Part shown: positions 1 through 39,961 of the stretch, piece after piece
Position numbering within the stretch: position 1 is the first letter of the stretch
Layout: each line of letters starts with the position of its first letter
IMG/VR virus record: IMGVR_UViG_3300002503_000012
Location: 5,680-45,640 of that record
Direction: 5' to 3' (one strand)
Source: a virus
Length of the DNA stretch: 39,961 nt
Notes under the pieces: generated by a model
Seen by the model: the letters and a program-made list of their open reading frames with translations, nothing else
Database searches by the model: none
What the model was told of the DNA's origin: nothing
Made by a program: the position numbers and the translations under genes

Positions 1-372
1 GACGATGATCTTGTTCCGATAGACTTCACCAGTTCGTCGATTCCCATCGGCGTGACGGCGTCGGATCTGCAGCCGGTGATTGACGGTGTTAGCTTGCTGT
101 TGAATCCATACCTTGTGTTCGTAGCGGATGCGTCGCTAGTATCGGAACACATTACACTCGGTCTTTCTCAGGTCGGAGTCTCGGCTGATGTGTTCGATAC
201 GAGGAGCGTGGGAGAGCGGGCGCGGGCACAGAGCCGAAAGTTCCATTCTCTTCGGTTCATTCATGTCGGTACACATCCGGTGACGGGCATCAGTACAAGT
301 GTTCGTGTAGCGTCTGGTGTGACTGTAGCCGTGAGATCACCTGGATCTCGTGATGAGGAGACGATCCTATGA
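1..372 (+). CDS. hypothetical phage protein, 5' end outside the window
   Basis: The frame is open from base 1, so the gene probably begins upstream; the first internal start is a GTG at 52. The visible part is about 123 residues, mostly short beta-type stretches without a membrane segment or a motif I recognise. Its stop overlaps the next start (ATGA at 369-372), so the two are probably one translational unit placed just before the terminase. A virion or tail accessory role is only a guess from position. Confidence 0.6.
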   Translation, partial: DDDLVPIDFTSSSIPIGVTASDLQPVIDGVSLLLNPYLVFVADASLVSEHITLGLSQVGVSADVFDTRSVGERARAQSRKFHSLRFIHVGTHPVTGISTSVRVASGVTVAVRSPGSRDEETIL

Positions 373-752
373 GGCATGGCATTGACGTTACGGTCACGAC
401 GCTGGACGAGGGAACGACACCGGAACTGACTGCGACGCTGGTGGACTTGGCGCAGGTGCCAGTGCCTGGATCAGCGCTGGATACGCTTGCTCTCACGTAT
501 TACCAAGAATACACGTTGGCGATCATCAATAGTCGAGACATGCAGGACGTGCTGCAGACGAACGGGGTGACGGTGGATGAAGATGGTGTACTGCTATGGA
601 AGATGACGGTCCTCGATACCGTGATTCTCAATGATGCGCTCGAGACGGAGCCGCATATCGCGCATTTCGCGTTTTCCTATACCGATGCTGGGGATACGAA
701 GGTCGGGAGTATGACCATTCGGATTCCTATTGCGAATATTTTGCGAGATTAG
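369..752 (+). CDS. hypothetical protein upstream of terminase
   Basis: A 127-residue acidic protein starting at an ATG that overlaps the previous stop by ATGA. The sequence alternates polar and hydrophobic residues (for example TVTTLDEG and GSMTIRIPIANI), which suggests a beta-rich fold as in small phage tail or baseplate proteins, but I recognise no family. It ends 3 bases before the terminase frame. Function unknown. Confidence 0.6.
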   Translation: MRHGIDVTVTTLDEGTTPELTATLVDLAQVPVPGSALDTLALTYYQEYTLAIINSRDMQDVLQTNGVTVDEDGVLLWKMTVLDTVILNDALETEPHIAHFAFSYTDAGDTKVGSMTIRIPIANILRD

Positions 753-755
753 TTC

Positions 756-3512
756 GTGCCGATGGATACGCTTCTAAAGGGAACACGAGCATCGCAACAA
801 GTATGCTTGCGATTTGTTATCCGTGATCCGCTCGCGTTTCGCGAGTACTGGGTGCCCCAGGTCTCGAAGCTCCGGTACTGGGGACGGTATACCTTTGCGG
901 TGCCGATCGCGGCATTGGATGATGGTGATACGCTTGTGCGGGCCGGGAGGGCAGGCGGGAAGTCGTACGCAATAATCCAGCCAGAACTTGTCCGCCATGC
1001 AATGAATCATCCTGGAGAGGAAACACTCCTGACGTCCCTGCGTTTTCTGCATATTATGGATCGCATGGAGCGCGTGATTGACTATTTCAACTTGCCGTTT
1101 TTTAAGTTGTTCGTGAAGCGTATTATCCGGTCTCCGTATTCCATAGAACTCCGGACGGGGCATATCATTTACGGCCAAAGCGTTGGAGAAGATTACGATG
1201 CGCGCATGATTCAAGGCAAGCATGCATCGCTGCTCATCGTCGAAGAAGCGCAACAGTATCCCGAACGTGCCTGGATTAAGATACAGGGCGCGAAGGATCC
1301 TCGAGGATCGAGGACGCTCATGGTTGGTGTGCCTGATGGGCGACTGGATACGCCATTCCGAAAGGCAGATTCGATCATTCAAAGTTTTGCTGATCGACGT
1401 TTCGAGATTTCGAGACGTCACGATCCGTTCTTTGATCAACGAACGAAGCGCGATCTTGCGGACAATCTTGACGGGGAAGATTCCGACATGTTCATTCAGG
1501 AGATCGACGCGAAGTGGGGGCATCCCGTGTGGTCCGCGTGGGATCTGGATGCGATCTACAAGTGCCGGGAATCGGCGTTGAGTCCAGAGTTCTTCGTCAT
1601 ATCCGGTAAGTTATATAAGCAAGCCGGGTTGACGCCATCAGGTGCATGTGGAGATCTTCCGCCGTGTCCGTATGACGGGAGAGTTCGGCTGGCTATGGAC
1701 GTCGGGTACTCGCAGCCATCAGAGATACTCGCGTTTGTGTTCTGGGCCAGCCGGTGGCAGTTATTCACACGCGTGCGGCTTATCAATCGTATGGAGCACA
1801 CAGATCAGGCGGATATCCTGCATGAGATCGGGAGAAAGTATGGAGCGGATTACATTGGGATTGACACGACAGAGGGTGAAGGTCGTGCAATTGCGCAAGA
1901 CATGGAAAGCAAATACGGGTGGGGTGAACGTATTATTCGTGTCGCATTCACGGAAACTCTGCTTTCTGGATGGACGGCTGGGTCGGTGGACGCTGAGCCA
2001 GAAGAAGTCTGGGAACATGCGAAGTCCATCGGGACACGGACCTTGCGTACGATGTTTTCGAAGAGGAACATCGCGATCTCGCATGATGAAAGCATTCCGA
2101 CGGAATTCAATCGGGAGCGCGAGGTAAGGAACCAAGACGGGACAACACGTGTGATTACCCCCTTTGACGTGCATTGTGTTCGTCCAGATCAATGTGTAAC
2201 GACTCGGCGAGGTCATATTCCTATCGCCAATATTGTAGTTGGTGATGAGGTCCTGACGCATCGGGGGCGGTGGTGTCGAGTACGTACTGTCTTATCAAGG
2301 CCATATGAAGGCGAAATGATTGGATTGAGGGCTGGATGTAATAATCATGCGTGGGTAACGCCAGAACATCCAGTTCTTGTGCTGAGAAGAAAGAAAGACT
2401 GGTGGACATCTACGAAAACATGTCAGCGCCATTACAAGATTAATCGTAAGGCTAAGCTGGGTCAGCCTGAATGGATTGTAGCCGGTAATGTAGAAGCTGG
2501 TGATTTGATACAAATGGTAGCGGACCATACGAATTACGAGGATCGTGTACCTATACTGCAGATCCTTGATGAATTAGGTAAGCCTTATGGGCGTCAGTGT
2601 GTGTCGAGGCGCGAATATAGGACGAATGTTACACATGTAGTTCCTGCCAAGGTTGAAGTAGATGAGGACCTCGCATACGTTATGGGCTTGTATCTAGCAG
2701 AAGGTTCGGTAGAGCGACAACCGAATGGAAATATTCGTACCTTTTCTTTTGGTTTTCATCAAAAAGAAATTGCATATATTGAGTGTGTACAGCGTGTGAT
2801 GCGAGAGAAGTTTGGTCTTCCGTCATCAACTCGGAATGCACCAGGACTCGGTATGCAAGTTGACGTACATTCAGCTGCGGTAGGAGAAGCATTTGCGAGG
2901 GCCTTTGGTGTGCTGTCCGCCAATATAGGTCCACCTCGTTGGCTCCTTGAGGCTCCACGCCAAATAGTTGCGGCGTGGATTCGTGGATTATTCCAGGGTG
3001 ATGGATCTAGGTGCACTAGAAATAAAACACCATACTGGAGACTACATACGATCTCGCACAATATGGCTTTGTTAACTGTAGACGCACTGCGTAGTCTGGG
3101 ATTTCGGGCCATGGCTGGACTCTACGATAATAGTGTGCGTGGAAAATTCAATAGACAAGACGCGTGGACTCTCAATGTGTCAACTGATGTAGCGCCGTTC
3201 GATGATTTCATGCGCACTGGTGTTCTGCCACTTCCATGGACATGGAATGAGTGGACGGTTGTACGGCAACCTATTGCGAGACAGCGGTATTCAGGACTCG
3301 TGTATAACCTCGAAGTTGAACACGATGAAACATTCACGGTGAGTGGAATAACTGTTCATAATTGCACTGATGCCTTCCGTGTCTTTGCTGTCATGGAATT
3401 CCTGGAGACGCCCCTGATACCGCCCGATGCAACGGAAGGCGGTGTGTTTGTGGAGTTGGAACATGGGGATCGTCCAAGCCCATGGGCGCCGGTGACGGCG
3501 TATCCATTTTAG
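756..3512 (+). CDS. terL: terminase large subunit, interrupted by an intein
   Basis: DNA-packaging motor: an N-terminal ATPase that pumps DNA into the prohead and a C-terminal RNase H-like nuclease that cuts the concatemer. The precursor is 918 residues; removing the intein (474-869) leaves 522, a normal TerL length. The Walker A loop RAGRAGGKS is at 62-70 and Walker B LLIVEE at 159-164. Nuclease acidic residues lie in AMDVGYSQ (D315) and YIGIDTTEGEG (D370). The third acidic motif, TDAFR (D872), comes directly after the intein, so the insertion sits in the nuclease active site. The GTG at 756 begins the longest frame; an ATG at 762 is equally possible and neither has a strong ribosome site. 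The portal follows, as expected. Confidence 0.93.
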   Translation: MPMDTLLKGTRASQQVCLRFVIRDPLAFREYWVPQVSKLRYWGRYTFAVPIAALDDGDTLVRAGRAGGKSYAIIQPELVRHAMNHPGEETLLTSLRFLHIMDRMERVIDYFNLPFFKLFVKRIIRSPYSIELRTGHIIYGQSVGEDYDARMIQGKHASLLIVEEAQQYPERAWIKIQGAKDPRGSRTLMVGVPDGRLDTPFRKADSIIQSFADRRFEISRRHDPFFDQRTKRDLADNLDGEDSDMFIQEIDAKWGHPVWSAWDLDAIYKCRESALSPEFFVISGKLYKQAGLTPSGACGDLPPCPYDGRVRLAMDVGYSQPSEILAFVFWASRWQLFTRVRLINRMEHTDQADILHEIGRKYGADYIGIDTTEGEGRAIAQDMESKYGWGERIIRVAFTETLLSGWTAGSVDAEPEEVWEHAKSIGTRTLRTMFSKRNIAISHDESIPTEFNREREVRNQDGTTRVITPFDVHCVRPDQCVTTRRGHIPIANIVVGDEVLTHRGRWCRVRTVLSRPYEGEMIGLRAGCNNHAWVTPEHPVLVLRRKKDWWTSTKTCQRHYKINRKAKLGQPEWIVAGNVEAGDLIQMVADHTNYEDRVPILQILDELGKPYGRQCVSRREYRTNVTHVVPAKVEVDEDLAYVMGLYLAEGSVERQPNGNIRTFSFGFHQKEIAYIECVQRVMREKFGLPSSTRNAPGLGMQVDVHSAAVGEAFARAFGVLSANIGPPRWLLEAPRQIVAAWIRGLFQGDGSRCTRNKTPYWRLHTISHNMALLTVDALRSLGFRAMAGLYDNSVRGKFNRQDAWTLNVSTDVAPFDDFMRTGVLPLPWTWNEWTVVRQPIARQRYSGLVYNLEVEHDETFTVSGITVHNCTDAFRVFAVMEFLETPLIPPDATEGGVFVELEHGDRPSPWAPVTAYPF
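2175..3362 (+). other. intein with LAGLIDADG homing endonuclease inside terL
   Basis: A 396-residue protein-splicing element. It begins with Cys (precursor residue 474) in DVH|CVRPDQCV, whose pattern through GHIPIANIVVGDEVLT is intein block A. Block B is TPEHPVLV with the Thr and His of the TxxH motif. Two LAGLIDADG helices follow: AYVMGLYLAEGS and IRGLFQGDGS. Block F is VYNLEVEHDETFTV and the end is GITVHN|C, giving the His-Asn splice end and a Cys at +1. All splicing residues are present, so it should be active in splicing, and both endonuclease motifs keep an acidic residue. Ligated exteins would read ITPFDVH-CTDAFRVF. Its codons look more AT-rich than the surrounding terminase, in keeping with horizontal entry. 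Confidence 0.95.
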
Positions 3513-3533
3513 CAGTCAGGAGCGAGGACGATC

Positions 3534-5342
3534 ATGGCCAGAGCCCCGGCGAATGAATTGGCAACGTTGTACGCGGATATCGCGCCGCAGCGACAGGCGG
3601 ATCTACTGGCGCAGCGGGATGATACCCTAATGCGGTTGCAGGCCTCAAGCCGACCTGACATGGCCGGCAACCCGATGAATCTGACGTTCGTGCCGCAGAC
3701 CTACCAACAGCGTGTCCTGCGTATGTGGGACGCCTATGGGTCGGACCCACTCTTCAAACGTTTGATCGACCGCACGGTTGAGTTTTGCGCCAATGGGTCA
3801 CAGTGGGAACTGCCGGCGGATTCCAAAGGCGTATCGTGGCTGGAACAGTTGAAGAAAAAGGATTCCCCGCGAAATGATCGCCTGGAGCGCGAGGAAGATT
3901 TCTGGAACGAGTGGGCGGCGCAGATTAATACTGGCGTGCCGAACGTGCTTCCCGGTCTGGATCAGATTGTTGCGTGGGCGACCCGGCACATGCTGCTCTC
4001 TGGCATGTTCGTGCCGCACTGGCAACTCGGGATGATGGCCTTCGGCAAGCAGACGTATCTTGTGCCGAAGGCGATCACGTGTTATCCGGCATCGTCCATT
4101 ACGCTCCGGCGAGAGAACTCGCTCTTCATGAACGAAAACATTCTCTACTTTAAGCCGGTCAACTATGCGACGACGATGCAGGAAGGGCAATTTATTGAAG
4201 CACCGACGTACATGCCACATGTCGGAGTGCCGGCGAATATGGTGACGATTCCGCCGATGAGTGCGAAGGCGAGAGACGGAGATACCGAAGGATATTGCGT
4301 GAAATTTGCCTGGAGCCCTGGCGACATTGTGAGTATTCGGCGTGGCATGGTGACGACGATGGGGCATGGCGTGTATCCGTTGCCGCCGTTTATTACGCTC
4401 TTGCCGCAGTTCATTATTCGCCAAAAGATGTTCCACGCTGATATTTCGCTGCTCGATGGCATCATAAACTACGTAATGGTGTTTAAAGTAGGCGACAAGG
4501 ATCATCCTCCGAGGTCTCCGTCGAAAGATGCGAAGGGTAATGAAATTCCCGGTACGATTGCGACGGTACGCAAGTTGATCCAGGATGGGCGTGTGGGTCC
4601 GGCCATGGAACTCTTTTTACCATATTACGTAGATCTCATCATCAAGCAGCCGGATCCGCAAACATTGCTCTCGGATCAGAAATACGGTTCGAGTGCGAGT
4701 GAAATCATGGGGGCCTTTGGCATTTTTTGGCCCCGGACAACATCGGGCTCACGCGAGCGCTTTGACAAGTTCAACGTGAGCGGATTCGAAGAATTCCTGA
4801 ACGGTATTCGGCAACAGGTGAAATCATTCCTGCACATGCTGGCGCAGCACATCATGGATATCAATCACGGCAAACTCAGCGTGCGTCCGCAATGGTCGCC
4901 CAACCCTCTGAATACGAAGTCCGAGGCGTTCATGCAGGAGCTCCTCAAATTGAAGCAGATGGGCAGTATTTCACTCCGCACGTTGCTGCGCCATCACACC
5001 TTGGATGACGACGTGGAACTCCGGCGCATCGCGCAGGAGATTAGCCTTGACGTAGACGACCTGACAAACGAGAATGTACCGCTGACATTCGTACAACAGA
5101 CTGTCGACCCTGGGGCTGGAGAGGAGTTGGGTGTACCGGACGCAAGGCAGCCGAAAGGCGGTACCTATATGCCGAAGGCTCCCGGGAAGCCGAAGCCGGC
5201 GTCAGGTCCTAGCCGACAGCAGAACGCGCTACCTCCGACGAAGCAACCCGGTCGACCGCCTGGGGTCACCGGGAAGCCGCGGAGCGATAAGGGGACGGGG
5301 TATCAACCCGATGGCGGCGAGCGGACGCCGGAGAGGACATGA
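3534..5342 (+). CDS. portal protein
   Basis: 602 residues, lying directly after the terminase and just before the cargo island and capsid genes, which is where the portal (head vertex channel and packaging dock) is found. The size suits a portal. The central part is rich in aromatic and beta segments and the region around residues 400-450 (GIFWPRTTSGSRERFDKF) is helical like portal stems. The last 70 residues are a Pro/Gly/Lys-rich, probably disordered tail. An AGGAG at 3518-3522 precedes the ATG. The assignment rests on position and size more than on a motif I can point to. Confidence 0.75.
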   Translation: MARAPANELATLYADIAPQRQADLLAQRDDTLMRLQASSRPDMAGNPMNLTFVPQTYQQRVLRMWDAYGSDPLFKRLIDRTVEFCANGSQWELPADSKGVSWLEQLKKKDSPRNDRLEREEDFWNEWAAQINTGVPNVLPGLDQIVAWATRHMLLSGMFVPHWQLGMMAFGKQTYLVPKAITCYPASSITLRRENSLFMNENILYFKPVNYATTMQEGQFIEAPTYMPHVGVPANMVTIPPMSAKARDGDTEGYCVKFAWSPGDIVSIRRGMVTTMGHGVYPLPPFITLLPQFIIRQKMFHADISLLDGIINYVMVFKVGDKDHPPRSPSKDAKGNEIPGTIATVRKLIQDGRVGPAMELFLPYYVDLIIKQPDPQTLLSDQKYGSSASEIMGAFGIFWPRTTSGSRERFDKFNVSGFEEFLNGIRQQVKSFLHMLAQHIMDINHGKLSVRPQWSPNPLNTKSEAFMQELLKLKQMGSISLRTLLRHHTLDDDVELRRIAQEISLDVDDLTNENVPLTFVQQTVDPGAGEELGVPDARQPKGGTYMPKAPGKPKPASGPSRQQNALPPTKQPGRPPGVTGKPRSDKGTGYQPDGGERTPERT

Positions 5343-5515
5343 AGGAGACACCCCGGATGGTGGAGATTGCTGCGCGGGTTGTCCGTGCCCTTGACGCGGT
5401 GCGGGATAAGTTACCAGATCGCGATGATATTGTGAAAGAATTCCACCGTCGTTCTATGGAGGACATTGTGTACTTGCTCGGTAAGCTCGGTGTTGTCGTG
5501 CGACCTAAGACATGA
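5339..5515 (+). CDS. small helical protein, 58 aa
   Basis: ATG overlaps the portal stop (ATGA) and the stop overlaps the next ATG (again ATGA). The product begins MKETPRMVEIAARVVRALD and is mostly charged helix with a hydrophobic end (IVYLLGKLGVVV). Double overlap with flanking genes and clean start argue that it is translated. No family recognised; a portal-associated or connector role would be a guess. Confidence 0.6.
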   Translation: MKETPRMVEIAARVVRALDAVRDKLPDRDDIVKEFHRRSMEDIVYLLGKLGVVVRPKT

Positions 5516-6162
5516 AGGAGACCATTTCGGTTGTGATTCCGTGTCGGACGACGGACGTTCCGAGAGAGACGATAGAATCCCTGTTTGCGCAGACCTATAA
5601 GCACCTCGAGTTTATTATCGTGGTGGACGCTGAGCAGCGTGGGCAAAGCTGGGCGCGAAATCAGGGGATTCAACGGTCGTCTTATTCCCTTGATGAGATC
5701 GAAGCCAGCCGACTGATACTCTTTAGTGACTATGATTGTCGCTGGGAACCTGACGCCGTAGAGTGCCTCTACGATACGCTGTGCACCGCACAGACAAAGC
5801 CACGTGATACCGATGATTGGGTAATAGGATATTCGTTCCCTAGCTACGTACAGTTATTGGACGGTGTGCCTGTGAAAACCTTTGGCCTCGAGCCGTGGAG
5901 TTGGCCACGCCTGACCTTTGGGAATTACATCACCATGATGAGTCTAGTGGATATTGATGTTTTGAAAGGTATCTTACATTTCGACGAGCGCCTTCGGCGA
6001 TTGGAAGACTGGGATTTGTGGCTTCGGTGTGGACAGCACGGCATTGCTGGAGTGGGCACGGGCAGGATTCTATTTACCACGGACGTCAAGCCTGGGGTGA
6101 GTTACGGTGATCTGTCTCATGCGGAAGCGGAGATACAGGTGAGGAAACTGAGGGGGCTATGA
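5512..6162 (+). CDS. glycosyltransferase family 2 (GT-A fold)
   Basis: A 216-residue inverting GT-A type enzyme that would move a sugar from a nucleotide-sugar donor. The N-terminus ISVVIPCRTTDVP with IESLFAQTYKHLEFIIVVD is the typical GT2 nucleotide-binding start, and LILFSDYDCRWEPDA holds the DxD-like metal site (DYD). WARNQGI is the usual loop before it. FDERLRRLEDWDLWLR matches the ED motif near the catalytic base. There is no membrane segment, so it is probably cytoplasmic. Start and stop overlap both neighbours. First gene of the sugar island. Acceptor unknown. Confidence 0.88.
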   Translation: MKETISVVIPCRTTDVPRETIESLFAQTYKHLEFIIVVDAEQRGQSWARNQGIQRSSYSLDEIEASRLILFSDYDCRWEPDAVECLYDTLCTAQTKPRDTDDWVIGYSFPSYVQLLDGVPVKTFGLEPWSWPRLTFGNYITMMSLVDIDVLKGILHFDERLRRLEDWDLWLRCGQHGIAGVGTGRILFTTDVKPGVSYGDLSHAEAEIQVRKLRGL

Positions 6163-7100
6163 AGAATCTCGGCCCAGGTGATGTCGTACTTGTGACTGGT
6201 GGTAGCGGGTCACTTGCCAGGGCTCTGATTCCACAGATTCTTACTGCTGGTGTAGATGAATTACGTATCTTGTCTCGCGATGAAGTCAAGCAGGGGGAAA
6301 TCCACACGCTGTATCCAAATGTCAGGTGTATCTTGGGAGATGTCCGCGATCTCCGGGCGTGTAAAGAAGCCGTGCGCGGGGCCACGATTGTCTTGCATGC
6401 GGCCAGTCTCAAATTTATTGACGTCTCGGAACTCCAGCCGACAGAGTATGTCCTCACGAATGTCCTCGGCACGATTAATATGATCCAAGCAGTCACGCAA
6501 GAGGGCGGCGTGGATAGAATGATCGGAATCAGTACTGATAAAGTGGCCAATGCTATTAATACATACGGATTGACTAAGGCGCTCCTTGAGAAGCTCTTCA
6601 TGGAATCTCATACGCATCGTAAAAGAACAGGAACGACCTTCGTTGTCTGCCGCTATGGGAATGTCATCGCATCGCGTGGTTCGGTTCTGCTCAAGTGGGC
6701 GGAGGCACGGAAGACCGATGCTCCGTTACTCGTGACGGATCCTACTATGACACGCTTCTTCTTCACGTTGGACGAGGCCGTCGATCTGATAGATCTGGCG
6801 CTGGTGCAGGAATCTGGGGTAATCGTCTCCAAGGCGATGTCCTCGACCACGCTAGGGGAGTTAGCGGAGGTGATGGCTGGGCCAGCCGGGGTGCGTATCA
6901 TCGGGCGTCGTCCAGGAGAAAAGGTTCATGAGGATCTGTTGTCGGAACTGGAAATGCCGCGCGTGATACGGCAAGAAGGATTCTTCTTCTACCGACCCTT
7001 GTCAACACCACATGAGACGACGGAACCTGCGTATACGTCCTTCACCGCTCGCCGATTGACGCCGGATGAACTGATGGAGTTGACGGAGCCATGGCGGTGA
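6159..7100 (+). CDS. NAD(P)-dependent nucleotide-sugar dehydratase/epimerase (CapD/PseB type)
   Basis: A 313-residue short-chain dehydrogenase of the polysaccharide-biosynthesis group that includes UDP-GlcNAc 4,6-dehydratases. The Rossmann motif TGGSGSLAR is at 14-22, followed by LGDVRD, and HAASLKFIDVSE. The catalytic set is STDK plus YGLTK (Tyr-x-x-x-Lys). CRYGNVIASRGSV and RRPGEKVHEDLL are signatures of the CapD/FlaA1/PseB branch. It most likely makes a 4-keto-6-deoxy sugar nucleotide for the neighbouring transferases; the exact substrate is inferred from family only. No N-terminal membrane domain, unlike long CapD proteins. Overlaps both neighbours by 4 and 10 bases. Confidence 0.88.
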   Translation: MKNLGPGDVVLVTGGSGSLARALIPQILTAGVDELRILSRDEVKQGEIHTLYPNVRCILGDVRDLRACKEAVRGATIVLHAASLKFIDVSELQPTEYVLTNVLGTINMIQAVTQEGGVDRMIGISTDKVANAINTYGLTKALLEKLFMESHTHRKRTGTTFVVCRYGNVIASRGSVLLKWAEARKTDAPLLVTDPTMTRFFFTLDEAVDLIDLALVQESGVIVSKAMSSTTLGELAEVMAGPAGVRIIGRRPGEKVHEDLLSELEMPRVIRQEGFFFYRPLSTPHETTEPAYTSFTARRLTPDELMELTEPWR

Positions 7101-8170
7101 CAGTCGGCATCTCTATCGTTTCGATGAATCGACCGCAGATCCTCCGTCAAACGATCTCGCGCCTGACCTGCAATCCACAGATCCCGCAGGATCGGATCGT
7201 GATCGTCGACAACGGGTCGACGGACCCTGAGACGCTGGCGCTGTTAGAGACGCAAGCGCGTGAGGGCTGGCACATCGTGCGCAATGCGACGAACTTGGGT
7301 CTCTCGCGTGCGGTCAATCAGGGCTTGGCTGAGTTCGCGGCTGATTCGGATTTACTCCTCCATATGGACGATGATGCCCTCGTGCATCCTGCGGAGACGG
7401 ACGATTGGTTGGCGCGCATGGTGGATACTATGGTCAACTGTCCGGAGCTCGGGCTCCTCTTGCCGAATACGGAGAACTATACAGAGTTTATTCAGCACGA
7501 TCGGTATCGGGAACTGCGGTGGGGGCTCGGGATGATGTGGGTGCTTCGACGAGATGTGTACACCATTGTAGGGGGCTACGATCAGCAACTCCTACATCAA
7601 AATGAATGTGATCTCGCCTTACGTGTGCGCATGGCGGGATATACAGTGGGGGCAATGAACGTTAAGGTCATGCATAACGATCCTGGTGGTCCACGATCTG
7701 ATCTATCATTAGCGCGAGAGCATTTAGGCACAGTGCAGTTCAATGATAAGCATTGTGGGTACTTTCGCGGACGAGCGTGGTCATACGGCACAGTTCCAGT
7801 ATACAGAATGCAACAGTGGCCGCCGGATCAGGAATGGTACCGAAGATTCTCGAAAGCTAATGCCATCGAATTGAATCCTGCGCCACCAGAGTATCGAGTA
7901 GAAAATGTGCAACCTGGTGAGCGTGTCATTGAAATTATTGAGGTGAGCGAGCAAGGGAAGATCGAAGGTAAGGCCCTGGCGCGCCGTATTTTCATTGCGG
8001 GGGCGTGGTATTTCTGTATCGTTGGGCTTACAAACGAATACGCGCACTGGGCACGTGGGACTGGATACCTCGATGACCGGGATCGTGCGATCGCCAAGTG
8101 GTTCGAGTTGACTGGTGAGAAGTACGAAGGGTACAAGTGGCCGTGTAATCTGCTTAAGCCGGCTGAATAA
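7091..8170 (+). CDS. glycosyltransferase family 2 with C-terminal extension
   Basis: 359 residues. The first 220 are a GT2 domain: VGISIVSMNRPQILRQTI, IVIVDNGSTDPET, NATNLGLSRAVNQGL and the metal site LLLHMDDDALVHP. The acceptor side shows GGYDQQLLHQNECDLALRVR, where the ND/ED-like acidic pair lies. The last 120 residues are an extra domain with aromatic-rich IFIAGAWYFCIVGL and a Trp/Tyr-rich end (YEGYKWPCNLLKP), which I do not recognise. ATG at 7091 overlaps the dehydratase end by 10 bases. The stop abuts the broken homing endonuclease, which appears to have landed exactly between this gene and the next transferase. Confidence 0.87.
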   Translation: MAVTVGISIVSMNRPQILRQTISRLTCNPQIPQDRIVIVDNGSTDPETLALLETQAREGWHIVRNATNLGLSRAVNQGLAEFAADSDLLLHMDDDALVHPAETDDWLARMVDTMVNCPELGLLLPNTENYTEFIQHDRYRELRWGLGMMWVLRRDVYTIVGGYDQQLLHQNECDLALRVRMAGYTVGAMNVKVMHNDPGGPRSDLSLAREHLGTVQFNDKHCGYFRGRAWSYGTVPVYRMQQWPPDQEWYRRFSKANAIELNPAPPEYRVENVQPGERVIEIIEVSEQGKIEGKALARRIFIAGAWYFCIVGLTNEYAHWARGTGYLDDRDRAIAKWFELTGEKYEGYKWPCNLLKPAE

Positions 8171-8845
8171 ATGCGCTTAGGCTCGCATCATACCGAAGAT
8201 TCTAAGGCTAAAATTGTAGCCGCTAATATTGGACGAGTTCCCAGTGCAGAAACACGCATGAAGATGTCGGCTGCTCACGCTGGGCAATGTCAGTTTAAGA
8301 CTATTACTACTTGTGATCTTGAATGGACTGCTGGGTTTTTAGAGGGAGAAGGCACATTCGATTTTTCTAACGGTAGCCAAAATGTAGGAAAACTGGCTAT
8401 AGCATGCGAGTAGGTGCGGTACAGGTACAGGCATGGCCCTTGTACAAACTAAAAGATATGTTTGGAGGCAGTATATCTTTTTATCCCTCTAAAACCGACG
8501 GCGGCAGGTTTATCTATGACGCTTTATTCACTTTTATCTCCTCAGCGCCGGGATCAGGTTTTGAAGAAGTTGACTCTCTGGAAATTGCGGCCTATGTCAC
8601 ATAAATTCCAAACGCATTGTTTCAATGGGCATTTATTATCTGGTGAAAATGTATCTGTGTATACGGGTATCAAGGGCAAGAGACGGACTTGCTTAACGTG
8701 TCAGAGAAAGTACCGCAAGGATAGGCAGTCAGATATGAATCGCCCAATTTGTAAAATGTCAGAATGCGGAATTCCGGTGTTCGTTAAAGATGTGTGTAAA
8801 AAACATTATCAGCGCTATAGGCGTTCGTTGGGAAAAAGGGCCTAG
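8171..8845 (+). pseudogene. broken LAGLIDADG homing endonuclease (NUMOD3 + LAGLIDADG + zinc knuckles)
   Basis: The first frame (8171-8413) carries a NUMOD3-like DNA-binding repeat (SKAKIVAANIGRVPSAETR) and then WTAGFLEGEGTFDF, a LAGLIDADG helix. It stops at a TAG at 8411. The homologous continuation (VGAVQVQAWPLYKLKDMFGG) is in the next frame from about 8404, and from about 8500 the original frame resumes with SMTLYSLLSPQRRDQV, the usual later part of this family. That needs a 1-base loss near 8400 and a 1-base gain near 8500. The end has Cys pairs (CFNGH, CLTCQ, CKMSECG, VCKKHY), typical zinc knuckles. Base composition is more AT-rich than the flanking genes. Either decayed or hit by two sequencing errors. 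Confidence 0.8.
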
Positions 8846-8849
8846 AAGA

Positions 8850-9989
8850 ATGCACATTGTTGTTGATGGTAATGTGTACGAGCCAAATTCTTTCTGCGTT
8901 GTCAACCGCAATATTGTTTGCGCCATGCATCGTCTAGGCTATGACGTGCGCCTCGAGGCATGGGGACAGGGACGCGAGAAACCTCACCGCGAGTCGTTCA
9001 TTGACCGCGATCTTCTGGACGAGCTTGCAGCGAAGCCAAAAGACTACGACAACGCGATCACGATCCGCCAAAGCTGGCCACGGTGCGAGCCGTACTACAG
9101 CCCTGCCTACAACTGGGATACCATCCAAGGGAAAATCAAAATAGGGCTCCTCCCATGGGAAAGCGAACATCTCCCGGCGACATGGCTGGACAATATACGG
9201 ACGGTCGACGTCATCCTGACCATTTCCACGTTCTCTGCTGACCGTATAGAGCGGGAACTGTGCCGAGCGTCCGTTCCCACGCCAGTGTGGGGCGTCCCGT
9301 TAGGGGTGGATCGCCGGCTGTTCAATCCAGACCGCCCTCCGAGAGCCCTCGAAGGCGCCAGGGCCTTCCGATTCCTCCACATAGGCGTCGGGCAGCCCCG
9401 GAAGGGGTCGGATCTCGTGCGCCAAGCCTACCTGAACGAGTTCACGGACGCCGACGACGTGACTCTGGTGGTCAAGACAGGAGGATGGGATGACGCGTCC
9501 GCGTGGACGGAGCATCTCGAGGCCAATGCCCCGCACATCCTGGTCGTGCATGATGATAATATCCCGGAAGCGGAGATGGGCGGGTTCTACACGGCCTGCC
9601 ATTGCCTGGTCCATCCGGCGCGCCTAGAAGGGTTTGGTATGACGATGTTGGAAGCGATGTCGTGCGGGATCCCGGTGATCTGTACGGAGCAGGGTGCGCA
9701 CCGGGTCTTTGCCAACGCATCCAACTCGATATTGGTCCCGTGCGTGGAGGAACAGTTCGCGTACTTTCAGGACCTCGTGGGCATAGCCCATCGCGTGGAT
9801 CGCGAGGCCTTGCGCCGTGCCATGCGGACGGCGATGCTGGATGCCTCGTGGCCTATGGTCACGCGAACGAATGTACATTTACTGCTTCCTGGTCTCATAA
9901 CAGCGCAAACGTTCTCATGGGCACGCACGGCGGTACAGATCGTAGACCACATAGAACGGATGTTCGGGCCGCTGGATAAAATATCATGA
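8850..9989 (+). CDS. glycosyltransferase family 4 (GT-B fold)
   Basis: 379 residues from the ATG at 8850, chosen because the frame upstream runs into the endonuclease remnant and the product then begins MHIVVDGNVYEPNSF like a GT-B N-domain. The C-domain has the donor-binding set RFLHIGVGQPRKGSDL and LEGFGMTMLEAMSCGIPVI, with the E-x7-E motif of retaining GT4 enzymes (the second and third Glu of EGFGMTMLE). Cytoplasmic, no membrane segment. The stop overlaps the next start. Donor and acceptor unknown. Confidence 0.9.
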   Translation: MHIVVDGNVYEPNSFCVVNRNIVCAMHRLGYDVRLEAWGQGREKPHRESFIDRDLLDELAAKPKDYDNAITIRQSWPRCEPYYSPAYNWDTIQGKIKIGLLPWESEHLPATWLDNIRTVDVILTISTFSADRIERELCRASVPTPVWGVPLGVDRRLFNPDRPPRALEGARAFRFLHIGVGQPRKGSDLVRQAYLNEFTDADDVTLVVKTGGWDDASAWTEHLEANAPHILVVHDDNIPEAEMGGFYTACHCLVHPARLEGFGMTMLEAMSCGIPVICTEQGAHRVFANASNSILVPCVEEQFAYFQDLVGIAHRVDREALRRAMRTAMLDASWPMVTRTNVHLLLPGLITAQTFSWARTAVQIVDHIERMFGPLDKIS

Positions 9990-10693
9990 CAGATTCCGAA
10001 GCGATTCAACGATTCCGTGCGCTGTATAGCGGTGGTCTGGCACAAAAGCGCCGTGATGCCGGAGACCCGAGTGCCCTAGCACCATGGCAATCCACGTCGT
10101 GGATGGGGAAACCTGTGTCGAAGTGTCCCATGGATCTGTGGGTGTATCAGGAATTGCTGTATGAGACTCAGCCGGATGTGTTACTTGAATGTGGGACGAG
10201 TGGAGCAGGGTCGGCGTTCTTCTTTGCCTCGATCTTCGATTTCATCGGAAAGGGCCACGTGGTCACGGTCGACGTCGATGTGTATCTCCATCTCCGGCGA
10301 GAGCATCCGAGGATTACGTATCTAGTCGGCGATTGTCTCAGTGAGGAGATTATGTCTGTAATGCGAGAGTGCGCACGGGGGAAGGCGACCATGGTCTCGC
10401 TGGATTCTACGCATACCTACGTGCACGTGAAACAAGAACTGGCGGTCTATGCACCACTGGTGACGCCGGGGCAGTATTGTGTTGTCGAGGATATCGGGAT
10501 ATTTGACGAAGCGTCCGCCGAGCGCGGACCGCAGTTCACGCCAGCGATTCTTGCGGATCTCGACATCGGTGATCCGTACTGGGGGACGCTGGCGGTGGCA
10601 GAGTTTTGTCGCGAGCATCCTGAATTCGTGCAGGATGTGACGCGGGAGCGGCATCTCATGACGTCATTCGCGTGGCTTCGGAGGGATCGGTAA
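9986..10693 (+). CDS. CmcI-like (cephalosporin hydroxylase family) SAM-dependent enzyme, copy 1
   Basis: 235 residues of the CmcI family, named after cephalosporin C-7 methoxylation but mostly sugar O-methyltransferases or unknowns. Visible features are PMDLWVYQELLYETQPDVLLECGTSGAGSAFF (SAM-binding loop ECGTSGAGS), VVTVDVDV, MVSLDSTHTYVHVKQEL and YCVVEDIG, the order seen in the family, with acidic and His residues that bind metal and SAM. In this sugar island, O-methylation of a glycan is the likely job. It is followed by a paralogue. Confidence 0.83.
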   Translation: MTDSEAIQRFRALYSGGLAQKRRDAGDPSALAPWQSTSWMGKPVSKCPMDLWVYQELLYETQPDVLLECGTSGAGSAFFFASIFDFIGKGHVVTVDVDVYLHLRREHPRITYLVGDCLSEEIMSVMRECARGKATMVSLDSTHTYVHVKQELAVYAPLVTPGQYCVVEDIGIFDEASAERGPQFTPAILADLDIGDPYWGTLAVAEFCREHPEFVQDVTRERHLMTSFAWLRRDR

Positions 10694-11382
10694 TGAGCTA
10701 TGGTCGTGCACCGACGGTGGATTTAGCTGTCACCGTGAACTTGACCGAAGAGAACGTGATCGACGCATTCCACGGCGTCTATTACTCCAGGCTCGACACG
10801 CTGCGATGGTTCGGGGTGCCCGTGCTCAAATCCCCTATTGATATGTGGATCTATCAGGAGATTCTGTGCCGAACACTGCCGGATGTGATCATTGAAACCG
10901 GCACGGCTTTCGGTGGCTCGGCGTATTTTATGGCAGCAGTTTGTCAGTTGATCGGGAAGGGACGCATTCTTTCTATTGACATTGATCCGACCACAGCGAA
11001 TCTGATGGTGACCAGTCGACCCGTCCATCCCCGCGTGACGTATCTCACGGGCAGTTCAACGGACTCGGCGATACTTCGGCAGGTCAGAGAGCAGATCCAA
11101 CCCAGCGAACGTGTGATGGTAATTCTGGATTCGGATCATCATGAGCCGCATGTGAGTGCGGAACTTGAAGCCTACGCTGGCTTGGTCTCGCCAGACTGCT
11201 ACCTTATCGTGGAGGACACGAACCTGAACGGCCATCCCGTGGGGTCGGAGTTTGGGCCTGGTCCGTGGGAAGCTGTGGACAAATGGCTGCCGGAGCATCC
11301 GGAGTTTGTGCTCGACTCGGTCCTCGAGCAGCGCTACGTCGTCACGTTTAACCCGCGTGGGTATTTTCGGAGACTGGCATGA
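10693..11382 (+). CDS. CmcI-like SAM-dependent enzyme, copy 2
   Basis: 229 residues from the ATG at 10693 (TAATG overlap), preceded by GGAGGG at 10680-10685; a longer GTG-started version is less likely. It repeats the copy 1 landmarks: PIDMWIYQEILCRTLPDV, IETGTAFGGSAYF (SAM loop), ILSIDIDPT, MVILDSDHHEPHVSAEL and YLIVEDTN. Both copies end with a Pro-Glu-Phe-Val helix before a final beta strand. The two clearly arose from one ancestor but differ at most positions, so they may act on different hydroxyls or form a heterodimer; that is inference. Confidence 0.85.
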   Translation: MSYGRAPTVDLAVTVNLTEENVIDAFHGVYYSRLDTLRWFGVPVLKSPIDMWIYQEILCRTLPDVIIETGTAFGGSAYFMAAVCQLIGKGRILSIDIDPTTANLMVTSRPVHPRVTYLTGSSTDSAILRQVREQIQPSERVMVILDSDHHEPHVSAELEAYAGLVSPDCYLIVEDTNLNGHPVGSEFGPGPWEAVDKWLPEHPEFVLDSVLEQRYVVTFNPRGYFRRLA

Positions 11383-12263
11383 TTGATTCGGCGGTGCGAG
11401 ATCGGACGGCGTGCATGATGAGAGTGAGGAACGAAGAAAGATGGCTAAAAAGGTCACTTGAGCGGACTTACCAGGTGGCAAAGACCGTTGTGCTGTTTGA
11501 CGACGGATCTGAAGACAGAACTATACGTGAGGCGCTTGAGACCGTCCTGCCGAGTACGGATGTCATTGATCGCCTGCTGGCTGCGCCAGATCCCATTGCT
11601 GTGGCGTACAACGATCGGTGCTTGTATGTAATCCGTTCTCCGTTTCGGTACAATGTAGTGCGGCCACGAGAGTCAGTCAATGAAATCGTGGATAAGGTGA
11701 TACTCTGGCGGTTTGTTAAAGCGACCGTGGATTTTGACTACATACTCTGTCTTGATGGCGATGAAATTCTTACGCTGGCAGCCATTCGTAATTGGTCGTC
11801 GGCTATCGAACAGATGCGCTCGGGCATTGACATCTTGCACATTCCGTTCCTTTACGCTTGGGATGCAGAAGATCGACGTCGCGTGGACGGTATTTACGGG
11901 GACATCCCTGGTAGTTCGTTCGCGAAGTTGAATTTCCCGAGGCTCTTTACCATTCTTCGACTGAACGAACATTCTTTGTACAATTCTACCTTCCAGTGGC
12001 ATGGCACACAATGGAGTCTTCACGGAGGCAGTGTGCCTCGCCAGAACTTTCGACCTCTCGGGGCTGAGCCGACGTCTGGGAATGCCCACCTTCCTGTTTT
12101 ACACCTTGGATACGTGTCTGAAGAACTCCGGCAACGAAAGTTCATTTTTTATAATGCTCAGGATCCGGCCAACGACGCGGAAGGGCGGTACGAACATATT
12201 GTAGGAAGAAGTGATATTCATGCCCCTGGACCATTGGAATTTGTATCCTGGAGCGATACATGA
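11379..12263 (+). CDS. glycosyltransferase family 2-like
   Basis: 294 residues. MMRVRNEERWLKRSLE with TVVLFDDGSEDRT is the start of the GT2 subgroup whose N-terminus reads RNE-E; YILCLDGDEIL carries the D-G-D metal motif. A ring of aromatic residues near FQWHGTQWSLHGG and LPVLHLGYVS forms the rest of the acceptor site in this family. Overlaps neighbours on both sides by ATGA. The downstream neighbour is an inserted HNH endonuclease, with no disruption of this gene. Confidence 0.8.
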   Translation: MIDSAVRDRTACMMRVRNEERWLKRSLERTYQVAKTVVLFDDGSEDRTIREALETVLPSTDVIDRLLAAPDPIAVAYNDRCLYVIRSPFRYNVVRPRESVNEIVDKVILWRFVKATVDFDYILCLDGDEILTLAAIRNWSSAIEQMRSGIDILHIPFLYAWDAEDRRRVDGIYGDIPGSSFAKLNFPRLFTILRLNEHSLYNSTFQWHGTQWSLHGGSVPRQNFRPLGAEPTSGNAHLPVLHLGYVSEELRQRKFIFYNAQDPANDAEGRYEHIVGRSDIHAPGPLEFVSWSDT

Positions 12264-12784
12264 ACGCGAGAACACGCCGACCTATAATTATAAAAGACGG
12301 TATAGCGTATATAGATCTTGCCGGTAGAGACTGGGCACTTATTAACGAGGAAGATTTACCCTTAGTTAGTAATTGGCCGTGGCATAGGATTAGAGGAAAG
12401 TATACTTGGTACGCCGCAACAAATATTAGAGTGCCAAGTCGTCAACAAGAATACATGCACAGAATGATTCTTGGTACATCTGGGAACAAATATACCGACC
12501 ATATAAATGGTAATGGGCTTGATAACAGACTGATCAATTTAAGGGAATGTACTAATGGTCAGAATATGCGCAACGCTGAAAAGAGAAAACGTGGCAAAGT
12601 TTTATCTAGTAAATATAAAGGAGTATGTTGGTCTAAGAAATCTTCTTTATGGAGAGCAACGATTAAGGAGATGGGCATTCAAAGACATATTGGACTTTTT
12701 AAGTCCGAGGTGGAAGCCGCTAGGGCTTATGATTCAGCAGCAATAAAAGCATTTGGCGAATTCGCAAGGCCAAACTTCGCATGA
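12260..12784 (+). CDS. HNH homing endonuclease with AP2 DNA-binding domain
   Basis: 174 residues. The HNH_3-type nuclease core is YMHRMILG then DHINGNGLDNRLINLREC, where His and Asn of the motif are visible at about 69-105. The last 60 residues are an AP2/ERF-type domain: SSKYKGVCWSKKSSLWRAT and HIGLFKSEVEAARAYDSAA. Such HNH-AP2 proteins are free-standing homing endonucleases in phages. The gene joins both neighbours through ATGA overlaps (12260-12263 and 12781-12784), so it entered without breaking the operon. Its codons are visibly AT-rich compared with the glycosyltransferases on either side, a sign of recent transfer. Confidence 0.92.
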   Translation: MNARTRRPIIIKDGIAYIDLAGRDWALINEEDLPLVSNWPWHRIRGKYTWYAATNIRVPSRQQEYMHRMILGTSGNKYTDHINGNGLDNRLINLRECTNGQNMRNAEKRKRGKVLSSKYKGVCWSKKSSLWRATIKEMGIQRHIGLFKSEVEAARAYDSAAIKAFGEFARPNFA

Positions 12785-13515
12785 TCTACGCCGTCATCCC
12801 GTCCAGAACTGACGCCTACCTCGACGCGCTCCTGTCCTCCATGGAAGTCTCCGAGCCAGGCATGCTCGGGTATGCCGTGATCGCTGATAATGGGCTAAGT
12901 CAAGAGTTCAAAGATCGCTGGAAGATGATGTGTACGTTCGAACCGACGCCACAACCATTCGTATTCGCACAAGCCATCAACCTCGCGGTGGCCAAGATTC
13001 CAAAGAGCGCGGACATCCTCATCCTGAACGATGATACGACTATGGTGAGTACGTTCTGGCGTCAGCGTGCTGAGCGCCTACTCCGATCCCCAGATCTCGA
13101 GCGCTACGGCATGATCTCGCTGGCCATCGACGGAGGCGTGGGGAACCCGGAGCAGAAGCGCGTGTTCTGGCAGACACCGGACGTGGTCGAGGCCACGAAG
13201 ACGCTGTGCTTCGTTGCAGTGATAATCCGGCGCACGGCGTGGGACGCAGTAGGGCCGATGGATGAACGGTTTCACGCGTACGGCCACGATGACGACGACG
13301 CAGTGCGTCGCATGAAGTTAGGTGGTTGGAAATGTGGCGTGACTCAGCGTATCGTGGTAACGCACGGCGCTGATGGTAGGCCGCACAGCGCGTCATATCT
13401 TCGGTACCATAGCCAGGAAGAGGCCGATAGGCTCTTCCATGAAAACCAGAGGATCTACTTTAATAAGTGGGGAGGATCTCCTGGGTATGAAAGGTTAACG
13501 GTGCCCAATCCATGA
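12781..13515 (+). CDS. glycosyltransferase family 2-like
   Basis: 244 residues. The fold is GT-A: MIYAVIPSRTDAYLDALLSS, YAVIADNGLSQ, then FVFAQAINLAVAKIPKSADILILNDDTTM, where NDD is the metal-binding motif. FHAYGHDDDDAVRRM matches the acidic acceptor-side motif. No transmembrane helix. The upstream HNH gene and the downstream 72-residue gene both overlap by ATGA. Acceptor not predictable. Confidence 0.83.
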   Translation: MIYAVIPSRTDAYLDALLSSMEVSEPGMLGYAVIADNGLSQEFKDRWKMMCTFEPTPQPFVFAQAINLAVAKIPKSADILILNDDTTMVSTFWRQRAERLLRSPDLERYGMISLAIDGGVGNPEQKRVFWQTPDVVEATKTLCFVAVIIRRTAWDAVGPMDERFHAYGHDDDDAVRRMKLGGWKCGVTQRIVVTHGADGRPHSASYLRYHSQEEADRLFHENQRIYFNKWGGSPGYERLTVPNP

Positions 13516-13730
13516 ACGCCGTGGCCATGGTCAACATCTGCTTTCGTCATGCGTATCCGGAACTCTACGACCGCGACTGTGTCGAAGAGCCTGCGATCCC
13601 AGCGGACCTGCGTCATGGCGCTGGTGTCGGTGATATTCCAGTGGGTGCGGAGATTCCGGATGCCGTGACACTGATAGGCGACACACTGTCGGAGGCCGAA
13701 CGCCTGCGGGCGCAGCAGGCATCATGCTAA
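13512..13730 (+). CDS. hypothetical protein, 72 aa
   Basis: Starts at an ATGA overlap with the preceding transferase. The product (MNAVAMVNICFRHAYPELY...) is acidic with a Pro/Gly-rich middle and an alpha-helical end (LSEAERLRAQQ). No domain recognised. Placement inside a coupled operon supports translation. Confidence 0.5.
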   Translation: MNAVAMVNICFRHAYPELYDRDCVEEPAIPADLRHGAGVGDIPVGAEIPDAVTLIGDTLSEAERLRAQQASC

Positions 13731-13816
13731 TCCGGTGCCCACAGTGTAAGCGGAAGAGCTTCGACCCCGTGGCTGGGGCCTGTGAACGACGTGCGTGTGG
13801 ATATACCGCGTCATGA
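13724..13816 (+). CDS. 30-residue zinc-ribbon-like peptide
   Basis: ATG at 13724 lies inside the end of the previous gene and the stop overlaps the next ATG (ATGA at 13813-13816). The product has CPQCKRKSF and CERRACGYT, a four-Cys set as in one-knuckle zinc ribbons. Tiny, but perfectly tiled between neighbours. Function unknown. Confidence 0.5.
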   Translation: MLIRCPQCKRKSFDPVAGACERRACGYTAS

Positions 13817-13989
13817 GGGTCTCTTCCCCGCATGTCCTGCCAAAGCGACGTGGTGCCGAACTTATATGTCCCGTGTGTGGTGGCAAGTTTTACGTGAAGC
13901 CCTCACTGGTGGCGAAAACAAGCACGTGCTCATTGTCTTGCAAGGCGGAGAGACAGCGGCGGCCACAACTTCGGTTGGATGAGACATGA
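13813..13989 (+). CDS. 58-residue zinc-finger-like protein
   Basis: ATG 13813 is chosen because it overlaps the previous stop by ATGA; a longer GTG form would run into the 30-residue gene. It contains CPVCGGKFYV and STCSLSCKAERQ, the Cys4 pattern often seen at the N-terminus of phage HNH proteins, but no nuclease core follows, so it is either an independent small zinc protein or a remnant of such an endonuclease. Stop overlaps the methyltransferase start. Confidence 0.5.
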   Translation: MRVSSPHVLPKRRGAELICPVCGGKFYVKPSLVAKTSTCSLSCKAERQRRPQLRLDET

Positions 13990-14471
13990 CTCGTGCTCTG
14001 AACCTCGGGTGCGGGACGAAGCTCAAGAAGCCTGGGGATGAGGGCTTCGATGAATGGATCAACGCGGATATTCGCGAGGATGTCGGGGCGGACATGACTT
14101 TCGATTGCATAATAGGTATTCCATTCCCTAATGGGTATTTTGATCATGCGGAGGCTGACAATTTCCTTGAGCACGTCAGATCGGAAAGCCTCCTCCCACT
14201 GATCAATGAACTCGATCGGGTGATCCGAGTTAACGGAACAGTGCGCATAATCGTGCCGCATTTCTTATCACAAGGCGCAGTCCAAGATCCCACTCACGTC
14301 GCGCTATTTTCACCGCGGACGTTCCTCTATCTCAATCAGCGCCAGACAATATTTGGTGGTCGCGCGATCGGCATTACCGCGAACCTCATCGCCATCGAAG
14401 GCCCGACGGTCTATGGAGACATGGCCACGGAAGCGTTTATCACGGTGCTGCTGAGGAAGGAGCCACTGTAA
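13986..14471 (+). CDS. small SAM-dependent methyltransferase-like protein
   Basis: 161 residues beginning MTRALNLGCGTKLKK, a class I methyltransferase motif I (LGCGT). WINADIREDVGADMTFDC is the motif II acidic strand and FDHAEADNFLEHV gives the usual post-motif (LEH). GTVRIIVPHF is the fifth strand. It fits the SAM methyltransferases found in polysaccharide loci, shorter than most (no cap domain). Likely acts on a sugar or lipid carrier of this island; substrate unknown. Joined to neighbours by ATGA and TAATG. Confidence 0.78.
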   Translation: MTRALNLGCGTKLKKPGDEGFDEWINADIREDVGADMTFDCIIGIPFPNGYFDHAEADNFLEHVRSESLLPLINELDRVIRVNGTVRIIVPHFLSQGAVQDPTHVALFSPRTFLYLNQRQTIFGGRAIGITANLIAIEGPTVYGDMATEAFITVLLRKEPL

Positions 14472-14668
14472 TGATCGGCGTCAGACCTGAGAACGTACAA
14501 CTGTACAAGAGTCTTGCCGCCTATCGTCGCGCGCTCATTACAATTGACGATATTCCGCCTGAGGTGCTCCGAGGTATAGCGTGGCATTTACTGGAAGTCT
14601 GTGAAGTGCTTGTACAAGGACTGGATACGTTCAGAACAACCGTGGAAGATGCAATGGCGAAGCGATGA
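14471..14668 (+). CDS. hypothetical helical protein, 65 aa
   Basis: Begins at a TAATG junction preceded by AAGGAG (14456-14461). Predicted helical throughout (LYKSLAAYRRALITIDD, WHLLEVCEVLVQGLDTF) with no motif. The upstream 17 bases (AAGGAGCCACTGTAATG) recur just before the next gene at 14668-14684, which suggests that the two small genes share a copied ribosome-site segment. Confidence 0.55.
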   Translation: MIGVRPENVQLYKSLAAYRRALITIDDIPPEVLRGIAWHLLEVCEVLVQGLDTFRTTVEDAMAKR

Positions 14669-14681
14669 AGGAGCCACTGTA

Positions 14682-14906
14682 ATGTCTGCGTTCTCGTTCG
14701 ATCGGTGGATGCCGGAACTTGCGCTGAATAACGAGTTCCTCTGTGTGCGATATCGACAAACCACCACGACCGTATCACGGGATGTCCATAGTCTACACGG
14801 GCAGCCGATATACTTCGACACACGATCAGCGGCGCGAGCACAGTGTGAACTCTTGAATGCGTCGGAGCGTGCAGCTGTAGTTTCAACACGGAGGTTCACC
14901 GCGTGA
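14682..14906 (+). CDS. hypothetical protein, 74 aa
   Basis: ATG 14682 follows AAGGAG at 14668-14673 with good spacing; this start is preferred over an upstream ATG at 14601 in the same frame that overlaps the previous gene. MSAFSFDRWMPELALNNEF then a basic, beta-type middle (RYRQTTTTVSRDV) and a helical end. Unknown function. The stop overlaps a GTG start. Confidence 0.5.
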   Translation: MSAFSFDRWMPELALNNEFLCVRYRQTTTTVSRDVHSLHGQPIYFDTRSAARAQCELLNASERAAVVSTRRFTA

Positions 14907-15082
14907 TCGTAACCTGTTCTTCGTGCCAGCTAGAATACGACGATTTATATACGCTCACCTATTGCCCACATTTGCCATTCCAAATGCATACGAAGGTCAC
15001 CGTTAACGGCATCCAGCGCTGCTGTCATAGCATCGAAGAACTGCGCGAAGCGATGCTGGACAAGACGCAGAGTGAACGATGA
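14903..15082 (+). CDS. 59-residue Cys-containing protein
   Basis: GTG 14903 overlaps the previous stop (GTGA) and the stop overlaps the next ATG (ATGA). Cys residues are at CSSCQLEY, YCPH and CCHS, which could bind one zinc. Very small, no family. Its exact tiling between genes is the main support. Confidence 0.45.
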   Translation: MIVTCSSCQLEYDDLYTLTYCPHLPFQMHTKVTVNGIQRCCHSIEELREAMLDKTQSER

Positions 15083-15714
15083 CGTTGGGTGCTGAGAAAA
15101 GAGCCACCAGGATTTGGGAAAAAACATGCCCAGCGTGTGGAGAATCTTTTGCTGTTGGCGGTGCATGTGGACCAATGAGAAAGAAAAAGTATTGTTCTGT
15201 GAGATGCGCGGGATTTTCCCCGTCCTTTTCTTCACCACGTGGGGCAATGCCGTTAGAGATGAAAAAGGAAGACGCTGCTTGGTTAGCAGGCCTGTTCGAT
15301 GGCGAAGGTTGCGTGATCATCTACAAAAGCTCAAGTAAGTATTCAGTCCGATATGCTATGAAGATAACATTGTCCAATACGAACTCAGAAGCACTTGTAA
15401 GATGTAGGGATATTTCCGGGGTTGGCAATGTTGTTCTTGGCAGGGCAGGAACATATAAAAGTAAGCCGAGTTATTACTGGGTCGCCGGCAGTGAGACCGC
15501 TGCTGCTATTCTTCGTCAGATACTACAGTATTCTTTTATAAAGAAACCGCAGGTAGAACTTGCCCTGAAGTTTCAAGAAAAAATGCTGACTGCGTCTTTG
15601 AGGGCTCAGCTTGGATGGCAATTAGAGATGAAAAATGAGCTGCATTTGTTGAATTATCGTGGACCTCGTATTATAACGCAGCGTCTTGGTCGCCCGAAGA
15701 CAGAGGCTGTGTAA
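15079..15714 (+). CDS. LAGLIDADG homing endonuclease with N-terminal zinc finger
   Basis: 211 residues. The N-terminus has CPACGESF (C17, C20) and KYCSVRCAG, a Cys4 zinc finger. At 69-78 is LAGLFDGEGC, one LAGLIDADG helix, so the enzyme is expected to act as a homodimer. The rest (ISGVGNVVLGR, YYWVAGSETAAAILRQI, KKPQVELALKF) is the standard saddle fold of this family. It fits between neighbours by ATGA and TAATG overlaps and is AT-rich compared with them. No intron core is visible around it, so it is a free-standing endonuclease. Confidence 0.9.
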   Translation: MTLGAEKRATRIWEKTCPACGESFAVGGACGPMRKKKYCSVRCAGFSPSFSSPRGAMPLEMKKEDAAWLAGLFDGEGCVIIYKSSSKYSVRYAMKITLSNTNSEALVRCRDISGVGNVVLGRAGTYKSKPSYYWVAGSETAAAILRQILQYSFIKKPQVELALKFQEKMLTASLRAQLGWQLEMKNELHLLNYRGPRIITQRLGRPKTEAV

Positions 15715-16391
15715 TGCTACCCATCGTTATGCCGTGTGTGAATTGCGTTTCTTATAGTAAGCAAGCGGTCGCGTCCGCGCATCCTCGCAGCGATCTCTAC
15801 TTCATCGACAACGCCTCGACAGACGGCACGCGCGAGTGGGCGCAGGCAGAGGCCAACGCTGGCAGACTTCGATATCTGCCCCAGAGGTATAATCTTGGCG
15901 TGGCGGCATCCTGGAACCTCGGGATCCGAAAAGCCTTTGCTGACGGCCATGACAGCGTACTAGTGAGCAATAACGATGTTGTGTACGACGTGGATACGAT
16001 CCCGAACCTCGAGCGCTGGCACGAGGAGACAGGGGGCTTTATCACCGTCCACTCGGTCGCGTACCTTGAAACGCTGCTGAAGCAAGCGCGGCGGCATGTG
16101 CTGGAGCAGCCACCGGATTTCGCGGGCTTTGTTATCTCACGGAAAATATTTGAGATGATTGGTCCGTTCGATGAAGGATTCCGTCAAGCGTATTTCGAAG
16201 ATCTGGATTATGTCATCCGCATGAAAGACGCTGATATAGTTTACGGCCGTGCTATGAACTCCTTAGTGCTTCATTACCACTCGAGAACTGTACACGAGGG
16301 GGGAGTGAAGGCTTTCCCTCAGCAAGAGTTAAATCGTCGTCGCTTCATTGCCAAGTGGGGGCAACAGCGGCTACAGGAAGTCGGGCAATAG
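15714..16391 (+). CDS. glycosyltransferase family 2
   Basis: 225 residues. LPIVMPCVNCVSYSKQAV and LYFIDNASTDGTREWA form the GT2 nucleotide-binding start, YLPQRYNLGVAASWNLGI is the following loop, and VLVSNNDVVYD carries the metal site in NND form. GPFDEGFRQAYFEDLDYVIRM has the ED motif. Its start is a TAATG overlap with the endonuclease. It is followed by a 22-base gap and a strong GGAGG, so the next gene begins a fresh translation unit. Confidence 0.88.
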   Translation: MLPIVMPCVNCVSYSKQAVASAHPRSDLYFIDNASTDGTREWAQAEANAGRLRYLPQRYNLGVAASWNLGIRKAFADGHDSVLVSNNDVVYDVDTIPNLERWHEETGGFITVHSVAYLETLLKQARRHVLEQPPDFAGFVISRKIFEMIGPFDEGFRQAYFEDLDYVIRMKDADIVYGRAMNSLVLHYHSRTVHEGGVKAFPQQELNRRRFIAKWGQQRLQEVGQ

Positions 16392-16413
16392 TCAATCAAA
16401 GGAGGACATGGTA

Positions 16414-16635
16414 ATGGGATCTAGGGGTGCATTCTACCGTACTCATGTCTGTCCCGGAGGAGAGAAGCCACCGGACACACGAGCGATGATCGTTGCAGTT
16501 GATAAAGATAACGCGTTGATTGCGAACGTCCACGTTGGGTGGTATCTCCAGCTTGACGTAGATTGCTACGATTGGATATCAACCGTGCACGTGTCGATCG
16601 TGTTCTGTCCGTGGTGTCGGGTCACGCTCGAATGA
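16414..16635 (+). CDS. 73-residue hypothetical protein
   Basis: AAAGGAGG at 16398-16405 places ATG 16414 at the best spacing (an ATG at 16408 is too close). Product MGSRGAFYRTHVCPGGEKPP then beta strands (MIVAVDKDNALIANVHVGW) and CPWCRVTLE at the end. Two Cys pairs, perhaps a small metal site. Unknown. Overlaps the next gene by ATGA. Confidence 0.55.
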   Translation: MGSRGAFYRTHVCPGGEKPPDTRAMIVAVDKDNALIANVHVGWYLQLDVDCYDWISTVHVSIVFCPWCRVTLE

Positions 16636-16796
16636 AAGATATTCCGTCTGACTGGATCCGAGACTATGTGGACAAGTTACTCACACTAGCTGGTCAGTTG
16701 CCGGAAGATGGGAAGATGCGCGAGGCTATGTTGCGAAACGTAGATTGTATTATGAATATGGTACAGGCGTGGAAAGATACTAAGGAGACGCAATGA
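16632..16796 (+). CDS. 54-residue helical protein
   Basis: ATG 16632 overlaps the previous stop by ATGA; a longer form in the same frame begins inside the previous gene and is rejected. MKDIPSDWIRDYVDKLLTLAG and MREAMLRNVDCIMNMVQAW are amphipathic helices. Looks like a small helical binding protein; no family. Confidence 0.55.
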   Translation: MKDIPSDWIRDYVDKLLTLAGQLPEDGKMREAMLRNVDCIMNMVQAWKDTKETQ

Positions 16797-17107
16797 ACAC
16801 TATATCAAACTATCGCTTCGACGGTGTCAAGACTGAGCCAGTGTATTTCTGCCGTTGTGGTGTTGAGCACACAGGAGATTACGCAATCTACGATTTCGGA
16901 CATCATATGTGCTTTCACGATGGACCACTGTGGGATATCGGCTTAGGTCAATTTGTCTGCTCGGAGTGTGGGAAAGATTTCAGAGTTGAGGAGATGCGCT
17001 CAGAATATGATATTCGTCAAGGTGTACGAAGGAAGTATACTACCCGTTATCAGAAGCTCTCGTGGTGGCAGGAAATAGTCTTGTATCTGCAGGCGCTCTA
17101 CCGATGA
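16793..17107 (+). CDS. 104-residue Cys/His-rich protein, likely zinc ribbon
   Basis: Begins with an ATGA overlap. It has YFCRCGVEHTG and FGHHMCFHDG followed by FVCSECGKDFRVEE, suggesting one or two zinc sites. The end is basic and aromatic (KLSWWQEIVLYLQAL). Perhaps a nucleic-acid binding protein, but nothing more specific can be claimed. Stop overlaps the next GT. Confidence 0.6.
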   Translation: MNTISNYRFDGVKTEPVYFCRCGVEHTGDYAIYDFGHHMCFHDGPLWDIGLGQFVCSECGKDFRVEEMRSEYDIRQGVRRKYTTRYQKLSWWQEIVLYLQALYR

Positions 17108-18216
17108 TCCGCGTGGGGTATTCGTCGTTTCTAGCTGACAGTTCGGGCATGGGGGAAGCGGCTCGTCGAGTACTGACTGCGTTGTCACTTCTTGACGACG
17201 TCGAAGTCGGTCCAGCGATCCTCAAGGGCGGGAAGCGAATCATCAGTGACGGGGGCTGGCAAGTGCCGATCACGCCAGCGCTCAAAGCATTCATCGACTA
17301 CGATCTCTCTGGCCCAGCCGACGTTCATATGATCCACTGCGCTGCGATGGATTTCGATAAGTTTCGGCCACCGTTCATGACAGCGAAGCGGATCGGCATG
17401 ACTTGTGTAGAGGTCGATCGCCTACACCGTATCCAGATCGAAGGCTGTAAGTTCGTCGATCAGGTACTCGTACCATCCAAACACAACCAGGAGGTCTTCG
17501 AACGAGCTGGCATAGCGACGACCGTGGTCCCGTATCCGCTGGTCATGCCACCGTATACAGATGAACGGAACATCCCGAACCGGCAGGCAATCGTCGGGGT
17601 CTTCGATAGCTCGTACGTATTTTATTGTGTAACCACCCTCCAAGAGCGCAAGAATATCATGGGTCTCGTGACCGCGTTCCTCCATGCCTTTACGTGGCAG
17701 GATGACGTCGCGCTCCTGATCAAGGTTGCTGGTGTGGATCCTCAGCAGGCTGTCAAGGACGCCGCTCTTTTCGTCGGAGCTTTGTGCACGGACATGCAGA
17801 TCCAGGATCCGCCAAAGATCCGTCTGCTCGGCGGGGAATGGACGGATCCCATGCTCTGGGGCCTCCATGCTCGAGGGGACTGCTACGTGTCCTTATCCCG
17901 TGGGGAGGCCTTCGGAATTCCTTTGTTGGATGCCGCCGCCATGGGGAACCAGGTCATCGCGGTGCCGTACGGTGGCCACGTGGACTTCTTGCCGGCTGAA
18001 AACACGCATTGGGTGAAATATAGGATGACGCCAGTTGTCCAGAGATACCCACATTTCAATGGCCAGCAACTCTGGGCCGACGCCGACATCCTTCAGGCCG
18101 CCAACCTCATGAAGGAGATCGCCAAGAAAGGACGAGGGCCGAAAGCTCTACCGAACCTCACAGCATTTTCTACTATAAAAATCGCGGAGTTACTGCACAA
18201 GGTGCTTACTGAATGA
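17104..18216 (+). CDS. glycosyltransferase family 4 (GT-B fold)
   Basis: 370 residues from the ATG at 17104, chosen for its overlap with the preceding stop (ATGA) and because MIRVGYSSFLADSSGMGEAARRVL is the first strand and Gly loop of a GT-B N-domain. The C-domain has LQERKNIMGLVTAFLHAF (donor-binding Arg-Lys-Asn) and SRGEAFGIPLLDAAAMGNQVIAV, the E-x7 motif with Asp instead of the second Glu. Cytoplasmic. Last gene of the island; a 27-base gap precedes the HTH gene. Confidence 0.88.
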   Translation: MIRVGYSSFLADSSGMGEAARRVLTALSLLDDVEVGPAILKGGKRIISDGGWQVPITPALKAFIDYDLSGPADVHMIHCAAMDFDKFRPPFMTAKRIGMTCVEVDRLHRIQIEGCKFVDQVLVPSKHNQEVFERAGIATTVVPYPLVMPPYTDERNIPNRQAIVGVFDSSYVFYCVTTLQERKNIMGLVTAFLHAFTWQDDVALLIKVAGVDPQQAVKDAALFVGALCTDMQIQDPPKIRLLGGEWTDPMLWGLHARGDCYVSLSRGEAFGIPLLDAAAMGNQVIAVPYGGHVDFLPAENTHWVKYRMTPVVQRYPHFNGQQLWADADILQAANLMKEIAKKGRGPKALPNLTAFSTIKIAELLHKVLTE

Positions 18217-18243
18217 CTCGACATGTGTTGAGATAAACCACTC

Positions 18244-18489
18244 ATGAGTATGCCAATCCAGCGATTGTTTTACCGTGTCGAAGAGGTGGCGACACTCCTT
18301 GAAATTTCGGTTCGAACGGCGTACCGCGCGATTGAAAAGGGAGACATTCCGAGCACGCGAGTACGCGGGTCACTGCGCATTCCCATAGCGGAGTTTCACA
18401 TACGGTTTGGGCTGTCTGGAACTGTCGCATCGACGTCGACGGACCGTTGCGCAGACCTGTCATGGATGACAAAGAAAAGAAAGGCCTGA
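18244..18489 (+). CDS. excisionase-like helix-turn-helix DNA-binding protein
   Basis: 81 residues. Residues 8-48 read LFYRVEEVATLLEISVRTAYRAIEKGDIP then TRVRGSLRIPIAEF, a MerR/excisionase-type winged HTH (HTH_17). Such small proteins act as regulators or recombination directionality factors. It is the only regulator-like gene here and sits at the border between the sugar island and head genes, a sensible place for a control point. No integrase or att site is visible in this window, so a role in excision is not supported. Confidence 0.8.
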   Translation: MSMPIQRLFYRVEEVATLLEISVRTAYRAIEKGDIPSTRVRGSLRIPIAEFHIRFGLSGTVASTSTDRCADLSWMTKKRKA

Positions 18490-18540
18490 TCTGACGCAGA
18501 CTTGACGTACAGGCGTTCATCTTGGTAGTGTTGTGGCGAA

Positions 18541-18729
18541 ATGGACACACCACAGGTAGTGCCATTGAGCGGATTCAAGCCTAACGCACAACACCCGGTC
18601 GTAGCTGCACCTCCTGTTGAACTCACTCCCGATCAGCTCCCAATGCGGATCAATTTCAAGGGACGGAAGTATGTTCTGCTGATGACAAAAAATATGAGGT
18701 TGGTCATGAATGGAGTCACTGACGAGTAA
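18541..18729 (+). CDS. hypothetical protein, 62 aa
   Basis: ATG 18541 follows a 51-base gap; no strong ribosome site. The N-terminal half is Pro-rich (MDTPQVVPLSGF, VVAAPPVELTPDQLP), the end has KGRKYVLLMTKNMRLVMNG, an amphipathic beta/helix. Unknown. The stop precedes the terminator by about 50 bases. Confidence 0.45.
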   Translation: MDTPQVVPLSGFKPNAQHPVVAAPPVELTPDQLPMRINFKGRKYVLLMTKNMRLVMNGVTDE

Positions 18730-18780
18730 CTAATACTCCGGCCTTGCGCCGGTTGACATTCCACCAAGCGAGCGAGCCTA

Positions 18781-18814
18781 AAGCCAGCGAGCCCTCAGAG
18801 TCGTTGGCTTTTTT
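18781..18814 (+). terminator. intrinsic (Rho-independent) terminator
   Basis: A 10-base stem, AAGCCAGCGA (18781-18790) with TCGTTGGCTT (18801-18810), one G-T pair, closes a 10-base loop and runs into a T tract ending at 18814. It lies after the last small gene and before the membrane protein, so it should split the operon into the sugar island with its regulator and the head gene block. Confidence 0.85.
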
Positions 18815-18847
18815 GCTGTGCACGTTCGAACGCGGGAGGGACGATAG

Positions 18848-19147
18848 ATGGCAAATCAGTTGATCTGGATCATCATCGTTCTGGCGGTCCTTGCCGGCTT
18901 TGCATGGTTCGCAAAATGGATCATCGAGGGATTCTTCCCAGAGCCCATGCGGACGCCTGCCCTCATCCTCGTCGGCGTTGTTCTGTTGATCTTCCTCATT
19001 ATCGCGGCCTCACAACTTCTCGGTGGCGGCTCAACGATTGGGCCATTCAAATTCGGCCGCGCTGCAGTTATCGAAGAACCATCAGGGCACACACACCTCA
19101 CCGCGTGCTGCATCAAGCCGCATCGGCGTGATATGGCGGCGATCTAG
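18848..19147 (+). CDS. small membrane protein with two transmembrane helices
   Basis: 99 residues. Residues 4-24 (QLIWIIIVLAVLAGFAWFA) and 38-58 (TPALILVGVVLLIFLIIAA) are transmembrane helices joined by a short loop, and the tail is polar with His and Cys residues. GGGAGG at 18834-18839 precedes ATG 18848. The size and topology are those of a class II holin, but there is no lysin beside it, so holin is only a suggestion; an envelope-anchored head or entry protein is equally possible. Confidence 0.7.
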   Translation: MANQLIWIIIVLAVLAGFAWFAKWIIEGFFPEPMRTPALILVGVVLLIFLIIAASQLLGGGSTIGPFKFGRAAVIEEPSGHTHLTACCIKPHRRDMAAI

Positions 19148-19188
19148 ATGTTCTCTTGCAGTGTGAATCAGTTATGGAGAGCGGTCGC

Positions 19189-21057
19189 ATGGTGAAATAT
19201 CACACGGCGACGATGAGCCACGAGCAGATCCGTTCGACGGTTCAACGTGCACTCGATACAAAGTATCCGGGACCGATGCCAGAACCCATGGATTACGCTT
19301 CCATGCCGTGGGCCATGGAGGTTTACGACGGTCACGTGATCCATTCCGGTGGTCCAGGGAAAGGTCTGTATAAGCAGAAATATAAACTCGGCAAAAACGG
19401 CGAATGTGAATTGCTAGGTGAACCGGAAGAGGTCGAGCCTGGCTATGTTACCAAGGTGGGGATGCAGTTAGCAGCGGCAAAAGTTACAACCGGGGACGAA
19501 GCGGACGCCCAGGCGCTAATGGCCGAGTTGTGCGAAAAAAATCCGCTCATGGCGTCCATCAAGGATTCTCCGAACACCCATCTGGTCATTTTCGATCTAA
19601 CGTCCATCGGCAAGCCGAGCAATCACGAGGGTGAGTTCCATTATCAATTGGCGAAGGCCGGGTTGAAGGCGGCACTGCCCACGCTGATCAGCAAGCCTAT
19701 TCACGTGACGGAGGGTTTCGACGGGCACTTTACGGCTGGGAAGGACCCCGTGGCGATTGGCGTGTTTCTGGGCGGCGTGGTCATTGACCAAGCCGATGGG
19801 TCTCAGATTCTTCGCGCAGTTGGCACGCTCTGGGACAATGATTTCCCGGATATCGTCAACGAGATCAAAGAGAAGCGTGCGGATCTCGGTGCCAGTTATG
19901 AAATCGCCTACCTCGCTGCCAGCGCGTCCCGCTTAGGAGGCAAGGTGATCGAGATCGGGCAATACGAGTTCTCCGGTGGGGCGCTTCTCTACAAATCTGC
20001 AGCGGCACATCACGAGACGCAATTGCTGATGGCGGATAAGGATGTTAGTCAGGCTTTCGATGTGCTGGACGACGAGCAGTACCCGCGGCTCCTTGCGTAT
20101 CTCCGCGGTGGCACCAGCTTTACGCAGGCCGACACGTTGTCCTACAAGGCCCGTGAGAATCTGTCGGACAAGGATTTTGCGCTAATCCAGCACGTCGATG
20201 GCCGTACGATTCGGCGGTTTCCGTTGCAGGACGAAGCACATCGCAAGAATGCATGGGCGCGATTGTCTCAGGCGAAGAACCTCTCCGACGCGGAACGCTC
20301 GGAGGTGGCAAACAAGATCATCTCGCGTGCGAAGGCAGCTGGGGATGACTGGGCAAAGCCGTACACGAAGTCCGGTGGTGACTGGACGAAGGGCACTCAG
20401 ACCAAAGGAGGAGCATCCATGAAGTACAAGGGCATTCCGGAAGAGCTGGAGGCGGCGGTCGAGGCCCTGCTCAAGGACGCCACGGCCACAGTGACAGCGG
20501 AGTTCACCGACAAGATCGCAGCGCTCGAGGCCAAGCAGGCTAAGGCATTGGCGGCGATGGACGGTGAAGACGACAAGGACATGGAAAAGATGATGAAGAA
20601 GAAGATGGCGGAGACGACAGCCGAACTTGAGCGGATCAAGCCGTTCGAGGCCAAGGTCACGGAATTGACGGCTGCGCTGGACGTCACCAAGGACCAGTTG
20701 ACAACTGAACTCAGCAAGACGACAGAGGAACTTGCGACCGCACGGGCGGAACTCGACAAGCTCGCTGGTGAGCAGAAGTTGGCTGCCACGATTGCCGCGC
20801 TCAAGGCCGACTATGGCTTGACCGACGAGCAGCTGAAGGAAGAAAAGCGTGCGGTCATCGTCGCCAAGCAGGCTGCCGGCAAGGAGCCGCTCACGATCGA
20901 GGAGTGGAAGCAGTTGATGACCGGCGCGCAAGTCCCTGGCGTTGCCGGAACCCGTGTGCCGTTGTTCGCGGGCGGTGGAGACCCGGGCCAGCAGGCGCCG
21001 GATTTGAAGGCGATTTCGAAGAATTTCCCCAACGCGACCAAAAAGGTGTTCAGGTAA
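19189..21057 (+). CDS. capsid maturation protease fused to scaffold
   Basis: 622 residues from ATG 19189, chosen for GGAGA at 19176-19180 (earlier TTG 19156 and ATG 19174 lack one). Residues about 120-270 look like a prohead serine protease: SKPIHVTEGFDGHF gives a candidate catalytic His and LGASYEIAYLA the Ser strand, with FDGH and EFSGGALLYKSAAAHH as in HK97/S78-like proteases. Around 337-392 is a DUF6582-like segment (RRFPLQDEAHRKNAWARLSQ) that often accompanies phage scaffolds. Residues 411-622 are acidic and coiled-coil-like (ELATARAELDKLAGEQK), the scaffold. The protease is expected to digest the scaffold after prohead assembly. Followed by decoration and capsid genes. Confidence 0.8.
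   Translation: MVKYHTATMSHEQIRSTVQRALDTKYPGPMPEPMDYASMPWAMEVYDGHVIHSGGPGKGLYKQKYKLGKNGECELLGEPEEVEPGYVTKVGMQLAAAKVTTGDEADAQALMAELCEKNPLMASIKDSPNTHLVIFDLTSIGKPSNHEGEFHYQLAKAGLKAALPTLISKPIHVTEGFDGHFTAGKDPVAIGVFLGGVVIDQADGSQILRAVGTLWDNDFPDIVNEIKEKRADLGASYEIAYLAASASRLGGKVIEIGQYEFSGGALLYKSAAAHHETQLLMADKDVSQAFDVLDDEQYPRLLAYLRGGTSFTQADTLSYKARENLSDKDFALIQHVDGRTIRRFPLQDEAHRKNAWARLSQAKNLSDAERSEVANKIISRAKAAGDDWAKPYTKSGGDWTKGTQTKGGASMKYKGIPEELEAAVEALLKDATATVTAEFTDKIAALEAKQAKALAAMDGEDDKDMEKMMKKKMAETTAELERIKPFEAKVTELTAALDVTKDQLTTELSKTTEELATARAELDKLAGEQKLAATIAALKADYGLTDEQLKEEKRAVIVAKQAAGKEPLTIEEWKQLMTGAQVPGVAGTRVPLFAGGGDPGQQAPDLKAISKNFPNATKKVFR
20404..20413 (+). promoter_or_regulatory. internal ribosome binding site for the nested scaffold
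   Basis: AAAGGAGGAG lies 5 bases before ATG 20419 in the middle of the protease-scaffold gene. Its match to the 16S 3' end is among the best in the window, so it is unlikely to be chance. Confidence 0.75.
20419..21057 (+). CDS. nested scaffold protein from an internal start
   Basis: An in-frame ATG at 20419 inside the protease gene is preceded by AAAGGAGGAG (20404-20413) with 5 bases between, far stronger than the start of the full gene. The 212-residue product begins MKYKGIPEELEAAVEALLKD and covers exactly the coiled-coil scaffold part. This mirrors phage lambda C/Nu3, where the scaffold is the C-terminal part of the protease made from its own start. Expected: many copies of free scaffold and few of the fused form. 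Confidence 0.8.
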   Translation: MKYKGIPEELEAAVEALLKDATATVTAEFTDKIAALEAKQAKALAAMDGEDDKDMEKMMKKKMAETTAELERIKPFEAKVTELTAALDVTKDQLTTELSKTTEELATARAELDKLAGEQKLAATIAALKADYGLTDEQLKEEKRAVIVAKQAAGKEPLTIEEWKQLMTGAQVPGVAGTRVPLFAGGGDPGQQAPDLKAISKNFPNATKKVFR

Positions 21058-21086
21058 TCCCACGCACACAGGAGGAGTGATGAATC

Positions 21087-21515
21087 ATGGCGAAGAAAAT
21101 CGCAGCCTATAACACAAACTCCGTTATCGGGGCGCCGATCAAGGCGGCCGCGGCATCGACCATTCTTCAGGGAGTCTTCGTTGGGCTGGATGGGTCCGGC
21201 CTAATCCTCCCGGCGGATATGCGGTCCTCGGCCGGTCCGGTGCAGGCTCGGGGTGCGGCGCTACAAGATGCGCAGATGAAGGATCCGAAGGGTAACGTGT
21301 TGGATACGATCGTGCAGGGTTCCTACACATTCGAAGGCAAAATCGCGGGGTTGTCCGGTCTCACGTCCGGCGCAACCTATTACCTGCTCTCTGGTGGTGC
21401 CATTCAATCAACGGCTCCTGCATCGGCGACGGGCGATATCGACCAGGAAGTCGGCTACGCACTCGACGACACAACCTTGGTCATCATGATCGGACCAGCT
21501 GTCATCCACGCCTAA
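21087..21515 (+). CDS. capsid decoration (cement) protein
   Basis: 142 residues, just before the major capsid protein, with GGAGGAG before the ATG. The sequence is low in charge and rich in Gly, Ala, Ser and Thr (AAAASTILQGVFVGLDG, LSGLTSGATYYLLSGG) and ends GYALDDTTLVIMIGPAV. That is the make-up of capsid cement proteins of the DUF2190-like sort, which bind the outside of the shell. Assigned by composition and position. Confidence 0.72.
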   Translation: MAKKIAAYNTNSVIGAPIKAAAASTILQGVFVGLDGSGLILPADMRSSAGPVQARGAALQDAQMKDPKGNVLDTIVQGSYTFEGKIAGLSGLTSGATYYLLSGGAIQSTAPASATGDIDQEVGYALDDTTLVIMIGPAVIHA

Positions 21516-21547
21516 TGGCGTTGGCTGAGAAAGGGAGGAACTGAGCA

Positions 21548-22567
21548 ATGCCAAAAGGATATGTCACATCTGACATGATCGACCTCAATGAGCTGTGGTA
21601 TGCAGGCGGTGGTATCGCCGCTGCCGTCGATCAGTATCAAGCGGTCGAGATGCCGCTACTAAACGCACTCGCATTGCCGTGGCCGGAAAACATCATGAAG
21701 TACGGCATCAGCGAACGGAACGGATTCCAGGTCCTCGGGCCTGGGGAACGGCCAGACCGCAAGTACGTCGTAGAAGCGACGATGTACCCCGTCGTGACGA
21801 AGTATGGCTACGGCGTGGGGACGGATCTCGATACCCTGCAACGCTCCAGCGCGCGGCAGATCATGCTCGCCATGAACCGGCCGATGCTGGAGGATCCTGA
21901 GCACATCCTGACGCGCATTCTCAAACTTCTAATGACGAACCCAGGTACCAGTAATGCTGGGTACGGATTCTGGAACGGGCAGTACGCGGCAGAGGAAATT
22001 ATCACGCATCCGCCGGCCTATCAACAGCAGACGTTTGCGGCTGGCCACAACCACTTCTTGGTGTCGCTCACGGCCAGCACACTCGTGCTCAAAGACATCA
22101 CCGCGATGAAGCAGACAATCCGGCATCACGGGGCCAAGGGCACACTGCTTGGTTTCATCAATTCCGATACCGCGATGGCGATCGAGAACCTTGCGCTCTT
22201 TACCGTCGGCAGCACGGCGCTGGTGCGTTCGCCTGTATCGGATACCGTTGCGGTCGACGGCTTCGGGGAAAGCTTCAGGCTGCTCGGTGTCGACTGGTAC
22301 GTCACGGAACTCGTGCCGGCCAACTACGTCCTCATGGTCGAAGGCAATTCTGCCGAGACTGAGCGGCCGTTGATCATGTACGAGCCCGCCGCGATGCGGG
22401 GGCTCAGGCTGCATCCAGGGCCGATGAACGACTATCCGCTCATCGAGTCCTTCTGGGATCGGTGGTTTGGATTCAAGGTCGCCAGGCGCGGTTCCGGTGC
22501 TGCGCTCTGGTTTGGTGCGCACGTCGGGACGTATACGTCGCCGACATTCTCGTTCACGGCGTCGTAA
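21548..22567 (+). CDS. major capsid protein (HK97 fold expected)
   Basis: 339 residues with a strong GGGAGG at 21533-21538. It lies after protease/scaffold and decoration protein and before connectors. MPKGYVTSDMIDLNELWYAGGG, a long helix (RSSARQIMLAMNRPML), DVTAMKQTIRHH-type spine region near 180-200 and RPLIMYEPAAMRGLRLHPG near the end are in keeping with an HK97-like major capsid protein; there is no visible N-terminal delta domain, consistent with a separate scaffold. A G+C-rich hairpin follows its stop. Confidence 0.85.
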   Translation: MPKGYVTSDMIDLNELWYAGGGIAAAVDQYQAVEMPLLNALALPWPENIMKYGISERNGFQVLGPGERPDRKYVVEATMYPVVTKYGYGVGTDLDTLQRSSARQIMLAMNRPMLEDPEHILTRILKLLMTNPGTSNAGYGFWNGQYAAEEIITHPPAYQQQTFAAGHNHFLVSLTASTLVLKDITAMKQTIRHHGAKGTLLGFINSDTAMAIENLALFTVGSTALVRSPVSDTVAVDGFGESFRLLGVDWYVTELVPANYVLMVEGNSAETERPLIMYEPAAMRGLRLHPGPMNDYPLIESFWDRWFGFKVARRGSGAALWFGAHVGTYTSPTFSFTAS

Positions 22568-22583
22568 GGACTGACAACGGATG

Positions 22584-22608
22584 CCCCGGCGTGAGTAATC
22601 CGCCGGGG
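22584..22608 (+). terminator. G+C-rich hairpin after the capsid gene
   Basis: CCCCGGCG (22584-22591) pairs perfectly with CGCCGGGG (22601-22608) around a 9-base loop, 16 bases after the capsid stop. There is no T tract, so it is more likely a transcript-stabilising or processing hairpin than a full terminator. Confidence 0.5.
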
Positions 22609-22643
22609 CCGTAAGATCAATCAAGCAATGAGAGGAGTGTGCG

Positions 22644-22994
22644 ATGAGAACACATCAGAGGGAGAGGGTGAAGGAGCATCTGATCGATCCGCGTCAATGG
22701 CGTGTCATCGGTCAATTGCGGCACCATGACGTGACGTACGGCACGGCAGAACCGCTGCCGGATATCACGGTGACTGAAGCGGCGCTGTACGAAAAGCAAG
22801 GCACATTGATGCGGGTGAGCGATACGGCACTCGCAGAATCATATCTTGAAGGGCCTGATGTGGCGGTGCTGCAGACTGTGCTCGACAAGAAACCGGATGA
22901 ACGAGTGCTGAATCAGATGCTTACACTGGCGCAAAGGAATTCGCGATCCAAGGTGCTTGAATTGGCGCTGACCATTGCCAGGGGGAGTGCATAG
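22644..22994 (+). CDS. hypothetical head protein, 116 aa
   Basis: GAGAGGAGTG upstream of ATG 22644. The product is helical with a central PLPDITVTEAALYEKQGTL and a C-terminal helix (RSKVLELALTIARG). It sits between the capsid gene and the GT4-GT9 fusion. No family recognised; could be a connector or a partner of the transferase, to which it is linked by a TAGTG overlap. Confidence 0.6.
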   Translation: MRTHQRERVKEHLIDPRQWRVIGQLRHHDVTYGTAEPLPDITVTEAALYEKQGTLMRVSDTALAESYLEGPDVAVLQTVLDKKPDERVLNQMLTLAQRNSRSKVLELALTIARGSA

Positions 22995-25306
22995 TGCCAC
23001 GTGTGCTGATCGTCAGCGATAGCCCGGCGGTGAGTTCTGGCATGGGCCGCGTGGTGCGTGAACTCGCGCCGCGATTCACGGCCGACGGATTTTCGGTCGG
23101 GGTCGCTGGGTGGTTTGACCTTGACGCTCCTGCCATGGACTTCGATTATCCAGTTTTCCCAATTCAGAAGCACGAACCGGCGAGCCTGCAACCGTATCTC
23201 GAGCACTTTGCGCCGGATCTCGTGGTGGCGATCGGGGATCCGTGGGACTGGGCGTGGCTTGTCAATCATCGGTTGCAGACCGGCGGATACAAGCTCGTCG
23301 GCTACCTAAATGTCGAAAGTGCTCCATTGCCCATGCTGTGTGAACGTATTCTCGACGGTTTCGATGCCGTGTGTACCTCTAGCCAGTACGGTGCCCGTGC
23401 GATCGGCCGGCCTGGCGTGACTGCGATTCATTACGGCGTCGATACGGAGACGTTCTTTCCCATGCCGCCACCGTCCAAGGTGTTGTTTGGGAAGCCATTG
23501 GATCAGACATTCACGGTGCTGATCAACGGGCAAAATACATTTCGAAAGAACTTGGGCGCATCCATGGCGGGATTCCTGCAGTTCGCTCGCGGGAAGCCGG
23601 ATGTCCTGGCGTACTTCAATACCGTCGCTAGGCCAGGTCCGAACGATGCACCCGGGACGGACCTCGTGGATCTGTCTATTCAGCTCGAGGCTGAGAAACT
23701 CGTTTGGTTCAATCCAGACAACCATGGACCGATCAAGACCATTGACGATACGGCCTTGAACGGACTCTATGGGATTGCCTCCGTTCTGCTCTCAACTTCT
23801 GTCGGCGAAGGATTCGGGCTTCCGGTCCTCGAGGCGATGGCCTGTGGCGTTGTTCCGGTAGTTCCGCAAGATTTCAGTATGCCGGAAATCATCGGAACGG
23901 AACCGGGTCAGTACATCCAACACGCCCGCGGTATTGGGATCCCGGTGCATGCGTACATTCCGACGCTCCAGGGTCAGCGGGTGCCGGTGGTCGCTGACGC
24001 GGACATTGCGGATGCGCTCCAAGCTGCCTACGACGCATGGCGTCATATGCGCGCAATGTCCAATCTCGATGGGGATACGACCAGCTTCGGCGTGATGCGC
24101 ACAAACGGTCTTGAATTCGCGCGGAGCAAGACCTGGGATCGGACGTATACGCAATTCGTTACTGTGTGCCTAGACTCCTTGCGGACGCCGCGGTCGCGGA
24201 TGGCGGTGGGCCGACCCATCGAGCCAGCTATCCGACTCTTTGGACGCCGGACAGCCAAACGGCATCCGGAGGCTTTTGGCGTGCTCAAGATGGGCGGGTT
24301 GGGTGACATGCTGCAGGCCACGGCCGTTATCCGGGCTGCGGCGCTCAAGTCAGGACGCAAGGCCGTAGTTTTCTGCAACGCCCATGCGGACGTGTTTCTG
24401 GCCATGCCAGAGGTGGTTGAAACTGTGCAACTCGCTCCCATGCCCCAGCAAATGGCAGCAGACAGCCTAGCAGACGAGTTTCCGCTCTTCCTGGACGTCC
24501 GGTACGTCTCGAGGGCCTACGGCCTCTGGAAGCCCACGGCGTTCTTTGAGAAGCATCAGTGGTTTTATGACCACTGGACGCCGTCCTCAAATCGCCTGGC
24601 GACCCTTGGGATGCACAGTACGCAAATCATGCTGGATAGTTTGGGGCTCGAGGGGCCGATTTGGCCGGTCTATGAACCTCGGGCTGAGCCGTCGCTGGAT
24701 CGCGCTGCGTGGCCAGTCGAGCCCTACGTGGTCTTGGCGACCGGTGTCGGTGCTATGGGAGGGCTCAAGCGCTGGCCGGCGGAGCGCTGGACCGCGCTCG
24801 CCCGTGCTCTTCACCTGGACGGACTTCACCTTGTGCATGTCGGCGGCACTGGGGATGACGCGGTGGATGGCATTGACTTTGATTACCGTGGTGCAAGCCT
24901 ACCTGAGACCGCGTGGATCCTTGAGCATGCGCAAGCGCTAATTGCCGTGGAAGGTGGGATTGCACACTTGGCCGCTGCGGTCATGCGGCCTTTTTGGGGA
25001 CCGGATGGGCAGAAGGTGCCCAACGGACAATTCATTGGAGTGATCTTCGGGCCAACGCCCACTAGGCCTTTTCTCTATCCAGGCCACACCGCTCTCGTAC
25101 TCCCAGAATTCTGTACCCCATGCTGGCAGGTCGAACCGAATTGGAAGCACGCCAAATGCTCAATCGGAGCACCGAGTTGTGTGAACTTCCCGTCGGTGGC
25201 GGATGTCCTCTCTACGGTAACGCTGTATCTGCCGCGTGTGACCCGAACATCCTTTTCTTCTCCCAGTACGGCGCATGCCCTGCATATGGAAATGATACCG
25301 AAATGA
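22994..25306 (+). CDS. bifunctional glycosyltransferase: GT4 domain fused to GT9 (heptosyltransferase-like) domain
   Basis: 770 residues from GTG 22994. Residues 1-405 form a GT4 enzyme: RVLIVSDSPAVSSGMGRVVREL, VLINGQNTFRKN and STSVGEGFGLPVLEAMACGVVPV (E-x7-E). Residues about 425-755 form a second GT-B enzyme of the ADP-heptose LPS transferase (GT9) type: FGVLKMGGLGDMLQATAVIRA, then LKRWPAERWTALARAL, HVGGTGD, ALIAVEGGIAHLAAAV and a C-terminal set of Cys (FCTPCWQ, AKCSIGAPSC). The two domains together could add two sugars in turn. It lies right after the capsid genes, apart from the island, so the capsid is a candidate acceptor. No membrane segment. Confidence 0.87.
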   Translation: MPRVLIVSDSPAVSSGMGRVVRELAPRFTADGFSVGVAGWFDLDAPAMDFDYPVFPIQKHEPASLQPYLEHFAPDLVVAIGDPWDWAWLVNHRLQTGGYKLVGYLNVESAPLPMLCERILDGFDAVCTSSQYGARAIGRPGVTAIHYGVDTETFFPMPPPSKVLFGKPLDQTFTVLINGQNTFRKNLGASMAGFLQFARGKPDVLAYFNTVARPGPNDAPGTDLVDLSIQLEAEKLVWFNPDNHGPIKTIDDTALNGLYGIASVLLSTSVGEGFGLPVLEAMACGVVPVVPQDFSMPEIIGTEPGQYIQHARGIGIPVHAYIPTLQGQRVPVVADADIADALQAAYDAWRHMRAMSNLDGDTTSFGVMRTNGLEFARSKTWDRTYTQFVTVCLDSLRTPRSRMAVGRPIEPAIRLFGRRTAKRHPEAFGVLKMGGLGDMLQATAVIRAAALKSGRKAVVFCNAHADVFLAMPEVVETVQLAPMPQQMAADSLADEFPLFLDVRYVSRAYGLWKPTAFFEKHQWFYDHWTPSSNRLATLGMHSTQIMLDSLGLEGPIWPVYEPRAEPSLDRAAWPVEPYVVLATGVGAMGGLKRWPAERWTALARALHLDGLHLVHVGGTGDDAVDGIDFDYRGASLPETAWILEHAQALIAVEGGIAHLAAAVMRPFWGPDGQKVPNGQFIGVIFGPTPTRPFLYPGHTALVLPEFCTPCWQVEPNWKHAKCSIGAPSCVNFPSVADVLSTVTLYLPRVTRTSFSSPSTAHALHMEMIPK

Positions 25307-25313
25307 TTTTGTC

Positions 25314-25514
25314 ATGATACGACGGCTCAGTATCGCCTACCTCGTTGCCGTATTGACGTGGGGGTTTACGCTGTCCATTGGGGATTCGACGTTTCGCGTG
25401 TGTGGATTTACAACACGCGATAAATGCTGGAGTGTACATAAGACGCTGACCGACGCATTCCCTGAATGGATCCTCGGTCACTGTGAACGTGAACCGCTGG
25501 TGCGACGTGGCTAA
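25314..25514 (+). CDS. short exported or membrane-anchored protein, 66 aa
   Basis: MIRRLSIAYLVAVLTWGFTL is a basic-hydrophobic signal-like N-terminus; the rest contains three Cys (VCGFTTRDKCWSV, LGHCER). It could be a small secreted or inner-membrane protein. Weak ribosome site. Overlaps the next frame. Confidence 0.4.
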   Translation: MIRRLSIAYLVAVLTWGFTLSIGDSTFRVCGFTTRDKCWSVHKTLTDAFPEWILGHCEREPLVRRG

Positions 25515-25983
25515 CACGGATCTGGGCAGCCTTGAGCCGCAATTGATTGAAGAACTCGGTGGCGAGGACCTGGCGCCCGGCGTCCTCCGTCGGATGAACC
25601 TCCTTATCCAGGCGGTACCGGATTTCAACGCCGCCACGCACGTAGCCTTTGGGTTGGCTGGTACAACGCTTGATCGCGAAGCCTCGCCCATGGAATCCCG
25701 CGCGATCGTGCTCTTTGCGGCACTGAAATATCTTCGCGGGATGGCCATTGTGTCTGCTGGCATGGCACTCAGTCACACGAACGTCGCCGGCCGTACGGAC
25801 ACCTCGGGTCAGCCGCGTGCGTACGAGCGGCGCATTGAATCGGTTGAGGCACGGTTGGCGGCGGTCATGGAACGTCTAACTGACCACGCCATTGCTGGAG
25901 AAACCGTGGCGGCCGAGTTGGGAGAGACCAAAGACTTGCTTACGAGTCTCCCATCAACGTCGTGGTGGGATTGGCGCTGGTAA
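25483..25983 (+). CDS. probable head-tail connector region protein, 166 aa
   Basis: Start uncertain: GTG 25483 or GTG 25507 (MANTDLGSLEPQLIEEL). The first half is helical with a conserved-looking LIQAVPDFNAATHVAFGLAG; the second half has a coiled-coil helix (RRIESVEARLAAVMERL) and ends in Trp-rich SWWDWRW. The position between capsid and tail genes suggests a connector or head-completion role, without motif support. Confidence 0.6.
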   Translation: MNVNRWCDVANTDLGSLEPQLIEELGGEDLAPGVLRRMNLLIQAVPDFNAATHVAFGLAGTTLDREASPMESRAIVLFAALKYLRGMAIVSAGMALSHTNVAGRTDTSGQPRAYERRIESVEARLAAVMERLTDHAIAGETVAAELGETKDLLTSLPSTSWWDWRW

Positions 25984-26010
25984 ACCCTGTTGCAGAGAGG
26001 AGGAGGCGGT

Positions 26011-26079
26011 ATGCACGTGACATTCACACTTTCACGAGGAGGAGGGGCGCATGGCAACTGCACGCATGAAGAAGGGTAG
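26011..26079 (+). CDS. possible 22-residue leader overlapping the next gene
   Basis: An ATG at 26011 follows AGGAGG (26001-26006) and encodes MHVTFTLSRGGGAHGNC..., ending in a TAG at 26077, 29 bases inside the next gene. The next gene has its own strong GGAGGAGGGG (26037-26046). Two strong ribosome sites 36 bases apart suggest a leader that couples translation, but chance cannot be excluded. Confidence 0.3.
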   Translation: MHVTFTLSRGGGAHGNCTHEEG

Positions 26080-27172
26080 GCGCCCGCGGGGAGGAGTCAC
26101 GCACTCCTCGATTCATGTCCGCGGGTTCGCTCGGATTCAGATGGGGGAGAGGGTCGACGGTCACCTGAAGATTGTCGGTGATTCCGGGTGGCTGAAGAAC
26201 ACGATTACCAACGAGGGGCGCAATCTGTACATCGCGGCGCAGGTCGGCTCTGTCACCGGTTCCAAGCAGGTGAACGCGCTCCAGCTTGCGACGCAGCAAA
26301 CCGCTGTCGATGCCGCGTCCACGGCTCTTGTGGGTGAGACGCGCGTGCGGAAGACACTGCTGGCGTCCACCCTCGCAACGGGTACGTTGCGGATGACCGC
26401 GTCCTGGTCGTCTACGGACAATGCGGCGGCGATCACCATCGGGTCGATCGCTGTGTACAACACCACTACCGCTGGGGCGGGTACCATGGGATCGGGCCAA
26501 AGTTTCACAACTTTGACTGTAAAATCAACTACTTACAGAGCGCCTGCTCTTTATCTAGTTGGTTGCGGAGCCTTGGCTGCGTGAGCTACCAAGGGATGGC
26601 CGCTAATTCGGCGAACGCTGTGATGCCAACGCCGAGCGAAATGCCTGAGGCGATGAGGACGCGCTCGCAACACGTCTCAGGTATCTGTGTAGAGATCATA
26701 TACGGCCCTCTTCGGCGCGTGCAGACCGGAGATGAAGACATGATCCATGCCCTGGCGAATGATAAGTCAGGGAACCAGCCCGATAGCCCAGTAAATTTGA
26801 CGCACTGCGCAATGGGCGTCAAATCAAGATTTGTCGGCTACGTTACTCCTGCTGCAAAATCAACTAGTTATATCTCAGAATATGAGAGATCGGTTGATAG
26901 CAGCGTAAAGGGGTCGGCGCGTCATATTGGTGACGATATGACGGATGGTGGCGAACTCGGTGGACGCTGTGATGCCAATACCGAGCCAAGCGTTGGGTCA
27001 GGGGAGATCGCACTCGTTTGTACTGACTCAATGGCGTGTGTAGAGACTAGGTGCCACCCTCTCCCGTGCGGTAGTTTGGGAGATGAAGGTATAGTCCACT
27101 CCCCGGCGAACGATAAGTCGGGAGCCACGAGGACGAGTGGCGTTTCTAACGCATCGCGTTACAGTAGTTTGA
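26051..27172 (+). CDS. virion-type protein split by two group I introns
   Basis: Exon 1 (26051-26530) gives a basic N-terminus (MATARMKKGRRPRGG), then beta-rich text ending YNTTTAGAGTMGSGQSFTT and LTVKST. Without splicing it would run into a stray end at 26584. The last exon begins at 27143 with FLTHRVTVV and a TGA at 27170, in the same phase as exon 1, so direct joining gives 169 residues with a normal beta-strand end. Between the two introns a 37-base piece (26829-26865) may be a mini-exon; in the sensible frame it reads FVGYVTPAAKST, but that needs a junction one base away from the predicted one. Strong GGAGGAGGGG before the ATG. Probably a small head or tail decoration protein. Confidence 0.75.
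26531..26828 (+). ncRNA. group I intron 1 (subgroup IC3-like)
   Basis: A self-splicing ribozyme core can be folded by hand. P1: exon CAACT (26526-26530) with GGTTG (26561-26565), giving the U-G pair at the splice site. P2: CCTTGG/CCAAGG (26571-26576, 26589-26594). P3: GGCCG/CGGCC (26598, 26703). P4: CGGCG/CGCCG (26609, 26630). P6: CCTGAG/CTCAGG (26644, 26676). P7: GATCAT/ATGATC (26694, 26740). P8: CTTCGG/CCGGAG (26710, 26726). P9: CCCTG/CAGGG (26750, 26768). The layout resembles the Azoarcus tRNA-Ile intron. No ORF is inside. The 3' end (G26828) is predicted from a long hairpin at 26803-26824 and is the least certain point. Confidence 0.85.
26866..27142 (+). ncRNA. group I intron 2 (subgroup IC3-like)
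   Basis: P1: ATCAACT (26859-26865) with GGTTGAT (26892-26898), seven pairs including the U-G at the splice site. P2: CGTCATAT/ATATGACG (26920, 26936). P3: GGTGGC/GCCACC (26947, 27053). P4: CTCGGT/ACCGAG (26956, 26980). P6: ten pairs (26992-27001 with 27023-27032). P7: GACTA/TAGTC (27045, 27092). P8: CTCCC/GGGAG (27061, 27078). A last hairpin GCCAC/GTGGC (27124, 27137) is followed at once by G27142, the likely terminal G. The 3' exon TTTCT can pair with AGAGA upstream of the guide (P10). The motif GTGTAGAGACTAG is that of classic group I P7. No ORF inside. Confidence 0.9.
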
Positions 27173-27185
27173 GAGAGAATCAAGT

Positions 27186-28304
27186 GTGATTTGGACGAAG
27201 GAGATGGATGCACTACTGCTCGAGAAGTATCCGAGCGAAGGTGCCCGTCCGTGCTCGGTACTATTCGGCGTATCAATCGACGCCGTATGGCACCGAGCAC
27301 GGAAACTAGGCTGTCATGCGAGCAAGGAAGTGCAGAAGTCTGCCATCCGTAGATGGAAAGACGAGTACGACGACATTCTTCGGAAACGGTATGCAGTCGA
27401 CGGTCCACAAAGAATAGCAGCAGAACTCAAATTATCTAGGCAAACCGTAGAGAATCGGGCAGCGGCTCTTGGTCTTACAAAGGGACACTGGAGTCAGGAA
27501 TCGGATGCAGTAATTAAATCCGGTTATGCCGCAGATGGTGCTGCAGCCGTTGCTAAGGTTCTAGGGGTACCAATTTCTGCTGTGTACCACCGTGCCCGAC
27601 GACTTGGAATTAAATATGACTGGAAGACTCGTCGTGGACAGTCGCAGTGGCTTTCAGAAACAGTACGTGTAACCGCAGCTATCCGTGATGATTTAAAGTG
27701 TGGAATTTACGCTATTCGACATGGTGACAGTGGTCGGATGTATGTTGGTAGTGCTCTTGATATCTTTTCAAGATGGAAGGTACATCTAAGGGGTTTGCGT
27801 CAAGGTAAGCATCATTCTAGGGCATTACAAGCAATCTTCGATAAATATGGACCATCAGCATTCGTTTTTGAAGTTTTGGAAGAATGTGCTTCTGAACAGC
27901 TTTACGAGCGCGAACAGCAGTTCATGAATATTCATAAACCTGACTTAAATTCGGCTCCAAACGCGGGGAGTCCACGTGGCATTAAACGCACTGCTGAGCA
28001 ACGTGTTGCCCATACAAAGAGAATAAGAGCTATTTACGCTGATCCAATTAAGCGCAAACGCATTAGGGCAGCAAAGTCAGCGGCTATGCGTGAAAAGTGG
28101 AAGAACTCAGAATTTCGAGGCAGAATGTCGACGGCTTGGCGTACGCGTCCGTGGGATGGCGAGGAGGATAATTACCTTTTCAATCTCTCTGGGCATCTTC
28201 CTCTTAAAGAATTAGCCGTAGTTTTTGGCCGAACACCGTCGGCCGTCCAAAATCGTGTCCATTTCCTCGGTCTCAGTCTCCGCGCCAAAGGAGCGAGGGT
28301 GTGA
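27186..28304 (+). CDS. free-standing GIY-YIG homing endonuclease with Myb-like repeats
   Basis: 372 residues from GTG 27186, starting 14 bases after the stop of the intron-split gene. The N-terminal 150 residues are three Myb/SANT-like DNA-binding repeats (IWTKEMDALL, VWHRARKLG; IAAELKLSRQTVENRAAALG; VAKVLGVPISAVYHRARRLG). The nuclease domain follows: CGIYAIRHGDSGRMYVGSA, with R196, E241 and N255 in place. Then a NUMOD3-like basic part (KRTAEQRVAHTKRIR) and a fourth Myb-like repeat at the end. AT-rich relative to neighbours. Likely the homing partner of the adjacent introns. Confidence 0.93.
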   Translation: MIWTKEMDALLLEKYPSEGARPCSVLFGVSIDAVWHRARKLGCHASKEVQKSAIRRWKDEYDDILRKRYAVDGPQRIAAELKLSRQTVENRAAALGLTKGHWSQESDAVIKSGYAADGAAAVAKVLGVPISAVYHRARRLGIKYDWKTRRGQSQWLSETVRVTAAIRDDLKCGIYAIRHGDSGRMYVGSALDIFSRWKVHLRGLRQGKHHSRALQAIFDKYGPSAFVFEVLEECASEQLYEREQQFMNIHKPDLNSAPNAGSPRGIKRTAEQRVAHTKRIRAIYADPIKRKRIRAAKSAAMREKWKNSEFRGRMSTAWRTRPWDGEEDNYLFNLSGHLPLKELAVVFGRTPSAVQNRVHFLGLSLRAKGARV

Positions 28305-28700
28305 ATGGGCACCGGCTATCTCACCCCCGCGCAAATAGCGCAGATCAAGGCGATCCGAGCGAAGGCCTGGAACCGCCCGTTCACGGTCTACACAGAGGTA
28401 CGGAGCTCGCCGACAGATTACTACGACACGCCAGCGCTCCTGCAAAGTGGCACGACCACGGTGCTATCAGGCGACTGGGCCTGGCGCGGGCAGGTGGAGA
28501 ACCGTGGAGAAGCGGGTGGAGTGATCCAGCATGCGGACTTAGCGCTGGCAACGGATATCCTGTATTCCGGCTCCCTGATGCAGGCGGGGGTACGACTGGT
28601 CGTCGACGGCATCACGGTGGCGGTGATACGGGCATCCCCGTACCCAGATTCAGGGGAAATCGTTGTGAACGCTGTCAGAGTTCTGACGACCAATGAGTAA
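28305..28700 (+). CDS. head-closure / stopper-like connector protein
   Basis: 131 residues from ATG 28305, with GGAGCGAGG upstream. The N-terminal helix (TPAQIAQIKAIRAKAWNRPF) is followed by beta strands (TTTVLSGDWAWRGQVENRG, VRLVVDGITVAVIRASPYP, IVVNAVRVL), the plan of small head-tail joining proteins. An overlapping 131-residue frame 4 bases upstream is a shadow with no sensible composition. The stop overlaps the next start. Confidence 0.68.
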   Translation: MGTGYLTPAQIAQIKAIRAKAWNRPFTVYTEVRSSPTDYYDTPALLQSGTTTVLSGDWAWRGQVENRGEAGGVIQHADLALATDILYSGSLMQAGVRLVVDGITVAVIRASPYPDSGEIVVNAVRVLTTNE

Positions 28701-28998
28701 TCTGCTCCTCGCGCTCTCGGACGTCTCACGCCTTGTCGTGACGGGGTCCTTCTGGTGGTTTGTCATCAAATTCTGGAACATCAGGAACGGACTCGTGCTC
28801 CGTCGGTTCGCGGATTTCATTGTTGCGCTGGCACTCACCAGTAGCTGGATTACCCTAGTACATTTCGACCGGCGATTCGATGTATTGCCAATGATCGATC
28901 TCAACACCATCGCACTCGAATGGCAGTGGGTGAGTAGCGCGATCCTTGTTACAACACTTCTACGCCTCGGCCAGGCACTCCTCCGGACGCCGACATGA
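28693..28998 (+). CDS. small membrane protein, holin-like
   Basis: 101 residues with three hydrophobic stretches: about 4-26 (LLLALSDVSRLVVTGSFWWFVI), 38-58 (RFADFIVALALTSSWITLV) and 75-93 (EWQWVSSAILVTTLLRLG). Size and topology suit a class I holin. Overlaps both neighbours and is followed by a coiled-coil/membrane protein, so this could be the lysis group, but no lysin is seen. Confidence 0.6.
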   Translation: MSNLLLALSDVSRLVVTGSFWWFVIKFWNIRNGLVLRRFADFIVALALTSSWITLVHFDRRFDVLPMIDLNTIALEWQWVSSAILVTTLLRLGQALLRTPT

Positions 28999-29474
28999 GC
29001 GAGCCTGCAAGTGGAACTAAGGCACCTTCGACGATCGATTCGGCAATCGCGGAGATCGTCTCTGCTGCCGCTGACCGTGCGGCCGAGCGTGTGCTCTACC
29101 AAGCGGCCATTACCCGTGCTGAGGTCGAGCAAGAACTGGTGAGGTTTAATGCCGAGCGTACGAGCATGATCAAAGAAATTTCACTTCAGGTCGCGGCAGC
29201 GGCGGCGAAAGCTGATCTCGCGCTGGTGCAACATCAACTCGAAGAGATGACACGGTTTCAATCCATTGAAGAGAAGATGGCACTGGTGGCGACGCAGATG
29301 ACGAATATGGCTGCATCATTTTCTCAGATTGCGGCCGACGTGAAGTCCTTACTGGCCACGCGATCGTATACGCAGGGTGCGTGGAAGATGTTAACCGTGC
29401 TTGCCGTCGTTATCTCTGCTGCGGTGGCCATGATAAGCAATTTCCTGCAAAACAGGTGGCCTTGGGGTCACTGA
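28995..29474 (+). CDS. coiled-coil protein with C-terminal membrane anchor (XhlA-like)
   Basis: 159 residues: a long coiled coil from about 20 to 115 (AAADRAAERVLYQAAITRAEVEQELVRF, LALVQHQLEEMTRFQS) and a membrane helix near 130-150 (MLTVLAVVISAAVAMISNFL). That plan resembles XhlA-type lysis accessory proteins or anchored spacers. The start overlaps the previous gene by ATGA. Confidence 0.65.
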   Translation: MSEPASGTKAPSTIDSAIAEIVSAAADRAAERVLYQAAITRAEVEQELVRFNAERTSMIKEISLQVAAAAAKADLALVQHQLEEMTRFQSIEEKMALVATQMTNMAASFSQIAADVKSLLATRSYTQGAWKMLTVLAVVISAAVAMISNFLQNRWPWGH

Positions 29475-29483
29475 GGTCAATCA

Positions 29484-29771
29484 ATGACTGAGAACGGGAC
29501 CGTGACGCTGTCAGCCAAAACGAAGGAAGAATTCCGGCGTGCGGTGAACAATTCCGTGCGACACGCGAAGCGGAGTCTGCTCACGTTCCTCGAGTTCCAG
29601 AAAGCGCAGCACGCGGAACTGGATCCGCTGTACGGATATCTGATGAAACGTGTGCACAACGACGTCTCGATCATCGAGGACCAGGTGGACGCGGCGTTTG
29701 AAATCGTCTGCAACGGCGGCATTATTCCAGCATTTGGCCGTACTGAAGAAGAACAGAAACGGAGCGCTTGA
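29484..29771 (+). CDS. hypothetical helical protein, 95 aa
   Basis: Product MTENGTVTLSAKTKEEFRRAV followed by helices (KRSLLTFLEFQKAQHAEL and HNDVSIIEDQVDAAFEIV). No family. Nine bases after the previous stop, and its TGA overlaps the next ATG. Perhaps a small structural or accessory protein. Confidence 0.58.
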   Translation: MTENGTVTLSAKTKEEFRRAVNNSVRHAKRSLLTFLEFQKAQHAELDPLYGYLMKRVHNDVSIIEDQVDAAFEIVCNGGIIPAFGRTEEEQKRSA

Positions 29772-30532
29772 TGCCTCTTATCGATCTGCTTGCGGAAGAC
29801 TTGGCTGCCTTGCAACGCATCGTCGCTCATACCATGGCATTCGACGTGACCGTGGTACAGCTTCAACGTATTGCTGCAGCGCTTGGTGTAAGTGTGCCTG
29901 CACCTGCGCCTGCGCCTGCTCCAGGGCCTACGCCAGCGCCTATTCCTGCTCCAGCTCCGGCGCCTGCTCCGGTACCAGTACCTGTGCCGTTGCCTCCTCC
30001 GCCTCCTCCGGCATCTACTCCTGGACCTCCTGGACCGGGGTGTTTCGGAGGTCAATCGAGCGCGTTCGCAGCAATCTATGAAGATGTGCAGCTTGGGTCG
30101 TTCTACGAAGCAGACATTACCGGCGGCAATGGACCCGATGGATCGAATCCGTCAGGCGAAGGCGTGGATAATCATTTCTTTTTCGTGGGTCTGTCGAGCC
30201 GAGGACACTCTGTGTGGGCACCGCAATCTCTGTACCACGGCGTGCGGCGACCGACGGACGCTGTGATATCTGCAGCCCTGGCGGCAGTCCATGGTGTGCG
30301 CTACGTCGTGATCGGATCCTCTGATCCTCTAGATGAATCATGCGCGATCTATGAAGCTGGAGCGCCAAATTGGCCGTCTCCAGGATCGAATTACATTCGT
30401 GTAGGGACGTCAGGAACGGGCGGTATTCCAGATTTTTCACTTGGAGCAGGTTTACCTATCTATGCTCGCCCAAATGTCAATCCATCATTACTCCATGCCG
30501 TGATTCTCGCCCTAGGCGGGACTGCGACGTGA
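29771..30532 (+). CDS. Pro/Ala-rich linker protein with C-terminal globular domain
   Basis: 253 residues from ATG 29771 (TGATG overlap). Residues 1-38 form a helical N-domain. About 40-92 is a Pro-rich linker of Pro-Ala, Pro-Val and Pro-Pro repeats. The rest is a globular domain with GNGPDGSNPSGEGVDNHF, SRGHSVWAPQSLY and a Cys pair (CFGG; DESCAIYEAG). I do not recognise the domain; linker plus domain suggests a virion-surface or wall-binding protein. Confidence 0.65.
   Translation: MPLIDLLAEDLAALQRIVAHTMAFDVTVVQLQRIAAALGVSVPAPAPAPAPGPTPAPIPAPAPAPAPVPVPVPLPPPPPPASTPGPPGPGCFGGQSSAFAAIYEDVQLGSFYEADITGGNGPDGSNPSGEGVDNHFFFVGLSSRGHSVWAPQSLYHGVRRPTDAVISAALAAVHGVRYVVIGSSDPLDESCAIYEAGAPNWPSPGSNYIRVGTSGTGGIPDFSLGAGLPIYARPNVNPSLLHAVILALGGTAT
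29895..30039 (+). repeat. low-complexity CCT/GCN repeats coding a Pro-rich linker
   Basis: Repeated cctgcN, ccNgcN and cctccN units encode runs of Pro-Ala, then Pro-Val, then Pro-Pro. Purely from codon-level repetition; such tracts expand and contract easily, so the length may vary between relatives. Confidence 0.75.
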
Positions 30533-30542
30533 GGATCTAGGA

Positions 30543-30629
30543 ATGCGTGGGATGGCGATAACGATCTGCATAGGAATCGGCGTACTGTTCCTGTACCTAG
30601 CGTGCCATCACAACGGGAGGCTGAACTAA
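30543..30629 (+). CDS. 28-residue lipoprotein-like peptide
   Basis: MRGMAITICIGIGVLFLYLAC followed by HHNGRLN: a signal-type hydrophobic helix ending in LYLAC, an acceptable lipobox. AGGA lies six bases before the ATG. Small outer-membrane lipoproteins of phages are often o-spanins, but this one is too short to span the periplasm, so the role is open. Confidence 0.45.
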   Translation: MRGMAITICIGIGVLFLYLACHHNGRLN

Positions 30630-30632
30630 GTC

Positions 30633-31271
30633 ATGGCAGTCGGTACGCTTACCCTCACAGCACAGGGCCGAGCCAAGCTCGCCCGATTCCTTGTTGCCGT
30701 GCGACAGGAAGCGTCCGCAGCGGTCGGCTATGCTGCGGTCGAACTCAAGTCTGCTGTCGCCGATGCTGCGCCGTCACCGGAAGAAGAGGGTCGTCTTCTA
30801 TCCGAAGGTGTCGGGGTGTCTGGTGGAGGCCTCGCTGCCTTTGGAACGCCAGAGGGTGGCAGATTTCTCCGTCAGGGTACGATGGTATCGTTGCGTGAGG
30901 CGATTCAAAGTGATCCGCTGGAATCGAAGGCAGTGACACAGGACCGCTTTGTGGCAGGGTTTGGAAGTCCCACACGTATCAATGCGAAGACAGGGTTCTC
31001 ATGGCAGACGCGCCGGCGCGGGATCCAAGGGCCGACGTTGCCGTTCAATCAGGCCTACGTACAGGCACTGGAAAACGGCGGCGTGATCTGGAAAGTTGTT
31101 CCACGTCCCGGCACACGAATCCTCGAACCAGAACCCGGCCGCTTTGCACGAGAAATGTACAAGACACTTGCCCCGCGTCGCATGTTCCGCGGCACGCTTT
31201 TTCTTCGTCAGACGCGGCTCAAGGCTCGCATGGCAGCGGAGATCCGGCAGGCGGCGAGGTCAATTGCGTGA
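30633..31271 (+). CDS. tail completion / gp10-like connector protein
   Basis: 212 residues with GGGAGG before the ATG. N-terminal helix (AQGRAKLARFLVAVRQEASAAV) with LKSAVADAAPSPEEEGRL; near the end YVQALENGGVIWKVVPRPGTRI and a basic C-terminal helix (TLFLRQTRLKARMAAEI). HK97 gp10-type proteins share the helix-plus-basic-tail plan, including an ALENG-like motif. Position before the terminator gene supports it. Confidence 0.7.
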   Translation: MAVGTLTLTAQGRAKLARFLVAVRQEASAAVGYAAVELKSAVADAAPSPEEEGRLLSEGVGVSGGGLAAFGTPEGGRFLRQGTMVSLREAIQSDPLESKAVTQDRFVAGFGSPTRINAKTGFSWQTRRRGIQGPTLPFNQAYVQALENGGVIWKVVPRPGTRILEPEPGRFAREMYKTLAPRRMFRGTLFLRQTRLKARMAAEIRQAARSIA

Positions 31272-31441
31272 AAACGCTCAAAGTTAATAGGTCCATGGCT
31301 CCGATACCAATCTGGCGGGCTTGCAGTGCCTGCCATCTGGTGTTTTCTGTCGGCGTACCGGAAGGCACGGCACCTCGGCCAATCGCACATTGTCCAACTT
31401 GTGGATCTGAATTACTTGAACTGCTGGAGAAGATGACATAA
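31268..31441 (+). CDS. 57-residue zinc-ribbon protein
   Basis: GTG 31268 overlaps the previous stop (GTGA) and the stop overlaps the next ATG (TAATG). Contains CSACHLVFSVG and HCPTCGSELLELL, a clear Cys4 zinc ribbon. A longer frame starting inside the previous gene is rejected. Same size class as the Cys4 peptides in the sugar island. Confidence 0.6.
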   Translation: MKTLKVNRSMAPIPIWRACSACHLVFSVGVPEGTAPRPIAHCPTCGSELLELLEKMT

Positions 31442-31983
31442 TGCCGCCTATTGCCCCGACACCATTGATGCGGTCACTGCCGAACATTATCGCGTCGATG
31501 TTCAGGTATTTATCCGATCTGCAGTATACGGTCGGTACCCGCACCGATACGCTCAAAGGATTCTTTCCGGGGCTCATTATCTTTCCAGCGTTCCCGGATG
31601 ACTTGACCGTACTGAAATCTCCCGTGCTCGCGCTGGGCAGTACGGAATATACGTCCCCTGGATTCGATCGATTCGGGTCCGTGGGATTCGACGCCGTGTA
31701 TCGGTTGCCGCTGTGGGGATTTGTGTGTGGGCAGGGCGGCGATCAGAAGAACAAGGCCTATCGGGATCGGCTCATGAGCGATCTGATCGAGATCTTTTCT
31801 GGTACGGCGGCCAATGAGGGCATCGATCTTTATGATTCGGAAACGCGGCAAGTTATTTCCACCGTGGAAGTGGTCGGGTGCATGGCGCGAGAAGTGCCGA
31901 CGAATGCGCCGACGATCGATGCAGATCGCTTTAGATTTCTTTGTGAGGTGGATGTTTCTATAGACGCTGGGTGGACATCATGA
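31441..31983 (+). CDS. tail terminator-like protein
   Basis: 180 residues, starting at a TAATG junction, between the connector genes and the tail tube. MPPIAPTPLMRSLPNIIASMF, YRLPLWGFVCGQGG and AYRDRLMSDLIEIFSG fit a tail terminator (the ring that caps the tail tube) by position and size. Ends normally (SIDAGWTS). The stop overlaps the start of the endonuclease. Confidence 0.6.
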   Translation: MPPIAPTPLMRSLPNIIASMFRYLSDLQYTVGTRTDTLKGFFPGLIIFPAFPDDLTVLKSPVLALGSTEYTSPGFDRFGSVGFDAVYRLPLWGFVCGQGGDQKNKAYRDRLMSDLIEIFSGTAANEGIDLYDSETRQVISTVEVVGCMAREVPTNAPTIDADRFRFLCEVDVSIDAGWTS

Positions 31984-33050
31984 CTATGGTCGATATTATC
32001 TGGCTCGCAGGTATTATTGAAGGCGAGGGATGTTTTAGTGATGTTTATCCAATTATTCAATTACAGATGACTGATAAAGATGTTGTCGAACGCGTAGCCA
32101 GTTTATTTGATAGACCACTAAGAGCATGGCAATCTAAAACTACAGGTCTTAAGCGTGTATACATTTGTAACGTGTCTGGGACTGACGCTATTTCTTGGAT
32201 GATGACGTTGTACTCTGAAATGGGCACGCGTAGAAGGGGACAGATTAAGGAAGCTATAAACAAATGGAAAGCGTCCTCTCGAATTCCTCGAGGAGCAAAT
32301 GGACGCAGGCTACCGGCTATCTGTCATCCTGATAGGTTACGTAAGGCTCACGGATTGTGTCCATCTTGTAGTGTAAAGAACTATAGATCGCGTGGTAACA
32401 CTATGTCTGGAGATAGAATAAAACCAAGTGACTTACATCTACGCGTGAACGCGAAAATCCAAAATACGCATTCCATTGATATCGCGAGAACGCGACCTGA
32501 CTTAGGGGATATTACACCCATAGCTAAGGATATTTCTTGGCTTGCTGGCGTTCTTGAAGGCGAAGGATCATTCCTTAAAGCGAACAGGCAGCCTGTAATT
32601 TCGTTAGCAATGGCAGACCGTGATGTTATAGAACATGCTGCGCGTTTGTGGAATAGAGCTGCTAATACATGGCACCGCAAGGGTTCAACCTGTAAAGGTT
32701 CAAATTACAAACCCATACATTTCTGTCGTGTTACCGGCGTTGCTGCCATTTCTTGGATGATGACCTTGTATTCTAGTATGGGTATTCGTAGGAAACAACG
32801 AATCAAAAGTCTTATAGAGGAATGGCGAGCTTCTTCAAATATGCCCAAGAGCTCAAGGGGTTATCGTTTCCCTGCTATCTGTCACTCGGATAGAGTACGT
32901 CATGGACGTGGTCTTTGTCGTGCGTGTTATTGGAAAATTCACGGCAGTCCCAAAAGAAATACGAGCAAGCGATGCATGAACGATTCAACGTACAGCAATC
33001 TAACAAACACGAACGATGTACGACAAAACGAAGTTGAAGTAACGTCTTAA
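31980..33050 (+). CDS. tandem-duplicated LAGLIDADG homing endonuclease with zinc knuckles
   Basis: 356 residues from ATG 31980 (ATGA overlap). The protein is two copies of one unit: LAGIIEGEG (9-17), ISWMMTLYSEMGTRRR (72-87), CHPDRLRKAHGLCPSC (115-130), then LAGVLEGEGS (188-197), ISWMMTLYSSMGIRRK (258-273) and CHSDRVRHGRGLCRAC (301-316). Each has a LAGLIDADG helix and a Cys/His zinc knuckle. Two DNA segments of 17 bases (32190-32206 and 32748-32764) are identical. A monomeric enzyme with two active sites is expected. It lies immediately before the exon 1 of the intron-split tail tube gene. AT-rich. Confidence 0.93.
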   Translation: MTMVDIIWLAGIIEGEGCFSDVYPIIQLQMTDKDVVERVASLFDRPLRAWQSKTTGLKRVYICNVSGTDAISWMMTLYSEMGTRRRGQIKEAINKWKASSRIPRGANGRRLPAICHPDRLRKAHGLCPSCSVKNYRSRGNTMSGDRIKPSDLHLRVNAKIQNTHSIDIARTRPDLGDITPIAKDISWLAGVLEGEGSFLKANRQPVISLAMADRDVIEHAARLWNRAANTWHRKGSTCKGSNYKPIHFCRVTGVAAISWMMTLYSSMGIRRKQRIKSLIEEWRASSNMPKSSRGYRFPAICHSDRVRHGRGLCRACYWKIHGSPKRNTSKRCMNDSTYSNLTNTNDVRQNEVEVTS

Positions 33051-33085
33051 CTAATACGATGTAACTATGCGAAAAGGGGAAGAAA

Positions 33086-34119
33086 ATGGCTCAGGAGGCA
33101 AAGCGTTACAGGCGCCGCAAGAAGGAAGACGTCAGCCCACGGGCTCAGGCGCACTAAGCGAGTGATCGCTTACGTGAATCACGGCGAAGTCGGGGAACGC
33201 CCAGCCGGTCACCCGCCGGCGGCCAATCCCGAGCCAAGCGTTGCGAAGAGGGAGAACGCACTCCGCGGTACTCTCGCAATGGCGTGTGTAGAGACTGGGT
33301 GCCGTGCGCTCCGGTGCGTTATCGGAGATGAAGGGACAGTCCGCGCCTCTGCGGAAGCAGAGGATTACGCGCTTCATCGATGGGTACTTTGTAGACAATG
33401 CCAACGTTGCAACGCCAGATGTGAACAAGACAGACGAAACCTTCCACGTATTCGGCAAGGATTCGCCCGAGTCCGATGTGCTGAACAACTACGGCACACT
33501 GACCCTGGGCCTGCTCGACAAGTACACGTCCAACGCCATCCTCGATCTGATCACGGGTCAGGATCCTGGAGACACGGCACCGCATCGCTATCAGGCCGAC
33601 GACCTTGGCACGGTGCACGTGTGGGCGAATATCAAGGATGCCAAGAATACGCAGTACCTCAAGTCGTGGTTCCTTGGCGGGTGGGCACCTGGTCTGCCAA
33701 TGCCGTCAGGCAATCCGGAAGCCAAGGCTGCGGTGTCGATTGTCGGCAACGGACATTTGCCAGAACAGTATCAGGGCTGCTTCGTCATGATGAAGAAGGT
33801 GTCTTCAGGCGCAGCGGTATCCATGGGCGTCACGCCGATCCCGGTGCCCACAGGATCGCTGTCCGGCAATCCGCCGGAGAAGTACGCGATTTCCGTCAAG
33901 GCGATCAACGATACGACTGCATCGCCGGGCGGCAAGTTCGATCAGGAAGAGGTTACAGTGACGGCGGCGATGGTCACCTCGGCAGGGACCGTGGTATTTT
34001 CCGAGATCATGTCGCAAACGACACTGCCGGCCGTGACGCATGCGGCGGTGTACTACCTGTCGAGCGGGACCGGTGTGTACCCGACGGCGAGTGCTAAGCC
34101 GGATAAGCTGCGGACGTAA
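33086..34119 (+). CDS. tail tube protein gene, split by a group I intron
   Basis: Exon 1 begins at ATG 33086 with AGGGGA nearby and reads MAQEAKR..., a basic start; read through, the frame stops at a TAA at 33155. The second exon resumes at about 33370 and reads RFIDGYFVDNANVATPDVN and HVFGKDSPESDVLNNYGTL, ending at 34119. Joining T33106 to C33370 gives an intact frame of 256 residues (MAQEAKR-RFIDGYF). The protein is beta-rich (KYAISVKAINDTTASPG), right before the tail chaperone, where the tail tube gene belongs. Exact 5' splice site not settled: T33091 and T33145 are also in phase. Confidence 0.75.
33107..33369 (+). ncRNA. group I intron 3 (IC3-like), in the tail tube gene
   Basis: P2: TAAGCGA/TCGCTTA (33155-33161, 33166-33172) closed by a GTGA loop. 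P3: CACGGC/GCCGTG (33180, 33301). P4: TCGGGGA/TCCCGA (33190, 33227). P6: GTTGCGA/TCGCAAT (33240, 33274). P7: GACTG/CAGTC (33293, 33337). P8: CTCCG/CGGAG (33309, 33323). P9: CCTCTGC/GCAGAGG with a GGAA tetraloop (33346-33363). GTGTAGAGACTGG is the classic P7 5' side. No ORF inside. The 3' end at G33369 keeps the frame. The 5' boundary is the weak point: GCGU/GCGC pairing at 33103 and 33149 is my best, four-pair guess. Confidence 0.85.
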
Positions 34120-34158
34120 ACGGTAAAAGCGTCTTCTGACGCCGGAGCACCTGACAAG

Positions 34159-34190
34159 GGCGCCGCTTCCTGATTGTGGGGAGCGGCGCC
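34159..34190 (+). terminator. G+C-rich hairpin between tail tube and tail chaperone genes
   Basis: GGCGCCGCT (34159-34167) pairs perfectly with AGCGGCGCC (34182-34190) over a 14-base loop; no T tract follows. Similar in type to the hairpin after the capsid gene: both follow a highly expressed virion gene, so RNA protection or partial termination is likely. Confidence 0.5.
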
Positions 34191-34230
34191 ACAGTAAGAC
34201 GTATAACGCACTCAAGCAAAGGAGCACGCA

Positions 34231-35127
34231 ATGGCTACCGATAAGGTCCGATCCCTGCCACGCCCGAAGTCTGCCGCCTCGAAGATCTTCGAACTGTTCA
34301 AGGAAACGGAATCCTACACGATTTTGGGTCCGCACGACGAACGCATTCCTATCTTGTTCCGGAGCCTCGATTACGGGCAGAATGCTGCCCTTGTCAAAGA
34401 AATGGACCTGATTCGGGCGGCCATCAAGGACGATTTCGAGGCTGAGGATCTCCGTGCGGGGCTCACCGATCAGGTGGTTCGGTTGACACGGGAGAAGCTC
34501 CTGGACGCGATTCTGAGTCTCGAGCGTCCGCTCGCCACTGAACAGGCGGATCTAGCGCCCGGCGCGGATCCTGAAGCCATCGACGCGGCAAAGAAGGAAC
34601 AGGAAGCCGTGGTCAAATGGGAAGAAGCTAGGAAGACTGAGCTTGAGGGTATGGAGGACAAGGATCTCCGGACCCTGGTCGTGGATCGGCAGACGCGGTT
34701 GCTCGTCAATAGCCGACTGCTTGGGGAATTCATGAATTCTTCTCTCGTGCACATGGTCCTCGATCCGGAGACTCAGGACGCCATGTTTTCGGCGGATGCC
34801 TTCGAATGCGCGCAGTGCGGGAAGCGATCGCGGGATCTGTCGCCGACAGCGGAGATCTGCTGTGGGCAACCGATGGAACCCGTGGCGAACTTCATCGGCC
34901 GCCTCGCGCCGCAAATCCGGGAGCAACTGGTCGAATTCCGTCGCCAGTTCACGATGAAGAAAGATGAGAAAGAGATTCGGAAGGTCGCCGAGTCGAACGC
35001 TTTTTTACCCTCTGGCGAGTCAGCCACAAAGTCGGACGATTCCCCTGGGGCAACGATCGAGACCCCGGCGACCTCCCAGCCTGTGTCGTCAGCTTATATT
35101 CCAGGAGAGGGTGGCTCGACAGTGTAG
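34231..35127 (+). CDS. tail assembly chaperone, short form (gpG-like)
   Basis: 298 residues with AAAGGAG before the ATG. An N-terminal helical body (LPRPKSAASKIFELFKETE, VVRLTREKLLDAILSLERPL) is followed by a zinc-like FECAQCGKRSRDL and ICCGQPM, then a disordered end. Position between tail tube and tape measure is that of lambda gpG. The zinc motif is unusual for the family. A slippery site near its end (35001-35007) makes the longer fusion. Confidence 0.75.
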   Translation: MATDKVRSLPRPKSAASKIFELFKETESYTILGPHDERIPILFRSLDYGQNAALVKEMDLIRAAIKDDFEAEDLRAGLTDQVVRLTREKLLDAILSLERPLATEQADLAPGADPEAIDAAKKEQEAVVKWEEARKTELEGMEDKDLRTLVVDRQTRLLVNSRLLGEFMNSSLVHMVLDPETQDAMFSADAFECAQCGKRSRDLSPTAEICCGQPMEPVANFIGRLAPQIREQLVEFRRQFTMKKDEKEIRKVAESNAFLPSGESATKSDDSPGATIETPATSQPVSSAYIPGEGGSTV

Positions 35128-35429
35128 ACGAGGCCGTGGGGCATTATCCCAACGCTCCCACGCCGACGCGGGTAGAGCGGTGGGTAGGATCGTACTTCAC
35201 GGAATGGATTGACGAAGCGCAGAGATTGGAGAAGGAGCGCATGAAAAATCCTGAGGTGACCACGCATCCTGGATTCGGTCGGCAAGGCGAAATAGAAGCA
35301 GGCCATTGGGTCCAGTGGTTTGAATTAGTGGATGGCCTCAATGCACGAGATGACGAAGACACTGATGATCGTGATTCTGAAATCGAGGAAGAGCATATTG
35401 TACCTGATGAAGATGAGGACGAGAATTAG
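34231..35429 (+). CDS. tail assembly chaperone, frameshifted long form (gpGT-like)
   Basis: After -1 slippage at T TTT TTA (35001-35007), the ribosome reads the overlapping frame without a stop until 35429. The new part is FFTLWRVSHKVGRFPWGND, then DPGDLPACVVSLYSRRGWLD and GHYPNAPTPTRVERWVGSYF, ending with an acidic tail (EDTDDRDSEIEEEH). It totals 399 residues. In contrast the unshifted frame from the same point is Ser/Thr/Gly low complexity. The ORF from 35136 is the rest of this extension, not a separate gene. The G-T fusion is a common chaperone set in phages of this kind. Confidence 0.8.
35001..35007 (+). promoter_or_regulatory. programmed -1 frameshift site T TTT TTA
   Basis: The heptamer fits X XXY YYZ in the correct phase: the chaperone frame reads ..GCT TTT TTA CCC, and after tandem slippage TTT TTT ACC. 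It is near the end of the chaperone and just before the overlap of both open frames. A stimulatory structure is not obvious, though CCCCTGGGG (35042-35050) is a palindrome downstream. Confidence 0.8.
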
Positions 35430-35431
35430 CC

Positions 35432-38400
35432 ATGGCTGATCAAGCGACAGATCTCCTCTTAACTATTGGTGCTGATACTACAGCGCTGAGACAGCAGATC
35501 GCGCTGCTCAGTCAAGAGCTTGGTGTTGCTATTCAGCCGATCAAGCTGAGGGTTGAAGCAACTGGGGTTAAGGAAGTTGAGCAAGGCCTGACAGGTGCGC
35601 AGGTAGCCGCTAGTAAAGTTACTGCTGAACTCAATGATGTTCAAAAGGCCCTTGATCGTAATGCAGCGGCTACTGTACGGTGGCAAGCAGAATTTGCCGC
35701 CGGAACGCAGAGAGCTGGTCGAATACAATCTGCTGCCATTGCTGAAAATGAAACGTTAACCAGAAAGCTCGGAGTTACACAGATTCAAAGTGGGCTGGAA
35801 TATGAAGCTCTACTCCGAAAACTTGGCGTTACGCAGATTCGAGCGGCGACAGAATACGAAGCTGCGGTACGGAAATTAGGCGTTGCACAAGTTCAAGGAT
35901 ATGCAGAGAATGCCCGCCTTGAACAGCAACAACAATTGCAGCGTATTCGTAATATCGAAGCACTTAAAGTACAACTTGCCCAGCTTCAGAAACTGCAAGC
36001 AAGTATTAATCTCCCCGCTGGATTTACTTCGCAGATTACGACATTGCAGGGCGCTCAAGCAACGCTACAAGCAGGCGGTATTATTGATCCCGTTGTACTC
36101 GCTCGACTCAAGACCCAAACGAGCGAATTTCGCCGCGAGATTGAAACACTGAATCCAAAGATTGCGCAAGCCGACTCCTTCCTCAGTACATTTTTCGGTC
36201 GCTTCGGTCGCTATATTCAGATCGCCGGGCAGTTGACTCTTGTCTACGGCGCCTTCCGGGCCGTCACGTCAGAGATTACCGAATTCATCGCAGTTGACAA
36301 GATCCTGCACCAGATTGCTGCAACGATGGATCAGAGTGCGAATCGCGCTGAAGTATTGCGTCAGTCGTGGGCGCTCATGGTGCAGGCAAATCAGGCCTTT
36401 GGTACGAGTTTTTCAGAAGCTGGCAAAGTGGTGTTTGAACTGCAGAAAGCGCTCAATAACAGCGCTGAACAGATTCAAGGTGCGTTTATTCCTGCTCTGG
36501 CATTAGCTTCACTCGGGGAAGGCAATCAGACAGAGATTATCCGGGCACTCATTGGACTCTATAAGATCTTTGGCGACACATTAGGTAATACGACACCGCA
36601 GGAAAAGTATCTCGCCATTTCTGATAAATTGATCGCCGCAGCGGCGTCGTCTATCCAAGACATTGACGGATTCAGAACTGCACTCCAAAACGTCGCACCA
36701 GTTGCAGCGGTAGCGAATATCAGCCTCAACGAAACTCTTGCCGGCTTAATTCTTTTGACGAACGGACTGCAATCAGCCAGCCGTGCTGGTACTGGTTTCC
36801 GGGCACTGATTGTCGATCTTCAGACACGCGGGCCGCAAATCGCCCAAGCACTAAAGATTCCATTTGATATTGATGCGCCATTAGATGCCATGAAATTGTT
36901 GGACCGGGTTATTGCGAAACTGAAAGAAACGGGTGCGACATCACTTCAGACACAACTCGCTATCAACGCAGCATTCCCGGATAAGCGTGCTGCCCTTGCA
37001 TTGGAAGCGTTTGTTAAGACATGGGGAGACTACGGCAATGCTCTCAACGACGTCACAAATTCTGCTGGTAAAACTGGCGTTGTAGTCAAGGAATTATCTG
37101 AAACTGTCAGTGCGGCATTTGGACGCTTATCGGGAGCGTTATTCAAGGGATTTGCTGACAGTCTCGACGTATTGTTCAACGTTAAACCAGGCGATACTGC
37201 TGGGCTTGTTCAGGCTATTGATGCTGTCACGGGTGCTATTAAGTTGCTTTCCGGTGATGCTGTAACAGCCATCACAATCCTGAAACAGTTGTTGGAACTT
37301 GTTCCACGCATACCGAAATTACCGGGAGAAGGGCCTGGACGAACTGGCGCTGAAACAATACGACGCTTTGTCGGACAGGTTATCCCAGGGTTAGGTCTTG
37401 CGCAAGGATTAGCAGACATTAAGGCAGCGAATGACGCCCAGGTTATTGCAAATCAACTTGCAAGCGAGCAGCAATATCTGTTAGCTGCAGGAGTTGGGGA
37501 TTCCCTTAAGAGCAATGCAATCCTTGCACAACGCACTGAGCTCACAGCAGAACTGAACAAACGCCTCGCGGAACTCCATAGTATCGCCCAGGCGAATCTC
37601 GCAGTCAGCGATCAGACATTGTCGTTCGACGCGCGGCTGGCTGCGGCCGAATTTCTTATTACGAAACGTCGGCAGGAACGGATCCAAGCTGAAAACGATT
37701 TTCGGCAATTAGATTTGCCCAAGGCTGAACAAGGCTCGATCGACACCGCTGGTGCAAAAGTTATTGCAACGCTCGAGGCGGAAAATCGAGCGATCAAGCA
37801 ACGGTTGGAACTCAAGAAACAGGTCAATGATGCAGATATTGCTTTCTCTCAGCAACAGGCAAAGTCGGCAGAGGATGCCAGAAAAGCGCTTGAGGCCTTC
37901 GATAATCTGCTTGCATCACAGCAAGGCAAGCTCAAGGATCTGACGGCCAGCGAAAAGTTTGCGGCTGACGATATGGCGAAGTTGTTGAGCACGTTAAATG
38001 ATTTGCAGTTCAAGGCCATCTCACCGGAGGAATTCGCAGCCCGTAATGCTGCCGTGACAGCATTTGGAATTGCCTTGCAAAGAAATCTCATTGAACCGCT
38101 CCTGCAAATTACGCGCTCTGATCAGGAAAATGCGCTTGAGAATTTGTTCGCCGCTATGCTAAAAGCTGGCCGAGAAGCCGATAATCTCCGGTCAAAACTC
38201 GGCCCAGGCGCGACCAGCGGTATCACTGGAGGTGTGCTACCAACAGGTATTGCCGTCCAGACACGATTGACTGAGCGTGATCTTGGTCTGGATAAGATGC
38301 GCGATGCCCTCAATCAACTCGGCGCGCAATCGTCAAACATTTTCGAGCAGATGATCCTTGATACAGCAGCCGCTGGAAAGGGATTTACAAGCTTTGCAGC

Positions 38401-39961
38401 ATTGGTCGAAGCCTCCGCACACGCTGCGGCCATTGCAGAATCCATGCTCGAAGATGCGGCGACACCTGTCACTGAAGCGGAGCAAAAAGCTACCAAAGCA
38501 GCGTTAGATAGAGCCGATGCGCTTGCAATCCTCGTCACGGTAATCCAGAAACTTGTACCAGAAACCAAGGCACTTCAAAATGCAGAGATTACTGACGCCA
38601 CCAGACAAACTACGAATGCCCTACGAGATGCCGTCGCAGCATTTGGTCAGGTGGGCGCGGAAACGCAAAAATATACCCTCGCACGCGTATCACTCAAACG
38701 TTCGTATGATGATCTCCTGCCAGCGGAAAAAGCGGAGATTGACGCGCTGGCAAGATTACAGGAACGTCTACAGATACTCTCAGCCCTTGATGCTGGTACG
38801 AAGACAGCCATTGACGACCTGAAACTTTTGACCGCCAATTTTGGCCTGTCGGATGAAGCTGCAGCGCGTAATACATTAGCAATCAAGCTCACGCATAAAA
38901 CTTATACAGAGCTTGCTGAAGCAGCACAGGATTCATCTGATGAGCTTGTGGAATTCATTGCCACGCAAGCAAAATTAACAGTTGAAGCCAAACGTGTGAA
39001 CGATGTCCTTGCTCTACAAGCGATAGGGTTTAGTAAACTTGCGGCAGAAGCGATCGTCGCGCAGAATTCTATTAACGCTATTAAATTCAAGGCCCTAGAT
39101 GATGCTATTGTGCAATTAGAAGCAGCGAATACTAGCACACAAAAGTTTGCGGAAAAGTGGTCAGAGTTGCAGGTTCAGTTAGCTCAACAAACTGGCAATC
39201 CCTTCGCCTTCTTTCTCGCATCCATGGACGCCGCAGGAGTCAAGGCCGGCGATTTCTGGGAGAATCTCCGCACGCTAGCTGAAGATACCGCGAAGCAGAT
39301 GTCCAGTTCGCTGTCCGACTTCTTTTTTGCCAAGTTCACGGGCCAGTTGACCACTGCCAAGGAACTCTTCAAAGCATTCACAGACTCCATTCTTCGGTCC
39401 ATCTCGAACTTTCTGGCCCAAGCTGTCGTCTCACAATTCTTGTCGCTCCTTGGCAGCGTGGGCAGTGCAGTGTTTGGTACTGGAGGTAGCGCTGCAGCCA
39501 GTGCTGCAAGCGCTGTCGGCGGCACTGGCTTAGGAGGTATTTCGTCTTCGGCCTTGGCAGCCCTTGGATTATCAGTTGGTGGATCAGCACTGATTGCCGG
39601 GAATGCGCTCGGTATACCTGGATTGTCGTCAGCTGGTGGCGTCGGTTCGTTAGTGGGTGGGTTGAGCGCGGTCGTGCAGGCCGTGACAGCCAATACCTCA
39701 GCAATTACAGCGGCTACGGCTGGCACGGCAAACTTTACCACGGTGATGGGTCTTCAAATCAATGCACAGGCTGCGCAAACAGCCGGGCTGTCTGGCCTTG
39801 GAAGTCTCCAGGGTATCGGGGGTCTTGCGGGTATTGCCGGTGGACTGCTGGGCCTTTTCGGTGGCGGTGGTTTACAAGTCCAAAGTGCTTCGTCATTACT
39901 CGGTCTTCTTGGAACTGGTATCGGCTTGGCTGGTGCAGTTGGAGCAGGTGGCTTAGGTGCA
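35432..39961 (+). CDS. tail tape measure protein, 3' end outside the window
   Basis: At least 1510 residues, open to the last base. ATG 35432 comes 3 bases after the chaperone fusion's stop. The first 170 residues are coiled coil with three near-copies of the unit RKLGVTQIQ...EYEA (about 108-165). Residues about 320-560 resemble the TP901-type tape measure core (FSEAGKVVFELQKALNNSAE, NISLNETLAGLILLTNGLQ, GTGFRALIVDLQ). The middle is helical. The last 150 visible residues are Gly/Ala/Leu-rich and membrane-like (ALAALGLSVGGSALIAG, GGLAGIAGGLLGLFGGGG), as in tape measures that enter the host membrane. Confidence 0.9.
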   Translation, partial: MADQATDLLLTIGADTTALRQQIALLSQELGVAIQPIKLRVEATGVKEVEQGLTGAQVAASKVTAELNDVQKALDRNAAATVRWQAEFAAGTQRAGRIQSAAIAENETLTRKLGVTQIQSGLEYEALLRKLGVTQIRAATEYEAAVRKLGVAQVQGYAENARLEQQQQLQRIRNIEALKVQLAQLQKLQASINLPAGFTSQITTLQGAQATLQAGGIIDPVVLARLKTQTSEFRREIETLNPKIAQADSFLSTFFGRFGRYIQIAGQLTLVYGAFRAVTSEITEFIAVDKILHQIAATMDQSANRAEVLRQSWALMVQANQAFGTSFSEAGKVVFELQKALNNSAEQIQGAFIPALALASLGEGNQTEIIRALIGLYKIFGDTLGNTTPQEKYLAISDKLIAAAASSIQDIDGFRTALQNVAPVAAVANISLNETLAGLILLTNGLQSASRAGTGFRALIVDLQTRGPQIAQALKIPFDIDAPLDAMKLLDRVIAKLKETGATSLQTQLAINAAFPDKRAALALEAFVKTWGDYGNALNDVTNSAGKTGVVVKELSETVSAAFGRLSGALFKGFADSLDVLFNVKPGDTAGLVQAIDAVTGAIKLLSGDAVTAITILKQLLELVPRIPKLPGEGPGRTGAETIRRFVGQVIPGLGLAQGLADIKAANDAQVIANQLASEQQYLLAAGVGDSLKSNAILAQRTELTAELNKRLAELHSIAQANLAVSDQTLSFDARLAAAEFLITKRRQERIQAENDFRQLDLPKAEQGSIDTAGAKVIATLEAENRAIKQRLELKKQVNDADIAFSQQQAKSAEDARKALEAFDNLLASQQGKLKDLTASEKFAADDMAKLLSTLNDLQFKAISPEEFAARNAAVTAFGIALQRNLIEPLLQITRSDQENALENLFAAMLKAGREADNLRSKLGPGATSGITGGVLPTGIAVQTRLTERDLGLDKMRDALNQLGAQSSNIFEQMILDTAAAGKGFTSFAALVEASAHAAAIAESMLEDAATPVTEAEQKATKAALDRADALAILVTVIQKLVPETKALQNAEITDATRQTTNALRDAVAAFGQVGAETQKYTLARVSLKRSYDDLLPAEKAEIDALARLQERLQILSALDAGTKTAIDDLKLLTANFGLSDEAAARNTLAIKLTHKTYTELAEAAQDSSDELVEFIATQAKLTVEAKRVNDVLALQAIGFSKLAAEAIVAQNSINAIKFKALDDAIVQLEAANTSTQKFAEKWSELQVQLAQQTGNPFAFFLASMDAAGVKAGDFWENLRTLAEDTAKQMSSSLSDFFFAKFTGQLTTAKELFKAFTDSILRSISNFLAQAVVSQFLSLLGSVGSAVFGTGGSAAASAASAVGGTGLGGISSSALAALGLSVGGSALIAGNALGIPGLSSAGGVGSLVGGLSAVVQAVTANTSAITAATAGTANFTTVMGLQINAQAAQTAGLSGLGSLQGIGGLAGIAGGLLGLFGGGGLQVQSASSLLGLLGTGIGLAGAVGAGGLGA

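Follow-up and report, generated by a model that had tools for sequence, protein, structure and literature searches.

The window analysed here, a stretch of 39,961 nucleotides, comes from a viral record of 45.6 kb, and its sequence at the locus described below is found again in a second contig of this virus, 11.3 kb long. This locus consists of a gene at 26051-27149, which belongs to a structural cluster and is located between capsid and tail genes, and of an endonuclease gene that follows it. The predicted parts of both are given below, one per line.

26051..26513, plus strand: exon 1, 154 codons and the first base of a Ser codon, with the end ...CACAACTT
26514..26807, plus strand: group I intron 1, 294 nt with a terminal G, core at 26589-26773 by the covariance model R1
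26521..26530, plus strand: copy 1 of AAAATCAACT, inside intron 1, 8 nt past the 5' splice site, in the hairpin that separates this site from the guide
26808..26843, plus strand: exon 2 (mini-exon), 36 nt or 12 codons, CGCAATGGGCGTCAAATCAAGATTTGTCGGCTACGT, coding for (S)QWASNQDLSAT(Y)
26844..27132, plus strand: group I intron 2, 289 nt with a terminal G, core at 26938-27124 by R1 (of which it is a training member), with covariation
26856..26865, plus strand: copy 2 of AAAATCAACT, inside intron 2, 13 nt past the 5' splice site, in the P1 region
27133..27149, plus strand: exon 3, ACGAGTGGCGTTTCTAA, coding for (Y)EWRF and the stop, from blind spliced alignment; the L015 homolog terminates in TACGAATGGCGTTTCTAG
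27186..28304, plus strand: GIY-YIG homing endonuclease gene with HTH domains (PF01541, E=4.5e-9), directly downstream of the split gene

A 208-codon open frame at 26563-27189 runs through both introns; the gene is read in another frame, and this one seems incidental. An imperfect inverted repeat (58 aligned columns, 79% identity) occupies 27248-27303, close to where the GIY-YIG gene begins.

The protein encoded by the split gene has no significant family match. DNA and protein searches found no recognisable homolog of the gene among the isolated phages of the collection, and a single-sequence search of the viral contigs returned just another contig of the same virus. Relatives were reached by an alignment of capsid proteins, which led to L015/L016 with a capsid protein 57% identical to that of the window. 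Their homolog of the split gene is uninterrupted, has the C-terminal end ...GSGQTFTTSQWNSNQDLSATYEWRF followed by the stop, and is 70% identical to exon 1 over 146 aa. Further relatives of the split gene are found in L098/L099 (59% identity) and L100 (35%). For the L100 homolog there is a match to a tail fibre PHROG (E = 3.9e-6), and the AlphaFold model of the L015 homolog (mean pLDDT 49) is too poor for use.

The exon boundaries were obtained by a spliced alignment of the window DNA with the last 26 codons of the homolog (stop included), in which up to two introns were permitted anywhere and to which no splice-signal or group I rule was supplied. The top path with L015 is 26513^26808 and 26843^27133, and the same path is found with L099. 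With L100 as reference the first three of the four junction positions are recovered. The score with L015 is 129 of a possible 141, and shuffled downstream sequence (n=300) gives 67.2 ± 5.2 with a maximum of 85, which places the observed value at z = 11.8. The joined tail, ...GSGQSFTTSQWASNQDLSATYEWRF and stop, agrees with L015 in 24 of its 26 positions. Nucleotide differences between exons 2 and 3 and their L015 counterpart fall on the three codon positions 4, 3 and 13 times, hence mostly on the third. Exon 2 corresponds to SQWNSNQDLSATY in L015 and to SQWATNQDVSMTY in L099; its residues are conserved in both and lined up in L100, and its end, ...GGCTACGT, is a second real 5' exon end. The L099 product had also been read as QDVNFTYEWRFS, which was dropped as the guide rule described below and the length match favour QDVSMTYEWRFS. 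The blind alignment with L099 used the QDVNFTYEWRFS reading, and the window junctions are unchanged by this.

It is thus very probable from sequence comparison that two ORF-less group I introns, members of one family with insertion sites 36 nt apart, interrupt the gene close to its 3' end, and that both would be excised and the exons joined. The three exons together would encode a protein of 171 aa with the C-terminal end SFTTSQWASNQDLSATYEWRF.

The window contains a third related intron.

33133..33371, plus strand: intron 3, a related group I intron and R1 training member, core at 33171-33361, CGT/GCG guide
33086-33132 and 33372-34119: exons 1 and 2 of a probable tail tube gene, the host of intron 3

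The joined product of this host gene can be aligned with the tail tube protein of L015, whose gene is uninterrupted, and this sets the boundaries of intron 3. Just upstream of the host gene there is a LAGLIDADG endonuclease gene (31971-33050). R1 was built solely from introns 2 and 3; intron 1 was left out of it and is nevertheless detected with 106 bits (E = 2.8e-27). A scan of the whole record with R1 revealed no fourth intron. With the Rfam model RF00028 intron 2 gives a weak match (23.1 bits, E = 0.0016) and intron 3 a similar one (22.8 bits, E = 0.00079); intron 1 gives none, and no window intron reaches the gathering score of 50 bits. This shortfall is a sensitivity limit of one broad model and not a defining structural feature.

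Covariation was counted in five introns of the family, which are the three of the window, one in L099 and one in L104. In P3, P4, P7 and P8, 96.5% of 115 cells hold standard pairs, and changes on both sides occur in 13 of 23 pairs; none of 500 shuffles comes as high (0/500). P6 is visible by eye and was left out of the pair counts. The L104 intron (L104:4829-5024, also in L101; 55 bits, E = 1.3e-13) is a more distant member of the family, which interrupts a different gene in another phage contig. Aligned over 268 positions, introns 1 and 2 agree at 59% of them, and intron 1 is the most diverged among the three window introns. Core identities are 72% for introns 2 and 3, 68% for intron 2 and the L099 intron, 61% for introns 1 and 2, and 56% for introns 1 and 3. 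A recent local duplication as source of the intron pair is unsupported by these values, with 72% for introns 2 and 3 against 61% for introns 1 and 2. An earlier note on this DNA had proposed that one gene holds a tandem of two related group I introns and that a very short exon may be kept between them; the R1 detection, the covariation in P3, P4, P7 and P8 and the 36 nt found by the blind alignment bear out both proposals.

Each intron would fold around its own core, define its own 5' splice site via a short P1, and remove itself by two guanosine-dependent transesterifications. The guide of intron 1 is GAG (26568..26570, plus strand), directly 5' of P2 (26571), and pairs with CTT at 26511-26513; that of intron 2 is GCG (26917..26919, plus strand), directly 5' of P2 (26920), and pairs with CGT at 26841-26843. 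Both have a U.G pair at the splice site. Introns 1, 2 and 3 all have a guide triplet immediately 5' of P2, which pairs with the three terminal bases of the preceding exon and forms U.G at the cleavage site; the same is true of the intron in L099, where the junctions were partly picked to satisfy this rule. CGT/GCG is common to intron 2, intron 3 and L099, and CTT/GAG is found in intron 1; the middle pair of P1 in intron 1 therefore differs from that of the others in both of its bases. With the junctions derived from homology, all three window introns (3/3) have a U before the 5' splice site and a G as last base. The exon side of P1 comprises merely 3 bp in each intron. In intron 1, 26562-26567 can form a P10 of 6 bp with the first bases of exon 2 (26808-26813); the P10 of intron 2 is poor.

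Longer P1 pairings can be drawn, CAACT/GGTTG in intron 1 and TGTCGGCT/GGTCGGCG in intron 2, which would shift the junctions by 1-4 nt. If these 5 bp and 8 bp were decisive (the region of the latter has a fold z-score of -5.3), the junctions would be 26512^26810 and 26839^27132 and the protein would be two residues shorter (...SFTTQWASNQDLSADEWRF). These junctions, however, drop a Ser codon and a Thr-Tyr pair, of which the Tyr is present in all three relatives, and they do away with the 6-bp P10 of intron 1 and with the position of the guide next to P2 that four introns share. We rate the longer pairings lower because conserved residues are lost and the common guide pattern is broken, and regard the resulting junctions as improbable. 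Even less is to be said for the idea that the introns are dead remnants and that an unspliced protein of 177 aa is made, with the end LTVKSTTYRAPALYLVGCGALAA and a stop at 26584. The unspliced frame does stay open for 17 codons beyond 26530, and it is intron 1 that shows the greatest divergence among the window introns; the core helices, however, are kept intact by compensatory changes, and exons 2 and 3 are conserved past that stop, which makes this reading very improbable.

The model of the earlier note, to which we give hardly any credence, let both introns follow AAAATCAACT, so that they spanned 26531-27142, and joined 26530 to 27143 in a product of 169 codons or kept a mini-exon of 37 nt at 26829-26865. 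It was built on real letters: AAAATCAACT does occur at 26521-26530 and 26856-26865, the copies form part of a 17/19-nt repeat, and GGTTGAT at 26892-26898 has a 7-base pairing with the copy of intron 2 and can pair likewise with copy 1, the seven letters being identical. Both copies are intronic, each within the hairpin that precedes the guide, and hence no exon ends, and the proposal that one guide reads both splice sites fails for this reason and because GCG mismatches the exon-1 end CTT. Every splice site of the model is misplaced when compared with the blind alignment, the real exon 2 being 26808-26843 and the real exon 3 27133-27149. Its introns would contain the conserved codons for SQWASNQ and EWR, and its tail products, that of direct joining included, score 11 against the homolog tail, in comparison to 128 for the corrected product. 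By sequence arithmetic, given a 3'-terminal G, no mini-exon on the 26530 site preserves the frame of the last exon from 27143. The likeness of TTTGTCGG and TTTCTAAC, which had been taken for two related exon starts, is meaningless, as the interior of exon 2 is compared with the end of exon 3. The two AAAATCAACT copies are most simply alike from the relatedness of introns 1 and 2. The 5' sites 26530 and 26525 were also combined with several 3' ends, among them one that gives an in-frame ...VKFGYVTPAAKSTFLTHRVTVV product; these candidates are ruled out by the homologs.

In the preferred reading of three exons and two introns the transcript is predicted to be spliced in cells, with inclusion of exon 2 as the dominant outcome; inclusion is expected because exon 2 is conserved coding sequence. 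Regular skipping of this exon is the alternative to which we would give most room, and it appears unlikely as well. By 26513^27133, which is in frame, 26514-27132 would be taken out as one unit and a protein of 159 aa with the end SFTTYEWRF would be made. With 36 nt, or 12 codons, exon 2 has a length by which the frame is kept on skipping, and Twort orf142 and one SIOphi gene are precedents. Against this, skipping would cost the protein a segment of 12 residues, which is conserved in L015 as well as L099 and has an aligned counterpart in L100, and the intron 2 guide GCG fits the exon-1 end CTT poorly (T.G pairs, T-C is a mismatch, C-G pairs). Pairing of a downstream guide with an upstream 5' splice site is one possible route to skipping and is not required for it. 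Somewhat more doubtful still is the combined proposal that alternative group I splicing yields both the 171-aa and the 159-aa form and that the 3' end of the gene is at the same time an intron hot spot aided by the GIY-YIG enzyme, with three insertion sites in a span of 36 nt, counted over two phages.

The same gene in L099 (IMGVR_UViG_3300011443_000720) is split as well.

L099:6458-6690: intron in the same gene, 116 bits, E = 6.8e-30, after ACGT

It is a single intron of the family found in the window with the same CGT/GCG guide, but its insertion site lies 11 nt 5' of the one that intron 2 occupies. After the split gene L099 encodes, at the same place, a homolog of the GIY-YIG protein (44% identity over 120 aa), for which no match was found in the L015 and L100 loci, both of which are intronless. 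A free-standing endonuclease gene is thus located beside an ORF-less intron in the window (27186-28304) as well as in L099, which suggests that the 3' end of the gene may be a shared homing hot spot. The free-standing GIY-YIG endonuclease encoded next door, which would cut intronless sites, probably helped the introns to spread (collaborative homing). In both phages the insertion sites of this intron family are packed into the final codons of the gene. Collaborative or trans homing, in which a free-standing endonuclease targets an intron site, is described for cyanophage psbA in a review (PMC3984707). As in that system, ORF-less introns adjoin a free-standing endonuclease gene in two phages; here the likeness concerns the genes alone.

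The gene for the large terminase subunit (756-3512) contains a probable in-frame intein, with Hint_2 and Intein_splicing below and LAGLIDADG_3 above the cut-off. Homing endonuclease genes or fragments (NUMOD3, HNH + AP2, LAGLIDADG) are found at 8171-8413, 12260-12784 and 15079-15714, among glycosyltransferase-like and methyltransferase-like genes.

Pairs of group I introns that enclose a short exon are an already known kind of arrangement. According to PMC10136302, orf142 of phage Twort has similar tandem group I introns with an exon of 23 nt and exon skipping, and PMC11878797 states that orf142 was later identified as a tail tube gene. Its existence contradicts the remark of the earlier note that the arrangement had not been seen described for a phage virion gene. 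The similarity to orf142 (Landthaler and Shub 1999) drawn here concerns the arrangement, two introns in tandem with a short exon in the middle (23 nt in Twort, 36 nt in the window). In Twort splicing and skipping were shown on RNA, whereas the window introns are known from sequence alone, and the host gene in the window is not an evident tail tube gene. Two group I introns also flank a small exon in SIOphi and phiNIT1 (Bastillevirinae), with exon skipping in a SIOphi gene (PMC11878797); the hosts there are nucleotide-metabolism or terminase genes, in contrast to the structural-cluster gene of the window.

What makes this locus of interest is the corrected anatomy, the conserved mini-exon and the possible homing hot spot. 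The strong hairpin inside the intron, which mimics P1, illustrates that group I splice sites are easily misread from the DNA letters. The window offers a natural intron pair around a real 36-nt exon, together with intronless and single-intron relatives for comparison. Such a pair is suited to ask if introns as close as these splice independently or skip the exon between them, and if introns keep entering one end of a gene through the action of a free-standing endonuclease encoded next to it.
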